Below, in pieces: positions 1-62,972 of a DNA stretch of 62,972 nt. The first letter of the stretch is position 1. Each line of letters begins with the position of its first letter. The notes beneath the pieces were generated by a model. The model worked only from the letters and a program-made list of their open reading frames with translations, made no database searches and was not told where the DNA came from. The DNA is from Magnetospirillum fulvum MGU-K5. Lineage in GTDB: Bacteria > Pseudomonadota > Alphaproteobacteria > Rhodospirillales > Magnetospirillaceae. The translations under genes and the position numbers were made by a program. The stretch lies in NCBI RefSeq assembly GCF_000442515.1, contig NZ_AQPH01000013.1, positions 1 to 62,972 of the forward strand, read 5' to 3'.

Positions 1-635
1 CCCAGACCGCTGGGCGCGGTCGCCGGGGCCGGACCTGGGTCAGCCCGGCGGGCAATCTCCACGCCTCGCTGCTGATCCGCCAGACGGGTCCGCTGGCACG
101 GTCGGCCGAACTGGGCTTTGCCGCCGCCGCCGCCCTGGCTGGAGCGCTGGCCGATCTGGTTCCTACCGCCGATTTTCGCTGCAAATGGCCGAATGACGTG
201 ATGGTCGCAGGCGGCCCCGACGCTCCCAACGCTAAAATCTGCGGGATGCTGCTCGACAGCGCGAGCGATGGCTGGCTGGTGCTGGGGCTGGGCGTCAACG
301 TCGCCGCCGCGCCGCCGCCCGAGCAGGTGATGCAGCCCGCGACGGCGCTGGCCGATCTCGGTTGGAGCGGTGGACCGGAGGCAGTGCTGACCGAATTCTG
401 CCGCCGCTTCGGGCCGCTGTTGGCGGCTTGGCGCGCCGAGGGGTTCGCCCCGGTGCGCCGGGCCTGGCTGGAACGGGCATTGGGGTTAGGCGAAACGGCG
501 GTGGTCCGCTTGGAAACCGAGACCCTGACCGGGCGGTTCGACGCCCTTGACGACGACGGCGCCCTGGTGCTGGACCAAGGTCCAGCCGGACGACGCCGCA
601 TTCTGGCGGGAGACGTGTTCTTCCCCGCTTCGTGA
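1..635 (+). CDS. birA: biotin--[acetyl-CoA-carboxylase] ligase, C-terminal part (5' end outside window)
   Basis: This enzyme makes biotinyl-5'-AMP and transfers biotin to the carrier lysine of acetyl-CoA carboxylase in the cytosol. The reading frame is open from the first complete codon at base 3, so the gene starts outside the window. The early residues read QTAGRGRRGRTWVSP, the biotin/ATP-binding signature of BirA, followed by the KWPNDV catalytic-core motif and then a small C-terminal domain (GRFDALDDDGALVL). About 210 residues are present, which fits the catalytic plus C-terminal domains. Whether an N-terminal DNA-binding domain exists cannot be seen. The gene ends 18 bp before coaX and is probably cotranscribed with it. 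Confidence 0.93.
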   Translation, partial: QTAGRGRRGRTWVSPAGNLHASLLIRQTGPLARSAELGFAAAAALAGALADLVPTADFRCKWPNDVMVAGGPDAPNAKICGMLLDSASDGWLVLGLGVNVAAAPPPEQVMQPATALADLGWSGGPEAVLTEFCRRFGPLLAAWRAEGFAPVRRAWLERALGLGETAVVRLETETLTGRFDALDDDGALVLDQGPAGRRRILAGDVFFPAS

Positions 636-653
636 TCCCAGGAGACTGTTATC

Positions 654-1436
654 ATGTTGTTGGCCATCGATTCGGGCAACACCAACATCGTTTTCGCGGT
701 GTTCGACGGCGACCGTCTGCGCGGCGAGTGGCGCACTTCGACCAATACCGAGCGCACCGCCGACGAGTTGGGCGTCTGGCTGACCCAATTGCTGACGATC
801 GAAGGATTACGACGCCAGGATATCGGCGCGACGATCATCGCCAGCGTCGTCCCGGCGATGGTGTTCCATCTGAAGACCCTGTGCCGCCGCTACTTCAATT
901 GCGAGCCGCTGGTGGTCGGTGACGAAGGGGTTGATCTCGGTCTGTCGATCCTGCTCGACCGCCCCGAAGAAGTCGGAGCCGATCGTCTGGTCAACGCCGT
1001 CGCCGCCCATCGCCGCTATGAGGGGCCGCTGATCGTGATCGATTTCGGCACTGCCACCACCTTCGATGTGATTGATGCGGTCGGTAATTATTGTGGTGGC
1101 GCGATCGCGCCCGGGATCAACCTGTCGCTGGAAGCGCTGCACATGGCTGCGGCCAAGCTGCCGCGCGTCGCAATCGGACGGCCGCGCCATGTAATCGGCA
1201 AGGCGACGGTGCCTGCGATGCAATCTGGAATTTTTTGGGGCTATGTCAGCCTGATTGAGGGATTGGTGCGGAGAATTAAGGACGAGTTTGGAACCGAGAT
1301 GATGGTGGTGGCCACCGGCGGGCTGGCCCCGCTGTTCGCCGACGCCACCCCGGTGATCGGGGCGCTGGACGCCGATCTGACCCTGCGGGGATTGTTGGAA
1401 ATTCATCGCCGCAATGCCACGCCGGTTGCCCGATGA
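654..1436 (+). CDS. coaX: type III pantothenate kinase
   Basis: This cytosolic enzyme catalyses the first step of coenzyme A synthesis, phosphorylating pantothenate. The 260-residue length is normal for the family. The phosphate-binding DSGNTN motif lies at residues 6-11, GADR at about 108-111 and DFGTATT at about 130-136, followed by GGAIAPGI; together these mark the acetate/sugar kinase fold of CoaX. A GGAG ribosome site precedes the ATG. The birA-coaX-RNase J order is common in alphaproteobacteria. The stop overlaps the start of the RNase J gene (ATGA), which suggests translational coupling. Confidence 0.95.
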
Positions 1437-3094
1437 CCTATTTCCCCGAGGGCAACGAGCTGTATTACCTGCCGCTGGGTGGCGCGGGCGAAATCGGGAT
1501 GAACCTGTCGCTGTACGGCTATGACGGGCAGTGGCTGATGGTCGATCTCGGCGTCACCTTCGGCGACGATTCGATGCCGATGGTCGATGTGGTGATGCCC
1601 GATCCAGCCTGGATCGAGGAGCGGCGCGATCATCTGGTCGGGCTGGTGCTGACCCACGGCCACGAGGATCACCTGGGGGCGGTTCAGTATCTGTGGCCGC
1701 GCCTGCGCTGTCCGGTCTATGCCACCCCGTTCGCGGCGGCGATCCTGAAGGGCAAGCTGCACGAGGTCGGCTTGCAGGACATCGTGCCGATCCATGTGAT
1801 TCCGCCGGGCGGACGCTTTACCGCCGGACCGTTCGCGGTCGAGATGATCCCGGTCACCCACTCGATCCCCGAGGCGCAATCGCTGGCGATCCGCACCCCG
1901 GCGGGGACGGTGGTCCATACCGGCGACTGGAAGTTCGACCCCGATCCCCAGGTCGGCCCGCCGACCGATTTCGACGCGCTGCGCCGGGTTGGACGCGAGG
2001 GGGTTCTGGCCCTGGTCGGCGATTCGACCAACGTCTTTACCAAGGGCCATTCCGGCTCGGAATCCGAGGTGCGCGGCAGCCTGATCGAACTGTTCGGCCG
2101 CTATGACGGGCGGATTGCGGTGTCGTGCTTTGCCACCAACGTCGCCCGGTTGGAAAGCATCGCGATTGCCGCCGCCGCCAACGACCGCCACGTCGCACTG
2201 GTCGGGCGTTCGCTGTGGCGGATCGAACGGGCCGCGCGCGAGACCGGCCACCTGACCGATCTGCCGCCGTTCCTGACCGAGCACGACGCCGGATACCTGC
2301 CCAAGGACAAGGTGCTCTATCTCTGCACCGGCAGTCAGGGTGAGCCGCGTGCCGCGCTGGCCCGGATTGCCGCCGGGGACCATCCCCACGTCGTGCTGGG
2401 CAAGGGCGACGTCGCGATCTTCTCGTCGCGGATCATCCCCGGCAATGAAAAGGGCATCTTCCGGCTTCAAAACGACCTGATCCGCCTCGGCGTCGAGGTG
2501 GTGACCGACAAGGAAGCCTTTGTCCACGTCTCGGGCCATCCCGGCCGCGAGGAGGTCGAGGAGATGTACCGGCTGGTGCGTCCGCGCATCGCCGTCCCGG
2601 TCCATGGCGAAGCCCGCCACCAGCAGGAGCACGCCCGCCTCGCCACCGAGATGGGAGCGGAACAGACGGTCGAACTGTCCGACGGCGCGCTGGTCCGGCT
2701 GGCTCCCGGCCCGGCCGAGGTGATCGACCACATCCCCACCGGCCGTCTGTGCCTGGACGGGCCGCGTCTGGTCTCGCTCGATTCGGAAATCCTGCGCAAC
2801 CGCCGCCGGATGGTGTTCAACGGATCGGCGGTAGTGACGGTGGTGATCGACAAGACCGGGCGTCTGTTGGGCGATCCCCAACTGACCGCACTCGGCCTGC
2901 TCGACGCCGCTCACGAGGCCGAGGAACACGCCGCCGTGATCGAGGCGGTGATCTCCGCGATCGAGGCTTTGCCGATCAAGGCCCGCCGCGACGACGCGGT
3001 GGTGCGCGAAACGGCACGGCTGGGGGTGCGGCGCTCGTTGCGCGACAGCCACGGCAAAAAGCCGATCACCGAGGTCCATCTGGTCCGGGTGTAG
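1433..3094 (+). CDS. rnj: ribonuclease J (metallo-beta-lactamase/beta-CASP RNase)
   Basis: RNase J is a zinc-dependent endo- and 5'-exoribonuclease acting in rRNA maturation and mRNA decay. The metallo-beta-lactamase signature HGHEDH is at residues 75-80, with HTGDWKFD further on as another metal ligand segment. The beta-CASP portion includes [10 protein letters not shown] and the [10 protein letters not shown] and PVHGE motifs. At 553 residues the length matches the family, including the C-terminal domain. The start overlaps the coaX stop by four bases. RNase J in place of, or beside, RNase E is common in alphaproteobacteria. Confidence 0.95.
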
Positions 3095-3139
3095 GGGTAG
3101 CACCAAGCGGCGGTGAGTGAAACTCATCGCCGCGCAGGT

Positions 3140-3188
3140 CTAGAGCCTTTTCCATTCAAATGGAATCGGCTCTAGGATTTTGCCTAAG
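3140..3188 (+). repeat. 49-bp dispersed repeat, copy A
   Basis: This segment matches the reverse complement of 35936-35984 at 45 of 49 bases by hand alignment. It carries its own dyad symmetry: CTAGAGCC and GGCTCTAG flank an inner TTCCATT/AATGGAA pair, so it can fold as an imperfect hairpin. It resembles a REP-type intergenic palindrome. Confidence 0.75.
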
Positions 3189-3240
3189 GCCGCAGCCCCT
3201 CCGGTGCTGGCGTGGCTCAAGCGCCGCTCGGGCTTGTCGC

Positions 3241-3273
3241 GCATTCCACTCTGACATCGTTTGAGTGGAATGC
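3241..3273. repeat. perfect 11-bp inverted repeat
   Basis: GCATTCCACTC at 3241-3251 and GAGTGGAATGC at 3263-3273 are exact reverse complements around an 11-nt loop. It sits in the repeat-rich spacer and is followed by CTCTAG, a sequence shared with the neighbouring 49-bp repeat, so the two may form one composite repeat unit. Confidence 0.65.
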
Positions 3274-3492
3274 ACTCTAGGCCCGAAGGGCCGCGCGCCC
3301 CGTGGCGCGTAGGCAAGGGGTGCGGAGGCACCGCGCCCGCCGCCTGAGGGCAGATGATCAATCAGGGCAATCGCAATTTGCGATGGCCTGAAGCGGCGGG
3401 TCTTGATGATCTTTCGGACCCGCCGCCCGCGTGCTAAACAGGCAGGCGCGCAAGACGTGACGGTGCCCCGACCTTGGCGGAGACTTCTTTCG

Positions 3493-3789
3493 ATGATTCG
3501 TGCCGGATATGCCCTGCCCCGCCGCTGGGCCGCCGCTTTGCTGGCCCTCTCCGCCCTGGCCGGATTGTCCGCCTGCGCCGAGGTCACTCGCTTCGAGCGC
3601 AGCGACGGCGCCACCCTCTATTACATCAATTGCCGGGACGGGCTGAATTGGTTTGAAAGCTGCCGGAGCGCCGCGATGCGGGTCTGCCCGAATGGCTATG
3701 CCAAGGCCGACGCCGAGCTGACCCTGCCGGAAAGGCAGGAGATGATGCGCAAGACCCACAAGAACGACAGCTTCTTCGTCTGCAAGTAA
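3493..3789 (+). CDS. small cysteine-containing lipoprotein of unknown function
   Basis: Start chosen at the ATG at 3493, which has GGAGA about 8 nt upstream; an in-frame ATG at 3403 lacks a good site and would add an unlikely basic extension. The 98-residue product has a signal peptide ending in a lipobox (LSAC, Cys28). The mature part is about 70 residues with four further cysteines (NCRDG, ESCRS, RVCPNGY and a C-terminal VCK), possibly two disulphides in the periplasm. I do not recognise a named family. It is convergent with the next gene. Confidence 0.75.
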   Translation: MIRAGYALPRRWAAALLALSALAGLSACAEVTRFERSDGATLYYINCRDGLNWFESCRSAAMRVCPNGYAKADAELTLPERQEMMRKTHKNDSFFVCK

Positions 3790-3796
3790 GCGCCTG

Positions 3797-3814
3797 GGGG
3801 GGCCTTAGCCCCCC
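3797..3814. terminator. GC hairpin between convergent genes
   Basis: GGGGGGC at 3797-3803 and GCCCCCC at 3808-3814 form a perfect 7-bp stem with a CTTA loop, between the stops of two convergent genes. There is no clear T-tract, so it is only a candidate bidirectional terminator. Confidence 0.45.
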
Positions 3815-3826
3815 GCTTCGCCGGGA

Positions 3827-4654
3827 TCACCCCAGAGATTTCAGCCCCAACAGCAGCTTGTCGACGCCCCGGAAGGCGGCGGCAAGTTCGACATGGGCTT
3901 CACGCATCGCCCCGGCGTCGGGGCAAGGATGGCCGCCGATCCGGTTGGCCTGAAGCATCCTGAGCGCAGCGGCGAACGACTGCCCCTTGACGAAGGCGGC
4001 GACGTGATGGACCGCGCCATAATGGACCGACAGATGACCGGCCAGTTTGTCGGGCAGCAGGTACAGCGAGCCTTGCGCCGAGCGCCAGCCGCAATCGAAA
4101 TCGGCCAGGGCCGCGACCGCCGAAACGAACGACACTCCGGCTTCGGCGTTGGGCGGAGACGGCACCGCCGCGAAAGCCTGACGCCGTGCCTCCAGCTCAA
4201 TCGCCAGGGTCGCGGCGATGGCGCGGCGGCGGCGTGACAGATCGCGCCCCTGAAGCGTCACCGCAACCGCCATCCCGATCAGACCGGCGATCAATGCCCC
4301 CACCAGCAGCATCAGAGCCTGAAGCCATCCTGCCGGGGGCGGCAAGGACTCGACGGCAGAAACCACCGGCTCGGCCGTCGGAGCAACCGGCGAGACCGAT
4401 ACGGCGGGAGCGGCGGACGGGACAACCGGGGCAGGCTTGACCGCCTGCGGAGCAGGACCGGACGCCTCGAGCGCGGGAGGAGCGATCGTTACCGCCGGAC
4501 GAGATGGCGCAACCGGGGCTGCACTATCCTCGGGCGGCGGAGCGGCAGCAGGAGAGGTCAGCGGCTGAGACAGCACCGGCCCGCCCCCCTCTTCCGCCAA
4601 CGCGGCGAAGGACAGCAGAGAGAAGGCCAGAACGAGGACAGCCACATTGCGCAT
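3827..4654 (-). CDS. Pro/Ala-rich single-span membrane protein, unknown function
   Basis: The 275-residue protein begins with a cleavable-looking signal sequence (to about residue 20), followed by a proline- and alanine-rich low-complexity stretch to about residue 108 that probably spans the periplasm. One membrane segment lies near residues 110-131 (LMLLVGALIAGLIGMAVAV), then a basic stop-transfer RRRR and a cytoplasmic domain of about 130 residues without a motif I recognise. It is divergent from the acetyltransferase gene that follows. The function is unknown; an envelope-linked sensor or anchor is possible but unsupported. Confidence 0.65.
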   Translation of the reverse strand: MRNVAVLVLAFSLLSFAALAEEGGGPVLSQPLTSPAAAPPPEDSAAPVAPSRPAVTIAPPALEASGPAPQAVKPAPVVPSAAPAVSVSPVAPTAEPVVSAVESLPPPAGWLQALMLLVGALIAGLIGMAVAVTLQGRDLSRRRRAIAATLAIELEARRQAFAAVPSPPNAEAGVSFVSAVAALADFDCGWRSAQGSLYLLPDKLAGHLSVHYGAVHHVAAFVKGQSFAAALRMLQANRIGGHPCPDAGAMREAHVELAAAFRGVDKLLLGLKSLG

Positions 4655-4751
4655 TGGGACACCATCTAGCAGACTGGAATGGACAGCCGGACCAGCACCA
4701 TAGACGATGGCGGCACGGGCGGGAAGGCCGGAAGGAAAGGGTTTTCAGGAC

Positions 4752-7424
4752 ATGAGCATACGCAATTTGTCCCACCTGTTCGAGCCCTCCTCGGTAGCGG
4801 TGGTCGGGGCCTCCGACCGACCGCTTTCGGCCGGGGCAGTGGTGATGCGCAATCTGCTGACCGGCGGGTTCAAAGGCCCGATCATGCCGGTCCATCCCCG
4901 CCAGCAGGCGGTGGCCGGGGTGCTGGCCTATCCCACGGTCGAGGCTCTGCCGATCGTCCCCGATCTTGCCGTGCTGTGCACGCCGGGAGCGGGCGTGCCG
5001 GAGCAGATCGAGCATCTGGGGCGGATCGGCACCCGCGCCGCGATCGTGATCGCCACCGATGTCGATCGCGTGGCGATGCTGGCCGCCGCCCGGCAACACG
5101 GCGTCCGCGTTCTCGGCACCGGCAGTCTGGGGATTCTGGTACCCCGGATCGGGTTGATGGCCAGCTTCTCCCACCTTCAGGCCTTGCCGGGTAAGGTGGC
5201 ACTGGTCTCGCAATCGGGCGAATTGTGCGGCGCGGTGCTGGATTGGGCGCGGCCGCACGGAATCGGCTTTTCCCACTTCATCAGCCTGGGCAATGGCGAC
5301 GATATCGATTTTGCCGACGTGCTCGATTATCTCGCCAATGACGACCAGACCCGGGCGATCCTGCTCTATATCGAACAGATTCGCCGTCGCGGCGATCTGG
5401 TTGCCGCCGCCCGTGCCGCCGCCCGCAACAAGCCGCTGTTGCTGGTCCGGGTACCGGGACATCTGGACATCCGCCGCCCCGGCGCGTTCCTGTCCGAAGC
5501 GCTGGCCACCTCCGAGGAATGTTTCGACGCTACCGTTCGCCGTTCGGGCGCGCTGCGGGTCGGCGATGTCGATGAATTGTTCGGCGCGGTCGAGACCCTG
5601 GCGCGGGCGCGGACGGTACCGGGCCACCGGCTGGCGGTGGTATCGAACGGTGGCGGCATGGCCCGGATGGCCGAGGCCGAAATGGACGAACCCGGTGGCC
5701 CCCGGCTGGCCGATTTGTCCGAAGCGACCCGAGCCAAGCTGGCGGCGCTGCTGCCACCCGGCACTACGATCGCCAATCCGCTTGACCTTGGCCTCGACGC
5801 TGACGGCAAACGCTATGGCGAGGCGGTCCGCGCCCTGATCGAATCCGAAGAGGTCAATGCGGTGCTGGCGGTCCACGCCCCCAACGCGATGACCGAACCG
5901 GTCGCCCCCGCCCAGGCGGTGATCGAGGCGCAGAAGCGTCAGCATGGTGCGATACTGACCGCCTGGGTCGGCGAGGAAGCGGTGGCTCCGGCGCGGCGGC
6001 TGTTCGCCGAGGCCGGATTGCCGACCTATGCTACCCCCGGTCAGGCGGTGCGGGCCTTCCGCCATCTGGTCCATTACCGCCGCAATCAGACAATGCTGAT
6101 GGAGACGCCGCCGTCGCAATGGGAGGGCTTTGCCGAGGCGCGGATCGCCGCCCGCCCAATCGTCGAACGCGGCCTGTCGGCGCCTGAGGGGATGTTGAGC
6201 GATTCCGAGGCGCGCGCCCTGCTCGCCGCCTATGGCATCCCGATCCAGGCGGCGGACCGCGCCGCCACCCCCGAAGAAGCCGCCGCCGCCGCCGAACGGC
6301 TGGGCTTCCCGGTGTCCCTGACCCTCGATCGCCCCGATCTGGCCCGCAAGACCGAGGCGGGCGCGATCGCGCTGGGGCTGGATTCCTCCGAAGCGGTGCG
6401 CACCGCCGCCTTGGCGATCCGCCGCCGCGTCGCGATCGACAATCCCGAGGCCGAAAGCGCCGGTTTTACCGTCCAGCGTTCGCTTTACCGCCCCGAGGCC
6501 CGGTTGCTGATCGCCGGGATCGCCTGTGATCCGTTGTTCGGGCCGGTGATCGTGTTCGGCGAGGGCGGCCGCGCCGTCGAGGTGCCGCGCGACCACACCG
6601 TAGGCCTGCCGCCGCTGAACCTGCCCCTGGCGCGCAGCATGATCGGACGGACCCGGATCGCCCGGCTGTTGAAGGCGAGCGACACCCGCCCCGCCGCCGA
6701 CCGCGACGCCGTTGCCGAGGTTCTGGTCCGGCTGTCGCGGATGCTGGCCGACAATCCCGAGATCGTCGCCTGCGACATCAACCCGCTGTTCGCCGATGAC
6801 GAAGGGGTGGTGGCGCTCGACGCCCGGGTCCGGGTGCGGCCGTGGGAAGACAGTGATCTCCGCCGCTTTGCCATTCTGCCCTACCCGGCCGAGTTGGAGG
6901 AAAGCGCGGTGATGCGGGACGGCACCCCGATCCAGTTGCGGCCGATCCGCCCCGAGGACGAACCGGCCCATGCCGACCTGATCGCGAAAATGACGCCGCA
7001 GGATTTGCGGATGCGCTTCTTCGGGCTGGTGCGCGAGGTGCAGCATTTCCAATTGGCCCGGATGACCCAGATCGATTACGAGCGCGAAATGGCCTTTATC
7101 GCCACCCGCGTCAATGACGAGGGACACCAGGAAACCCTGGGCGTTGTCCGCACCGTCGCCGATCCCGACAACCAGCGGGCCGAATTGGGCATCCTGGTCC
7201 GCTCGGACCTGAAGGGAACCGGGCTGGGCCACACCCTGCTCGACAAGATCATCCGCTATCAGCGGGCGCGTGGCACCGGCCAGATTTTCGCGCAGATCAT
7301 GAGCGAAAACATGGCGATGCTGAAACTGTCCCGCCGCGCCGGATTCCGGCCCCACCCGTCCGGGGAGCATGAGGTGATCGAGCTGGTTCTCGACCTTCAG
7401 ACCGGCCCGCCCGAGGCGAAATGA
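4752..7424 (+). CDS. Pat-type protein: ADP-forming acyl-CoA synthetase-like domain fused to GNAT acetyltransferase
   Basis: Start placed at ATG 4752 (MSIRNLSHLFEPSSVAVVG), where homologues begin; the ATG at 4707 would add 15 unlikely residues. About 890 residues: CoA-binding Rossmann domain at the N terminus, succinyl-CoA-ligase-like domains and an ATP-grasp portion in the middle, then a C-terminal GNAT domain from about residue 715 with the acetyl-CoA loop KGTGLG. This is the architecture of Pat/PatZ lysine acetyltransferases, which acetylate and inactivate acetyl-CoA synthetase. In the region where active ADP-forming enzymes carry SHTGALAG, this protein reads FLSEALATS, so the phosphorylated histidine appears to be lost. 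That favours protein acetylation over CoA ligation, although it lies next to iorAB. Confidence 0.85.
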   Translation: MSIRNLSHLFEPSSVAVVGASDRPLSAGAVVMRNLLTGGFKGPIMPVHPRQQAVAGVLAYPTVEALPIVPDLAVLCTPGAGVPEQIEHLGRIGTRAAIVIATDVDRVAMLAAARQHGVRVLGTGSLGILVPRIGLMASFSHLQALPGKVALVSQSGELCGAVLDWARPHGIGFSHFISLGNGDDIDFADVLDYLANDDQTRAILLYIEQIRRRGDLVAAARAAARNKPLLLVRVPGHLDIRRPGAFLSEALATSEECFDATVRRSGALRVGDVDELFGAVETLARARTVPGHRLAVVSNGGGMARMAEAEMDEPGGPRLADLSEATRAKLAALLPPGTTIANPLDLGLDADGKRYGEAVRALIESEEVNAVLAVHAPNAMTEPVAPAQAVIEAQKRQHGAILTAWVGEEAVAPARRLFAEAGLPTYATPGQAVRAFRHLVHYRRNQTMLMETPPSQWEGFAEARIAARPIVERGLSAPEGMLSDSEARALLAAYGIPIQAADRAATPEEAAAAAERLGFPVSLTLDRPDLARKTEAGAIALGLDSSEAVRTAALAIRRRVAIDNPEAESAGFTVQRSLYRPEARLLIAGIACDPLFGPVIVFGEGGRAVEVPRDHTVGLPPLNLPLARSMIGRTRIARLLKASDTRPAADRDAVAEVLVRLSRMLADNPEIVACDINPLFADDEGVVALDARVRVRPWEDSDLRRFAILPYPAELEESAVMRDGTPIQLRPIRPEDEPAHADLIAKMTPQDLRMRFFGLVREVQHFQLARMTQIDYEREMAFIATRVNDEGHQETLGVVRTVADPDNQRAELGILVRSDLKGTGLGHTLLDKIIRYQRARGTGQIFAQIMSENMAMLKLSRRAGFRPHPSGEHEVIELVLDLQTGPPEAK

Positions 7425-7550
7425 ACGCGATGCCGTCCTGCTCTCATTCCGCTTCCGGTTGGAAGGGCGGCGGTGTACGCTCCGGCCCTTCCGGCTCTGG
7501 CCTTAACGCCCGGACCGGACTTCAGGGGACGTCTCGAAGGAGCTTTTTGC

Positions 7551-9407
7551 ATGTCCGCCGCCGTCCAGGCACAGCCGCATACCCGCCTTCTTCTGTCGGG
7601 GAACGACGCCATCGCCCGGGGCGTTTGGGAAGCCGGAGCCAAGGTCGCTTCCGCTTATCCCGGCACCCCCTCGACCGAGATTCTTGAGAGTCTGGCGCTT
7701 TATCCCGATCTCTACGCCGAATGGTCGGTCAACGAGAAAGTCGCGCTGGAAGTCGCCATCGGCGGCTCAATGTCCGGGGCGCGGTCGTTCTGCGCGATGA
7801 AGCATGTCGGGCTGAACGTCGCTTCGGACGCGCTGATGACGATCACCGTCGCCGGTGTCGTCGGCGGTCTGGTGATCGCCGTTGCCGACGATGTCGGGAT
7901 GAGCTCGTCGCAGAACGAGCAGGATTCCCGCTATTGGGGCCGCTTCGCCCACATGCCGATCCTGGAGCCCGCGGATTCCCAGGAAGCCTATGAGATGGTC
8001 AAGTACGCCTTCGAGCTGTCCGAGGCGTGCAACACCCCGGTCCTGCTCCGTCTGACCACCCGCGTCTGTCACGTCAAGGCGGTGGTCGAGGTCGGCGAGC
8101 GGGTCGCCCACGACATCACCGGCTTTGCCTCCGATCCGCGCCGCTGGGTGATGACTCCGGCCAATGCCAAGGGGCAGATTCCCGCCCAGATCGCCCGCGA
8201 GACCAAGTTGCTGGCCCTGGCCGAATCCTCGCCGCTGAACCGGATGGAAGATGGCAAGGACCGCCGCATCGGGTTCGTGACCTCGGGTCCGGCCTATATG
8301 CATGTGCGCGAGTGTTTCCCGGATTCGCCGGTGCTGAAGCTGGGCTTCACCTATCCGGTGCCGGTCGGACTGGTCGAAAAGATGGCGTCGGGCGTGGCCC
8401 ATCTGGTGGTGGTCGAAGAGACCGAGCCGCTGATGGAAAACGATCTGAAGGCCGCCGGTCTGTCGCGCATCCACGGTAAGGATCTGCTGCCCCGTCTCGG
8501 CGAACTGACCCCCAACGTGCTGATCCCGGCGATTCATGGCCTGGTCGGCGAGCCGTTGCCCAAGGGCAGCGTCTATCCCAAGATCGATCCGTTCCCCCGT
8601 CCGCCGACGATGTGCCCGGCCTGTCCGCACATGGGCGTCTATTACTCGCTGTCCCGGCTGCGCAAGCAGGTGCAGATTTCCGGCGATATCGGCTGCTACA
8701 CCCTGGGTGCCGGGCATCCGTGGAACGCACTCGACACCACCATCTCGATGGGTGCCTCGATGGGCATCGCCCTTGGCATGGACAAGGCGCGGTCCGAGGC
8801 GACCAAGGATAAGGGCGTCGTTGCGGTGATCGGCGATTCGACCTTCCTGCACATGGGAATGCCGGGCCTGCTCGACATCGTCTATAACCGTGGCAACGTC
8901 ACCGCGATCATCCTCGACAACCGCACCACCGGAATGACCGGCGGCCAGAACCATCCCGGCACCGGCAAGAGCCTGACCGGCGAGGATGCGCCCCGGATCG
9001 ATTTCGCCAAGCTGGTCGAGGCGCTGGGCGTCGCCCCCGAACGCATCCGCACCGTCGATCCCTATCTCCTCCCCGTCGTCTATAAGACCATCAAGGAAGA
9101 GATCGCGGTCCCGGCGCCGTCGGTGATCATCACCACCCGCCCCTGCGTGCTGTCGGAATTCTATGACCGCCTGTCGCCGCTGAAGGTGATCGACGAGACC
9201 TGTACCGGCTGCGCCAATTGCATCAAGGTCGGCTGTCCGGCGATCACGGTCAAACGCACCGAGACGCGGACCCGCGCCGACGGCACGACCCACGAACTGA
9301 AATTCACCACCATCGATACCGCGATGTGCACCGGTTGCCGGATGTGCGTCGAGTCGTGCGGGCCAAAGGCAATCGTGCCGGCTCAACCGACCGCGGTCGC
9401 GCAGTAA
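7551..9407 (+). CDS. iorA: indolepyruvate ferredoxin oxidoreductase, alpha subunit
   Basis: IorA binds thiamine diphosphate and oxidatively decarboxylates aryl-pyruvates such as indolepyruvate to aryl-acetyl-CoA, passing electrons to ferredoxin. The start at 7551 is supported by AAGGAG about 10 nt upstream; a longer frame from 7473 has no such site. The 618-residue product shows the N-terminal pyruvate-domain motif SAYPGTPSTE, the TPP-binding region GDIGCYTLG and GDSTFLHMG, and two C-terminal 4Fe-4S motifs, CTGCANCIKVGCP and CTGCRMCVESCGP. iorB follows after 15 bp. The enzyme suggests aromatic amino acid catabolism under low oxygen. Confidence 0.95.
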   Translation: MSAAVQAQPHTRLLLSGNDAIARGVWEAGAKVASAYPGTPSTEILESLALYPDLYAEWSVNEKVALEVAIGGSMSGARSFCAMKHVGLNVASDALMTITVAGVVGGLVIAVADDVGMSSSQNEQDSRYWGRFAHMPILEPADSQEAYEMVKYAFELSEACNTPVLLRLTTRVCHVKAVVEVGERVAHDITGFASDPRRWVMTPANAKGQIPAQIARETKLLALAESSPLNRMEDGKDRRIGFVTSGPAYMHVRECFPDSPVLKLGFTYPVPVGLVEKMASGVAHLVVVEETEPLMENDLKAAGLSRIHGKDLLPRLGELTPNVLIPAIHGLVGEPLPKGSVYPKIDPFPRPPTMCPACPHMGVYYSLSRLRKQVQISGDIGCYTLGAGHPWNALDTTISMGASMGIALGMDKARSEATKDKGVVAVIGDSTFLHMGMPGLLDIVYNRGNVTAIILDNRTTGMTGGQNHPGTGKSLTGEDAPRIDFAKLVEALGVAPERIRTVDPYLLPVVYKTIKEEIAVPAPSVIITTRPCVLSEFYDRLSPLKVIDETCTGCANCIKVGCPAITVKRTETRTRADGTTHELKFTTIDTAMCTGCRMCVESCGPKAIVPAQPTAVAQ

Positions 9408-9422
9408 AAGGGCGCTTCAGGC

Positions 9423-10055
9423 ATGAATGACGTGATCACCAATATCCTGATCTGCGGCATCGGCGGCCAGGGCGTGATGACCGCCGCCGAGATTTTGGCT
9501 CAGGCGGCGATGGCCCAGGGATTCGACTGCAAGAAATCCGAAATCGCCGGAATGGCCCAGCGTGGCGGCGTCGTCACCAGCCATGTCCGCTTTGGCCGCA
9601 AGGTGTGGTCGCCGGTCATCACCCCCGGCAGCGCCGATCTGCTGGTGGCGTTCGAGGTGGCGGAAGGCTCGCGCTGGGCCGACCATCTTCGTCCCGGCGG
9701 GACCGCGATGGTCAACACCATCCGGCTGGCGCCGCCGATCGTCTCGTCCGGGCTTTATAAATATCCGGCCGATCCGGTGGCGCAGATGCGCGCCGCCGGG
9801 GTGCCGGTGATCGAGGTCGATGCCGGAACCATCGCCCGCGATCTCGGCAATCTGCGCCTCGTCAACACGATCATGCTGGGCGCGATCGCCGACCACCTGC
9901 CCTTCCCCGCCAGCGAACTGGAGGAGCAGATCGTCGGCCGCTTCCGCGAGCGCAAGCCCGCGATGGTCGAGGTCAACCAGCGCGCGTTCGAAGCGGGGCG
10001 ACAGGCGTCGCAGCGCGGCAATGCCGACGTGTCGGCGCGGGCGGTCAATTCCTGA
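9423..10055 (+). CDS. iorB: indolepyruvate ferredoxin oxidoreductase, beta subunit
   Basis: This is the gamma-domain subunit that pairs with IorA. The 210-residue protein opens with ICGIGGQGVMTAAEILAQA, the glycine-rich signature of 2-oxoacid:ferredoxin oxidoreductase gamma domains, and carries the conserved KKSEIAGMAQRGGVV segment. It lies 15 bp after iorA on the same strand and is surely cotranscribed with it. Confidence 0.94.
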   Translation: MNDVITNILICGIGGQGVMTAAEILAQAAMAQGFDCKKSEIAGMAQRGGVVTSHVRFGRKVWSPVITPGSADLLVAFEVAEGSRWADHLRPGGTAMVNTIRLAPPIVSSGLYKYPADPVAQMRAAGVPVIEVDAGTIARDLGNLRLVNTIMLGAIADHLPFPASELEEQIVGRFRERKPAMVEVNQRAFEAGRQASQRGNADVSARAVNS

Positions 10056-10131
10056 CCACCCGATTTGGCGTTCGGGAACGGTTTCTGCTAGGCTCTGGCG
10101 ATTGCCCGTTCCCGACCGCGAGAATAACGCG

Positions 10132-10525
10132 ATGCCCGCCGATCTCACTCGACTGAAAGTCCTGATCATCGACGATCAGGACTTCGTTCGCACCATCATC
10201 CGCAAGATGTTGGGCCAGATCGGTATCGTCACCGTCGTTGAAGCCCGGGATGGCACCTCGGGCCTGGACGTCGTTGACCGCGAACGCCCGGATCTGGTGA
10301 TCTGTGATGTGCGGATGCGTCCGCTTGACGGGTTCGGCTTTGTCCGCGCCGTGCGGGCCCAGCCCGAGACGACGGCACTGCCGGTGATCCTGCTGACCGC
10401 CCACACCGACGACGCCACCCTGGCCCTGGCCGAGGACATCGGCGTCGATGCCTTCCTGGCCAAACCGGTATTGGCCCCCTGCCCTCAAGGACAAGATCGT
10501 CGAGGTCGTCGCCGCGCGGGGCTGA
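10132..10525 (+). CDS. single-domain CheY-like response regulator with an apparent frameshift near its end
   Basis: Translation from ATG 10132 gives a receiver domain: VLIIDDQDF acidic pocket, VICDVRM with the phospho-acceptor Asp, LLTAHTDD and the FLAKPV lysine. The frame as written runs on to 10608 with an unlike-receiver tail. Dropping one base at the C-run 10475-10479 restores the expected last helix (ALKDKIVEVVAARG) and a stop at 10523-10525, giving about 130 residues, typical for CheY-like proteins. No output domain is present, so it should act by protein contact. Partner kinase unknown. It follows iorB by 76 bp. Confidence 0.75.
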
Positions 10526-10592
10526 CCGCCGCCAGAACATACGGTCTCGGCCGAGGGCCATGGAGCCACCTGAAACCATTGTTCCAGCCGAT

Positions 10593-10904
10593 CTACTTGA
10601 TCAAATGATGGTCGATCTCGACAGTATGGCCCGGCCCGACGTCGAACAAGACGTAGAAATCCCGATCGGGACGCGGGAACGTCAGGGTTGAGTCCGAGCC
10701 CAACCGCCCTTTGAGCAACACCTCTTCGTCAGAGGAAATCACGTCCAGCACCAGTCCGGGGGCCTTGGACCCGTCAGAAAAGCCGCCGGTACAGGTCACC
10801 CTCACGGCATCGATCATTTCGCATTTGCAGACGGGGTAATGAGCCTCGGCGGCGGTCGCGAACAGAACGCCGACGACGGTCAGCACCATGACAGGGCGGT
10901 TCAT
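10593..10904 (-). CDS. small exported protein of unknown function in the iron locus
   Basis: Start set at ATG 10904, which overlaps the stop of the preceding gene by four bases; an upstream in-frame Met would add 21 residues without a signal sequence. The 103-residue product has a signal peptide (MNRPVMVLTVVGVLFATAAEA) and a mature part with a CKCE motif and one more Cys, otherwise beta-rich. It is the last gene of the fecI-fecR-receptor-PepSY unit, so a role in iron or haem handling at the envelope is likely only by context. I do not recognise the family. Confidence 0.65.
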   Translation of the reverse strand: MNRPVMVLTVVGVLFATAAEAHYPVCKCEMIDAVRVTCTGGFSDGSKAPGLVLDVISSDEEVLLKGRLGSDSTLTFPRPDRDFYVLFDVGPGHTVEIDHHLIK

Positions 10905-11362
10905 TGGCCGGAGCCTCCCAAAATCTCTCTTAACGGAACGGTGGCCTGATGCAGTGTTCCATCCCATGTCTCAACCGTCAGCCATATCTCCTCGGAACCG
11001 GATAGTTTGTCCGGCAGGATGAGGTCGGCATATTGTCGATAGGCACCGCCTTCGGCCAATGCCCCCAGAGTCCGCACAGTGCGCGGCTTGCCCACCCGCA
11101 CAAACACGCCGCGGATCATATCTATGTCGCCGGGACGAAACGTCACGGCGTACTCCTTCACCCGCTCGCCCCAGATGCCCCGCTCGGGCGGTTGGTCCTC
11201 GGTAACCAGCTCCAGCCTGAACGGACCGGCGACCACTTGGCGGTGAAGTTCCGGGACACTCGGCTCCGGCTGATCGGCGAAATAGCCGGGCAGGAACGGG
11301 AGCGGCACCAGCACCACCAGGGCGCTGAGATGGAACTTGCCCCGCTGCCAAAGATTACGCAT
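10901..11362 (-). CDS. membrane-anchored protein of unknown function in the iron locus
   Basis: The 153-residue protein has one N-terminal hydrophobic segment (about residues 11-28, LSALVVLVPLPFLPGYF) and a soluble, probably periplasmic domain of about 120 residues rich in beta strand. It overlaps the PepSY gene by 8 bp and the following small exported protein by 4 bp, so the three are translationally coupled. No catalytic motif is visible. It may support the PepSY protein or receptor, but this is inference from position. Confidence 0.65.
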   Translation of the reverse strand: MRNLWQRGKFHLSALVVLVPLPFLPGYFADQPEPSVPELHRQVVAGPFRLELVTEDQPPERGIWGERVKEYAVTFRPGDIDMIRGVFVRVGKPRTVRTLGALAEGGAYRQYADLILPDKLSGSEEIWLTVETWDGTLHQATVPLREILGGSGQ

Positions 11363-12484
11363 GGGTCGCCTCCCTGACGACCCGCTGCCGCCGCCATTCT
11401 GCGGTCGCCCGCAACGTGCGCTTGCTCCAGATCATCATGCCGCTAAAGACCAGCAGCGTGAGCAGCAGGCCGAAGCTGAACCACACCAGCTTGACCGGCA
11501 GACCGCCAAAATCGCCGGTGTGCAGGGCGCGCATCACGATGCGGGTCAAGGACAGCGGAGAGCGGTCGAAGCCACCGGACACCTCCATCACCTGATAGGT
11601 CAGAGGATTGACCTGAATCGTATCGGGCAGCAGCGGCGCCTGGCCACCCGATCCGTCGATTTCGGCCGGAATAAAGGCGACTTTGGGCAATACCAGTCGG
11701 CGCAGCCGCATATCCGGCACGGCGGAATACGCCGCCGCCAGGATCGCATCGGGATCGGGGCGGGGAGCGGTGGCGACCACCGGCAGATCGGCGCGCGCGA
11801 TCAGCACCGGCGGCTTTCCCCGCCCAGCGGTACGCCAAGGTCCCACAACAGCACAGTGACGAGGAACCACAGGCCCGTGATCGCCATCAAAGCCAGGAAC
11901 CAGATCGACCACGTCCCGCCGACGCGGTGCAAATCGCCCCACATCACCCGAGCACCTTGGCCGAACCGAATCCGGGGACGGTAAAACGACCGCCAGAAAC
12001 GCTTATAGACCACCAACCCGGAGATCAGCACCCCCAGCAGGGGAATGCCGAGCAACGACACCGCGTACCAGCCGACCGGATAGACCAGCAGCCAACCGTG
12101 CAAGGCGCGGAAAAACCGTTGGAACGACGGCCCGGTCGATATCCCCTGCACCTCGCCGCGGACTGGATCGACCCAGGCGGAAACAGAGGTGCCGTCCGGA
12201 ATGTCGAGGCGGAGCTCAACGGCGATATGAGAGCCGCCCCAGGACACCGAACTCACCCGCCCGTCCGGCACCGCCGCTTCGGCTGCCGCGACCAGCGCCT
12301 TGACCGGCAGGGCCGGGCCGTCAAGGCTGGCCCGCATCGCCGGATTGAACAGCCACATGATTTCGTGGCTGAACACGGCGATCGACCCGGTCAGACAGAC
12401 GAAAAACAGAAACGCCCAGATCGGCATCGCCAACCAGGAATGCCACAGGAACCACAGGCGGGTCCGCGATTTAGCATCGCTCAT
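11355..12484 (-). pseudogene. PepSY-associated transmembrane protein, interrupted by a one-base frameshift
   Basis: Two overlapping frames together form one PepSY membrane protein of about 376 residues. The N-terminal frame (12484 down to about 11820) has LWHSWLAMPIWAFLFFVCLTG, a periplasmic PepSY domain, RALHGWLL and several further spans; it stops early after GVPLGGES. The second frame (to 11355) continues with KPPVLIARADLP, another PepSY-like region (DTIQVNPLTYQV) and a last span with FSGMMIWSKR. One G missing (minus strand) at the C-run 11818-11821 accounts for the break. Such proteins lie beside TonB receptors and are linked to reduction or release of iron from siderophores in the periplasm. 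Real mutation or sequencing error cannot be told apart. Confidence 0.85.
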
Positions 12485-12566
12485 GGAATTCCCCTGAGCC
12501 TAAAGTCTGTCATGTTGATTTTCCGCATGAAACGGCCGGGACGAGATCGCCGCCCCGGCTTGGGTC

Positions 12567-14967
12567 TCAGAATTTTCGCGCCAGCCGGGCGGTAACGGTC
12601 AAAGGCTCGTTCAGATAGCAACTCTTGTCATACGCGCTTTTGCTACAACTATATTCAATCTGCCTGTCGAACAGGTTCTTCACGTTCATCGAGAGCCGCC
12701 AATCCTCGACGTCATAGCGAACCATCCCTTCGTCGATGAGCTGCGGCGCGGTCGAGACATCCCCCGCCGAACTGGTGGTCCGGCCGATAAAGCGCAGGCC
12801 GCCGCCAAATCCCCAACCCGGCAAGGTTCCCCTCCTGGATTGTGTAATCGGTCCACAAGGATGCGGTATGGATCGGGGTATCGGCCTGCTGACGCCCGGC
12901 CTCACCGGCAACGGTGCTTTTGGTGACCTCGACCGGATTGTAGCTATAGGAGGCAATCGCCTTCAGCCCCTCGGCCAACCCCATGGTCAAGCCAACCTCG
13001 ACCCCGCGCGAGGTCACTTCGCCGGTCTGCACATCGCAACGACTGCCGCTGCAAAAGTGGGTTTCGTCCGGGTCCGTGGTCAAAACGTTCTGTTTGACCA
13101 GATCGAACAGCGCCACGGTTGCCATAAGGTTGGTGCCCGGCGGCTCGTACTTCACCCCGATCTCGTACTGGCGTCCGGTGGTCGGTTCGAATTTCGAGCC
13201 CCCCCAGCCGCTGCCGGATTGTGGTTCGAAGGATTCGGCGTAACTGGCATAGGGCACCAGTCCGAATCCGGACTTATAGGCGACGCCTAACCGGCCGGTG
13301 AACGTGTCCTGATAGCCGCTGCCGCCGGACGTTCCTGCCAGATCCTGGCGTCCGCCGATCTGGAACACCCACTTGTCACCAAGCTCGATCTGGTCCTGGG
13401 CATACAAGCCCGGCGAGCGGATATCGCCTTTGCTGAAAGAGGTCGCGGTCGCCACCTTGTGATTGCCGTAGACCGGATTGAACAGGCTGATCCCATTATC
13501 GGTCGCCGAACCGAACAATTCATCCCGGTCCTGATACAGGTAATCGATGCCGCCCAGCAGGGTGTGCTTGGTCGAGAACAGCGACAGCTTCTTCTCAACA
13601 CGGCTATCAAGCGTATAAACGTTGGCATCCTGTTTATAGGCATAATTGCCGCGGCTGATCGTCTTGCCATCAGCCTGAACGCTGCCGGGCCACGTCTGGC
13701 GGTAATCCAGTTCGAGGTTGGAATAGCGCGCGGCCACGCTGAATTTAAGCGTCTCATCGACCGCGTGTTCGGCCTGAACGGTCAGATGCTTTTGTTCCTG
13801 GTGATAGCTGTCGTAATCCGGGTCGCCCAGATAGGTCGACGGATTGGACCGTCCCGCCGCCGTGCGATAGCTCATGCGCGGCCACCAGCCCCGGCTGTCA
13901 TCTTCCTGATAGACGGCGGACAGGGTGACGAAGCTGCCTTCCACCGGCTTCCAGGTCAACGAGGGGGCAAACACTTTGCGGTCGTTGCGGTCGTGATCGA
14001 TCCCGTTCAGGCCGTCACTATCCTGCATCGCCGCGTTGAGGCGGTACAGCCACTGCTTGTTCGCGTCCAACGGTCCGGTGATATCGGCATCGGCACGCTT
14101 CCAGTCGAACGAGCCGTATTCGACCGACGCTTCGCCCGCCTGGGTTTCCTGCGGACGCTTGCTGACCGCATTGACGAGGCCGCCCGGTTCGTTCTGCCCG
14201 TACAGAACCGAGGCGGGGCCGCGCAGAACCTCGACGCGCTCCAGCAGAGACGAATCGATTTTCTGCCAGCTTTGACCGCTGACTTTCATCCCATCGCGAT
14301 AGAAGGTGGTGGTGACGGGAAAGCCCCGCATCCTGTACCAGGAGCTTCGGGTATCGCCGGTCGCGCCATAGCTCAGATTGACGCCCGGCGTGTATTTGAT
14401 GGCGTCTTCCAAGGTCTGGACATTACGCGTCCGCATCTCTTCCGCGCCAATCACGCTGATGCTTTGCGGCGTTTCCAGAATGGGGGTATCGGTTTTAGTG
14501 GCGGTGGCCGTGCGCTTGGCCACATAGCCCTGAACCGGACCATAGGCATTCTCTGCCGTCTGGGCCGTTCCCTCCACCGCGACCGGGTCCAAGATCATGG
14601 CACCGTCGGCTGATGAGCTTTCCAGCACCGCCGTCCGGCTGTCGGTCATCCGCCAGACCACGCCGGTCCCGCTCAACAAGCGGACCAAGGCCTGCTTCGC
14701 CGTCATCCGTCCGGAAACGCCGCGACTGGAACGCCCGGCCAAGGTGGCCGGATCGACTGACACCTGCCAGCCGGACTGACGGCCGAACGCCATCACCGCC
14801 GCATCAAGCGGTTGGGCGGCAATCGTGAAATCGATAGTCTCGGCTGCCTGGGCGATCTGTTGCCCGCTTTCCGTCGCCGACGCCGACGCAACGGCACCAC
14901 TCAGGACCGCCAGCGCGGCCCCAGCCATCGCCACGCCCCGAAACACCCCCTGAATCACCTGAGCCAC
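12567..14967 (-). pseudogene. TonB-dependent siderophore receptor with STN signalling domain, frameshifted near the C terminus
   Basis: This outer-membrane receptor takes up a ferric chelate and, through its STN domain, signals to the FecR/FecI pair encoded upstream. A signal peptide (to about residue 30) is followed by the STN domain (about 45-105; DFTIAAQPLDAAV), the plug (ETPQSISVIGAEEM to GGLVNAVSKRPQ) and the beta-barrel. The frame beginning at 14967 goes off after NLAGLG; the true end (FGGGLRFIGR to the final LARKF) lies in another frame ending at 12567. Removing one base from the C-run at 12811-12814 joins them into about 799 residues. The final barrel strands and terminal Phe are needed for insertion, so if real the shift should inactivate it. 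Resembles FpvA/FoxA-type receptors; the ligand is unknown. Confidence 0.9.
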
Positions 14968-15072
14968 ACTTGCTCCCCTCTCCTACCGTCATATGATAGT
15001 GCGACGCAATCGCATATCCAGACAGATGACGAAGCTGGGGCCGCCTTCGTTTCATCGCGGCGCACATTTTTT

Positions 15073-16008
15073 TCAGGAGGCAGATACGACGAGGAGGTAA
15101 GGGGTCACCTGCCGGACAACACCGCCATAAGGACCGACCAGAGCCCGCAACGCCCGTTCGGGATCAGCCAGATCGTAAAGGCCGGTGACACGACGACCGC
15201 CAAGCCCGGAATCGGTCAGCACGATAAAGCCAGAATAGTGGCGCCGGATCGAATCGACCACGGCCGACACGGTCTGGTCACCGGCCACCAGACGGCCCCG
15301 CCGCCACGCCGCGACATCGGCAGGATCAATCGGGCGACGCCGGACCTCGCCAGAGACCTGATCGATGGCGAGGCTTTGGCCGGGAACCAGCCGGAAATCC
15401 TCTCCATGAACGCCGACCAGGACCGATCCCTGGGTTACCGCCACCGTTGTCGTCTCTTTGCCTAAATCCACCCCAAAAGCGGTTCCGGTCACGGTCACCG
15501 TCACCCCATCGCCGCGAACCACGAACGGACGAGTTCGATCCGGCGTCACCTCGAAATAGGCTTCCCCTCGCCATAGCGAAACAGACCGATCCTTGGCGGA
15601 AAAATCGTGACTGATCGCGCTGTCTCCGCCCAGCACGACCCGAGAGCCGTCGGCAAGCTGCACCTGCCCGCTCTGCCCCGCGATGGTGACAAGATCCGCC
15701 CGCACCCGCATCACGAGGGAGGGAACCAGCGCCACGGCGGCAAGACAGGCCGCCAGAGCCAAAGCGGCATAACGCACCCGCCCTCTCCGTTGGGGAACAG
15801 CGGCAACGACGTCCGAGGGGATCGCCTCAGTCGCCTTCCAGGCTTGGCAGGCCAGACGCCACGCGACCTGATGACGGGGATCGGCCCCCAGCCAAGCCTG
15901 TAATGCGGCTTTCGTCCGCTCCTCTCCGGCGGCGTCATGCATCCGGAACAGCCAGTCCGAGGCCTGCTCGAACATGCAATCGGGAATGGGTCGATCGGGG
16001 CGGTTCAT
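15073..16008 (-). CDS. fecR: FecR-type transmembrane anti-sigma regulator
   Basis: FecR proteins sit in the inner membrane, hold or activate an ECF sigma factor in the cytoplasm and sense the TonB receptor's STN domain in the periplasm. The 311-residue product shows the N-terminal DUF4880-type helical domain (ASDWLFRMHD, AWLGADPRHQVAWRL), a membrane segment near residues 80-97 (YAALALAACLAAVALVPSLV), and the FecR domain (LADGSRVVLGGDSAI, LWRGEAYFEV, VTVTGTAFGV). It lies 6 bp after fecI and just before the receptor gene, the classic order for cell-surface signalling. Confidence 0.93.
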   Translation of the reverse strand: MNRPDRPIPDCMFEQASDWLFRMHDAAGEERTKAALQAWLGADPRHQVAWRLACQAWKATEAIPSDVVAAVPQRRGRVRYAALALAACLAAVALVPSLVMRVRADLVTIAGQSGQVQLADGSRVVLGGDSAISHDFSAKDRSVSLWRGEAYFEVTPDRTRPFVVRGDGVTVTVTGTAFGVDLGKETTTVAVTQGSVLVGVHGEDFRLVPGQSLAIDQVSGEVRRRPIDPADVAAWRRGRLVAGDQTVSAVVDSIRRHYSGFIVLTDSGLGGRRVTGLYDLADPERALRALVGPYGGVVRQVTPYLLVVSAS

Positions 16009-16014
16009 GCCATC

Positions 16015-16527
16015 TCAGTCCTGGGCATCGTGCAAACGGCGCATCATGTGGACCATGGCATCACGCACCAATCGGTGAGCGGTTGCGGCAGAGACGCCCA
16101 GGTGTTGCCCGACTTGCAGGAACGGCAACCCTTCGAATCGGTGCAGTTCAAAGGCTTTGCGGGTGCGTTCGGGCAGTTCGGACAGCGCCGCTTCGACCCG
16201 GCGCAGATGATCGCGCCCCACCGCCACATCTTCCGGCGACGGAACCAGGGGGACAAACCCACAAACAACCGCCTGAGCCTCCTCGCGTCTGGCTTCGGCC
16301 GACACGCGACGCACACAATCCAAAGCGGTGTTGCGGACGACCCGGTACAGATATGCAAGCGGTTGACGCAACGCGCCATCTTCCGGCGCGCACTTTGAAA
16401 AACGCAGGTATGAATCCTGCACCACATCTTCCGCCCGCGCCCGGCAGCCGACGATTGGGGTCGCGTAATCCACCAAAGCCGAGCGATGATTTATATAGAG
16501 GTCGAGTTTTATCTTGTCGTCGCTCAC
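16015..16527 (-). CDS. fecI: FecI-type ECF RNA polymerase sigma factor
   Basis: This directs RNA polymerase to iron-transport genes when released by FecR. The frame extends upstream to a GTG at 16572, but the GTG at 16527 (MSDDKIKLDLYINHRSAL) matches the usual family start and gives about 170 residues. Region 2 shows RARAEDVVQDSYLRF and YRVVRNTALD; region 4 shows LSELPERTRKAFELHRFEGL and a helix-turn-helix (VGQHLGVSAATAHRLVRDA). First gene of the minus-strand iron unit, preceded by a Fur-like box. Confidence 0.92.
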   Translation of the reverse strand: MSDDKIKLDLYINHRSALVDYATPIVGCRARAEDVVQDSYLRFSKCAPEDGALRQPLAYLYRVVRNTALDCVRRVSAEARREEAQAVVCGFVPLVPSPEDVAVGRDHLRRVEAALSELPERTRKAFELHRFEGLPFLQVGQHLGVSAATAHRLVRDAMVHMMRRLHDAQD

Positions 16528-16592
16528 ATCCGCGTCCACCCAGGCTGCCACGCAACGACAGCCCGCTTCCACACCAGGGAAGAGACCCTAAC

Positions 16593-16611
16593 AACAATGA
16601 AATTAATTATC
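16593..16611 (-). promoter_or_regulatory. candidate Fur box upstream of fecI
   Basis: On the minus strand the 19 bases GATAATTAATTTCATTGTT match the classical Fur consensus at 13 of 19 positions by hand count. It lies 66 to 84 bp upstream of the chosen fecI start, where iron repression would be expected. Alphaproteobacteria may use other iron regulators, so this is tentative. Confidence 0.4.
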
Positions 16612-16637
16612 AACATCGCCCAAAGAGGGGTGCGGTC

Positions 16638-17624
16638 CTACAAGCGGCGCGCATCGGCCGTATGCCACGTCCAGGCACTGCGAACGATGTCGTCCAACCG
16701 TGGGATCGCCGGGACCCAACCGAGCACCTGGGCCGCTTTGCGTGCGTCTGCCACCAGGATGGCCGCATCCCCGGCACGTCGCCGCGCAACGGAGTGCGGC
16801 ACGGGCCGTTCGGCGACCGTCGCGACGCTTTCGATGACTTGGCGAACCGAATACCCTTCGCCGTTACCCAGGTTGAACGCCTCGAACCCTTCGGCAGATT
16901 CGAGATAAGCGAGCGCCCTGACATGGGCGTCGGCCAAGTCCGCGACGTGGATGTAGTCGCGGACGCAGGTCCCGTCGGGAGTCGGGTAATCGTCGCCGAA
17001 CACGGTCAGCGCCTTGGACGGGGTGGAAACGGCCTGGATGGCCAATGGAATCAGATGGGATTCCGGGTCGTGCGCCTCCCCCACTTCGCCGCCGGGATCG
17101 GCCCCCGCAGCATTGAAGTAGCGGAGTGCAACAGCGCGCAGCCCATAGGCGTGGGCATAGTCGCGCAATATCTGCTCGACCATCGCCTTAGAGGCGCCGT
17201 AAGGGTTGATCGGCGCGAAGGGAAGTGCCTCGTCGAGGGGGACGCGCGGCGGCATTCCGAAGATGGCGCAGGTGCTGGAGAACACCACACGCCCCACGTC
17301 GTGCGCCCTCATCCGATCGAGCAACGTCAGGCTGCCCAACACGTTATGCTGGTAGTAGATGTCGGGACGCCGCACGGATTCCCCAACCTGGATCAGGCCG
17401 GCGAAATGGACCACCGCCCGGGGTGCCCACTTGCGGAACACGGTGTCGAGGAAGGCCCCGTCCCTGACGTCCCCAACTTCTAACGGTCCCCAGCGAACCG
17501 CCCAATCATGCCCACCGGACATGTTGTCAACGGTAACCGGCAGGTATCCGGCGTTCGCCAAAGCCTTGCATGTGTGGCTCCCGATATAGCCCGCACCTCC
17601 GGTGACGAGAATCGTCTGCGTCAT
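16638..17624 (-). CDS. galE: UDP-glucose 4-epimerase
   Basis: GalE interconverts UDP-glucose and UDP-galactose, supplying sugar nucleotides for the exopolysaccharide. The 328-residue length is normal. The N-terminal NAD-binding motif is TGGAGYIGSH; FSSTCAIFG carries the catalytic Ser/Thr region and NPYGASKAMVE the YxxxK pair; RYFNAAGADP is the diagnostic GalE substrate segment. AAGGA lies about 10 nt before the ATG. It is the last gene of the minus-strand series response regulator, prsT, sugar transferase, galE. Confidence 0.95.
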   Translation of the reverse strand: MTQTILVTGGAGYIGSHTCKALANAGYLPVTVDNMSGGHDWAVRWGPLEVGDVRDGAFLDTVFRKWAPRAVVHFAGLIQVGESVRRPDIYYQHNVLGSLTLLDRMRAHDVGRVVFSSTCAIFGMPPRVPLDEALPFAPINPYGASKAMVEQILRDYAHAYGLRAVALRYFNAAGADPGGEVGEAHDPESHLIPLAIQAVSTPSKALTVFGDDYPTPDGTCVRDYIHVADLADAHVRALAYLESAEGFEAFNLGNGEGYSVRQVIESVATVAERPVPHSVARRRAGDAAILVADARKAAQVLGWVPAIPRLDDIVRSAWTWHTADARRL

Positions 17625-17693
17625 ATTTTAAAAATCCTTGAAGCTCCGCCTCACACAAGGGCGGAATTTACCGAATTAACAATGAACACAAAT

Positions 17694-19160
17694 TCAATAA
17701 ACGTTCTTTCCCGCGACAGCCATTATCGTTCTAAACAATATCTCGACATCGAAGAATACCGACCAGTTCTCCATGTAATAGAGGTCACACTCTACCCGTC
17801 TCAATATCTTCTCTTCGGTGTCCGTCTCGCCCCGCCAGCCCCGGACCTGGGCCCAGCCGGTAATGCCCGGCTTGACCTTGTGCCGGGCCGCGTATTCGCA
17901 CACCACTTCCTCGAACAGACGCCCAGCAGCCTTGGTGTTCGTCGCATGTGGCCGGGGACCGACCAGCGACATGTCGCCCGAGAGAACGTTAAAGAGTTGC
18001 GGCAGTTCATCGAGGCTGGTCCGCCGCAACACGGCACCGACCCGAGTGATGCGCGGATCGCGCCGGGTGGTTTGAGTGTCGCAATTAGCGTCACGGGCCT
18101 CGTGATACATCGAGCGGAATTTGTAGACCCCGATCAGAGTGTTGTTGTAGCCGTAGCGGTTCTGACGAAACAGAACAGGCCCGCGACTGTCGAGCTTGAT
18201 CGCAATCGCGCACAGCACCATCAGCGGAGACGCCAGCAACAAGGCCAGCCCGCCGAAGACGAGATCCTCGATCCGCTTCAGCAACGCCCCCCAGCCGCTG
18301 ATCGGCTTGGAATAGACGTCGAAAACGGGGACTCCGCCAAGGCGACCGAAGCCGCGATCGAGGAAGTGATGGCCGATCACGTCCGGAGCCAGCCGAATGT
18401 TGGCCGGAACTGACCGCACCCGGCTCAGGATGTCGAGCAGCCGGGTCTCGGCTCCCCATGGCAGTGCGATCAGAATCTCATCGACCCGGTTGCGACGGGA
18501 ATAGGCGACCAGATCGTCGACGCTGCCAAGTCGGCCAGTGCCAAGGGGGAGTTCAGGCTCACGCCCACTCCGGTCATCAAACACGCCGATCAGATGGACC
18601 CACGGTTCCTTACGCCGCTCCAGCGCCTTGATCAAACGGCTGCCGGGTTCGCCCGCGCCAATGATTGCCACCGTGCGGGCGATTACCCCCCGGCTCGCCC
18701 CCACCACCAGCGCCTTGTACAACGCCACCCGGACCCCGCACATCAGCAGGATGCCCCAGGCCACGGTGTTCAGTGGCGCTTCGAACGGCCACCAGAAATC
18801 CTCGGTCAGATCGGCCGCCCACAAAGCGAGCCATTCCAGCAAGGCCACCGCGCTGCTGTTGAACAGCAGGCGGCTGATCTGTGACACCGGGTTCCCGATC
18901 TGCTTATGGCTATAGCCACCCGACGCGACCATCAAATAAAGCGTACTGGCGACGAACACCGCATCGGTCAGCTTCCAGACCTTCGCGGGCATCCCCGAAT
19001 ACTCGGACGCTTCCAGGTATGACAGCCGAAAGAACACCGCCATCAGCACGATATCGGCAATGGCGGTGATCACGACGATCGAAACCCCGGCAAACGACGC
19101 CCCGCGGTAGGTTGCGATGGCGGGGATTTGCTCAGAACTCGTCCGCTCCCTCACGTTCAC
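17694..19160 (-). CDS. undecaprenyl-phosphate sugar phosphotransferase (initiating glycosyltransferase)
   Basis: This WcaJ/WbaP-type protein transfers a sugar-1-phosphate from a UDP-sugar to undecaprenyl phosphate, starting the repeat unit at the inner membrane. The 488-residue protein starts at a GTG with AGGACAG upstream. It has about four N-terminal membrane spans, a nucleotide-fold middle domain, one more hydrophobic segment ([19 protein letters not shown]) and the catalytic bacterial sugar transferase domain: [41 protein letters not shown] and [15 protein letters not shown]. It lies 17 bp after prsT. Galactose or glucose transfer is plausible given galE next door. Confidence 0.92.
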
Positions 19161-19176
19161 CGGCTGTCCTCGCTGC

Positions 19177-21582
19177 TTAGAGGGTCTGGAAGACCTGTTT
19201 GGCGGTCTCGATCCCCGGATAGGAGGTGTTCCCCTCCAAGGCCTTTTGCAGATGAGCTTTCGCCTCGGCCTTGCGGTCGGCCCCCAGCAGGATCATCCCG
19301 ATGTGATAGTGAACCTGCGGCGGCATCTGCTCGGCATTCATGATCCGATTCGCCAAAACCAGCGCCTTGCTCTGGTCCCCTTTGCGGAAGTAGACCCAAG
19401 CCAGCGTATCGAGTTGCATCGGATTGGATGCCCCCTGGAACCGCTCGGCGAGTTGGCGCGCCCGTTCCATCGCCACCGGGTCGTTGGCCTTGTAATCGGC
19501 AATCAGCTCGGCCGCATTGTTGGCGGCAAGGTCAAGCCCGGGGTTCCGCGCCAGCAGATCCTCGTAAATCGCCAGCGCTTCCTGGTGCCGCCCCTCGACG
19601 CTGTAGATATCGGCGAGCAGGATCGGCAACGGGACAGACGATGGCACCGCCGCGATCCCCCGCTTGGCGACATCAATCGCCTCCGCGACCTTTCGATCCA
19701 GCAGATAGAGGCGGGTACGGTCGAGATAGGGTTCGGCGCGGGCTGGGTTCTGGGCCAGAGCCCGATCAAGTTCGGTGGCGGCCTTGTCGCGCAAACCGCG
19801 CTGGAGATAGATTTCACCCAGAACAGTGGCGACGAACGGGCTGTCGGTGCGAAGCGTGTCGATGAAGTGCGATGCCGCCTCCAGCCGGTTCTGGCGGGAA
19901 TAGGCCCCGACCAACGCGGCCAGCGCGTGTTCGGCCAACGGTGAGTCGGGATCGGCGCTCACCACGCCGGAAAACAGACGCACCGCGTCGTCGAGCCGGT
20001 CTTCAGCGGCCAGCGCCTCGCCGCGCAGATACTGTGCGGTTAAATGCTGCCCGTCGAGTGCTTCCAGGCGGTCGATCGCCGCGATGGCACCGACGAGATC
20101 CTTCTGTGACAGCTTGACCCGGGCCACGCTTTCCCAGGCGACAGCAAAGCTCGGATGGGTCTTGGTCACCTGATTGAGGAGATCAAGCGCACGGGCGGTA
20201 TCGTTGTTGACGTTATAAAGCTGGGCAAGACGGACCCGTGGGGTCGGATCGAGCGGCAGCGAATCGACCAGATGGGCCTGGGTGTCGATTGCCAAATCGA
20301 TCCGCCCCTGCATCAGCAAAGCTTCCGACAGCAGGCTCAGCGCCTCCTTGTCACTGGCCTGCTCACGCAGGATCGCCCGCAAATCCGACACAGCACTCTG
20401 ATACTGGCCCTTGTCAAAAGCCATTCCGGCCCGCAGGAGCAAGGCCTGACGGTTGGTCGGCGCCTTTTCGAGCACGGCGGCAACCAGCCGCTCGGCCAAG
20501 GCACGGTCGCCGCGGGCAAAGCTGATCCGGGCCAGCGAGGCGCGGGCGGTCAGGCCAGGGGTCTGAAACTCGTTGCGGGCGACGATCTGCTGCAACAGAT
20601 CGATCCCTCTGTCGATTGCACCATGCTTGATATAGAGATCGGCCAGCCAGAAATATAACTCGTCCTTCTTGGGGGCCTGGGCGAGATACTGGCGCACCTC
20701 CTTCTCGGCGACATCCAGGCTGCGATTGTCGCTGAGAAAGACGACCAGCCGCTGTTTCAGCGGCCAATCACCGTCGGGATCGGTAATCCCGCTGCGGAGC
20801 GTTCCCTCTGCCGCATCGATCTGGCCCTTCTTCAAATAGAGATCGACGAGTTCAAGCCGATAGCGGACTTCTCCGGGGCGCAACTGGAACAGGGCGCGAT
20901 AGGCTTCCTCGACTTTGGCAAATTGGTCGAGCCGCAGGAACAGGGCGATTTTCAACTGTTGCAGAGAGGGTTCGCCCGGATGCTTGGCAATCCCCTCCTC
21001 CAGCACCGCTCCCGCCTTGGCCCCATCGCCCAGGGCGGTGTAAAGGCCGGTCAGAACCGAGATCGCGGTGATGTTGCCGGCATCCTTGGCCAAGGCAAGG
21101 CGGGCCTCGGCCTCGCACCCCGCGTAATCCTTATATCGAAGCAGGAGAGCGGCCCGCAACGCATGGGCTTCGACATTGTCCGGGTCCTTGGCCAGGACGT
21201 CGTTGATCCGAGTTTCTGCTTCGCCATATTGCTCGGCGGCAAGAAAGTACTGCGCCAGCTTGAGGCGAGCCGGGCCAAACGCGGCATCCTGGCTTTCGGC
21301 GGCGGAGAAAGCGGCAAAGGCATTGCGCAGATCGCCCTGGGCCTCGTCGACCAACCCCAGCCGATAGCGCACATCGGGATCGCTCGGCTTGATCCGCGCC
21401 GCGTTCTTGAACTCGATCCGCGCCTTGTCGAACTCACCACGGGCAAGAAGATCACTGCCGCGCCGCAAATATTTCGCCTCGCGATCACCGGCATCGTCAC
21501 ACGCCGCCAGAGGAACGCAGAGCAGCAAGAGGGCGGCGGCTATCTGCGTCGCTCGGTTCTTCGTCATGGTTGAGGAATCCAT
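19177..21582 (-). CDS. prsT: TPR-repeat lipoprotein, PrsT-like (PEP-CTERM system)
   Basis: The 801-residue protein has a lipoprotein signal (LLLLCVPLAAC) and then almost entirely tetratricopeptide repeats, recognisable by A-x-G and P units such as LLARGEFDKARIEFKNAARI and LRYKDYAGCEAEARLAL. The start may instead be the internal Met at 21567; neither has a strong ribosome site. TPR lipoproteins of this size in exosortase loci are called PrsT and are thought to help secretion or assembly of exopolysaccharide or sorted proteins; the exact function is not known. Family assignment rests on size, lipobox, repeats and the locus. Confidence 0.8.
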   Translation of the reverse strand: MDSSTMTKNRATQIAAALLLLCVPLAACDDAGDREAKYLRRGSDLLARGEFDKARIEFKNAARIKPSDPDVRYRLGLVDEAQGDLRNAFAAFSAAESQDAAFGPARLKLAQYFLAAEQYGEAETRINDVLAKDPDNVEAHALRAALLLRYKDYAGCEAEARLALAKDAGNITAISVLTGLYTALGDGAKAGAVLEEGIAKHPGEPSLQQLKIALFLRLDQFAKVEEAYRALFQLRPGEVRYRLELVDLYLKKGQIDAAEGTLRSGITDPDGDWPLKQRLVVFLSDNRSLDVAEKEVRQYLAQAPKKDELYFWLADLYIKHGAIDRGIDLLQQIVARNEFQTPGLTARASLARISFARGDRALAERLVAAVLEKAPTNRQALLLRAGMAFDKGQYQSAVSDLRAILREQASDKEALSLLSEALLMQGRIDLAIDTQAHLVDSLPLDPTPRVRLAQLYNVNNDTARALDLLNQVTKTHPSFAVAWESVARVKLSQKDLVGAIAAIDRLEALDGQHLTAQYLRGEALAAEDRLDDAVRLFSGVVSADPDSPLAEHALAALVGAYSRQNRLEAASHFIDTLRTDSPFVATVLGEIYLQRGLRDKAATELDRALAQNPARAEPYLDRTRLYLLDRKVAEAIDVAKRGIAAVPSSVPLPILLADIYSVEGRHQEALAIYEDLLARNPGLDLAANNAAELIADYKANDPVAMERARQLAERFQGASNPMQLDTLAWVYFRKGDQSKALVLANRIMNAEQMPPQVHYHIGMILLGADRKAEAKAHLQKALEGNTSYPGIETAKQVFQTL

Positions 21583-21635
21583 CGATACGAGGTTACGAGG
21601 AAAAGGGACCGGCCAAAACGGCGGGGACGCGCCGA

Positions 21636-22610
21636 CTAACAGGACTCGCCGGATTGGGAAGAAGCGCTGTCACCAGACAAGACGGCCGGTCCCGAGACCG
21701 TATCGACGATGTCCTGCATCAATTGGACGGCAGACTGCTCGACGGTGACGGCGCGGCGAATCGCCTGCGAAACCTTGGAGAGCAGTTCGACATCGGTCGC
21801 AGCACTCGTCTTGCAGCGATTGGGCTGGGCCAGACGATCCGTCAGCGACAATAAAATATTGGCGAGGTCACCAAGCTGGGGAGACGCCGTGGCAGGAATC
21901 CGGGCGCGAAACCCGCTGGCGGTCTTGGCGAGAAGATCAATCTGGGACCCGAACGCATCACCGTGACCTTGGCCCCGGAAGGTGGCATGCGCCACGCCAG
22001 ACAACCGTTCCAAGGTGCGGGCATGAGCCTCGACCTGACGGTCTTCCAATTCAAAACACGCCACGTCGACCAGCCGTTGCACCGACGAATCGTCCATCCC
22101 CCGAGTGACCTTGCACAACAGGGTGTTGGGAACCTGGATCAGGCCAGAAGGATCGGCAGCATCGCGGTCGGCTGATCGTCGGCTTGGCCCGACAAAATCA
22201 TGGCTGGTGGCAAACATTTTCCGGGATCGCGTGAAGCGCTCGATACTTCCGAAGAGCCGGTCCTGCGACACCGGCTTACGCAGCAGATCGTCGATACCGG
22301 CATCAATCAGTTGTCCCACCGTGTCCCGCGTGGCATCGGCGATCGTCGCAATCACGATCACGAAGGGATTTCGCCCCTCATGATGGCGTCGGATACGGCT
22401 GGTCACGCCGAGCAAAGCATCACCGGCGGTATCAACATCGTAGAGCAACAAGTCGATCAGACTATCGTCAAGATAACGCATCATCGTCGAAACATTGTCG
22501 CAGGATCGGACGTTGCCGATCCCAAATGCCCGGAGAGCCTCTTTGAGAGAGTTGGTCTGGTACGGGTCATCGCACACCACCAACCGCACATTCTCATAGG
22601 CTTTCCCCAT
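21636..22610 (-). CDS. response regulator with an unrecognised C-terminal domain
   Basis: ATG 22610 has a strong GGAGGGAG site 6-8 nt upstream and fits the start of the receiver domain (VRLVVCDDPYQTNSLKEAL); an earlier Met at 22646 does not. The receiver occupies about residues 1-125, with LLLYDVDT as phospho-acceptor segment and LLRKPVSQ containing the conserved Lys. The remaining 200 residues show no DNA-binding or enzymatic motif I know; they look helical (LFGSIERF, LVDVACFELEDRQVEAH, LTDRLAQ). It heads the minus-strand prsT-galE operon, divergent from a PEP-CTERM gene, so it may sense or control polysaccharide output. Confidence 0.8.
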   Translation of the reverse strand: MGKAYENVRLVVCDDPYQTNSLKEALRAFGIGNVRSCDNVSTMMRYLDDSLIDLLLYDVDTAGDALLGVTSRIRRHHEGRNPFVIVIATIADATRDTVGQLIDAGIDDLLRKPVSQDRLFGSIERFTRSRKMFATSHDFVGPSRRSADRDAADPSGLIQVPNTLLCKVTRGMDDSSVQRLVDVACFELEDRQVEAHARTLERLSGVAHATFRGQGHGDAFGSQIDLLAKTASGFRARIPATASPQLGDLANILLSLTDRLAQPNRCKTSAATDVELLSKVSQAIRRAVTVEQSAVQLMQDIVDTVSGPAVLSGDSASSQSGESC

Positions 22611-22736
22611 CGGTGCTCCCTCCGCCGATAACATTCGGTCAAACACACATTCTTTTCATTGCGCGACTTAGCAAAATTCAGACCAACCCTCTCCTTCCGC
22701 GACTTTCCGCCAGCCCTGACGGACCACCCCACCCAC

Positions 22737-22755
22737 AGGTGTAAAGAACCCTGAC
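22737..22755 (+). promoter_or_regulatory. putative activator site, copy 1 of GGTGTAAA-N6-TGAC
   Basis: AGGTGTAAAGAACCCTGAC lies about 116 bp upstream of the -24 element. It is an inverted copy of the site at 22793-22811, 16 of 19 bases matching, with centres about 56 bp apart. Candidate upstream activating site for a sigma-54 activator such as PrsR. Confidence 0.6.
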
Positions 22756-22792
22756 GAAGAAGCATGTTTTCGAACGAAATCACGCGCATTTT

Positions 22793-22811
22793 GTCAGAGT
22801 TGTTTACACCT
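22793..22811 (-). promoter_or_regulatory. putative activator site, copy 2 of GGTGTAAA-N6-TGAC
   Basis: On the minus strand it reads AGGTGTAAACAACTCTGAC. Its centre is about 60 bp upstream of the -24 element of the promoter at 22862, the same spacing as the single site in front of the second PEP-CTERM gene. Confidence 0.62.
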
Positions 22812-22861
22812 CTCTCTCCTCCGGAACCGGAGAAGCGCAGGAAACCCGCATTGAGGGCGGC

Positions 22862-22877
22862 TGGCATCAAACTTGCT
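22862..22877 (+). promoter_or_regulatory. sigma-54 (-24/-12) promoter of the tandem PEP-CTERM gene
   Basis: TGGCATCAAACTTGCT fits the RpoN consensus TGGCACG-N4-TTGCW with the GG and GC pairs at exactly the required spacing. It lies about 80 bp upstream of the start codon at 22957, with two activator-like sites further upstream. Confidence 0.75.
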
Positions 22878-22956
22878 TTTAATGGGGCGAGAAGGGCCAG
22901 AGTTCCGCCGCAAGCGGACTCGATAGCCCCCATAACATCACGGTACGGAGGGGCTT

Positions 22957-24240
22957 ATGAGAAACTCGTTTACGCGCTTGAGGCTCTCTGCCATCGCACT
23001 GGTTGCGGCGATGGCGTTTGCCTGGAGCGGGGCCGCGCAGGCGGTCACGGTCAACTTCGCCGAAAGCATTATCGGAGTAGGTGATGGCTACCAATCATCC
23101 TTCGACGGAACCCTATATAGCTCCAAGATAGGCAATTCTCCGACGAACTACGGGCTGAGCAGCAGCTCAAACACCCTTTCGGTTGGCTCGAATGTGGTGT
23201 TTACGCCCGTTGACGGAGCCTCGCCCTATAGCCTGGGGGTGGATAACGGGTTTAGCGGGGTCTACACGTTCACGCTTCCGTTTAACGCCAAAACCAGCGT
23301 CTCGATCCAATTCAATACGAACCGGCTCGACGAACTCCGAATCACCGGCATTACCCTGAAGTCGGGGACCACCGAATACGACCTGCACAACGTCGCAGGC
23401 ACGAAGGATCTTACCCTCGCCACCGCCAATTTGTTGGGCAGCGGGACGTACAGCCTGTACTACACCGTCGCTACCGGCACAGGGTTTAATAAAAGCTCGT
23501 CCTTCTCCGGTACGGTGTCGGCGGTGCCGCTGCCGGGCGCGGCCCTGCTGTTCGGCTCGTCGCTGCTTGGCCTCGGCGTCTTCGGCCGACGCCGTCAGCG
23601 GCAACGCAATCGCGAGGCCGCCCGCGTCGGTGGCCTCGGAGCCCTTGCCGTTGTCCTGGTGATGGGATTTTCGGGTACAGCGAAGGCAGCAAGCTATAGC
23701 GACGTTCTCGAACTGAACAGCGGCAATCCGCTTTCGGCCTCCACCACCGAGTTGGTGTACACCGGCACGGTCGGACCGAAATCCAGCGCGATGACAGGTC
23801 GCTATATTTCCGACGTTTTCACCGTCAATAAAAAGGGGGCGGTAACGGCGAACAAAACCGACAGCAGCAACATCACAACCTTCAATCTGAAGTTTCAGCT
23901 GTCTCAGGCATCAAATCTCGTCGTCACTCTGACCGACAACATTTCAGGAACTCTCCTGAATGGATTGAAGTATGACACGATCACCCTGAATGGGCTTACG
24001 GGGAAGATCCTTGCTCTCCCCAATCCGAACAATTCGATCGTCGTCAGCTTCTCTAATCTGCTCGCCAACACTCTTTATAATCTGGCGGTGACCGCGGGCA
24101 ACAACACCACGATCCGCACCGTGCAGGTCAGCGCGGCGGTGTCGCCGGTCCCGATTCCTGGTGCCGTTGTCTTGTTCGGCTCGGCCCTGCTTGGACTGGG
24201 CGCCTATGGACGGTTCAATCGCGCCAGAAAGGCCGATTGA
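22957..24240 (+). CDS. secreted protein with two tandem PEP-CTERM (VPLPA-type) units
   Basis: One uninterrupted 427-residue frame contains two complete exosortase substrates. Unit 1: signal peptide (to about residue 29, ending AAQA), a beta-rich domain, sorting signal VPLPGA at 190-195, membrane segment 196-210 and basic tail RRRQRQRNR. Unit 2: a second signal-like hydrophobic stretch at about 226-240 followed by AKAAS, a different beta-rich domain, and VPIPGA at 398-403 with membrane segment and basic tail. No start codon placed before the second signal stretch would separate them. GGAGG precedes the ATG. The product should be processed by the exosortase encoded at 43998; how the internal signal is handled is unclear. 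Expression probably depends on sigma-54. Confidence 0.85.
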   Translation: MRNSFTRLRLSAIALVAAMAFAWSGAAQAVTVNFAESIIGVGDGYQSSFDGTLYSSKIGNSPTNYGLSSSSNTLSVGSNVVFTPVDGASPYSLGVDNGFSGVYTFTLPFNAKTSVSIQFNTNRLDELRITGITLKSGTTEYDLHNVAGTKDLTLATANLLGSGTYSLYYTVATGTGFNKSSSFSGTVSAVPLPGAALLFGSSLLGLGVFGRRRQRQRNREAARVGGLGALAVVLVMGFSGTAKAASYSDVLELNSGNPLSASTTELVYTGTVGPKSSAMTGRYISDVFTVNKKGAVTANKTDSSNITTFNLKFQLSQASNLVVTLTDNISGTLLNGLKYDTITLNGLTGKILALPNPNNSIVVSFSNLLANTLYNLAVTAGNNTTIRTVQVSAAVSPVPIPGAVVLFGSALLGLGAYGRFNRARKAD

Positions 24241-24265
24241 GTTGCCATCGAAAGATTGGCGGACA

Positions 24266-24312
24266 CGAAAGGCGTCTGGCGCAGACAGGCGCCTTTCGCT
24301 TTTGTATTTCTT
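24266..24312 (+). terminator. rho-independent terminator after the PEP-CTERM gene
   Basis: CGAAAGGCG at 24266-24274 pairs perfectly with CGCCTTTCG at 24290-24298, with an inner TCTG/CAGA pair, followed by CTTTTGTATTTCTT. It lies 26 bp beyond the stop codon. Confidence 0.8.
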
Positions 24313-24499
24313 ATTTATATCAATTTTTAGATGCAGGTAACAAGCAGCGCTTTTTAACCACAGGGCGATATTGTCTGTTCGAAAATTCTGTTTTTATACT
24401 ATACTTACGGGCGATCCAAAAGGATGATGGTCCGGGAACTGGCTACCCTATCGACGTAATCTGCACGCACGGCTCGGTTTGCGCATATGAGGGGGAACG

Positions 24500-25135
24500 A
24501 TGATCGTGACGGGAAAACAACATATTCGGCTCAAAAACAGCACGGTGCTGATCGCTGATCCGATCCCCTTTTTCCGGATGGGCCTGCTGGCGATGCTCCG
24601 CCGCTTCGCCCCTACACCGCACGTGCGCGAGGCAGATTCCATGAGCGCCACGAGGCAAGCGCTGCGGCAGGATTCGTTCGATCTCGTCCTGCTTGATCTC
24701 AGTTTCGCACAGACCGAATCAGCCCGGTTGCGCGACGACCTTGATGCCGCCGGACACCCCCCGCTCATCACATTCTGCGACGCCCCCAGCCCGGCACTGA
24801 AGAGTGTTGCGCAGTCCGTGGGCGCGGCGGCGATCTTCTCTCGCACCGAACAGACGCAGACCGTCCGGATGGCCGTGGAAAACGTGCTTGGCCCGTCCAA
24901 CACGGCTCCCTCCCTTGCGATGCGCGACCAGAGCTTGGACAGCGACGCCACGACCGGCTTGACCGAGCGCCAGCGCGAAGTCCACCAACTGATGCTGATG
25001 GGGCTTCCCAACAAAGAAATCGCCCGACGCCTTGGCCTATCCCCCAATACGGTCAAGGTACACATGACAATCATATTCAAAAAATTGGGAATCGCATCTC
25101 GTTACCAGGCTCTTGCGCCCCACAGCTTGCTGTGA
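24500..25135 (+). CDS. NarL/LuxR-type response regulator with atypical receiver
   Basis: The 211-residue protein has an N-terminal receiver-like domain (VLIADPIPFFRMGLL; LVLLDLSF with the Asp) and a C-terminal LuxR helix-turn-helix (LTERQREVHQLMLMGLPNKEIARRLGLSPNTVKVHMTIIFKKLGI). The receiver lacks the usual lysine: where relatives have a GYLLKD-like sequence it reads AIFSRT, so phosphorylation control may be altered. GGGGGAA precedes the start. It lies between a PEP-CTERM gene and prsK/prsR, so control of polysaccharide or sorted-protein genes is plausible. Confidence 0.87.
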   Translation: MIVTGKQHIRLKNSTVLIADPIPFFRMGLLAMLRRFAPTPHVREADSMSATRQALRQDSFDLVLLDLSFAQTESARLRDDLDAAGHPPLITFCDAPSPALKSVAQSVGAAAIFSRTEQTQTVRMAVENVLGPSNTAPSLAMRDQSLDSDATTGLTERQREVHQLMLMGLPNKEIARRLGLSPNTVKVHMTIIFKKLGIASRYQALAPHSLL

Positions 25136-25700
25136 ATAGATCAAATATCAAAACGCATTTCATGCGCATCAATTTACGACCGCATGAGTATCTTCATTAA
25201 ATTCAATTTTTAGCTTTATTATTTTAAGCTAAAACAACCCAAAACCTCACATTCACTAGATGAATTTATACAAAGACTAATCCATCATGGCTATATTCGT
25301 AATTTAAGACGAATTGTACCTTTTCCAGCAGGCTTCGGCGGAGGGAGCAGACACCCTCCCTGGGAGTTATGTTCATTGCCGCAAAATTCAGGAATCCATT
25401 GGGGGCGAGGTTTGCGGGACGGTCCAAAAGACGACCTGAGACAAGCTGGCAAGAAATGCCCGATTACATTAAAAAAAGCTGATTTTCACATGCGGTCCGC
25501 TTTAAGCTCATTGGGGCCGCAGCCGGTTTTTTATTTCCGGCACGTACATTGATTTCCGGCGCGGCGGAGCGCCACTTTTCCATACAGACTTCACGCCGAC
25601 AGCGGAGACCCCCTGTCGGCACGATGCTCCCCCCAACGATACGGTCACGCTTTGGGCGATATCTCCGCCCCACCCGTGACGTGAAAGGGGGGGATGGGCG
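25136..25700. other. 565-bp non-coding spacer, AT-rich in its first half
   Basis: No convincing gene. The first 200 bp are markedly AT-rich for this genome and contain a perfect 9-bp inverted repeat (TTTTAGCTT 25207-25215, AAGCTAAAA 25226-25234), ATTCGT/ACGAAT, and ATTCA/TGAAT. The second half has GCCGACAG 25595-25602 pairing with CTGTCGGC 25613-25620 and a GCCGG/CCGGC hairpin around a T-run. It probably carries the terminator of the upstream gene and the promoter of prsK; no promoter is clear enough to call. Confidence 0.55.
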
Positions 25701-27826
25701 ATGGACCTGAGCATTACGATCGGACTTCCGGTCGATAAGATCGAGCTGTTTGGCAACGCCCTCTGCGCGGCACTCTATTTATGCATTGTCGCCGCCGCCG
25801 CGCTCAGCGTCTCGATGGGACGCGGTCGCTTTTTTCTCGCCTTCGGCTGCGCCTGCACAGCGATCTCGGCCTGTGGCGTGACCGCACGTCTCGATTTTGC
25901 CCTCGCCCTCCCGCTCGAAACCGCACGAACCTGGGCGTTTCTCCTGTTCTGCGCCTGCCAGCTCCCGATCGACCGATTGGTGCCGTCGCGCCGTCTCTGG
26001 CGCATTCCCTCGGGACTGAGAATCCCGCTTGCCATCGTTCCAGGCGTGATGGCCGGGGGGCTGATGCTGACCGCAGGCACAACGACTGCTTTGATTCTGT
26101 TTAATCTTTGGCAGATCACCGTTGATATCCTGATCCTGCTGATGCTGGAAAATCTGCTCCGGAATATCGAGCAGACACCGACACGCGGTCTGCGTCTGGT
26201 GGTTCTGGGGATAGGCGGGCTGACGATTTTTGACCTGATGATCTGCGTTTCAGGTCTCACCACCGGGGGCATTCCGTCCCTGTTCGTTGTCGCCAGAAGC
26301 TACATCCTGTTCGCGCTCGGTTTGCCGCTCGCTTTTGCCACCTTGTTGGTGCGCGGATGGGGCAGCAACTTTCAGATGTCCCGCTACGCCGTATTCCATT
26401 CCACCGCCCTGGTTGGCGGCGGCTTCTATCTGGTCAGCACCTCGGTGGCTGGTGAGGTGCTGCGCAATCGGACCGGCGATTGGGGACTGACTCTCGAGAT
26501 CACCTTCATCACCACCGCAACAATCTTGCTGATGATTCTGATTCAGTCGGCATCGTTTCGCGCCCGGATGATGGTGTTCATTTCCAAGCATTTTTTCCGG
26601 CTGAAATACGATTACCGTGAAGTCTGGCTGGCCTTCATCCGCAAGATGGCCGGGCCGCACCAGAACCAAACGCTACACGAACGGACGTTGCGGGCGGTTG
26701 CGGAATCGGTCGATTGCCGGTCCGGAGTGTTGTGGACGTTCCAGGATGCGATCGATGCGTTTACGCCGGTCGTGCATTGGAACATTGATGGGGACCTTCC
26801 TGTCATTCCCTCCGACGACCCGTTGATGAACTTCATGGTCCGCACCGGATGGATCATCGACATCAACGAATGCCTGACCTATCCGGAAATTTACGACGGA
26901 CTATCCCTTCCCCTCTGGTTTTCCAGCCAGCGCGACCAGTGGATTATCGTCCCGCTGATCCATCATGAAGTACTGGAAGGCATGATCGTCGCAGGCCACC
27001 CGACCACCGCGCCATCAGCGCTGGGGTGGGAGGATTTCGATCTGCTGAAGACCGTCGGCGCTCAAGCCGCCGGTTATCTGGCCGAAGAGCGCGCCTCCCG
27101 CGCCCTCAATGATGCGCGTCGCCTTGCCGAGTTCAATCGCCGGTTCGCTTTTGTCGTTCATGATATTAAAAACGTCGTGAGCCAGATGTCGTTGATGTTG
27201 GAAAACGCCCACACCTTCGGCCATGACCCGGAGTTTCAGCGGGATATGCTGCTGACCACGGCCAGTTCGGTCGATCGGCTGCGCGGAATGCTGGCTCAAC
27301 TTGGGCAGGAAGGGGCACGCCGAGCCGAACTCATATTACAGCCGACCTTCCTCGGCTCGTTCGCCGCCCAGGTGTTTGAGCGCTGGCGCAAATCCTTCCC
27401 CCGCCTCCAGTTGATTGATGCTTCGGAGCCGGTGCTGGTGGATGCTTGCCGCGACAAGCTGGCCTCGGTGATGGATCACCTCGTTCAAAACGCAATTGAT
27501 GCCGTCGGGCCGGACGGCTCGGTATCGATCGTCATCCGTCCCGGCCACAGCGATGGAATCATCGAAATCATCGATGACGGCCCGGGGATGAGCCAGGACT
27601 TTGTGCGCGACCACCTGTTCCGCCCATTCGAAACCAGAAAACCAAACGGCTCTGGCATTGGCGCGTTTCAGGCATTGCGGATGATGCAAGACATGGGGGG
27701 CGCCTTGACGTCGAAAGCCATCCCGGAGCCGGGACAACCATGAGACTTCGCCTGAAGTGCTGCGAGGTTCCCGCTTCGCCCAATCAAGAGGACAGGAATG
27801 GCCGAAGACTCTCTGCGCAGGCCTAG
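25701..27826 (+). CDS. prsK: PEP-CTERM system sensor histidine kinase PrsK (last residues frameshifted as written)
   Basis: PrsK is the membrane kinase that partners PrsR. The N-terminal half has about eight hydrophobic spans, then a GAF-like domain (ESVDCRSGVLWTF), the phospho-acceptor His at about residue 487 (FAFVVHDIKNVVSQMS), and the ATPase domain with N box (MDHLVQNAIDAVG), DDGPGM, FRPFET and GSGIGAFQ. As written the frame ends at 27743 after an odd ALTSKAIPEPGQP tail. One more G in the 6-G run at 27695-27700 restores GGRLDVESHPGAGTTMRLRL and a stop at 27824-27826, overlapping prsR and giving about 708 residues, the family norm. As the loss is after the last ATP-binding motif, partial function is possible. 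Confidence 0.9.
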
Positions 27827-29198
27827 GATTCTCATCGTCGAGGACGATCCCGGATTGCGCACCCAGTTGCGCTGGACACTGTCGGACTACGACCTGTTGC
27901 CGGCCGAGGATCGCGAGTCGGCGATGACCTTGTTCCGACGCGAGGAACCGCCGCTGGTGATTCTTGACCTCGGTCTGCCGCCTGATCGTGACAACGCCAG
28001 CGAAGGCCTAGCCACCTTGCGCGAAATCCGCGCCCTGCGCCCAATCACCAAGGTGATTGTCGCCACCGGGAACCAGGAGCGCGAGAACGCTCTCGAGGCG
28101 ATCAGTATTGGTGCCTATGATTTCTACTCAAAGCCGGTCGATCCCGACGTGATCAAGGTGATTATCGAACGGGCCTGGAACAGCTATCAGCTTGAGGAGG
28201 AGATCACCCACCTGCGCGACGGGTTGCAGGGGGGCAAGGATTTCGACGGTCTGGTCACCGCCTCGCCGGAGATGTTGAAGGTCGTCAATCTGGCACAGCG
28301 TGTCGCCCGCTCCGACGTCGGCGTCCTGATTACTGGCGAAAGCGGGACCGGCAAGGACATCCTGGCCCGCGCGATTCACGCCTGGAGCCCGCGTAAAGAC
28401 AACCCGTTCGTCGCGCTTAATTGTGCCGCGATCCCCGAGACTTTGCTGGAAAGCGAACTGTTCGGCCATGAGAAAGGGGCGTTCACCGGCGCGGTTGCCC
28501 GGGTGCATGGCAAGATCGAACTGGCCGATGGCGGCACCTTGTTCCTGGATGAAATCGGCGACATGCCTTTGCCGCTTCAGGCCAAGTTGCTGCGCTTCCT
28601 CCAAGAAAAAGTAGTCGAACGGATCGGTGGGCGCAAATTGCTTTCCGTCAACGTCCGAATTCTCGCCGCGACCAACAAGGACCTCGTCGCAATGATGCGC
28701 GAGGGCGGCTTCCGCGAGGATCTCTATTACCGGCTGAACGAGATGGGGCTCATCGTTCCGCCATTGCGGGAGCGGCCGGGCGATGCGGTGCTGATCGCCA
28801 TTCATCTGCTCAAGAAACTAAGTTCCGCTTTCGAGTCACCGCCCAAGGGCTTCACCCGTGACGCCCTTGCCCGCATCGCCTCTTATTCCTGGCCAGGCAA
28901 CGTCCGCGAACTGGAGAACCGGATCAAGCGCGGCATCGTGCTCGCCGATCAAGGCTACATCACTCCCGAAGACCTCGACTTGCCGGAAGAGGGCGAGACG
29001 CGGGATGTGCTTCCCACCCTGCGTCAAGTGCGCGAGGAGGCAGAGCGCCGCATGTTGAGCCGAACCCTGGCGTTGACCGACAACAACATCCAAGAGGCAT
29101 CGAAAATCCTCGGTGTCAGTCGGCCAACTCTCTACGCCCTGATGAAGGCACTCCGGATCGGCCGATACCACGCCCCCAAGGCGGAGGTCCCCGATTGA
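27798..29198 (+). CDS. prsR: PEP-CTERM-box sigma-54 response regulator PrsR
   Basis: PrsR is the sigma-54 activator paired with PrsK. The 466-residue protein has a receiver domain ([27 protein letters not shown]), an AAA+ domain with Walker A GESGTGKD near residue 180, the sigma-54 contact loop GAFTGA near 227, Walker [14 protein letters not shown], and a Fis-type helix-turn-helix at the C terminus ([20 protein letters not shown]). It probably activates the sigma-54 promoters at 22862 and 47143-47158. Confidence 0.95.
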
Positions 29199-29326
29199 TC
29201 CTGGGCCCCAGAGGTGCCGCCCGCCTCACCTCAAGGTGACGCCGCGCACGCGGGACTCGCGTTTCGATAAGGACGTGTCGGGAAGGGGAATCCGATGACG
29301 ACCGTGCGGTATGGAAGGTATCTCGC

Positions 29327-30454
29327 ATGATCTTGGTGTTTCATGCCTACAGCCGGGGAAACCACGGCGACGGCCTGCTGGTCGACTTGACCCTCGACCT
29401 CATCCGGCAGGCGATCCCCGCGGAATCGGAGATCGTGGTGGTCGCGATGGACCCCGAATCCTTCGCCGATCTCCCCCACGTCGTCAGGGGGCCGGGAGGC
29501 GAAAAAGGGACCCTGGCCAAGGTGTTGGGCGCGTCAAGCGTCGCAGCGACCCTGGCGTTGAACGCGGCGTTCGGCCGGCGCGTCTCCGTGCCCGGCCTTC
29601 GGGAACTGGTCGACCGGGCGAATTTGATCGTCGGCGTCGGCGGCGGCTACATGCGCGCCGGCTCGCTCCAAGAGGGCGTCAAGGCGGCGATCGCTCACGC
29701 AGCCTTGGCAAAGGTCGCCAGCGCGGCCCCCTGCAAATCCGTGTACCTCCCGCAGAGCGTGGGGCCGTTACGGGGGAAGCTGGGACAGTTGATCCGCGAA
29801 AGCCTGAGCGGGGTGGACACGATCTTCCTGCGCGACGACCGCTCGGTGAGCGAACTTGCCCTGAGCACACGGTCCCAGCGGGTTCCCGATCTGGCGGTCA
29901 TGAAACTTCTAGAAAGCGGCCTAACGAACGACATTCGCCCGCGTTACGACAACGTCTACCTGATCGCGCGCGACCTGAACAAACCGGCTCCGGTGCTGAA
30001 CACCTATTACCAGCGCCTGAATGATCTGCGGGCGCTGATGCCGGATGCCATACCCGTTCTGCAATCCACCGCACGCGGCAACAACGACTTGGCGTTCTAC
30101 CGGAAAATGAAATGGGGAGACAGCTTCCAATCCGTATCCGATGCGATAGAGCAAAGGGGAAAAGGTGTCGTCGTCTCGGTTCGACTGCACGGCGCGTTGC
30201 AATCCATGATCTCAGGGTGCCCATCCATTCATCTGTCTTATGAGAGGAAGGGCTTCGGAGCATATGAAGATCTTGGCGTGCCCGACTTTGTCTATAACGC
30301 GCTTTCCTTCGACCCGGGCGTGATTGCCGACCAGACCAGGGGGCTGTGCCAAAATTCCGACCCGTTCTGGGCCGCGGTGGCGGGCTCGGCCGACTCCGTC
30401 CGGGTAGCGCGTGAGACCGTAAAAGCGACGCTGGCGCACACTTACGAACGATAG
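29327..30454 (+). CDS. polysaccharide pyruvyl transferase family protein
   Basis: Members of this family add pyruvate ketals to sugars of surface polysaccharides, or are related transferases. The 375-residue protein shows an N-terminal SRGNHGDGLLVDL motif, GVGGGYMRAG, YLPQSVGPL, FLRDDRSVSEL, and near the end VSVRLHGALQSMISGCPSIHL, the arrangement typical of the family. No membrane segment. It is the first gene of a plus-strand run of assembly genes (two glycosyltransferases, flippase, acetyltransferase, polymerase) and lies 10 bp before the next gene. Confidence 0.88.
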   Translation: MILVFHAYSRGNHGDGLLVDLTLDLIRQAIPAESEIVVVAMDPESFADLPHVVRGPGGEKGTLAKVLGASSVAATLALNAAFGRRVSVPGLRELVDRANLIVGVGGGYMRAGSLQEGVKAAIAHAALAKVASAAPCKSVYLPQSVGPLRGKLGQLIRESLSGVDTIFLRDDRSVSELALSTRSQRVPDLAVMKLLESGLTNDIRPRYDNVYLIARDLNKPAPVLNTYYQRLNDLRALMPDAIPVLQSTARGNNDLAFYRKMKWGDSFQSVSDAIEQRGKGVVVSVRLHGALQSMISGCPSIHLSYERKGFGAYEDLGVPDFVYNALSFDPGVIADQTRGLCQNSDPFWAAVAGSADSVRVARETVKATLAHTYER

Positions 30455-30464
30455 CGGGGACAGA

Positions 30465-31643
30465 ATGCGTTGTATCGCCATCATGGACGGGCGCTTTTCC
30501 TATCGGAACGGCGCCCCGGCCTCCTATCACATGCATTACGAGAATTTTTCCCGTCACTACACCAGCATATTCGAGCACTTCACCGTTGTCGGCAGAGTCT
30601 TCCCCGACGGTGACGGAACGGCTCTTCCGGTCGTCGGCGAAAAGGTTGATTTCATCGCGATCCCCTCCTACCACGGGCCGGGTCAGTTCTTGAAAGTAGC
30701 GCCGAAGATTGCCCGTCTATTGTGGCGGATTTCGAAGGAAGATGCCGCCTTCATCCTTCGGGTGCCCGGCACGCTTCCCTTGATATTCGCGATTATCGCG
30801 ACAGTGCGCGGCATCCCCTATTCGGTCGAATGCGTCGCCGACCCCGCGCAACAACTGGGCGAGGGCTCGGTCCGCCACCCCCTGCGCCGCTGGTTTCGGC
30901 GGATGTTCATCGCGGGGACTCGCTGGCAATGCCGGTCGGCTGCGGCCTCGACATACGTAACGCGCGAAGCCCTCCAGACGGCATACCCACCGAAGCCGGG
31001 TCGCCCGACGTTCAGCTTTACGGACCTGGTCATCGATGAAGACTCGCTGGTCAAGCAAGAGCGTGCTCCGGACTCGTTCGACACCACCACCCCGACCATC
31101 GTCAACGTCGGCATGATGATCCAACTCTACAAAGGCCAGGATGTTTTGCTGTCGGCGCTGAGGCGGTGCCACGATTTGGGGCTGAAGGCGAAGCTCCGCC
31201 TGATCGGCGACGGCCCCTATCGGGACGACCTGGAACACATGGCGCGCGACCTGGGGCTCGTCGACCATGTGACGTTCGTCGGTAAGCTTCAAGGCGGCGC
31301 ACCGGTTCGTAACGAGATCGACCGCGCCGACCTGTTTGCCCTGCCCTCCCGTCAGGAAGGGCTGCCGCGCGCGCTGCTCGAAGCGATGGCCCGCGCGGCC
31401 CCCTGCATCGCATCAGACGTGGGCGGCATACCGGAATTGCTGTCTCGGCGCTATCTGGTCCCCTCCGGCGACGTCGAGGGGCTGGCGCAAGCCATCGTCA
31501 CGCTGGCCTCGAACGCCGATCGGCTGGCGGTTGCCTCCAGAGAGAACCTGGAGGCGGTTCAGGAATATCGGTTCGACTTACTCAATCAGAAGCGCCAGGC
31601 CTATTACCGGGCGGTTCTGGCTGCCGGGATGGAGCAGAGATGA
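30465..31643 (+). CDS. glycosyltransferase family 4-type
   Basis: A 392-residue GT-B fold glycosyltransferase adding a sugar to the lipid-linked repeat unit at the cytoplasmic membrane face. The C-terminal half shows IVNVGMMIQLYKGQDVLLSA, LRLIGDGPYRDDLE, VTFVGKL and the E-x7-E region LPSRQEGLPRALLEAMA followed by SDVGGIPEL, all typical of the family. GGGGACAG precedes the ATG. Its stop overlaps the next gene's start (ATGA). Donor and acceptor unknown. Confidence 0.9.
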   Translation: MRCIAIMDGRFSYRNGAPASYHMHYENFSRHYTSIFEHFTVVGRVFPDGDGTALPVVGEKVDFIAIPSYHGPGQFLKVAPKIARLLWRISKEDAAFILRVPGTLPLIFAIIATVRGIPYSVECVADPAQQLGEGSVRHPLRRWFRRMFIAGTRWQCRSAAASTYVTREALQTAYPPKPGRPTFSFTDLVIDEDSLVKQERAPDSFDTTTPTIVNVGMMIQLYKGQDVLLSALRRCHDLGLKAKLRLIGDGPYRDDLEHMARDLGLVDHVTFVGKLQGGAPVRNEIDRADLFALPSRQEGLPRALLEAMARAAPCIASDVGGIPELLSRRYLVPSGDVEGLAQAIVTLASNADRLAVASRENLEAVQEYRFDLLNQKRQAYYRAVLAAGMEQR

Positions 31644-32682
31644 GCACGCGCAAGACGGTTCTGCATGTCACCGAAGCGTTGGGCGGCGGCGTAACCACCG
31701 CAATCCTTGAATACGCCCGCAACGCGCCCCAGGTCGAGCACCACCTGCTGGCAACCCCGCGCGAATCGGTGAAGGTCGTCATCAACGAGGATCTGCCGTT
31801 CCGCCAGATTCTCCCCATGCCAAGGGGGCTTGTGCCGTCGATCCGCGCCATCCGCACGGTATTCAACCGTCTTCGCCCCGACTGGATCCATCTTCATTCG
31901 TCCTTTGCCGGAGCCTATGGCCGATTGGCCGGCCTGCCTCCCTCGCGGCTGATCTACACCCCCCATTGCTTCGCGTTCGAGCGTCAGGATGTCGCTTGGT
32001 GGAAGCGGGCGTCCTTCTTCGCGGTGGAAAACCTGCTCAGCCTCAACGGGCGGACCATCGCCGGAGTCAGCGAGCGGGAGGTCGATCTGGGGCGGAAGAT
32101 GCTTGGGACCAAGGCGGCGGTCTACCTGCCCAACTTCGCCGACGTTCCCGGAGACCTAGTTCGGAAGGAACCGCCCGCCGAGGCTCCGACCCGGCTGAAA
32201 GTCGCGATGGTGGGACGATTGCAGCCTCAAAAAGACCCGCAGTTCTTTCTCGCCGTGTGGGAAGAGGTGCGCCGCCAAACGGATCGTTGCGAATTCTGGT
32301 GGCTGGGGGGGGCGAGCCCGAGGTCGAGGCACAGATGAGCGCCGCCGGAGTTCATGTGACCGGGTGGATCGACCACGCGGACCTGATCGCCGCCCTGGCC
32401 GGGATGGACGTCTACATGCACACCGCCGGTTGGGAGGGCAACCCGATTTCGTTGCTTGAAGCCACAGCGCTGAACCTTCCCATCGTCGCCCGCGCCATTC
32501 CCGCCCTTCGCTCCCTGGGCATCAGCGACCTTTGCGACACGCCGCACGACCTTGCCGTGCGGGTCCTAAGCCTGCTTCAGCCGGGTGCGTTGTCCGATGC
32601 CTTCCGCAACACCGCCACCCTCAGCGCGACGTTCACCCGTCAGGCGCAGGCGGAGGCCCTCGCCCGATTGTATGCCGAGTGA
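31640..32682 (+). pseudogene. glycosyltransferase family 4-type, interrupted at an 8-G run
   Basis: The N-terminal frame (HVTEALGGGVTTAILEYAR, LHSSFAGAYGRLAG, VAMVGRLQPQKDPQFFL) stops at 32338. The C-terminal half (GGGEPEVEAQM, VTGWIDHADLIAAL, GWEGNPISLLEATAL) continues in another frame to 32682. One extra G in the run at 32305-32312 joins them into a 347-residue GT-B protein. If the gene is truly broken, one sugar of the repeat unit would be missing. An 8-G tract in a surface-polysaccharide glycosyltransferase could also be a slip-strand switch, or simply a miscalled homopolymer. Confidence 0.88.
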
Positions 32683-32708
32683 GTGATCCCGGACCAAGGA
32701 AGCCCCAT

Positions 32709-33989
32709 ATGGTTCGCCGCCTCCAGAATATCGTGAAGGGATTCGGGGGCGACGCGTTTCTGGCGCTCGTTTCGACGGCGTCGGATTCCTTTTACCAATG
32801 GGTGATGCTGATCGCGATATCGAAGTTCTGCGGCATCGATGTCCTGGGGCATTACTTGTTTGCGACGGCGCTGTTCATCCCGATGTTCCGGGGCTTCAGC
32901 TTTTCTCAACGTGAGATTAGCGCCGGAAATTTCACGATCGAACCGAACGTTATAGAGAGCTTCCAGATACGAATCTGGTCATCTGCCATCGCTTTTATCT
33001 TGTCCATCATCATCTTGTGCAGCGTCGAGAGAAGTTCTTTCATCCTAATCATTCTGTGGACATTTATTAAATATGTAGATTCAATATTTGACCTTGTCGC
33101 CGGAATCTATCAGCGGAACAAGAACTACAAGCGCATGGCCCTGTCGAGCATCATGCGCAACGCCATCCTGCCGCTCGGCACCGCAGGACTTATGCTGGGC
33201 GGCGTCGACCCGATCTGGGCGTTCACGGCGCACGGGGCGCTGATTTCCCTCATCTTGTTGTTCCTGGACCTCCCCAAAATGCGCGCATACGCGGCGGCGC
33301 AATGCGATCCCGCAGCCCCCGTTCGGACCGGTGCGGCGCTTCGATTGCCATCACGGAACCAAATCAAGATTCTATGGGAATTGGCTGGTCCTTTGACCGC
33401 TGCCTTATTCATCGCAACGTTAAATATTGCCGCAGCCCGTCTTTCCGGGCGAATTCTATTTCAACCCGAGCAAGTGGGGCTGATCGGCGGCTTCATGCAA
33501 CTCGGCAACATCTTCATGCCGCTCATCACCGGCATCACCCAGGCCGCCCTTCCCCGTTTGGGGCGCGCTTACGCGGCCAAAGACGTGGTTCAGTTCGGCA
33601 AGATCAGTTTCGCCTTGTTCCTCTTGGCCGAAGCGTGCGCCGCCGTGATCTTATTTCTCGCGCTGTTGCCGGCGCGCGACGAGGCCCTGCGCCTCTTTTT
33701 TAATCCAGCCTTCGCCGCGGCAGCGGACCTGCTGTTCCCCGTGGCGATCGGCGCGTTCGTCGCCTATTTCAACGCCGCGATGGGGCCGGTCAAGATGGCG
33801 CAACTGCAATACAAGAATGAGTTCGTCCAGAATATCGTGACGTTGATTGTGCTGATGACCGCAACCCTGACCCTGGGTGCTTGGTACGGAACCGCCGGGT
33901 TGCTGTGGGGAGTCGTCCTGTCGCAAACCTTCAGGTCCATCTGGCTGTACATCACGATCAGAAGCGGCATGACGTCATTCAAGGCTTAG
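32709..33989 (+). CDS. oligosaccharide flippase (Wzx/MATE-like)
   Basis: Moves the lipid-linked repeat unit across the inner membrane. Start at ATG 32709 with AAGGAAG 8 nt upstream; the longer open frame from 32532 overlaps the previous gene and is out of character. The 426-residue protein is strongly hydrophobic with about twelve spans and the family-like N-terminal region (FLALVSTASDSFYQWVMLIA; YLFATALFIPMFRGFSFSQ). Bases about 32970-33080 are AT-richer than neighbours, which may reflect horizontal origin, as is common for wzx genes. Confidence 0.87.
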   Translation: MVRRLQNIVKGFGGDAFLALVSTASDSFYQWVMLIAISKFCGIDVLGHYLFATALFIPMFRGFSFSQREISAGNFTIEPNVIESFQIRIWSSAIAFILSIIILCSVERSSFILIILWTFIKYVDSIFDLVAGIYQRNKNYKRMALSSIMRNAILPLGTAGLMLGGVDPIWAFTAHGALISLILLFLDLPKMRAYAAAQCDPAAPVRTGAALRLPSRNQIKILWELAGPLTAALFIATLNIAAARLSGRILFQPEQVGLIGGFMQLGNIFMPLITGITQAALPRLGRAYAAKDVVQFGKISFALFLLAEACAAVILFLALLPARDEALRLFFNPAFAAAADLLFPVAIGAFVAYFNAAMGPVKMAQLQYKNEFVQNIVTLIVLMTATLTLGAWYGTAGLLWGVVLSQTFRSIWLYITIRSGMTSFKA

Positions 33990-34008
33990 AGATCGTACGG
34001 AGGGGGTC

Positions 34009-34514
34009 ATGTCTTTTTTCCGCGACATCAAGATGGACGCTGCGGCGAACTCGCACGGGGTACTCTACCTTCTATTCACCCATCCCGGGTTCCAGATGCT
34101 GTTTTTTATCGACTGGAACGGTCCTTGCGCCGCCTCGGCGCTCCCGGTCGCGTCCTTGGGCGCATGTTTCGTTGCCTTTCGGTGGTGTTGACCGCGTGCC
34201 ACGTAAGCCCCCTGGCGAAGATCGCTCCGGGCATCGCGGTTCCCCACGCGACGGGGATCATCATCGGGGACGGAGTGGAAATCGAGACAGGGGTCAGAAT
34301 CTACCAGCAAGTAACGCTGGGGCTCGCCAAACTTGGTGTTGATAAATTTCCCAAGGTTGGTTCTGGGACAATTCTGTATGCGGGATCAAAAATTTTGGGC
34401 GGAATCACCATCGGAAAAAACGTTTTGGTCGGTGCCAATTCCGTCGTCTTGATCGACGTACCGGATAACGCGGTGGTGACGGGATTGCCCGCACGCATCG
34501 TCAGTAAAGGATAG
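34009..34514 (+). pseudogene. serine acetyltransferase-like hexapeptide-repeat acetyltransferase, frameshifted
   Basis: An N-terminal frame (MSFFRDIKMDAAANSHGVLY, FTHPGFQMLFF) runs off at a 6-T run (34102-34107). The second frame carries the rest (RLERSLRRLGAPGRVLG, then the left-handed beta-helix with IGDGVEI, ILGGITIGKNVLVGANSVVL and DVPDNAVVTGLPARIV). One extra T restores about 168 residues, the length of short CysE/EpsC-like transferases. In this locus it more likely O- or N-acetylates a polysaccharide sugar than makes O-acetylserine. GGAGGGGG precedes the ATG. Confidence 0.85.
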
Positions 34515-34519
34515 CCCGG

Positions 34520-35968
34520 ATGGTTGGAATTGACAGCCCAGCGAGGCCGACGCGCTCGGGCCGCCTCGGATTCGTCGTGAACGGGTTCATCCTCGTCCTG
34601 ACCTTAAGCCCCTTTCTGATCGGTGATGCCGGCGGGCAAATCGCCAAGCCGATCGCGTTCCTTTTCCTGACCTGCTCCGCTGGCCTCTACCTGATTATCA
34701 AAAGCCCCTCCCTCTACCTCCGCTACGCTCTTTGGCTCTGGTTTCTGGTTCCATTCATCCGGCGCGTTTTTGATCTCAGTTCCGGCTATTCCGAGATGAA
34801 CATCTACGGCCTGGCGCCGGTGATCGTGTCACTCTTGCCCTTTATCGCCCTCGCCCGGCTCAGGGGAAGCTTTCCCGTCTGGAATCCCCTGCTTCCCAGC
34901 CTCATCGCGGTAACGTATGGCTGGGTGATCGGGGTGGTCGCCGTTGGACCAGCCCCGGCGACGTTCGCCTTGACCCAATGGGTGGCCCCCCTTGGCCTCG
35001 CCTTGCACATCGCCGGGTGCTGGCAGGAGTACGACCAGATCCGGAAGGAGATCGTTCGCGTCTTCCTGTGGGCGCTCGTGATTCTTGGGATATACGGCAT
35101 GGTGCAATATGCCCTGCTGCCCCCTTGGGATTTGTATTGGATGACCCACGCGCCGATCAACTCGATCGGGCAGCCCCACCCCTTCAAGGTCCGCGTCTTC
35201 AGCACGATGAACTCCCCGATGGTGCTCGCACCGATCGTGCTGGCGGGAATATTGCTGATCTTCAACACTGCCGGTCGAATCGGATGGATTTCCGTTGGGT
35301 TTGGCTTGGCCACCCTCCTGTTATCTTTGGTCCGGTCGAGTTGGGGGGCCCTGGTCGTCGGCTTTGCGGTCCTGTGGATGCTGGTGTTCCGGTATCAACC
35401 GGCGCGCGCACTCCGCATGGGGGTGGTCGGTGGCATCCTGATCGCCTTGCTGTCGACGGTGATCGTGGCCACCCCTTTGTTCGACAAGATTCAGCAACGC
35501 TTCGATACCCTCGATTCGTACGAGCACGACGTCTCCTTCCACGCGCGGGAACGCCTGTACGCCCAGCTTAGCGAGGAAGTCATGTTCGAGGTGGTGGGTC
35601 GAGGGCTGGGAGCGGTCGGGATCAGCCAGGCGCTTTCAGGATCGAGCAACGCCAACACGACCTTCGACAGCGGTGCCCTGGAATTGCCCTTGGTGCTTGG
35701 AATATTCGGCTCCTTCCTCTACATCACCCCCTTCATACTCATCCTGGTTTCGGCGGTACGCTCCCAACATCTTGGCCGCGACCCGACCTGTCAGTCGGCA
35801 ATCGCCGTGATGGCCGTCTATTTCGTGCAGATGATCTTCGCGAACCGCCTCGCCGGTCCGGCCTCGTTCGCCTTCTTTGTGATGGTGGGGCTGCTGCTGG
35901 CGGCAAAACGCCACTTCTGGCAGCAGGAAAATAAGCTCAGGCAAAATCCCAGAGCCGATTCGATTTGA
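34520..35968 (+). CDS. O-antigen ligase/polymerase-type polysaccharide polymerase
   Basis: The 482-residue protein has about twelve membrane spans and a large periplasmic loop containing HARERLYAQL and VGRGLGAVG, as in Wzy/WaaL-type proteins (Wzy_C). It probably links repeat units into the chain in the periplasm. It starts 5 bp after the acetyltransferase gene. The last ten residues (LRQNPRADSI) and the stop codon are encoded by a 49-bp dispersed repeat, so the natural C terminus may have been replaced. Confidence 0.87.
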   Translation: MVGIDSPARPTRSGRLGFVVNGFILVLTLSPFLIGDAGGQIAKPIAFLFLTCSAGLYLIIKSPSLYLRYALWLWFLVPFIRRVFDLSSGYSEMNIYGLAPVIVSLLPFIALARLRGSFPVWNPLLPSLIAVTYGWVIGVVAVGPAPATFALTQWVAPLGLALHIAGCWQEYDQIRKEIVRVFLWALVILGIYGMVQYALLPPWDLYWMTHAPINSIGQPHPFKVRVFSTMNSPMVLAPIVLAGILLIFNTAGRIGWISVGFGLATLLLSLVRSSWGALVVGFAVLWMLVFRYQPARALRMGVVGGILIALLSTVIVATPLFDKIQQRFDTLDSYEHDVSFHARERLYAQLSEEVMFEVVGRGLGAVGISQALSGSSNANTTFDSGALELPLVLGIFGSFLYITPFILILVSAVRSQHLGRDPTCQSAIAVMAVYFVQMIFANRLAGPASFAFFVMVGLLLAAKRHFWQQENKLRQNPRADSI

Positions 35969-35984
35969 ATGGAAAAGGCTGTAG
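35936..35984 (-). repeat. 49-bp dispersed repeat, copy B
   Basis: The minus strand here matches 3140-3188 at 45 of 49 bases. It overlaps the 3' end of the polymerase gene and supplies its last codons and stop (35966-35968). The internal dyad is less perfect than in copy A. Confidence 0.75.
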
Positions 35985-36057
35985 GGCCTTTAGCACCCGG
36001 TCAACGTCCTGCCACACGGCGAAAAGGACGCATGACCGGGCAGGACGGACTCTGAGA

Positions 36058-37602
36058 TCAGACTTTTTCGATCAGGTTCCTGTTTTTCGACATGACGCCA
36101 TAATCGGAAATCTTGTTGCCCTTCGCCCGGTTGCCCCGCATGACGTTCCCCCAGGCATCGAAGTTGGGGGGGAAGTCGTCGATGTATTGCCAGTCTCTCC
36201 CACCGTCGCTGACCACCCCGGCCTTGTGCACCGGCGCGTTGGCTCCGCACACGCCCGAACCCACGGCCTTGTAGAGCGCGTGGTTAGAGGCTCGTTCATC
36301 GCCGTCGCTAACCGTGGTCCCGGTCTGCCACGCCTGCGGGGTCAGGTCGAAGCTCATCTCATTCGAGCCGATCCACAGCCAATCGAAACGGCCATCGCTG
36401 GCGGTGCTGGAGGTGTGGGTGATGGGCCGGGTACCGGCCGGGACAGGCTGTGATGCCAACCGCCCCATCGCGCGGTAGACGTTCTTACCATCCGTCGAGT
36501 AGCGTCGGTCCAAAGCGAGTTCCAGCCCACCCTTCCACAATCGGTACTGATGGCGTTCGAGCTTTAAGCCGTAAAGCTGTGTCGGATTGGCTTGGTCGTC
36601 GGTGCAGGTGTTGTTCTCGATGACATTGCGGCGGCCGAACCCGCCAAAATTGGGGGTGACGGCGATTCCACAAAAAGACCGCGGGGTCAGCAGGCTTAGG
36701 TTGGCCTGACCATTCGAGGTGCAGATATTATCAGAGCAGTAATTTCTCTCACCAAACAAGCATATGCCGTGATAAGCGTTCTTCACGCAATTATTTTTCG
36801 TTATTTTATTATTATAACCAGTCACCGATATCCCGTTGTCACCACTACCCTCGGCAGAGTTACCAACTATGTTGTTTCCATAGCAATCGAACGTCACTCC
36901 GCACAGCTCAAGGCCATTTTTCTTCGTTTTGTTATTCTCGATAAGATTCCCATGAGCCTTGTCATTCAACCAAATGGCAAAGCCCCGGTTATTGCCGAAG
37001 GTGATTCCGCTCAACGTGTTCGAGTGAGCCTTGATTCCATTGAGGGCGATTGACGTTCCGTCGCTGTCCCACTGCTCCCCTCCGACAATTCGGCAGTTCG
37101 CAGCCTGTAGGTCGACATTCAGCGTCTTACCGCGACGGATGACGCAATTGATCACCTGGACGCCGTCATCGAAGATCCGCAAGACCGTGGAGGTTCGCGT
37201 CTTGCTCGGGAAATGCCCGTCGAGTTCCAAACCTTCGACCAGCGAGTTGGAACGCAGGTTCAGACAGACGTCGACATCGCCCTCGAAGACAATCAAGGGC
37301 CGCTTCGTGCCACCGACCCCGCGAATCTGGATGCCGGGTGAAACCTGCAAGCCTTTGGTCACGCGGTAGTTGAGCGCCGGAAGAGGCACCAGGACGGTTC
37401 CGTTGGTCCTTTCCGCCTCTTTCAGTGCGGACAGGAACGCGCTGGAATCGTCGGACACACCGTCCCCCCGCGCGCCGAAATTGGAAACGGAGAATTCGGG
37501 GCCAGCCCCTGCCGCAGCACGGGCCGGGGCCAAGCCACCCCACTCGATGCCGACGAGCCCCAGAAACAACGGCATAGCTTTCAATGCGTCGCGTCTATTC
37601 AT
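36058..37602 (-). CDS. Tat-type secreted right-handed beta-helix protein (pectate-lyase-like)
   Basis: The 514-residue protein starts MNRRDALKAMPLFLGLVG, a twin-arginine-like signal, followed by FGARGDGVSDDSSAFLSAL, the opening motif of the pectate lyase/glycosyl hydrolase 28-like beta-helix family. The middle is made of helix rungs rich in N-x-I/G-N steps (NNRGFAIWLND, NNIVGNSAEGSGDNGISVTG). Family members cleave or bind polysaccharides, so trimming or processing of the exopolysaccharide is likely. A C-terminal segment with YKAVG and VSDGGRDWQYIDD looks like a carbohydrate-binding add-on. Parts of the gene (about 36740-36980) are AT-richer than neighbours. Confidence 0.82.
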   Translation of the reverse strand: MNRRDALKAMPLFLGLVGIEWGGLAPARAAAGAGPEFSVSNFGARGDGVSDDSSAFLSALKEAERTNGTVLVPLPALNYRVTKGLQVSPGIQIRGVGGTKRPLIVFEGDVDVCLNLRSNSLVEGLELDGHFPSKTRTSTVLRIFDDGVQVINCVIRRGKTLNVDLQAANCRIVGGEQWDSDGTSIALNGIKAHSNTLSGITFGNNRGFAIWLNDKAHGNLIENNKTKKNGLELCGVTFDCYGNNIVGNSAEGSGDNGISVTGYNNKITKNNCVKNAYHGICLFGERNYCSDNICTSNGQANLSLLTPRSFCGIAVTPNFGGFGRRNVIENNTCTDDQANPTQLYGLKLERHQYRLWKGGLELALDRRYSTDGKNVYRAMGRLASQPVPAGTRPITHTSSTASDGRFDWLWIGSNEMSFDLTPQAWQTGTTVSDGDERASNHALYKAVGSGVCGANAPVHKAGVVSDGGRDWQYIDDFPPNFDAWGNVMRGNRAKGNKISDYGVMSKNRNLIEKV

Positions 37603-37856
37603 CGCGCCATCCTCGCTAAAACCACAATTCTAGATTGCGACTTCAAATAGAGTTTGGGTTGCATATTTCTGATTTGGGAGAGCATCGCACTACAGACGAT
37701 CATATTGGGACTGTTGTTGTTCCAGGTCCAGCACCATTCTACCTAGAGATCAAGTCCCACCAAAAATTGACTTTCCCGGAACGAGTGACGACCGCGCCGT
37801 GACAAACAGCACAAAAACCTCTCACACGGCAGGTCTAAGATCCAAACCGACAGGGC

Positions 37857-38732
37857 TCACGCTTCAGACAACGTCTTTACCAGCACATCCCGCCCCCCCT
37901 CCTCGGGCAAGGACTGGAACGGGCTGAGCCCCCCCTGTCCACGGTCAACGGCGGCATCAACCACCGTGTCAAACCCGACCCGATTCAGATCCTCGGAAAA
38001 GGCATAGAGCAGGGAGACATCGCACAACAGATTGATGAGACGGGGAATCCCGCGCGAGAAGTAATGAACCGCCGCACAAGCGAGATCCTCGAACAGATCG
38101 GGAGCGCCCCCCACGACCGACAGACGATGGCGGATATATTGCGCCGTCTCCGCGGCCCCCAGCGGATCGAGATTGCAATGAAGCGCGATGCGCTGAACGA
38201 ACTGACGCAGATCGGGACGCTTCAGCGTATCGAGTAATTCGGGCTGGCCGACCAGCACGATCTGCAACATCAGATCCTTCTCGTTATTGACGTTCGACAG
38301 CATCCGCAAATCTTCCAGCATCGCCGGAGTCAGGTTCTGCGCCTCGTCGATGATCAGCATCGTCCGCTTGCCTTCGGCATAGCGGGCGATCAGGAAGTCA
38401 ATGAACAGATGGTAAAGTTCGGCAGACTCTTTCCCCCGGTGATCGATCTCGAACGCCAAGGCCACCCAGCCCATCAACTGGCCGAGGGTAGAGCTGGAAT
38501 TACTGATCACTCCCACGGCCGTCTCCGGCCCGGCCTGGCGGATAAAGCGGCGGATCACTGTCGTTTTCCCGGTGCCGACCTCTCCGCTGATAACGATGAA
38601 CCCGGCCTGGGTCGCCAGCGCGTATTCCAGCAGATTGACGGCAAGGCGATGCCGCTTGCTCGGAAACAGGAACTCAGAATCCGGGAGCAGAGAGAAGGGC
38701 TTACCGCTCAGACCGAAATGGCTCTCATACAT
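37857..38732 (-). CDS. exosortase/EPS-associated AAA ATPase (ExeA-like)
   Basis: ATG 38732 (MYESHFGLSGKPFSLLPDSE) is the typical start of this family; 40 further upstream residues of the open frame overlap the kinase gene. The 291-residue ATPase has Walker A GEVGTGKTT, Walker B MLIIDEAQN and sensor segment VLVGQPEL, followed by a helical C-terminal domain. ExeA/GspA-like ATPases of this kind are a regular part of exosortase-linked exopolysaccharide loci; the role is not established. It follows the tyrosine kinase gene on the minus strand. Confidence 0.9.
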   Translation of the reverse strand: MYESHFGLSGKPFSLLPDSEFLFPSKRHRLAVNLLEYALATQAGFIVISGEVGTGKTTVIRRFIRQAGPETAVGVISNSSSTLGQLMGWVALAFEIDHRGKESAELYHLFIDFLIARYAEGKRTMLIIDEAQNLTPAMLEDLRMLSNVNNEKDLMLQIVLVGQPELLDTLKRPDLRQFVQRIALHCNLDPLGAAETAQYIRHRLSVVGGAPDLFEDLACAAVHYFSRGIPRLINLLCDVSLLYAFSEDLNRVGFDTVVDAAVDRGQGGLSPFQSLPEEGGRDVLVKTLSEA

Positions 38733-38770
38733 CCTGCTGCCTTTCTCCGGGTCGATGGGACGAAGCCCAC

Positions 38771-39592
38771 TCAGGCCCGGTTGAACTGTCGTTCGTTCGA
38801 CCCGTTGAGTACGGTCCCAATCACATTGCTGTCGCCCAGGGAATGCAGGCAATTCTTCAGATCGTCGGTTCGGGTCACCCCGTCCCGCGCTACCAGCAGG
38901 ACGCCATCGACATTGGGCAGGAAGGTAATGACGTCGTCTTGGGCCAGCAGCGGCGGCATGTCGTAGATCACGATGCGGTCGGCGTAGCGGGTCTTCAACT
39001 CGTTGGCCAAGGCGATCATTTTCGGCGTACCGAGGAGTTCAGACGAATTCTCTATCGGCTCGCGAATCGGCAGAACGACCAGCCGATCGACCGGCAATTT
39101 GACCATGCAATCGGGAACCGGCGTATCGTTCTGAATGTAATCGCCCAGACCGACCTTGGGTTCGAAGCCAAGGAAATTGTGGACCATCGGTTTGCGCAGA
39201 TCGAGATCGACCAGCAGCACCGTCTGCTTGACGTCAAGGGCAAGGCTCATCGCCAGATTGACGGCAATGGTGGTCTTGCCGTCGCCATAGGTCGGGCTGG
39301 TGATCGCGATCGTGCGCAGATTGGAGCGGTTCATCGCCTGCAACAATTTGGTGCGCAGCAGACGGAAAATGTCGGCCTCGCCACTGCGGGATTGCCGGGC
39401 AACGATCCGGTTTTTCTCCAACACATCGTCCGAGAGCTGCACATCGGCCGCCCGCTTCGGTCGGATTTCGACGGCAGGAGCGGGCACAGATGCCACAGGC
39501 TCCCGCACCGCGACGGCAGCACTGTCCTGCAAGGCCGCTTCTCGCAGCGATCTCGCCTTCTGGAGCGCTTTTTCGAGTCTATCCATCATCAA
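38771..39592 (-). CDS. polysaccharide tyrosine autokinase (CpsD/EpsG-like)
   Basis: A 273-residue BY-kinase cytoplasmic subunit that controls chain length and export through autophosphorylation together with the chain-length protein encoded just upstream. It shows the family start (RLEKALQKARSLRE), IFRLLRTKLL, Walker A SPTYGDGKTTIAVN, Walker A' LLVDLDLRKP and Walker B VIYDMPPLL. No C-terminal tyrosine cluster is evident. The start could be any of three tandem Met codons. The kinase is separate from the membrane adaptor here. Confidence 0.9.
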   Translation of the reverse strand: MMMDRLEKALQKARSLREAALQDSAAVAVREPVASVPAPAVEIRPKRAADVQLSDDVLEKNRIVARQSRSGEADIFRLLRTKLLQAMNRSNLRTIAITSPTYGDGKTTIAVNLAMSLALDVKQTVLLVDLDLRKPMVHNFLGFEPKVGLGDYIQNDTPVPDCMVKLPVDRLVVLPIREPIENSSELLGTPKMIALANELKTRYADRIVIYDMPPLLAQDDVITFLPNVDGVLLVARDGVTRTDDLKNCLHSLGDSNVIGTVLNGSNERQFNRA

Positions 39593-39610
39593 GCTCCGGT
39601 CGGCAGAGAG

Positions 39611-41383
39611 TTAGAAAAGGCCCAGGCGGTTGGCGATCACGCTCGACAGAACGTCCAGCGGCATCACCGCCCGATCGATCACGACAAGAACCACCAACAC
39701 CACCACGCTGGCAGCAATCACCGCTCGCTTTTGCAAGCGTCGGCGATCATTGCGCTCTTCCTGGGTGGAGATCAGCGGCACCGCGACCAGGGGAGGCACC
39801 CCGACCAGACTGGCGAGATGATAGGTGCCGTGAATCGAGCGGCTCATCGCCTCGGCGGCCGCGACGGCACCGAAGCCCCCGACCACAGACAGGATTATGC
39901 CCGCAGCAAGGAGCAATGGACGCGGTGGATTCGTGCGCGTCGGCAGTTCGGCAGATTCGATCACGACCAGACGCTCGGCTTTGCGGCCCTGCTCCATCTG
40001 CTCGTTCATGTCGGCCGCCTGCTTCTTCTCCTTCATCTCCCGATAGCGCAGTTGTGAGTTATCGTAATCACGCGCCAACGCGGCATATTCCTGCTCGACC
40101 ATCGGCGTTTCGGCAACCAGACGCTCATAATGCTCGCGCTGCTTGCGCAGAGCATCGCGTTGCGCCGAAAGCGCCTGAAACTGGCTGTCTGCAGCCTGCA
40201 ACTGCGACACCAGCATCAGATAAGCCGGGTTGTCGGCGTCTTTCTTCACCGTCCCCTGTTTACCCGCCACCCGGTCTGCCGACGCCGCCTGCCGTTCCAG
40301 AGCCCGCAACTGAGAGCGAAGCGAGGTAACGTCAGGATGATTCGTACCGTAGGTCCGCTCGGCGGCGGCAAGGTTGGCGCGCATGTCGGCGATTTGCGCC
40401 GACAGAGTGTCCCCATCGGCGGCCACACCGGATTCGGCGCGCAACGCATCGATTTGTCGTCCCAGCTTGACCACATCGGGATGGCTTGCCCCGTACTGTC
40501 CCAACAATGTCGAGTAACGCGACTGCAACGCCTTCAACTGGATCGCCGGGGTGGTCAAAACCTGACCGTCGGCGATCACCCGGGAATAGGGATCGACCGA
40601 GGCAAGCTGAGACCGCAATGCCCCACGCGATTGTTCCAGCGCGTTGAGCTGCCGATCAATGTCTTGGAGACTGACTCCGGTGGTCGCCGCCATCTGCTGG
40701 TTGAAAGCCAGTGCCTCTGGCCGAGAGTGCGGATGTTGGCGCCGGAATTCGGCAACCTTACCCTCTTGTTCCGCCATCGAGCGCTCCAGCACATCGATCT
40801 GCGTCGCAAGAAAAGCTGCGGTTTCACGCGCCTTGGTGCGCCGCTGCTTCAGATCCTCATCGAGGAAACGCGACACCAGTTCATCAGTAACCTGCTGGGT
40901 AATCAGTGCGTCGGAGTACTTGAACGAAATCGTAAAGGCGATTGCCGCCAATTGCCCCGCCGACATCCGCGACGCCGAGGCCGGATTCGACAGTTCGGTG
41001 CTGACCAAATCAAGCTTGATCTTCTTCCTCATTTTCTCGACCACTTCAGTGATCGGGGAGATTTCTCGCTCGTTCTGGTAGAGATTGAATTTAGTGATAA
41101 TTTCGACCAGGGTCGATGTCGCGGTCACCTTCTGTTGAATCTGCTGAATGCGCTGGTCAGCCAACGCTTCCATGAAGCTCACCGCGTTCGCACCCATCGG
41201 GGCGGTCACGCCTTCGGGGATATCGGGGGCCTGAATCTGGATCGTCGCTGAGGTCCGATAGGTCGACCACATCGCCGAGAAAATCACCGCGCCCAAAAGG
41301 AGGACGCCGAATGTGACGAGGAACTCGACCTTCCGCCGCATTAAGATCGAGATATAATCGTGAAGATTATAATTTTCCATCAA
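39611..41383 (-). CDS. Wzz/GumC-type polysaccharide chain-length determinant
   Basis: The 590-residue inner-membrane protein has an N-terminal span (VTFGVLLLGAVIFSAMW) after a short Wzz domain start (NLHDYISILMRRKVEF), a long periplasmic coiled-coil (KARETAAFLATQIDVLERSM; ERTYGTNHPDVTSLRSQL), a proline-rich TM2 region (RTNPPRPLLLAAGIILSVVG) and an extra hydrophobic segment near the C terminus. The repeat of a SHPDVVKLGRQI / NHPDVTSLRSQL phrase suggests an internal duplication in the coiled coil. It works with the tyrosine kinase gene that follows by 18 bp. Confidence 0.9.
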   Translation of the reverse strand: MMENYNLHDYISILMRRKVEFLVTFGVLLLGAVIFSAMWSTYRTSATIQIQAPDIPEGVTAPMGANAVSFMEALADQRIQQIQQKVTATSTLVEIITKFNLYQNEREISPITEVVEKMRKKIKLDLVSTELSNPASASRMSAGQLAAIAFTISFKYSDALITQQVTDELVSRFLDEDLKQRRTKARETAAFLATQIDVLERSMAEQEGKVAEFRRQHPHSRPEALAFNQQMAATTGVSLQDIDRQLNALEQSRGALRSQLASVDPYSRVIADGQVLTTPAIQLKALQSRYSTLLGQYGASHPDVVKLGRQIDALRAESGVAADGDTLSAQIADMRANLAAAERTYGTNHPDVTSLRSQLRALERQAASADRVAGKQGTVKKDADNPAYLMLVSQLQAADSQFQALSAQRDALRKQREHYERLVAETPMVEQEYAALARDYDNSQLRYREMKEKKQAADMNEQMEQGRKAERLVVIESAELPTRTNPPRPLLLAAGIILSVVGGFGAVAAAEAMSRSIHGTYHLASLVGVPPLVAVPLISTQEERNDRRRLQKRAVIAASVVVLVVLVVIDRAVMPLDVLSSVIANRLGLF

Positions 41384-41417
41384 TCACACCCCGAAAATGA
41401 TCGAATAAAATTTCGAC

Positions 41418-42632
41418 CTACAGGCCAAGCTCGAAAGAAGACGAGTTACAAATCAAGTTAACCATAAAAGACTGAGACTCAGATATATCACCCGCCACTT
41501 CTTTTTGCTGGCGATAGCGATAAGAAAGACCGACATCAATTTTATCAAAAATGCGATACAACAATTTCGGCGATGCCGTCAGGTAAACCTTCTCATTACT
41601 CCCGCCCTGACTTCCAGATAACTCGGTAACCTTGTAAGTGGTGTCGAGTTTCAAGTTCACCCGCGGCGACAGGGTATGAGTCAGCGACAAAGACACGCCG
41701 GTTGCTTGGTTCATCGTCCCATCGCCCGACGGCGATGGCTGGCGGTTGAGGGCCAAGGTGATCTGGTCCTGCTGGTCGCGATAGGTCAGGGTCGAATCGA
41801 ACACCAGATCGCTCGACGAACGCTCACTCTGCCCCACCGCCCCAGATGCTTCGACCGATGAGGTCATCTGCTGAATACCGACCAGAGCGCTAATCGTCAG
41901 GGTTTCGGAGAGCTTGCGCTCCCATCCGGCCATCGGCGCGACGGTATCGACCGTCGAGGATGGCCCGGTTCGGGTCTGGAACCGCGACATCCGCACCGTG
42001 GCAAGGCCGGAATTGCGCTCATCGAAGGCATGGGCAAGGCGGGGGGAGAGCCCCAACACCTCGTAATTGGTGTAACGCTTGGTGTCGCCATAGGTCGATC
42101 GAACGTAAGTCCCGCCCACATTCACCATATCCTGCGGGGTCAACGCCACCCCAACCTCCGGCCCCAGCGAAACCGTGGTATGGCGAATTCCGGCGATGTT
42201 GATGCCACTGCCCCCTAACTCGCTGGTACGGGTGGTGTCATAATCGAGAGAGGCGTTCATCGACGCCGTCCACAACGTGCCAACCCACCGCGACCTCAGA
42301 GCACCGAATAAATCTTCGGAATCAAAACCTTTGAGGTCGTAGCGGTTAACGTCGCCCCGAAGGTCCAGTTGGTTGGTGACCCCGGGCAGATCGGCGTTGA
42401 TCAGCAGCTCCGGCGACGTCACCGACCCCATCGCGGCCTCATGCTCCCGCGCCGACAAAAGGGGATTGTTGTCGTACTCAAGCGTTTGCGAGAGTTTGCC
42501 CTGGACCCGAAGAGGGTCGGCCAGAGCATCGCAAAACGGGATCAGGACAAGAACACCAGCAACAATTAGATGAGGAAGAGGCCGATACTTACGCCCACAT
42601 CCTGAACGTACAAGGGGGGGCGTCCGGTCCAT
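41418..42632 (-). CDS. outer-membrane beta-barrel protein of the PEP-CTERM/EPS locus
   Basis: The 404-residue protein carries an N-terminal signal peptide (LIVAGVLVLIPFCDALA) and alternating beta strands throughout (ISALVGIQQM, LDTTYKVTELSG, VGLSYRYRQQKE), with the opening LEYDNNPLLS common to the TIGR03016-like family of exosortase-linked outer-membrane proteins. It probably forms the outer-membrane pore or a partner for export of the polysaccharide. It is 3 bp downstream of the exporter gene on the minus strand. The last residues (NLICNSSSFELGL) are less typical of a barrel end. Confidence 0.82.
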   Translation of the reverse strand: MDRTPPLVRSGCGRKYRPLPHLIVAGVLVLIPFCDALADPLRVQGKLSQTLEYDNNPLLSAREHEAAMGSVTSPELLINADLPGVTNQLDLRGDVNRYDLKGFDSEDLFGALRSRWVGTLWTASMNASLDYDTTRTSELGGSGINIAGIRHTTVSLGPEVGVALTPQDMVNVGGTYVRSTYGDTKRYTNYEVLGLSPRLAHAFDERNSGLATVRMSRFQTRTGPSSTVDTVAPMAGWERKLSETLTISALVGIQQMTSSVEASGAVGQSERSSSDLVFDSTLTYRDQQDQITLALNRQPSPSGDGTMNQATGVSLSLTHTLSPRVNLKLDTTYKVTELSGSQGGSNEKVYLTASPKLLYRIFDKIDVGLSYRYRQQKEVAGDISESQSFMVNLICNSSSFELGL

Positions 42633-42635
42633 GTC

Positions 42636-43253
42636 CTAGAAGAGGCTGGCGGTGGGAACCACCACCACATCGCCCGGTGCCAGAACGATATCCTGATCAA
42701 GCGATTCGCCGCGGACCACATCGTCATAGGGGAAGGGAATCGCCACTTGGCGATCACCATCGCGCCGAATCACGATAATCCGGCTTTCAGAGGCATACGG
42801 GGTCAGACCGCCGGCCTGACTGAGCGCCTGCATCACCGTCACCCGCCGCCCGACGATCTGCTCGCCCGGCTTGGCCACTTGGCCGATCACATTGACGACA
42901 TTCCCGAGCGCTGCCTTGACCGACACCGTGACGTATGGGTCGCGGATCATTGATTCGAGCCGGGCCTTCACCTCATCCCGGATTTGCAGCGCGGTGCAAC
43001 CACGAGCGTTGATGTCGCCGACCAGGGGAAAGGAGATCTTGCCATCCGGAAGAACCAGCACTTCGCGGTCAAGACCATCTTCCTTCCACACCGTGATCTG
43101 AAGGACGTCGCCGGGATTAACGGTGTAGTCGGTCTCGGCCGCCTGAGCCGCACCAATCATGCACGCGGCGGCCACGAAAACCGAGGCGAGGAGAGAGCCC
43201 CCGGAATGACCCTTACGACGCCGAGCAACGGCATGTTTCCGAAGCATTCTCAT
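42636..43253 (-). CDS. Wza-type polysaccharide export protein
   Basis: The 205-residue exported protein has a signal peptide (ASVFVAAACMIGAAQA), the poly-export domain (DYTVNPGDVLQITVWKE; VLPDGKISFPLVGDI) and an SLBB-like domain (NVIGQVAKPGEQIVG; VMQALSQAGGLTPYA; LAPGDVVVVPTASLF). A cysteine in the signal segment does not sit in a convincing lipobox. It is first in the minus-strand set exporter, outer-membrane barrel, chain-length protein, kinase, ATPase, which together form the export machine. Confidence 0.92.
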   Translation of the reverse strand: MRMLRKHAVARRRKGHSGGSLLASVFVAAACMIGAAQAAETDYTVNPGDVLQITVWKEDGLDREVLVLPDGKISFPLVGDINARGCTALQIRDEVKARLESMIRDPYVTVSVKAALGNVVNVIGQVAKPGEQIVGRRVTVMQALSQAGGLTPYASESRIIVIRRDGDRQVAIPFPYDDVVRGESLDQDIVLAPGDVVVVPTASLF

Positions 43254-43597
43254 CAGCCCTCTTCAGACGACCAAGCGCCGCACAGACCTCGACAACGAGA
43301 AAAGCAACCCAAAGGGGTGACGACGCCACCCTCCAGGCAAACCTTCCACGCGATTAACTCCCAATTTTTTATCATATCTGGCAATGCCGACGAAAGGCAC
43401 CACACCTAATCAAGGTGGATTATTGCCCTGTCAAAATCCCATGATATTCTTTGAGGATTATCCACAAAGTGCCAGATGGAAGTCTTTGATGGTGACCGCA
43501 TCAACGCTTCATACATCTGGATAGCCACTTTATGCGGAACCTGGAGCTCGGTGCTGCACTATCGTAGCCCGATTGAGCAGAGTAGGTTTGCTCAAAA
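43254..43597. other. 344-bp divergent spacer between export and exosortase operons
   Basis: No gene seen. It must hold the promoters for the minus-strand export operon and the plus-strand exosortase operon. Visible structure: CCAGATG at 43472-43478 and CATCTGG at 43514-43520 (inverted), and GTGGAT/ATCCAC-type arms around 43410-43465. No GGTGTAAA-N6-TGAC element and no well-spaced sigma-54 promoter was found by eye. Confidence 0.5.
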
Positions 43598-43990
43598 ATG
43601 ATTTTCAGACGAGTTCTACTCACAGGGACTGCGATCACTGCTTTGTTATTCGTCTTTTTTGCCGCGGCGAGCAGCCATGCGGAGACGGACTATTTGTGCC
43701 TGAAGCGCTGCGTAGAGGCGGGAACAGCATCTTCTCCGTGTATGGCCCAATGCACCTATCAGCGGGCACCGGCGCCGACACAGGCCCCCTTGTCTTCCCG
43801 TCAATTTTCGGCACCCAGGCCAACACCTTCGAACGTCATCCTCCCAAGCAAGGACAGCCCCGAGAACGGAACCGCCAACAGCCCCACGGCCAGACTGGGC
43901 AGGGCAAGCGGAACGACCGTCCAGTGCATCAGTTCCTGTGTCCAGAGCGGTTATCAGCGCGATCTCTGTCGTCTGCGTTGCCCGGAATGA
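43598..43990 (+). CDS. secreted twin-CX3C protein of unknown function
   Basis: The 130-residue protein has a signal peptide (to about residue 28, ASSHA) and two identical cysteine frames: C34-x3-C38-x9-C48-x3-C52 and C110-x3-C114-x9-C124-x3-C128, separated by a Pro/Ser/Thr-rich linker. Each could form a helical hairpin with two disulphides in the periplasm or outside the cell. It lies 7 bp upstream of the exosortase gene, so it may be a cofactor or substrate partner of sorting. I know no named family for it. Confidence 0.75.
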   Translation: MIFRRVLLTGTAITALLFVFFAAASSHAETDYLCLKRCVEAGTASSPCMAQCTYQRAPAPTQAPLSSRQFSAPRPTPSNVILPSKDSPENGTANSPTARLGRASGTTVQCISSCVQSGYQRDLCRLRCPE

Positions 43991-43997
43991 AACGCTG

Positions 43998-45551
43998 ATG
44001 GCCCGCGACCATCAACCGCCCTCTCCGACTGCCTGGCCCGGATTCGCGGCGGTTTCCGTCGCCACAATCCTTACCGTCGTCGCCTTCCTGCGCCCTGCCA
44101 GAGATTTGATCCAATCCTGGAGCGCCGCGGAATATAGCTACGCCTATATCGTCCCGGCCATCGCCGCACTGATGCTCTGGCATATCCTCGCCGAGCATCG
44201 TCCCCGCCCAATCCCGGCCTGGACCGGCAGCGCGGTCGTTTTGGGCGGCATTATCCTGCTCGTCGTCGGCGAATTGTCGACGCTACGGCAGATTGCCCAT
44301 TACGGGCTTCTCGCGACCCTCACCGGGATCGGTCTCACCTTCCTCGGGCATCGTGCGATGCGCCTTGCCCTTCCGGCCTTCGTCTACCTGCTGTTCGCCA
44401 TCCCCCTGCCGCCACAACTGCACAACAGCATGTCGCTTGACATGCAATTGTGGTCTTCGACCCTGGGCGTATGGCTTCTCGACGGGCTTGGCCGATCGGT
44501 CTTTCAGGACGGCAACGTTATCGACCTTGGCGGCTTTAAGCTCCAGGTCGTCGACGCTTGCAGCGGGTTGCGTTACCTGTTTCCCCTGCTCAGTTTCTCC
44601 TATCTGGTCGCCTACACCTTATCCGACCGAATGTGGAAGAAGGCGGTGATCCTTCTGTCTGCGCTCCCGATTACGATCGGCATGAATGCCCTGCGCATCG
44701 CCATCATCGGACTCACCGTCGATCTGTGGGGGATCGAGATGGCCCAAGGGGTGCTGCACGATTTCGAGGGATGGACGATCTTTGCCGGGTGTACGGCGAT
44801 TCTTCTCGCCGAAGCCTGGGTGTTGTCGCGGATCGCCGGGCGCGGGACGTTCCGCCTCGACCTGTTTACCCGGCCCGAGGGGAAGCTCCTCGATGGCCCG
44901 GTGCGGCTAAACGGACCCGGATATGTCGCCCTCTGCGTCTTGAGCGCGGCGGCGGCATTGTCCGTCTCCGGCCTGCTTGTTGACCGCAAGAGCCCAGAGC
45001 TTCCTGTCGTATGGCTGGGACAGCTTCCGGTAAACATCGGGGAATGGAGAGGACGCACCGACAGCCTTGACCCGGCCACGTTGAAATCTCTCTCTCTAGA
45101 CGATTATTGGCTCGCCGATTACTCAGCCTCAGACTCCGAGCCACCGATCAGTCTCTACATTGCGTATTATCGCCAGCAGACGATGGGATCGGCGATCCAT
45201 TCCCCTTCGACCTGTATTCCCGGTGGCGGGTGGCGTGTCGAATCGACCGAACGCAGGGCAGTCCATGTCGGAGCTCAGACCATTCCGATCGCCCGGTTGG
45301 TGATCCGGCGCGGTGAGGCCCGTCAGTTGGTCTATTACTGGTTCGATGAGCGGGGAAAAATCGTGACATCTCAGTTAGGGGCGAAGTGGTCTCTTCTGGT
45401 CGATTCCATCCTTCTCAATCGGACGGACGGCTCTCTGATCCGTATCCTCACCGCGATTGGCCCTCAAGAAACCATGGATCAGGCTGAAGCCCGCCTCGCG
45501 GCCTTCCTATCGACAGCATACCCACCGATCGACATGGCTCTTCACCCGTGA
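43998..45551 (+). CDS. exosortase fused to an EpsI domain
   Basis: Exosortases are multi-span inner-membrane transpeptidase-like enzymes that cleave PEP-CTERM signals. ATG 43998 gives 517 residues: about eight membrane spans with the catalytic Cys188 (DACSGLRYLFPLL), Arg233 (MNALRIAIIG) and His254 (GVLHDFEGW), then a periplasmic EpsI domain from about residue 330 with HSPSTCIPGGGW at 401-412. The fused EpsI and the VPLPA-like substrates point to an XrtD-like type, but XrtA cannot be excluded. Start and stop overlap or abut the neighbours (stop overlaps the next GTG by four bases), indicating one operon. Confidence 0.93.
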   Translation: MARDHQPPSPTAWPGFAAVSVATILTVVAFLRPARDLIQSWSAAEYSYAYIVPAIAALMLWHILAEHRPRPIPAWTGSAVVLGGIILLVVGELSTLRQIAHYGLLATLTGIGLTFLGHRAMRLALPAFVYLLFAIPLPPQLHNSMSLDMQLWSSTLGVWLLDGLGRSVFQDGNVIDLGGFKLQVVDACSGLRYLFPLLSFSYLVAYTLSDRMWKKAVILLSALPITIGMNALRIAIIGLTVDLWGIEMAQGVLHDFEGWTIFAGCTAILLAEAWVLSRIAGRGTFRLDLFTRPEGKLLDGPVRLNGPGYVALCVLSAAAALSVSGLLVDRKSPELPVVWLGQLPVNIGEWRGRTDSLDPATLKSLSLDDYWLADYSASDSEPPISLYIAYYRQQTMGSAIHSPSTCIPGGGWRVESTERRAVHVGAQTIPIARLVIRRGEARQLVYYWFDERGKIVTSQLGAKWSLLVDSILLNRTDGSLIRILTAIGPQETMDQAEARLAAFLSTAYPPIDMALHP

Positions 45552-45937
45552 CCTTTTCGTCGTTTGCCTTCGGCCTGTGCGGCTTGATCCTGCTCACGTC
45601 AGCCTGCGACACACCGCATCGCACCTGGACCACGATCCAGGTGACGACCGATCCACCGGGGGCGCATTGCGAGTTGATCCGGGGAAACCTCAATCTCCAC
45701 GGCTTCGACACCCCCGGCAAGGTCCGGCTTGATGGCAGTCGACAGAGCACGGTGTTTGTCTGTGCCAAGGACGGCTTCAAAGACTCGATCTTTGTCCTGC
45801 GCCCGATCACGCACAGTTTCTCGATGAAAAATCTGGTCCTGCCAATGGGAGGCGTGATCAGCGCGACATCGGGCAAGGACAATACCTACGACGAGACCGT
45901 ATCGATCACGTTGGAGAGGTCCGATGAAAGCCGCTAA
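45548..45937 (+). CDS. lipoprotein of unknown function downstream of the exosortase
   Basis: A GTG start overlaps the exosortase stop (GTGA). The 129-residue product has a lipobox (LLTSAC) and a mature domain beginning IQVTTDPPGAHCEL, a PEGA-like phrase, with two further cysteines. PEGA-type domains are associated with surface layers, but the match is short. It overlaps the next lipoprotein gene by 14 bp, so it belongs to the exosortase operon. Confidence 0.75.
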   Translation: MTFSSFAFGLCGLILLTSACDTPHRTWTTIQVTTDPPGAHCELIRGNLNLHGFDTPGKVRLDGSRQSTVFVCAKDGFKDSIFVLRPITHSFSMKNLVLPMGGVISATSGKDNTYDETVSITLERSDESR

Positions 45938-46322
45938 GCTGGCCGGGATCATCGCCGTCCTGCTTCTGGCCGGATGTCAGGTTCCGGTGGTCGGGACGGT
46001 CGATCCGCTGGTCTCTTACGCGATCCAGAGCGATCAGGACGATCTGACCGATCAGGCCGAGGAATTCGGAGCCAGGATCAACCGCCAGATCCGCGAGATT
46101 CCTGCGTTCGCCACTCTTTACAGCGCGACAACGATCGACCGCGACCTGACCCGCGACACCCGCCCGGTCTGCTATGTCGTCGTGTCGGGGACGGTGGCGG
46201 ACAAAGCCGTTTTGGTCCGGTTCAAGGACATGGCCACCACCACCCTGAACGAAGAGTGCCGGGTGGTGGTCAATTCGTCGCTGGTCGCAACACCGGATCG
46301 CAAACGCTATCGATCGCAATGA
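45924..46322 (+). CDS. small lipoprotein of unknown function, last gene of the exosortase operon
   Basis: The 132-residue protein has a classical lipobox (LLLAGC) and a mature domain of about 115 residues with two cysteines (RPVCYVVVSG and NEECRVVVNSS) that could pair. It overlaps the preceding lipoprotein gene and has GGAGAGG upstream. No family recognised. Position suggests a role in protein sorting or in surface anchoring. Confidence 0.75.
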   Translation: MKAAKLAGIIAVLLLAGCQVPVVGTVDPLVSYAIQSDQDDLTDQAEEFGARINRQIREIPAFATLYSATTIDRDLTRDTRPVCYVVVSGTVADKAVLVRFKDMATTTLNEECRVVVNSSLVATPDRKRYRSQ

Positions 46323-46349
46323 GGCGAACAGCCGCCTTGAGACAGAGGA

Positions 46350-46370
46350 CGGGAACCGATCCGGTCCCCG
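46350..46370. terminator. hairpin between convergent operons
   Basis: CGGGAACCG and CGGTCCCCG form an 8-of-9 bp stem with a 3-nt loop between the stops of two convergent genes. There is no clear T-tract, so it is a weak terminator call. Confidence 0.4.
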
Positions 46371-46382
46371 CCCCCTCCGCAA

Positions 46383-47102
46383 TCAGCCTTTGCGCGCCCG
46401 CATCCGGCCCAGCGCGCCCAGCCCAAACAGCGCCGCTCCCATCAGCGGCAAGGTCGCGGGCAGCGGCACGGCCGAAACCCGGGCGATTTCAAACCCACCG
46501 CTTCCGGCAGCGGTCGAGAACACCGCCTGCTTGATCACGACATCGGACAGAATGCCGATCAGGGGACCAGCCGAGGAGGTGTTGACGAGGTTGGCGTTGG
46601 AAAGGGTGTGCTTCCCGTTGCCATCACTCCAGGACAGCGAGGACCCGCCGCTCGCCGTGACCGTGCCGAGCAGGCTTTGATTGTTACCGTACAAGGTGAC
46701 GGTGTTCGTCGCGGAGGGCGAGCCCCAGACGAACTGAATCCCCTTGCTGTTCAGGCTGAAGGTGATCGAAGACGCTTTCCCAGCCTTATCCGTACCGCCC
46801 GACCCGCCGATGCTGAGCCAGGTTCCGCCCGACCCATAGGGGTTCCACCCGCTTGAGCTCTGCGCGTTGGCATTGGTGTAGGTGGGAACGAGGATCTTGC
46901 CGTTGTTGGTGGTCCCGCCCTGCACGGTCTGGGTGTTGTCGGCTCCCACCACCGTCACCCCGTTGAACAGGATGTTGGACGCCGCCGAGACGGTGCCGTA
47001 ATCGGTGACGGACAGGATCGCCGCATCAGCCGCAGAGAACGCGGCCGATGCCAGCCCGCAGAGAGCAGCGGCGGCAATCGCGGTACGTTGGGGAATACGC
47101 AA
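46383..47102 (-). CDS. VPLPA-CTERM secreted protein
   Basis: I place the start at a TTG (47102) because GGGAG lies 8 nt upstream and it gives a clean signal peptide (MRIPQRTAIAAAALCGLASA); the open frame extends to 47186 with an unlikely basic extension that would cover the promoter. The 239-residue protein has a serine/glycine-rich beta domain (GSGGTWLSIGGSGG) and ends VPLPATLPLMGAALFGLGAL followed by GRMRARKG: motif, membrane segment and basic tail of an exosortase substrate. A sigma-54-like promoter and an activator-like site lie upstream. Confidence 0.85.
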   Translation of the reverse strand: MRIPQRTAIAAAALCGLASAAFSAADAAILSVTDYGTVSAASNILFNGVTVVGADNTQTVQGGTTNNGKILVPTYTNANAQSSSGWNPYGSGGTWLSIGGSGGTDKAGKASSITFSLNSKGIQFVWGSPSATNTVTLYGNNQSLLGTVTASGGSSLSWSDGNGKHTLSNANLVNTSSAGPLIGILSDVVIKQAVFSTAAGSGGFEIARVSAVPLPATLPLMGAALFGLGALGRMRARKG

Positions 47103-47142
47103 GATGGAAACTCCCGATCGAATCGTCGTTGATGTCCACTTA

Positions 47143-47158
47143 CGCAATCGGCATGCCG
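47143..47158 (-). promoter_or_regulatory. sigma-54-type promoter of the VPLPA-CTERM gene
   Basis: On the minus strand CGGCATGCCGATTGCG has the RpoN layout (GG, 10 bases, GC) with one mismatch at the first base and one at the last of the consensus TGGCACG-N4-TTGCW. It lies about 41 bp upstream of the TTG start. Confidence 0.62.
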
Positions 47159-47208
47159 ACAGACGAAACCGCTGAAAGTACGACATTTTTCCGTCACACT
47201 TCCGTCGG

Positions 47209-47228
47209 CGGTGTAAAGCTTCGTGACA
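47209..47228 (+). promoter_or_regulatory. putative activator site, copy 3 of GGTGTAAA-N6-TGAC
   Basis: CGGTGTAAAGCTTCGTGACA has the same GGTGTAAA-N6-TGAC pattern as the two sites at 22737 and 22793. Its centre is about 61 bp from the -24 GG of the promoter at 47143-47158, matching the spacing at the other PEP-CTERM gene. Confidence 0.62.
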
Positions 47229-47273
47229 GTTGGGGCGATGCCCTCCCCCGCTTCTTTACCCGGGCTTCATCGA

Positions 47274-49289
47274 CTAAAGTGCGGCGCTGTCCGCAGTGAC
47301 AATCCGCGCCGGGGGGAAGGTAACGGTGGCGACGGTGCCCCGCCCGGATTCGCTGTCAAGACGCAAGCTCCCGCCATGGGCCTCGACCAGCGCCTTGGTC
47401 AGCGGCAGCCCCAAGCCGCTGCCTTCATATTTGCGCGACAGGCGGGCATCGGCCTGAACGAACGGCTCCATCACCCGTTCCAGTTCTTCCGGACTCATCC
47501 CGATCCCGGAATCCGTCACCGCGATGACAAAGCCGTCGCTGTCGGCCCGCGCGGAAATGATGACGTTGCCGGCATCTTCGGTAAATTTGACGGCGTTGGA
47601 CAACAGGTTCAGCACGATCTGACGCATCCGCCGCTCGTCGGCCAGCAACAGCGGCAGACGCTCGGGCAAATCAATGACGATCGAAAGACCGGCATTCGCC
47701 GCCCGCCGCGCCAGCATCCGCACCGAACCGCGCACGATGCCACTGACATCGACCAGCGTCTCGGCCAGATCGGTCATTCCGGCCTCGGCCTTCGAGAGGT
47801 CCAGAATATCGTTGATCAGTTCGAGCAGGTGCATCCCGCTATCGTGGATGTCATCGAGATACGGGCGATAGCTGGCCGGTTCCAGCGGGCCGAAAATCTC
47901 GTGCTTCATCATTTCGGAAAAGCCGATGATCGCGTTCAGCGGCGTGCGCAATTCGTGGCTGATATTGGCGAGGAAGGTGTTTTTGGCCCGATTGCCGCGC
48001 TCGGCCGCTTCCTTGGCCTCGCGCAGGGTCTGCTCGGTCCGCTTGCGGTCGGTGACATCGGTGAAGCTGAGGATCAGACCGCCGCCCGGCATCGGCGACG
48101 AGCGAACCTCCATCACCGTCCCCTGCTCGCCGACATGCTCGAACACCAGATCGGGTCGCTGACGGATGGTGTCGATCAGATCGTTGGTCAGACGCACCAC
48201 CTCTTCCGTATCGCCCGGCTTGTCGAGCACCGTCAGCAGCGACAGAAACAACGAGATGTCGATACTGCCCGGCACGATCACGGCGGGGGGCAACGTCAAC
48301 ATCCGCCGCGCCGCTTCGTTCAACGCAATCAGGGTGTCGTCCGAGGCGAACACCACGACGCCCTGGGCCATGTTGTCGATGATCGCCTGCAAGCGGGTGG
48401 CCTGGGCGCGGAAGCGGGCTTCGCCATCGATCAGCGCGGTCTCGAACCGTTTGCGCTGGGTGATGTCGCGCAGCACGCCGATGAAGGTCACCATGTCGCC
48501 CTGGCGCATTTCGGTAACGCTGATATCGAGCGGGAAGATCGAACCGTCGCGGCGCATCCCCCGCACCTCGCGCCCGGCCCCGATGATTCGGCGCACTCCG
48601 GTCCGCATATAGGTGGCGACATGGTTCTGATGGGTGGCGTTAAACGGCGGCGGCATCAGCATCGACAGGCCGCGCCCAACCACCTCGTCGGCATTGAAGC
48701 CGAAAATCCGTTCGGCGGCGGAATTGAACGACAGCACGGTTCCGGATTCGTCGATCGCGATGATGCCGTCGCCGACCGTGTCCATCACGCCCTTCAGCCA
48801 GGCGACCGTGCTTTCAAGCGAATCCTGAACCTGACGGCGCTGGGTGACGTCACGCAGAACCCGCAATTGGCCGCCATCGAGCAGCGGATAGGTAAAGACG
48901 CTAACCCAATGGCCGTCAGCAACCTCGTCCTCGATACCGCTGGCGCCGGTCTGCCAACTCTCCTGCTTATTGCGAATCCATTCTTCGTCGCGACAGAGCC
49001 CGCGCCCCATCACCGCCATCAGATCGGCAAAGCGGATGCCGGGCTGAATTTGATCGGCGATAGGCCGGAAAAAAGTGCGGTAAGCGTCGTTGCAGAGGAC
49101 AAGGCGCGAGCGCCGATCGAACAGGGCCACGCCATCGGCGCGGCCCTCGACGGTGGCGGCCATCTTTGCAACCAGCCGTCGGGTGGCGTCGCGTCGCCGC
49201 ATCGCCACCCCGGCCAGGCAAACACCGGCACCTGCCGCCAAGCCCCCCAACGCCGCTGCGATCGTCGTCACAAGCGCGAAGTCCATCAC
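47274..49289 (-). CDS. multi-PAS sensor histidine kinase with a FixL-like haem-PAS signature
   Basis: The 671-residue protein has an N-terminal span (to about residue 30), three PAS-type regions (about 45-150, 165-280, 295-415) and a kinase core with phospho-acceptor His445 (ANISHELRTPLNAIIGFSEM), N box (LNLLSNAVKF), DSGIGMS and GSGLGLPL. The second PAS reads HQNHVATYMRTGVRRIIGAG then R, so His220 and Arg240 have the spacing of the haem-ligand His and the oxygen-contact Arg of FixL, followed by GMRRDGSIFPLDISVTEM. Oxygen sensing is therefore possible. No response regulator is adjacent. Confidence 0.88.
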   Translation of the reverse strand: MMDFALVTTIAAALGGLAAGAGVCLAGVAMRRRDATRRLVAKMAATVEGRADGVALFDRRSRLVLCNDAYRTFFRPIADQIQPGIRFADLMAVMGRGLCRDEEWIRNKQESWQTGASGIEDEVADGHWVSVFTYPLLDGGQLRVLRDVTQRRQVQDSLESTVAWLKGVMDTVGDGIIAIDESGTVLSFNSAAERIFGFNADEVVGRGLSMLMPPPFNATHQNHVATYMRTGVRRIIGAGREVRGMRRDGSIFPLDISVTEMRQGDMVTFIGVLRDITQRKRFETALIDGEARFRAQATRLQAIIDNMAQGVVVFASDDTLIALNEAARRMLTLPPAVIVPGSIDISLFLSLLTVLDKPGDTEEVVRLTNDLIDTIRQRPDLVFEHVGEQGTVMEVRSSPMPGGGLILSFTDVTDRKRTEQTLREAKEAAERGNRAKNTFLANISHELRTPLNAIIGFSEMMKHEIFGPLEPASYRPYLDDIHDSGMHLLELINDILDLSKAEAGMTDLAETLVDVSGIVRGSVRMLARRAANAGLSIVIDLPERLPLLLADERRMRQIVLNLLSNAVKFTEDAGNVIISARADSDGFVIAVTDSGIGMSPEELERVMEPFVQADARLSRKYEGSGLGLPLTKALVEAHGGSLRLDSESGRGTVATVTFPPARIVTADSAAL

Positions 49290-49328
49290 ACCAGTCCTAG
49301 GGGAAGCTATTCGGGCCGTGCCGCCCGC

Positions 49329-49853
49329 TTACTCGTCGTAAGAGGCCAAAGAGGTAAAGGGAACTCCCAGTTCCTTCAGACGCTGGCGTCCAGGCAGGAA
49401 GCCCAGTTCGATGATGCTGGCGGCGCCGGTCACCTCGGCTCCGATCTTGCGCAACAATTCGATACCCGCCGTCATCGTCCCGCCGGTGGCAAGCAGATCG
49501 TCAAGAACGACCACCCGCTGCCCTTCGGAGATCGCGTCCTGCTGGATCTCGATCGAATCCGTCCCATATTCCAGATCGTAATCGTGCCGGATCGTCTTCC
49601 CCGGCAGCTTACCCTTTTTGCGCAGCATCACAAAGCCACAGCCCAGCTTCAGAGCCAGCGGCGCGGCAACCAGAAAGCCACGCGATTCGATCCCGGCCAG
49701 CACGTCGGGCTGATAGCGTCGCACATCGCGAGCCAAGCGACCCATCGCGACCTGCCAGGCATCGGCATGAGCCAGCAGGGTAGAGATATCGTAAAACAGG
49801 ATGCCCGGCTTTGGGAAATCGGGGACACCGCGAATGTGGTCCTTGATGTTCAT
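49329..49853 (-). CDS. apt: adenine phosphoribosyltransferase
   Basis: This enzyme salvages adenine to AMP in the cytosol. The 174-residue length is normal. It shows [31 protein letters not shown], the flexible loop KKGKLPG and the PRPP-binding motif [14 protein letters not shown]. It lies 40 bp downstream of no obvious partner and upstream of the histidine kinase gene on the same strand. Confidence 0.95.
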
Positions 49854-49910
49854 GTCCGCGCTCGGAAGTGAGGTATGGGGCGGCCATCGTAACGGCAGCC
49901 CATCGTTGGG

Positions 49911-50900
49911 TCAAAAGCAAACCGGGGCATCGCCCGCCAGCGTCCGGCGCAGGGCTTGAGAGACGGCATCGAACGGAATCGCCTCCATCGCCGTGCCCCC
50001 GAAATCCTGGGCACGCACCACGGTCGGGCGAGCGGTGGCGGGGGCAAATTTCTCCGCCGGAGTCGGTCCGAACAGCGACAGCAGCGGGATATCGGCCGCC
50101 GCCAACATATGGCCGGTGCCACTATCATTGGCCACCGCCGCCGCCAGTCGTCGCCCCAGGGCAATCGTCAGCATCGGAGTCGGGTGGGCGACCTCCTGCA
50201 ACGGCAAGCGCGCCGAGGGAAGTGCGGCGCGGACCGTTGCCGCCCACTCCTCGGCCTCGGCGGGCCCCAGCAGGATCACCGGAACCAGCCCCTCCCCCGC
50301 CATTTCGGCGGCAAGGGCCAGATAGCGGTCGAGCGGCCAGCATTTATAACGCCCTCCCGCCCCGGGGGCGAAGCCGACATAGCGTGGCCCCAGCGGCAAC
50401 AGCCGGTCGGCCTCGGCCTCGATCGCGGGATCGAGCGGCAGCGGTGCGGCCAGCCCAGGCGGGCGGCCCGAGGCCAGTTCGACCAGCCCGGCCAGTTGCG
50501 CCGCCATCGACGACGGCTTGGCTTTCCCCGCCGGGCGGGCGTCGGACAACAGATATCCGGCGGCGGCGGAGATGAAGCGGCGATGACGCACCCGCTTCAG
50601 AATCAGGGTGGTCAGCAGGCGGCGCTGGGTATCGAGGATCAGGTCGAACGTGCGACCCGCCAGCGGCCGGCGCAGCAATTCGAGCGGACGGCTGCCGATC
50701 CCGGCATCGTCAATCACCTCGTCGATCAGCCCGGCCACCAGCGGCGCCAGGATACCGGCATAGACGGTCGGCCCCTTGCCCGCGACCCAGGTGATCCGGG
50801 CGGTGGGAAAGGCGGCGCGCAGGGCACGGACGAACGGCAGCTTGATCAGGCCGTCGCCGACCGCGTCGGTGCCGACATAGACCAGAATCGAGGCGATCAT
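49911..50900 (-). CDS. glycosyltransferase family 9 (heptosyltransferase-like)
   Basis: The 329-residue protein has the GT9 opening (ILVYVGTDAVGDGLIKLPFV), a central LILDTQRRLLT, and the C-terminal nucleotide-binding part with YVGFAPGAGGRYKCWPLDRY and NDSGTGHMLAAADIPLLSLFG followed by GPTP. Family members add heptose or a related sugar to the lipopolysaccharide core at the inner membrane. It overlaps the end of purN by four bases. The sugar transferred cannot be read from sequence. Confidence 0.9.
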   Translation of the reverse strand: MIASILVYVGTDAVGDGLIKLPFVRALRAAFPTARITWVAGKGPTVYAGILAPLVAGLIDEVIDDAGIGSRPLELLRRPLAGRTFDLILDTQRRLLTTLILKRVRHRRFISAAAGYLLSDARPAGKAKPSSMAAQLAGLVELASGRPPGLAAPLPLDPAIEAEADRLLPLGPRYVGFAPGAGGRYKCWPLDRYLALAAEMAGEGLVPVILLGPAEAEEWAATVRAALPSARLPLQEVAHPTPMLTIALGRRLAAAVANDSGTGHMLAAADIPLLSLFGPTPAEKFAPATARPTVVRAQDFGGTAMEAIPFDAVSQALRRTLAGDAPVCF

Positions 50901-51529
50901 CCCCGGATCAGGGCACGGTTGCCTTGAACCGTCACCCGCCCCTCGGCCAGCAGCCGCAGCGCCAGAGGATAGACCACGTGCTCCTGTTCAAGCACCCGGG
51001 CAGCCAGACTGGCTTCGTCGTCGTCGTCAAGGACCGGCACCGCCGACTGGGCCAGAATCGGCCCGTCATCAAGATCGGGCGTCACCAGATGGACGGTACA
51101 GCCATGCAGCTTGACCCCGGCCTCCAGGGCCTGGCGATGGGTATGCAGCCCCTTGAACGAGGGCAGCAGCGACGGATGGATGTTCAGCATCGCGCCCTGC
51201 CACCCGGCGACGAACCCGGACGACAGCAGCCGCATGAACCCGGCCAGACAGACGATCTCGATCCCGGCGGCGCGCAGAACGAGGTCCATCGCGGCATCGA
51301 ACGCCTCGCGGCTCGGATAGTCGCGATGGGGAATCACCGTGGTCGCCACCCCGGCCTTTTCCGCCCGCTCCAACGCCAGGACGCCGGGGACGTTCGAAAT
51401 CACCAGGACGATTTCCGCCGGAAAGGTCGGATCGGCACAGGCATCAAGCAGGGCCTGAAGATTGCTGCCCCGCCCCGAGACCAAAACACCGACTTTCTTG
51501 CGCTGGGCCACTGCCGGACCCGCGCTCAT
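50897..51529 (-). CDS. purN: phosphoribosylglycinamide formyltransferase
   Basis: PurN uses 10-formyl-tetrahydrofolate to formylate GAR in purine synthesis. Start at ATG 51529, whose codon overlaps the preceding stop (ATGA); the longer frame from 51583 lies inside that gene. The 210-residue protein has VGVLVSGRGSNLQALL, the catalytic NIHPSLLPSFKGLHTHRQAL (Asn and His) and GCTVHLVTPDLDDGPIL with the catalytic Asp. purM is not next to it. Confidence 0.95.
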   Translation of the reverse strand: MSAGPAVAQRKKVGVLVSGRGSNLQALLDACADPTFPAEIVLVISNVPGVLALERAEKAGVATTVIPHRDYPSREAFDAAMDLVLRAAGIEIVCLAGFMRLLSSGFVAGWQGAMLNIHPSLLPSFKGLHTHRQALEAGVKLHGCTVHLVTPDLDDGPILAQSAVPVLDDDDEASLAARVLEQEHVVYPLALRLLAEGRVTVQGNRALIRG

Positions 51530-52752
51530 CGCTGGTCCAGGGGATAGCTGACCAGACCGTCGGCCAATTTCGGCTCGAACCAAGTCGATTTCGGCGGCAT
51601 CACCTGACCGGCATCGGCCACCGCGATCAGATCGGCCATCGCGGTCGGGAACAAAGCAAAAGCTGCCGCCATCTCGCCGCTATCGACCCGGCGTTCGAGT
51701 TCGCCGAGACCGCGCCGTCCGCCGACGAAATCGATCCGCTTGTCCTTGCGCAGATCGTGAATGCCCAGCACGGGGGCCAGCAGGCGGTCGGACAACAGGC
51801 TGACGTCGAGCCGCGCCACCGGATCATCGGGCAGCGCCGCCTTGGGGGTCAGCCGGTACCATTGCCCGGCCAGATAGAGGCCGAACTGGCGCGCCGCCTC
51901 GGGACGGGCCTGCCCCTCGGTCGCCTCGACCTCGAACGCATCGGCGATCGCGGCCAGGAAGCCGTCCGGGTCCAGCCCATTGAGATCGGTCACCACCCGG
52001 TTGTAATCGAGAATCCGCATCTCGGCGATCGGGAAGCTGACCACCAGGAAGGATTGCGCCGCATCGCTGTCGGGGCGGGCGGCGGCGACCCGGGCGGCGG
52101 CGGCGGAGCGGTGATGTCCGTCGGCGATATAGACCGCCCGCATCGTCTGGAACGCCCGCGTCACCGCTGCGATCCGGGCCGGATCACTCATCACCCACAC
52201 GGTATGCTCGACCCCGTCCGGAGTGGTCGCCTCGGCATCCGGCGTCTGGCGGACCGTCGCGGCAATCGCGGCGGCGACGGCGGGATGATCGGGATGGGCC
52301 AGCAACACCGGCCCGGTCTGGGCCTCACACGCCTCGATCTGGCGGACGCGGTCGTCCTCTTTGTCGGGGCGGGTGAATTCATGACGGCGGATCCGGTTGG
52401 CGCGGTAATCCTCGACCGAACCGCCCCCGACGATCCCGGTCTGGACATGGTCGCCCATCCGCAGACGATAGACGTAATAACGCGGGCCGGGATCGCGGAT
52501 CAGCGTGCCGGACTCGATCATCGCCCGCAGATTGGCCCCGGCGCGCTCATAAACCGCCGGATCGTGCGGATCGGTGCCGGGCGGCAGGTCGATTTCGGCC
52601 TTCGAGACATGAAGGAAGCTGCGGCTGCGGCCCTCGGCCAGCGCGCGCGCTTCGTCCGAGGACAGAACGTCATAAGGCGGGGCGGCGGTCTCGGCGGCAA
52701 AGGCGGCGGCGGGACGCAAACCGGGGAATGGGCGAAGCAGCGGAACGGACAC
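51526..52752 (-). CDS. DUF1015 family protein
   Basis: A 408-residue cytosolic protein of the DUF1015 family, marked by the N-terminal PPYDVLSSDEARALAEG and SFLHVSKAEIDLP, then HEFTRPDKEDDR, and YIADGHHRSAAAARVA with the conserved DGHHR. The biochemical function is not established to my knowledge. It overlaps purN by four bases and is probably cotranscribed with purN and the GT9 gene. Confidence 0.88.
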   Translation of the reverse strand: MSVPLLRPFPGLRPAAAFAAETAAPPYDVLSSDEARALAEGRSRSFLHVSKAEIDLPPGTDPHDPAVYERAGANLRAMIESGTLIRDPGPRYYVYRLRMGDHVQTGIVGGGSVEDYRANRIRRHEFTRPDKEDDRVRQIEACEAQTGPVLLAHPDHPAVAAAIAATVRQTPDAEATTPDGVEHTVWVMSDPARIAAVTRAFQTMRAVYIADGHHRSAAAARVAAARPDSDAAQSFLVVSFPIAEMRILDYNRVVTDLNGLDPDGFLAAIADAFEVEATEGQARPEAARQFGLYLAGQWYRLTPKAALPDDPVARLDVSLLSDRLLAPVLGIHDLRKDKRIDFVGGRRGLGELERRVDSGEMAAAFALFPTAMADLIAVADAGQVMPPKSTWFEPKLADGLVSYPLDQR

Positions 52753-52891
52753 GGGCGCGGGCCTTTCGGAAGCGGCGGGCGATCTCTTTCCCCGGTCTTA
52801 GCCCGAATCGCCCCGTCTGTCACCAGCAGGCGCAGACGCTTATTGCGACGATAGCGACGAAGCGGGCTAGCGAAATGATTCTGCATGGATT

Positions 52892-52897
52892 ATAGTG
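52892..52897 (+). promoter_or_regulatory. -10 element of the tmRNA gene
   Basis: TATAGT lies 7 nt before G52904, which opens the GTCGG-GAAA-CCGAC hairpin at the 5' end of the tmRNA precursor. No good -35 hexamer is visible at 17 nt. Confidence 0.45.
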
Positions 52898-52903
52898 ATG
52901 ATG

Positions 52904-53190
52904 TCGGGAAACCGACTATGACGCTAAACGCTTTGCGGAATAGACGTTGCGGACCCGGGGGCGGTACCCGGCGCCTCCACCATTTCGACCCGGCCGGATC
53001 GGTCGGGCCCTTCGGGGGCGAAATAGGATCGACGCGCGCAGTAAAGGCAAAGTTTGCGTTCGGCATGATACCACCGTCATCGGGTCAATCCTAACAAGTG
53101 CCAACGACAACGTTGCTCTTGCCGCTGCGGCTTAACCCGTAAGCGCGGTTCGGGGGGACACCGGGCAACAGAAGTCCCCCCACTTCATTT
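52904..53190 (+). ncRNA. ssrA: circularly permuted two-piece transfer-messenger RNA
   Basis: tmRNA rescues stalled ribosomes and tags their products for proteolysis. The acceptor piece comes first: a GTCGG/CCGAC hairpin at about 52904-52917, a T-arm around GGTACCC, and the 3' end CGCCTCCACCA at 52982. After a 31-nt spacer the coding piece starts with GGGGGCG at 53014, which pairs with CGCCTCC of the acceptor piece. The resume codon GCC at 53100 opens the tag frame ANDNVALAAAA with a stop at 53133-53135. A perfect 8-bp stem GGGGGGAC/GTCCCCCC (53152-53181) follows. The 3' end is approximate. This permuted layout is characteristic of alphaproteobacteria. Confidence 0.93.
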
Positions 53191-53248
53191 CTATACCGGA
53201 TGCCGACCTGCCGGCCGGTCTCCGACGTGACCGATAGGACTGGAACGG

Positions 53249-53767
53249 ATGGGTTTGGAAGAACTGCGCTACGACAAGATGGTGGAAGAAGCGTTGCGGG
53301 GTGTCGTGCGCGAGTCGCTGGCCTTCGCCGCCGAACACGGTCTGCCCGGCGATCACCACTTCTACATAACCTTCCGCACCCACCTTCCCGGCGTTGCCGT
53401 CCCCGACTACGCCCGCGCCCGCCACCCCGATGAAATGACGATCGTCCTCCAGCACCAATATTGGGACCTGGATGTTGACGAAACCGGCTTTGCCGTCACC
53501 CTCTCCTTCTCCGGCAAATCCGAGCGTCTGGTGATCCCGTTCAGCGCGATCACCGGCTTCGCCGACCCGTCGGCCAAGTTCGGCCTGCAATTCCAGGGCA
53601 TTCCCGGTCAGGGCGACGACGAGGACGAGGAGTTCGAAGACGAAGAATCCGACGCCGCCAAGCCCGCCTCCGACGCTGGAGCTGCTCCGGCCGCCGCCGC
53701 CTCGCCCGCCGTGGGCGACGACAGCGATGGCAAAGTCGTCACACTCGACCGCTTCCGCAAGAAATAA
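53249..53767 (+). CDS. sspB: SspB-like ClpXP adaptor (alphaproteobacterial type)
   Basis: SspB binds ssrA-tagged proteins and delivers them to ClpXP. The 172-residue protein matches the alpha-type SspB (former DUF1321): HHFYITFRTHLPGVAVPDY, EMTIVLQHQYWDL, FSGKSERLVIPFSAITGFAD and FGLQFQ, then a long acidic, Ala/Pro-rich linker and a basic C-terminal tail ending KVVTLDRFRKK, the ClpX-docking-like segment. It lies about 60 bp after the ssrA gene, so tag and adaptor are encoded side by side. Confidence 0.92.
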   Translation: MGLEELRYDKMVEEALRGVVRESLAFAAEHGLPGDHHFYITFRTHLPGVAVPDYARARHPDEMTIVLQHQYWDLDVDETGFAVTLSFSGKSERLVIPFSAITGFADPSAKFGLQFQGIPGQGDDEDEEFEDEESDAAKPASDAGAAPAAAASPAVGDDSDGKVVTLDRFRKK

Positions 53768-53939
53768 GCCGTCCAAGACCGCCTTTCCCCGTTTTGATGG
53801 ATATCGGCCCGCCGCCTGACGGCGGGGGCCGTGACTCTTGACGTTGCGGTTAAAAAGGTGTTTTGACCGTGGCATGCGCGCCACCCGCCCCGTTCGGGGC
53901 GGTGACACCCCACCCTTCGCACAGCCGAGGCCGCCGATC

Positions 53940-55556
53940 ATGTCCGATTTCTCTTTCCACGAGATTTTCCCGCTGGGGGCCGACGACACCCCCTATCGCC
54001 CGCTTGGCACCGACGGGATCGGAACCGCGACTTTGAACGGTCAGTCGATCCTGACCGTCGAGCCCGCCGCGATTACCCGGCTGATCAAAGCGGCGATCCG
54101 CGACACCTCGCATTTGCTGCGCCCGGCCCATCTCGGCCAGTTGCGCACGATCCTTGATGACCCCGAAGCGTCGGACAATGACCGCTTCGTCGCCTACGAT
54201 CTGCTAAAGAACGCCTGTATCGCCGCGGGCGGCGTGCTGCCGATGTGCCAGGATACCGGCACCGCGATCGTGATGGGCAAGAAGGGCCAGCAGGTCTGGA
54301 CCGGCGGCAATGACGAAGCAGCGATCTCGCAGGGCGTTCAGGAAGCCTATACCGAACTGAACCTGCGCTATTCGCAGACCGCGCCGCTGTCGATGTATGA
54401 CGAAGTCAATACCGGCACCAACCTGCCCGCTCAGATCGACCTCTACGCCACCGAGGGCGCGGCCTATAAGTTCATGGTGATGGCGAAGGGCGGCGGCTCG
54501 GCCAACAAGACCTTCCTCTATCAGCAGACCAAGGCGCTGCTGAACCCGACCTCGCTGCTGAAATTCCTCGATGCCCAGATCCGTACCCTGGGCACCTCGG
54601 CCTGCCCGCCCTACCACCTCGCCATCGTCATCGGCGGCCTGTCCGCCGAGATGACGTTGAAGACGGTCAAGCTCGCCTCGGCCAAATATCTCGATTCGCT
54701 GCCGTCGCGCGGCACCCGCTACGGCTCCGCCTTCCGCGACCGCGAGCTGGAGCAAGTGGTGTTGCAGATGACCCGCGACATGGGCATTGGTGCCCAGTTC
54801 GGCGGCAAGTATTTCTGTCACGACGTCCGGGTGATCCGCCTGCCCCGCCATGGCGCCTCCTGTCCGGTCGCAATCGGGGTGTCGTGCTCGGCCGACCGCC
54901 AGATTCTCGGCAAGATCACCAAGGACGGCGTCTTCCTCGAGGCGATGGAGGCCGATCCCGCCCGCTTCCTGCCCGATATCGACGAATCGACCCTGGGCGG
55001 CGAGGTGGTCAAAATCGACCTGACCCGGCCGATGGACGAAATCCGCCGCACCCTGTCGCAATACCCGGTCCGCACCCGCGTTTCGCTGACCGGGCCGATG
55101 GTGGTCGCCCGCGACATCGCCCATGCCAAGCTGAAGGAACGGCTCGATCGCGGCGAAAGCCTGCCCGACTATTTCAAGCAGATGGGCGTCTATTACGCCG
55201 GACCGGCCAAGACTCCGGCCAATTACGCTTCGGGCTCGTTCGGCCCGACCACGGCGGGACGGATGGATTCCTATGTCGATCAGTTCCAGGCCGCAGGCGG
55301 CTCGATGGTGATGATCGCCAAAGGCAACCGCTCGAAAGCCGTCACCGACGCCTGCAAGGCCCATGGTGGCTTCTATCTCGGCTCGGTCGGCGGTGCTGCC
55401 GCCCGTCTCGCCCGCGATTGCATCAAGAAGGTCGAGGTGCTCGAATATCCCGAACTGGGCATGGAAGCGATCTGGCGGATCGACGTTGTCGATTTCCCCG
55501 CCTTCATCGTCGTCGATGACAAGGGCAACGATTTCTTCGCCGAGTTCGCTCACTGA
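53940..55556 (+). CDS. fumA: class I fumarate hydratase (iron-sulfur)
   Basis: This homodimeric [4Fe-4S] enzyme hydrates fumarate to malate in the TCA cycle. Start at ATG 53940 ([13 protein letters not shown]); the open frame from 53838 adds residues unlike the family. The 538-residue protein has the iron-sulfur cysteines in [21 protein letters not shown] and [14 protein letters not shown], and the C-terminal class I domain ([34 protein letters not shown]). It follows sspB by 172 bp and has no operon partner here. Confidence 0.95.
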
Positions 55557-55567
55557 CCTCGGGGAAA

Positions 55568-55742
55568 GGTGTGGGCGCTGCCCACACCCGCCAGGGGCGA
55601 AAGCCCCTGGACCCCGATCCTTGAGCGCGCGGGCACTGTCCGCGCTTTTGAGTCCGCCTCCCTCCAAACCGCAATATCGAAACCGCCAACAGATGCGGGT
55701 CCAGGGACCGCTGGTCCCTGGCGGGTATGGGCGGAGCCCATA
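55568..55742. repeat. cluster of perfect short hairpins after the fumarase gene
   Basis: Four perfect hairpins lie in 175 bp: GGTGTGGGC/GCCCACACC (55568-55588, 9 bp), CCAGGGGC-GAAA-GCCCCTGG (55591-55610, 8 bp), CCAGGGACC/GGTCCCTGG (55701-55721, 9 bp) and TATGGGC/GCCCATA (55726-55742, 7 bp). The first could terminate fumarase transcription. The set looks like a REP-type palindromic cluster between convergent genes. Confidence 0.7.
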
Positions 55743-55750
55743 AATCTCCC

Positions 55751-56365
55751 CTAAGTCGACTCCCCCCCGCACAGCCGGGCCACTGGCGCGAAGGAGCGGC
55801 GGTGGTGGGGCGTCGGACCCTGCCGGTTGAGAGCGTCGAGATGGGCGGCGGTACCGTATCCGGCGTTCCGCTCCCAACCAAAGCCGGGATACTCAAGCGC
55901 CAGTGCGGCCATCAAGGCGTCGCGGTGAACCTTGGCCACCACCGAGGCGGCGGCAATCGAGAGAGAGCGCCCGTCGCCACCGACCACCGGATGAGCCTGA
56001 CAGGGCAGCTTGGGACAATGCGGCCCATCGATCAGGGCATGATCGATCGGAGCGTCAAGACGAAGCGCCAGGGCGTCGAAGGCGCGGCGCATCGCCAGGA
56101 AGGTTGCCTGGAGGATATTGAGGTGGTCGATCTCGGCGACCTCGGCCCGGCCGAGTCCGATCAAGGCGGTCTCGTGCAGCCGGGCAGCCAGCGCCTCGCG
56201 CCGTTTCGCGGTCAGCCGCTTGGAATCGTCCAACCCGTCATAGCAGAGCGTTGGATCAAGACGGACCGCCGCCGCGATCACCGGACCGGCCAGCGGGCCG
56301 CGCCCCACCTCGTCGATACCGACGACACAACCACCCAGCGCGGTTTCAAGAGCGAAATCGGGCAT
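55751..56365 (-). CDS. rnhB: ribonuclease HII
   Basis: RNase HII cuts RNA-DNA hybrids and single ribonucleotides in DNA. The 204-residue protein shows the signature VVGIDEVGRGPLAGPVIAAA with catalytic Asp and Glu, DGLDDSKRLTAKRRE, HALIDGPHCPKL and the SIAAASVVAKVHRD motif. It lies downstream of recA on the same strand, 75 bp away. Confidence 0.95.
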   Translation of the reverse strand: MPDFALETALGGCVVGIDEVGRGPLAGPVIAAAVRLDPTLCYDGLDDSKRLTAKRREALAARLHETALIGLGRAEVAEIDHLNILQATFLAMRRAFDALALRLDAPIDHALIDGPHCPKLPCQAHPVVGGDGRSLSIAAASVVAKVHRDALMAALALEYPGFGWERNAGYGTAAHLDALNRQGPTPHHRRSFAPVARLCGGEST

Positions 56366-56440
56366 TAAGGTCTTTCGTCACATCCACACGGGATGCAGGC
56401 CGCGCGGAACCGATCCTGGTCCCACGCAGCCTGCCCACCG

Positions 56441-57520
56441 TTACTCTTCGGTCGGGGTTCCGTCGAGATCGCCGGGTGCTGCGACCATCGCTTCGGAGAT
56501 CAGCCCGGCATTCTGGCGGATCGCCCCTTCGATTTCGGCAGCGACGTCGGGATGATCGCGCAGCCACGTCTTGGCGTTCTCGCGCCCCTGCCCGATCCGG
56601 GTGGAATTGTACGAGAACCACGCGCCGGATTTTTCGACGACCCCGGCCTTGACGCCCAGATCGACCAGTTCGCCCATCTTCGAGACGCCTTCGCCATACA
56701 TGATGTCGAAATCGACCACCTTGAACGGCGGAGCCAGCTTGTTCTTGACCACCTTGACGCGGGTCTGGTTGCCGACCACCTCGTCCCGATCCTTGATCGC
56801 GCCGACGCGGCGGATTTCAAGCCGGACCGAGGCATAGAATTTCAGCGCATTACCGCCGGTGGTGGTTTCGGGATTGCCGAACATCACACCGATCTTCATC
56901 CGGATCTGGTTGATGAAGATGACGATCGTCTTCGATTTCGACACTGACCCGGTCAGCTTGCGGAGCGCCTGGCTCATCAAGCGGGCATGAAGACCGACAT
57001 GGGAATCCCCCATCTCGCCTTCCAATTCGGCGCGGGGCACCAGCGCCGCGACCGAATCGACCACCAGCACGTCGACCGCGCCGGAGCGAACCAGCGTATC
57101 GGCGATTTCCAGCGCCTGTTCACCGGCGTCGGGTTGGCTGATCAGCAATTCGTCGAGCACGACACCCAGCTTGCGGGCATAGCCGGGATCGAGCGCATGT
57201 TCGGCGTCGATGAAGGCGCAGGCGCCACCTTTCTTTTGCGCCTCGGCGATGATGTGAAGGGCCAGGGTGGTCTTACCCGAGCTTTCCGGCCCATAAATTT
57301 CGATGATGCGACCGCGCGGCACGCCGCCGATCCCGAGCGCCACGTCCAGCCCGAGCGAGCCGGTGGAGACCACTTCGGTGTCAACCACCTGATCTTTTTG
57401 GCCCAATCTCATGATCGAACCCTTGCCGAAGGCCCGTTCGATCTGGCTGACAGCAGCTTCAAGCGCCTTTTGTCTGTCCATCGTATCCTTGTCCACGAGA
57501 CGCAACGCAGCCTGCGACAT
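56441..57520 (-). CDS. recA: recombinase RecA
   Basis: RecA drives homologous recombination and LexA self-cleavage. Start at ATG 57520 with GGAGGA 6-8 nt upstream; an upstream Met at 57595 would place the operator inside the gene. The 359-residue protein has [11 protein letters not shown], Walker [10 protein letters not shown], the [14 protein letters not shown] segment, [14 protein letters not shown], the L2 loop ([15 protein letters not shown]) and the C-terminal acidic tail. A LexA-like box lies upstream. Confidence 0.97.
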
Positions 57521-57572
57521 GGCCGTCCTCCTCCTGTATCCCGAACCGGGCCTTCGTGCAACGTCGATCATT

Positions 57573-57587
57573 GTACTCCATGCGTTC
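57573..57587 (+). promoter_or_regulatory. candidate LexA (SOS) box of recA
   Basis: GTAC-TCCATGC-GTTC differs by one base from the alphaproteobacterial consensus GTTC-N7-GTTC. It lies 53 to 67 bp upstream of the recA start, where the operator is expected. Confidence 0.5.
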
Positions 57588-57691
57588 TTCGGCACAACAG
57601 CAAATGTTCACGTATTGTATCATTACCGCCGATTGACGCAGGCAGAGAAGGCTGCGATCATTGAGTGTTTTATGTTGTGGGGGGGATTGGG

Positions 57692-58375
57692 ATGACCGAG
57701 TCGATCGACGGCGCGACCGCGCCTGCGACTCTGCACAGCCCCGGCGTACTTCCGGTGCCACGGGGGCGCAACCGACTGCGCCACGATGATCGCGAGCGCA
57801 TGATCGTTGACGAGGCGATCCGCTTCTTCGCCGAGGTCGGCTTCGAGGGGCAGACCCGCATTTTGGCCGAACGCCTGGGGGTCACCCAGCCGCTGCTCTA
57901 TCGCTATTTCCCCGACAAGAACGCGCTGATCGAGCGGGTTTGCCACGAGATTTTCGAAATGTGGCAAGCGGATTGGAGCGCGCTCCTGGCGGCCCGCGAC
58001 CGCCCGCTGGACGAGCGGATAACCCGGCTGTATTGCGCTTATGTCCGGACCAGCTTTTCCCACGAACGAGCCCGGCTGTTCCTGTTCGCCACGTTACGCG
58101 ATCCGATTCTGGCCGCCCGCCACCTCTCCTATCTGCGCAGCATGTTGTTTGTCCCCCTGTGCCGTGAAGTCCGGCATGGCTTAGGGGACACAAGCGAGGT
58201 GACCCCGCGCGAGATTGATCTCGCCGCCAGCCTGCACGGAGCGATCGGCTATGCCGTTCTGTGCCGCCGCACCCTGCCCGGAACAGCCTGGAACGATCTT
58301 GACACCTCGATCGCGACATTGGTCACGACGTTTCTTGATGCATTGCGCACGAGACAGGCTGGCGTAACGCATTAA
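57692..58375 (+). CDS. TetR/AcrR family transcriptional regulator
   Basis: The 227-residue protein starts at ATG 57692 (an upstream GTG at 57665 is weaker). The N-terminal helix-turn-helix is typical: IVDEAIRFFAEVGFEGQT, LAERLGVTQPLLYRYFPDKNALIERV. The C-terminal half is the ligand-binding helical domain and gives no hint of ligand. Divergent from recA, it does not obviously control its neighbours. Confidence 0.9.
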   Translation: MTESIDGATAPATLHSPGVLPVPRGRNRLRHDDRERMIVDEAIRFFAEVGFEGQTRILAERLGVTQPLLYRYFPDKNALIERVCHEIFEMWQADWSALLAARDRPLDERITRLYCAYVRTSFSHERARLFLFATLRDPILAARHLSYLRSMLFVPLCREVRHGLGDTSEVTPREIDLAASLHGAIGYAVLCRRTLPGTAWNDLDTSIATLVTTFLDALRTRQAGVTH

Positions 58376-58458
58376 GAGCATCTTGTCGGCACGCGGTTTT
58401 TCACAAATTCTTCAGGACGCGGATTGCCTTCGCGCCGCCCTGGTGCCATTTATACTTC

Positions 58459-58962
58459 ATGGCGAAGAAGAAATTATCCGCTGTCGAGCAGGCTAAGGCC
58501 GCGGCTGCCGCGAAAAAAGGCGGCAAGTCGAAGGGTATCAATAAGGGCGTCGTGCTGGTGATTCTGGCCGCCCTGGTGCCCTTTTCGTTGCCGACGGTGG
58601 TGCTGGTTTTTTTCACCATGCTACCGACTCTGGTCGCCTGGGTGGTTGAAAAAGGCCCAAACCGTTATGCCTTTCTCTGCGTCGGCGGCCTGAACTTCGC
58701 CGGTGTGTTCCCGTATTTGTTCTCGCTGTGGTTCGGCGTCCACACCCTGGACGAATCCTTCCGGATGGTCACTGATCCGGTGATGCTGTCGGTGGCTTAT
58801 GGCTGTGCGGGAATCGGCTGGGGCCTGTACGGAATGATGCCCCCCTTGGTGGCCAGCTACCTTGCCAGCAGCAGCCAGCGCCGGATTGTTAATCTCAAGG
58901 CGGCCCAGGCCAAACTGACTGAAGAATGGGGCGAAGACGTCGCCAAGAAGCAGACGCCCTGA
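58459..58962 (+). CDS. conserved-looking membrane protein, unknown function
   Basis: The 167-residue protein has a basic lysine/alanine-rich start (MAKKKLSAVEQAKAAAAAKK), three to four membrane segments (about residues 30-62, 71-93 and 106-130) and a charged, probably helical C-terminal tail. No motif recognised. It lies 84 bp after the TetR gene on the same strand and might be its target, but nothing in the sequence shows this. Confidence 0.7.
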   Translation: MAKKKLSAVEQAKAAAAAKKGGKSKGINKGVVLVILAALVPFSLPTVVLVFFTMLPTLVAWVVEKGPNRYAFLCVGGLNFAGVFPYLFSLWFGVHTLDESFRMVTDPVMLSVAYGCAGIGWGLYGMMPPLVASYLASSSQRRIVNLKAAQAKLTEEWGEDVAKKQTP

Positions 58963-59039
58963 TCCCCCGCCTTCCTCCCATCCATCACCGCCCCGCCCTG
59001 TGACCGGACGCCAAGCGGCGTTTTAACGGCCGTAAAAAC

Positions 59040-59073
59040 AGAACCGGCCGGGAGGATGTCTCCTCCCGGCCGG
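59040..59073 (-). terminator. terminator of the porin-like gene
   Basis: CCGGCCGGGAGGA (59044-59056) and TCCTCCCGGCCGG (59061-59073) form a perfect 13-bp stem with a 4-nt loop. Read on the minus strand it is followed by TTCTGTTTTTA, as expected for termination of the minus-strand gene ending at 59110. Confidence 0.8.
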
Positions 59074-59109
59074 ACCGTCTTCACACCAAAACGCCGCAGC
59101 GTCGTGGGA

Positions 59110-60678
59110 TTAGAACTTCACGATGACCGAAGTCTCACCCAGGAGCCAGGTCTCGTCGCGCTTGCCCATGTCGCCATTCTGGATGGCCTGGTACTGGCGA
59201 TAACCGGCACCCGACTGCGCCGCAGCAAAGGCACCCGACAGAGAAATGTTGTCGGTGATGGTCCATTCGGCGACGAAATCGACTTCGCGCGCCACATTGT
59301 TCGAGGTGATGTCCCCGGCAGCTTTGCTGTACTGCGATCTCTTGTCGTAATTGTACAGGTAGCCAAGCACCGACAGCTTCAGATCATCGCGGGGATTGAT
59401 CGAGAAGTTCAGCATGTTGACGTTAACGTTGCTGTTCGAGATCACGTAATTGCCGACGATCTCGCCCATGAACCAGGTGCCGTAGCCACGGGTGGTGGCG
59501 TTGTAGAAGAACGGATCGTAAGCGGTCTTCTTGTTGTCGTTGGGGTTGCCGTCACCGCTGAAATGCGCATAGCGGTAGGACAGCTTCGGGGTCCACAACA
59601 CGTCGGACAACTGATAGCCCGGCTCGATATACCACGCGCTGGCATCGACCTTGGAGTTGGCTCGGTCATTTCTTTCGTAGACGTAATTGCCATACAGCGA
59701 GAAGTCGGGAACCGCCGGGATGAAGTTACCGCCGAGATGGACGGACAGAACGTTCATGCCTTCGCGGTTCGAGGTCACGGTGTTGGTGACGGTATAGGCG
59801 TCATTACGACCAGCCGCGCTGCCGAAGCTGAAGGGGCCATCGTTGGCGGCGTTGACGACGTTGAAGTAGGTCACGCCGGCATACCACTTGCGATCGGCGT
59901 AGGTGGTGGCGCCATTGCGGGCCGGGCCGCCTTCGACCTGATCGGCATTGCCGAACACTTCGAGGTTGGCACCGATGACCTTGGCTTTCGCCTGATCGAG
60001 GTTGACCTGGACCTTCTGCTGCGACGAATCGTTCTGCAGGTAGAAGATGTCACCACGCACCGGGCCGGACGACACCTTGGCGATGCCGGTCTGGGCAAAC
60101 GCGGTGCGCGACTGGTTCCACCAGCCACCACGCTTACCGGCGTTGTTGACGCCGTTGCTGATCAGGAAGCCGTCGCCGACGCGGAAGCTCTGACGACCGC
60201 CGGAAAGGTCCAGGCCGTCTTCGTCAAGGCCGAGACCGGTCAGAACCTTGCCCGAGCGCCAACCGGCATAGGCGTTTTCGATATCGAGCAGCACCGGGTG
60301 ACCATAGGTGGTCGAGAGCAGGCTGGCGTCGCCGTCGCCGCCAGTGGCGGTCAACTGGCCGCTGACATCACCATAGATGGTCCCGGCATTTTCGGTCTCG
60401 TAAGAGGCCTTCAATTCGGGATGCAGGAACAGCTCGCTCCACGACGGACGGCCGCTGATGCGGCGGTTGGAGGTGCCCGCAGTGTAGGAACCGGTGCCGA
60501 ACTGAGCGCCGGGAGAGGTGAAGAGCGACAGACCGCCGGTGAACGCGCCGTCGACCTTCAGACCGCCCTGCTCGTACAGGGAAACATCGGCATGCGCCGG
60601 AGCAGCAGCACAGCCGAGAACGACCGCCATGATCGCTCCGGTGATCAGACCGCGGTTGCGGAGATCGTGTCGAACCAT
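59110..60678 (-). CDS. outer-membrane porin-like protein (alginate-export superfamily-like)
   Basis: Start at ATG 60678 with a GGGGG site upstream; the open frame runs further upstream but homology and signal peptide (GLITGAIMAVVLGCAAAPAHA) support this start. The 522-residue mature protein is strand-rich with aromatic alternation (IENAYAGWRSGKVLTGLGL, GRQSFRVGDGFLISNG, WYAGVTYFNVVNAA, YIEPGYQLSDVLWTPKLSYR) and ends ETSVIVKF with the terminal Phe of barrel proteins. The GGRQ-x-F-x-V-GDGFLI portion resembles the alginate export/porin family. The substrate is unknown. Confidence 0.82.
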   Translation of the reverse strand: MVRHDLRNRGLITGAIMAVVLGCAAAPAHADVSLYEQGGLKVDGAFTGGLSLFTSPGAQFGTGSYTAGTSNRRISGRPSWSELFLHPELKASYETENAGTIYGDVSGQLTATGGDGDASLLSTTYGHPVLLDIENAYAGWRSGKVLTGLGLDEDGLDLSGGRQSFRVGDGFLISNGVNNAGKRGGWWNQSRTAFAQTGIAKVSSGPVRGDIFYLQNDSSQQKVQVNLDQAKAKVIGANLEVFGNADQVEGGPARNGATTYADRKWYAGVTYFNVVNAANDGPFSFGSAAGRNDAYTVTNTVTSNREGMNVLSVHLGGNFIPAVPDFSLYGNYVYERNDRANSKVDASAWYIEPGYQLSDVLWTPKLSYRYAHFSGDGNPNDNKKTAYDPFFYNATTRGYGTWFMGEIVGNYVISNSNVNVNMLNFSINPRDDLKLSVLGYLYNYDKRSQYSKAAGDITSNNVAREVDFVAEWTITDNISLSGAFAAAQSGAGYRQYQAIQNGDMGKRDETWLLGETSVIVKF

Positions 60679-60834
60679 AAGATACCCCCTACTGAATCTG
60701 CCAAGACTGTTCCGGCGTTTTTGCAAGGCACATGCCATCCGGGTGCCGCCGATCTTCCCCTGATTGTGGCGACATGGTGACGACCCTGCCGCTTTGCTGT
60801 GCACCGCAGATTCATACATGGTCGATTGTTGAGC

Positions 60835-60907
60835 AGGCAATCTGGAAACGCCTAAATGCCAGGCGGTCGAAATGGATTGCCTACAACCGTTGCCGATTAG
60901 CAACGGT
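60835..60907. repeat. structured spacer: nested hairpin plus second hairpin
   Basis: AGGCAATC (60835-60842) pairs with GATTGCCT (60875-60882) and encloses CGCCT/AGGCG (60849-60865). Next to it ACCGTTGC (60886-60893) pairs with GCAACGGT (60900-60907). They lie just past the stop of the surface-protein gene (minus strand) and may act as a terminator, but no T-tract is present. Confidence 0.5.
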
Positions 60908-60933
60908 CCCAACCGCCAATTTGCCCGCAAGGG

Positions 60934-62972
60934 TCAGCTTATGTGGGCGTTGTGGTCAACCAAAACCCGCACCCCATCGTTGGAATACTGGGTATAGCTC
61001 TCCTGGTGGCCATTGACGGTGACATTGACCGAGTCACCATGCTCCCACCCACCCCCCGCCAATTGGACGTGATTGGCGTCACCGCCAATCACCAAAAGGG
61101 TATGGCCGGTCCCGGTATAGGAATTGGTGCCGCCCGTCATCGCCTTCACGTGGGCGTAATCAAGCACGGCATCGCCACCGCCGGAGAGGTTGAGCAGATC
61201 GAAATGCTGCAAGGCTTCGGGGCGAATCTGCGTCGCGTCGAACAGGCTGTCGGACCCGCCGTCCCAGCGCAATTCGTTGCCGCCGACCGCGCCACCATCG
61301 ATGAAATGGAAGTCAAGCGCGGACACGCCGATCCGGTTGCCGCCGCCATGGCCGACAAAAACGTCGGCACCCCCTTTCAGCGAGACGGTTTCGTTGATGC
61401 CGGTTCCGATCAGGTAATCGTTGACCGTCTCGCCAGATGAATCGTAGGTCGCGTTCGACCCAAGCCGCGTTGCCGCATGCAGTGCGACGGACAGACCATG
61501 GCCGCCAAACAGCGGATCGACCACCAGCGTGCCGTTATCCATCCCCCGCAGGGCGGTGAAGTATCCGGCGATCGGCTGATCGGGAGCCGAGATCACGCTG
61601 ATCGGAGTGTCGAGGGTGGGATTGGCAAGGATGCTGAAAACCAGCGTGCCGCCATAGGTCAGCGCGCCCCCCTGCACCGTCAGGTGATCGCTGATGGCCG
61701 GACCGGCGAGATCGAGGGCTAGGACCGAGGAATTCCCCAGGGTCATCGCCCCCTCGACCGTCAACGTCCCGGCAGTGCCCAGACCGCCGGGGCTGAGATA
61801 GCCCTGGTTGGTGAATGTCGCATCGCTGAGATCAAGGGTACCGGTCCCGGCCAGCAGCCCATCGTTGGTGAAAGCGAGATGGGAATCGGGCGCGGAATCC
61901 GTATCGTCACGCAGCGCCAGGGTCGCATTGACGGTCAAGGTACCGCCATTGCCGAACTCTCGGGCGGTAACGGTCAAATCCTGCCCGACCGTCATCTGGC
62001 CGGAATTGCCCAGGTTATCGGCGTTGATCGCCGCGCTCCCGGCGGCATCCCCGGACACCAACAGCGTCCCGTAATTTTCCATGCCGGGGGCAACCGACAG
62101 GGCAGCGCTGTTCCCCGCCCCGGCCGAAAGCGTCAGCGTCCCGTTATTGATCAGAGTCTGATCGAACAGCACCGAGGCCGAGGCCGTGCCGCCATCGATC
62201 AGAATCTGCGCCGCCGCCGCTGTGGTCAGGGCGATTCCCACCTCGGTGGCCAGACGCAACGCCAGCGATCCGCCCGAGACCAGATCCAGGGTTCCCGTCC
62301 CGGCCAACCTTGCGCCGCTCAGGCTGATGATCCCGGCGTTGCGCAGTGTCGCGCCCCCGGCCAGGGTCAGACCGCCGCCGCTGACCGAGATCGTGCCACC
62401 GGCCTCGACCGCACCGCCGACGGTGATCGTCGCCATCGCGTCGCTACCGGACACGATCAGGGAGCCGCCGTGGCGCACCCGAACCCCGCCGATCGTGACG
62501 GAAAGAGCATCAAGATGGGTCGAAGCATTGAGGACGGCCAAACTCCCCGTCCCGCCGGTCAGGGTATTTTCGACCGCATCGGTGAAGCACAGCACCGAGA
62601 GAGACGCGGCGGTAAGGCCGTTCTCGGTCCTGACCTGAACGTGTTCGAGTCCGGCATGGGCGGTCGCGGCAACATAGGTCAGTTGGGTTTCGAACAGAGT
62701 GGCCGACCCGCCGGTCTGTGCGCTGATGCCCCAAAGCGGCGCGGGGGCGGTCTGGACGGAATCGAACGTCACCGTTACCGGTGAGGTGGATTCGGTGCCG
62801 ACCGCAAAGACCAGATCGTCCGACAGCCCGAGTTGGGGAGAAATCGCGCTGGTGATCGGCGCCGTCGTCGTCGAACTCAGCGTCGTTCCCGTCGGATCGA
62901 CCGACAAATTGCGCATCGTGACCGTCAGACTCTCCTGCCCGGTCCAATCTTGGATGGAGGGCCGAAACACCG
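60934..62972 (-). CDS. large repetitive surface/secreted protein, C-terminal part (5' end outside window)
   Basis: The frame is open to the window edge, so only the last 678 or so residues are seen. The sequence is low in Cys, rich in Gly, Ser, Thr and Ala, and made of short imperfect beta-solenoid repeats (GGTISVSGGGLTLAGGATL; AGTGTLDLVSGGSLALRL; LAGTGTLDLSDATFTNQGYL). Near the end it has a calcium-binding-like segment (SLKGGADVFVGHGGGNRIG; LNLSGGGDAVLDYAHV) and ends in a non-cleaved, hydrophobic/acidic tail (DGVRVLVDHNAHIS), compatible with a type I secretion signal. Adhesin or matrix protein is the likely role. No autotransporter barrel is present. Confidence 0.8.
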   Translation of the reverse strand, partial: VFRPSIQDWTGQESLTVTMRNLSVDPTGTTLSSTTTAPITSAISPQLGLSDDLVFAVGTESTSPVTVTFDSVQTAPAPLWGISAQTGGSATLFETQLTYVAATAHAGLEHVQVRTENGLTAASLSVLCFTDAVENTLTGGTGSLAVLNASTHLDALSVTIGGVRVRHGGSLIVSGSDAMATITVGGAVEAGGTISVSGGGLTLAGGATLRNAGIISLSGARLAGTGTLDLVSGGSLALRLATEVGIALTTAAAAQILIDGGTASASVLFDQTLINNGTLTLSAGAGNSAALSVAPGMENYGTLLVSGDAAGSAAINADNLGNSGQMTVGQDLTVTAREFGNGGTLTVNATLALRDDTDSAPDSHLAFTNDGLLAGTGTLDLSDATFTNQGYLSPGGLGTAGTLTVEGAMTLGNSSVLALDLAGPAISDHLTVQGGALTYGGTLVFSILANPTLDTPISVISAPDQPIAGYFTALRGMDNGTLVVDPLFGGHGLSVALHAATRLGSNATYDSSGETVNDYLIGTGINETVSLKGGADVFVGHGGGNRIGVSALDFHFIDGGAVGGNELRWDGGSDSLFDATQIRPEALQHFDLLNLSGGGDAVLDYAHVKAMTGGTNSYTGTGHTLLVIGGDANHVQLAGGGWEHGDSVNVTVNGHQESYTQYSNDGVRVLVDHNAHIS

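Follow-up and report, generated by a model that had tools for sequence, protein, structure and literature searches.

The region between positions 22671 and 22877 is quite probably a divergent control region, in which two promoters of the PEP-CTERM-box class stand back to back and are putatively driven by the response regulator PrsR and sigma-54. It lies in the window, the whole 62,972-nucleotide stretch of DNA that was analysed, which belongs to the 3.77-Mb draft genome (178 contigs) of Magnetospirillum fulvum MGU-K5. The core of the box has been known since 2006; what the sequences newly point to is the divergent reading, a spacing of box and promoter in whole helical turns, and positioned IHF-like sites.

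Architecture of the proposed control region

The preliminary description had reported a TGGC-N7-TTGC element at 22862, preceded by two inverted copies of GGTGTAAA-N6-TGAC, and had taken both copies as sites of a single sigma-54 promoter. The element is present at 22862-22876 on the plus strand, and the inverted copies were confirmed: their arms, of 22 nt each with 31 nt between them, are complementary at 19 of 22 positions (86%), and the exact motif is found three times in the genome, each time in the window and beside a PEP-CTERM gene. The arm centres are separated by 53 bp, which corrects the earlier figure of about 56 bp. What the sequence supports is that a PEP-CTERM gene here has a sigma-54 promoter with PrsR-type activator sites; the assignment of the inverted copies as a pair to one promoter is not supported in that form, since site 1 faces away from it and lies 54 bp from a minus-strand sigma-54 promoter of its own. 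This divergent promoter and a third site near 47210 had been overlooked. The elements are listed below, the gap being the number of bases between TTTACA and the T of TGGC.

22671-22685 (-): divergent sigma-54 promoter, TGGT-N7-TTGC, TGGTCTGAATTTTGCT, gap 54 from site 1
22737-22758 (+): inverted arm of site 1, AGGTGTAAAGAACCCTGACGAA
22740-22756 (-): candidate PrsR-box (motif 1) of site 1; the minus strand reads GTCAGGGTTCTTTACA
22790-22811: inverted arm of site 2, inverted partner of site 1
22792-22808 (+): candidate PrsR-box (motif 1) of site 2, TGTCAGAGTTGTTTACA, for the promoter of the tandem PEP-CTERM gene
22842-22854 (+): weak IHF-like stretch, AAACCCGCATTGA, four mismatches, at the position that IHF-like sites occupy in relatives
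22862-22877 (+): sigma-54 -24/-12 promoter of the tandem PEP-CTERM gene, TGGCATCAAACTTGCT, TGGC-N7-TTGC, gap 53 from site 2
47144-47158 (-): sigma-54 promoter of the PEP-CTERM gene at 47 kb, CGGC-N7-TTGC, gap 53
47212-47228 (-): candidate PrsR-box, the third site of the window, its exact motif copy at 47210-47227, facing the second PEP-CTERM gene

All three boxes of the window carry TTTACA at the end that faces the promoter, their gaps are 53, 54 and 53, and the promoters TGGCATCAAACTTGCT, TGGTCTGAATTTTGCT and CGGCATGCCGATTGCG all have the -24 GG and -12 GC of sigma-54 motif 2. Sites 1 and 2 apparently face outward, each heading its own sigma-54 promoter. The minus-strand promoter, at gap 54, scores 17.5 of 18.5; TGGTCTGAATTTTGCT is followed by GGAGGGAG, which by eye resembles a ribosome-binding site, and then by the ATG of the receiver gene at 22610. 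On the other side the ATG of the PEP-CTERM gene lies about 80 bp beyond TGGCATCAAACTTGCT.

Both boxes and both promoters are conserved in the alignment to M. fulvum DSM 13234 (NZ_FNWO01000004.1), which served as the comparison genome, and the spacers drift. The gaps of the divergent region are 53 and 54 there, and the orthologue of the 47-kb gene has one of 52.

Relation to known PEP-CTERM promoters

GGTGTAAA-N6-TGAC is the reverse complement of motif 1 as given in the text of Haft et al. (2006; PMC1569441), who described PEP-CTERM motif 1, the sigma-54 motif 2 and the predicted activator PrsR; the preliminary description had mentioned RpoN sites upstream of PEP-CTERM genes elsewhere, and the consensus fits the text of 2006. 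The likeness covers the 17-nt motif with TTTACA toward the promoter, the -24 GG/-12 GC elements, the presence of PrsR and PrsK genes nearby and the spacer, for which the available text gives a mean of 62.8, an SD of 10.6 and a range of 32-92, so that the window gaps of 53, 54 and 53 fall within it. A predicted PEP-CTERM gene downstream and a PrsT-like gene nearby also resemble that system, both scoring below their family cut-offs. In contrast to that system, two copies stand back to back here, one of them apparently serving a receiver gene that is followed by prsT and an EPS gene. The spacer is described in the available text by its mean and SD, with mention of neither turn-wise spacing nor IHF (PMC1569441).

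Another PEP-CTERM gene, pepA of Aquincola tertiaricarbonis RN12, needs RpoN1 and has a mapped -24/-12 start, which is RpoN1-dependent and has an upstream enhancer motif. It differs from the present case in being experimentally tested and a single gene, with no divergent partner described in the available text (PMC9850573). Among the top-ranked open-access papers listed, none reports divergent promoters, helical spacing or a role of IHF at PEP-CTERM genes, which is weak evidence of absence. Two Geobacter papers touch on both IHF and this gene class: PMC7962754 gives an exosortase substrate, GSU1943, as up-regulated in ihf mutants, and PMC12325454 names IHF, in its available text, only in a reference.

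Genes around the promoters and the choice of activator

17694-19160 (-): EPS polyprenyl glycosylphosphotransferase, TIGR03023 and TIGR03025 above cut-off
19177-21582 (-): prsT-like TPR protein, TIGR02917, 250.3 bits, below the cut-off of 312.2
21636-22610 (-): receiver-domain gene (PF00072), first behind the divergent promoter
22957-24240 (+): tandem PEP-CTERM gene, 427 aa, a single frame with two sorting tails (VPLPG/VPIPG)
24266-24298 (+): terminator-like hairpin 3' of the PEP-CTERM gene, 13 pairs, T-rich tail
24500-25135: response regulator of the LuxR type, encoded in the interval from the PEP-CTERM gene to prsK
25701-27743 (+): PrsK histidine kinase, TIGR02916, 499.9 bits, cut-off 300
27798-29198 (+): PrsR response regulator with receiver, sigma-54 AAA+ and Fis-type HTH domains, TIGR02915, 634.6 bits, cut-off 502.6
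43938-45551 (+): exosortase XrtD, TIGR04152, 497.3 bits, cut-off 400
46383-47102 (-): second PEP-CTERM gene, probable TTG start

The tandem gene (22957-24240) consists by eye of two modules in a row, each with a hydrophobic signal-like start, a domain and a VPLPG/VPIPG tail. Its sorting tail VPLPGAALLFGSSLLGLGVFGRRR, recognised by eye, reaches 23.2 bits with TIGR03370 (cut-off 25.35). The predicted product looks like a polyprotein for the exosortase. An assembly artefact was considered and rejected, as M. fulvum DSM 13234 also has the gene in one frame; the protein there is the same fusion, at 69% identity, and among 60 genomes the tandem protein is found in these two. For the hairpin downstream it should be noted that a terminator consensus scan of the region returned 15 candidates against a shuffle mean of 7.2.

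On the divergent side, the receiver protein gave no Pfam match at E 0.1 for its C-terminal 200 residues, and no PEP-CTERM tail was seen in the gene. Behind it, on the same strand and with short gaps, follow the genes for the prsT-like protein, the EPS glycosylphosphotransferase and a galE-like protein (galE by eye).

A second set of such genes is present on contig C33 (13000-31000; locus L076), with an XrtD exosortase, a further PrsR (PrsR2, scoring 617 bits) and a 426-aa PrsK-like kinase whose match is limited to the second half of the family. The box at this locus has a gap of 63 and points towards a small ORF for a membrane protein and the gene of the exosortase.

One RpoN is encoded in the genome. 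PrsR had been named as the sigma-54 activator nearby, and its family assignment holds, with a score over the cut-off; among the 60 relatives searched, this genome included, PrsR is above cut-off in 10. It is possible, if unlikely, that another sigma-54 activator, or the PrsR of C33, binds the sites instead of the adjacent PrsR. The family model scored 23 matches in this genome, two of them above cut-off, and the two paralogues are 67% identical with nearly identical HTH segments and could share sites, the C33 box being similar to those of the window. Exact boxes, however, are restricted to the window, around the local prsRK genes, and prsR and the boxes are kept together in M. fulvum DSM 13234; both argue for the adjacent PrsR.

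Divergent pairs in other genomes

One scan of the genome-contig collection, with a pattern of two boxes in inverted orientation and a sigma-54 core behind them, gave five loci. Three of them (Alteromonas sp. IB21, a SAR86 bin and M. fulvum) have a good promoter on both sides. PEP-CTERM-like genes flank both sides in the SAR86 bin; in Alteromonas sp. IB21 the left gene has a PEP-CTERM-like tail and the right gene is cut by the locus end. The good promoter is one-sided in the other two (Neptunicella marina and a gammaproteobacterial bin). Loci L108 and L110 carry an inverted upstream copy with no good promoter on that side (best 13 and 14 of 18.5). Going by these predicted elements, back-to-back promoters recur, yet an inverted box need not mean a second promoter. 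Since the second side lacks a good promoter in two of the five inverted pairs, site 1 may contribute to both promoters.

An alternative, which we consider rather improbable, is that the inverted copies cooperate as an activator pair serving no promoter but that of the PEP-CTERM gene, the minus-strand sigma-54 match being incidental. Loci L108 and L110 would fit such an arrangement, as would the finding of a second box (at most one mismatch) within 120 bp upstream at 4 of 46 other promoters, against 0.5 expected from shuffles, and the statement in the available text of PMC1569441 that motif 1 is sometimes repeated before one gene, Rru_A3095 of Rhodospirillum rubrum being named. It is at odds with the high score of the minus-strand promoter and the retention of its gap of 54 in M. 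fulvum DSM 13234, with its position directly before a gene preceded by the ribosome-binding-like GGAGGGAG (by eye), and with the promoters on both sides in two other lineages, all of which favour the divergent reading.

Second boxes in direct orientation were also observed, with at most one mismatch, 109-116 bp upstream of the first at loci L129, L130 and L136, a distance near ten to eleven helical turns.

Genome-wide searches

Base composition predicts 0.003 exact matches to the 12-base pattern for the window and 0.19 for the whole genome, compared with the three found. With up to two mismatches the genome contains 163 matches and the control 90; with up to three, the window shows no enrichment (29 vs a shuffle mean of 24.1). 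Because the three-mismatch counts are near chance, the signal is located in the exact matches and their promoter context; the loose counts are uninformative, and two-block patterns were therefore used instead.

Motif 1 followed after 40-68 nt by GG-N9-TGC gave three matches in the genome and none in the reversed control, and a fixed-gap pattern, with 53 bp between motif 1 and TGGC-N7-TTGC and up to three mismatches allowed, gave the same numbers. The search patterns of the analysis required exact GTCA and TTTACA, so that weaker boxes are missed. The expectation that a genome scan would lead to PEP-CTERM genes was upheld, as the fixed-gap pattern falls on exactly three of them, the two of the window and the gene of a choice-of-anchor A protein on contig C91. 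A search for VPLPA-CTERM (TIGR03370) found four tails in the same three genes, all below cut-off, with a model that also gave sub-threshold matches in 7 of 14 control genomes. The classic PEP-CTERM model (TIGR02595) gave five matches in the genome, all short of its cut-off; the PEP-CTERM gene at 46.4 kb is among them. All three PEP-CTERM genes found in the genome carry the predicted promoter type, with a gap of 53 in each.

A chance inverted repeat without function is hardly credible: the near-chance number of three-mismatch matches in the window would allow it, but three exact matches at PEP-CTERM genes vs 0.19 expected in the genome, the conservation of the boxes in M. fulvum DSM 13234 and the two-block and fixed-gap searches all contradict it.

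The C91 gene (L066, 6586-7911, minus strand), whose choice-of-anchor A product ends in a VPLPA tail and which has the same promoter type, adjoins large ORFs of 997 and 1133 aa that by eye resemble a synthase cluster.

Helical-turn spacing of box and promoter

The spacing was analysed in a single family of the same phylum, the one to which G333 belongs, by searching 147 of its genomes for gaps of 36-66 and 64-94. The shorter range gave 253 matches in 99 genomes (150 listed) and the longer one 66 listed matches, with four in the reversed control in each case; seven places are common to both lists, leaving 209 distinct places among the matches listed. Of these listed matches, 205 lie in five registers at about 41, 51, 62, 73 and 84 bp (3 at gaps 40-42, 43 at 49-53, 111 at 59-65, 33 at 71-75 and 15 at 81-87), and four lie between registers, at 68-70. 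Among the matches listed there are none at gaps 36-39, 43-48, 54-58, 66-67, 76-80 or 88-94. A period of about 11 bp fits best, and 10.5 is nearly as good. Several registers are used within single genomes, for example 42, 60, 60, 61, 63 and 75 in G561. The gap of 54 at the divergent promoter is one base outside the registers of this reference family.

An independent draw of 370 genomes from the class of that family, with gaps of 46-76, gave 68 matches and none in the reversed control. Sixty of them are from outside the first family, at 51-53 (6), 61-66 (32) and 71-76 (22), and 58 of the 60 fall in the registers defined on the first family, where 55% are expected; the binomial p of 2.8e-13 is too small, as related promoters are non-independent. 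A draw of 398 genomes from the phylum gave at least 57 matches in 31 genomes and five control matches. Inspection of 29 of the 57 listed placed eight inside long reading frames, with scattered gaps (45-56); among the other 21, a PEP-CTERM-like tail was seen by eye downstream of 16, two were cut by the locus end and three had none.

As far as predicted sites can tell, box and promoter are separated by whole helical turns throughout the PEP-CTERM-box class. Dependence on helical phase is described for activation loops in the available text of PMC7408454, where it is said to be less important at glnALG.

An IHF-like third element

A further motif was first spotted by eye in the listed spacers and then tested. 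IHF sites follow the consensus WATCAANNNNTTR. A spacer match with no more than one mismatch occurs in 32 of 47 promoters (60 minus 13 in open frames; L104 and L105 of the 47 are in ORFs); 200 mononucleotide shuffles gave 7.5 on average and 14 at most. These sites are concentrated at two places, 26 of the 32 being found either 6-8 bp before TGGC (7) or, in the other orientation, 17-20 bp before it (19). In 100 further promoters, hand-picked by register and genome from the matches listed in the first family, 60 have a site with at most one mismatch (mean 19.2, maximum 30 in 200 dinucleotide shuffles). The places set beforehand on the first 47 hold 33 of these 60, against a shuffle mean of 1.3 and a maximum of 5; the first orientation peaks here at 5-6 bp before TGGC rather than at 6-8.

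Published accounts give the IHF consensus as WATCARXXXXTTR and state that IHF commonly binds between the activator site and the sigma-54 promoter (PMC7962754, available text). The order of activator site, IHF-like site and promoter is the same in the present class, which differs from IHF-assisted promoters in general in being known from sequence, in its two preferred orientations and places, and in boxes offset by whole turns. The positioned sites suggest a short, rigid loop bent by IHF.

In the present genus the signal is weak: in the M. fulvum MGU-K5 genome the best IHF match has four mismatches at the tandem gene, three at the 47-kb gene, one at the C91 gene and five at the divergent promoter. 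At the tandem, 47-kb and C91 genes it shares one orientation and lies 5-7 bp before TGGC; the spacers of the divergent and C33 promoters contain no convincing IHF-like site. In Geobacter, the PEP-motif exosortase substrate GSU1943 is up about 2.9-fold in both ihf mutants (Table 2 of PMC7962754, available text), a rise that would count against IHF as a helper of the activator.

Proposed mechanism and significance

From the boxes, the promoters, the gene order, the conservation in M. fulvum, the quantised spacing and the IHF-like sites in other genomes, we infer PrsR binding, the use of sigma-54 here, the operon structure and bending by IHF. The Fis-type HTH of phosphorylated PrsR probably recognises each TGTCA-N6-TTTACA box, and the AAA+ domain of the protein would open the sigma-54 polymerase waiting about 53 bp downstream. 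The plus-strand promoter would drive the tandem PEP-CTERM surface protein, and the minus-strand promoter the receiver-domain gene together with prsT and, probably, the gene of the EPS glycosylphosphotransferase, so that the matrix protein and the genes for the matrix polysaccharide would be activated jointly.

We lean by a little towards a wider reading, that PEP-CTERM promoters are a rigid assembly of PrsR box, IHF bend and sigma-54 in which the box moves by whole turns, and that in this lineage the back-to-back pair couples the matrix protein to an operon starting the polysaccharide. It is made slightly less likely by the rise of GSU1943 in the ihf mutants. On this rigid-assembly reading the loose published spacer of 62.8 ± 10.6 becomes a set of discrete registers, with IHF as a likely third element, and natural enhancer promoters with hundreds of spacing variants would provide a rare test bed.

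Zoogloea lacking PrsK or PrsR fails to flocculate, as retold in the available text of PMC9012009, and EPS synthesis is unaffected in the prsK and prsR mutants; because of this, control of EPS by PrsR here would be a lineage difference. The divergent layout predicts that, unlike in the Zoogloea report, PrsR also controls prsT and the EPS transferase in Magnetospirillum relatives.

Occurrence in related genomes

In the 60 relatives the strict two-block pattern gave 17 matches in 11 genomes, with six in the reversed controls. Six of the 17 fall in this genome (G000) and M. fulvum DSM 13234 (G006); the remaining 11 are mostly counted without case-by-case judgement. Stretches of up to 20 kb around PrsR in eight further genomes contain a likely promoter in G014, G029, G041 and G059, and no likely promoter within these stretches in G004, G032, G044 and G047. 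By eye, a PEP-CTERM-like gene lies downstream in G014, G029 and G059, not in G041. The likely PrsR-box promoter of G041 (L073, near 13604, minus strand) has a box with two mismatches and precedes a gene without a PEP-CTERM tail; its spacer holds TATCAATGTGTTG, by eye a full IHF consensus.
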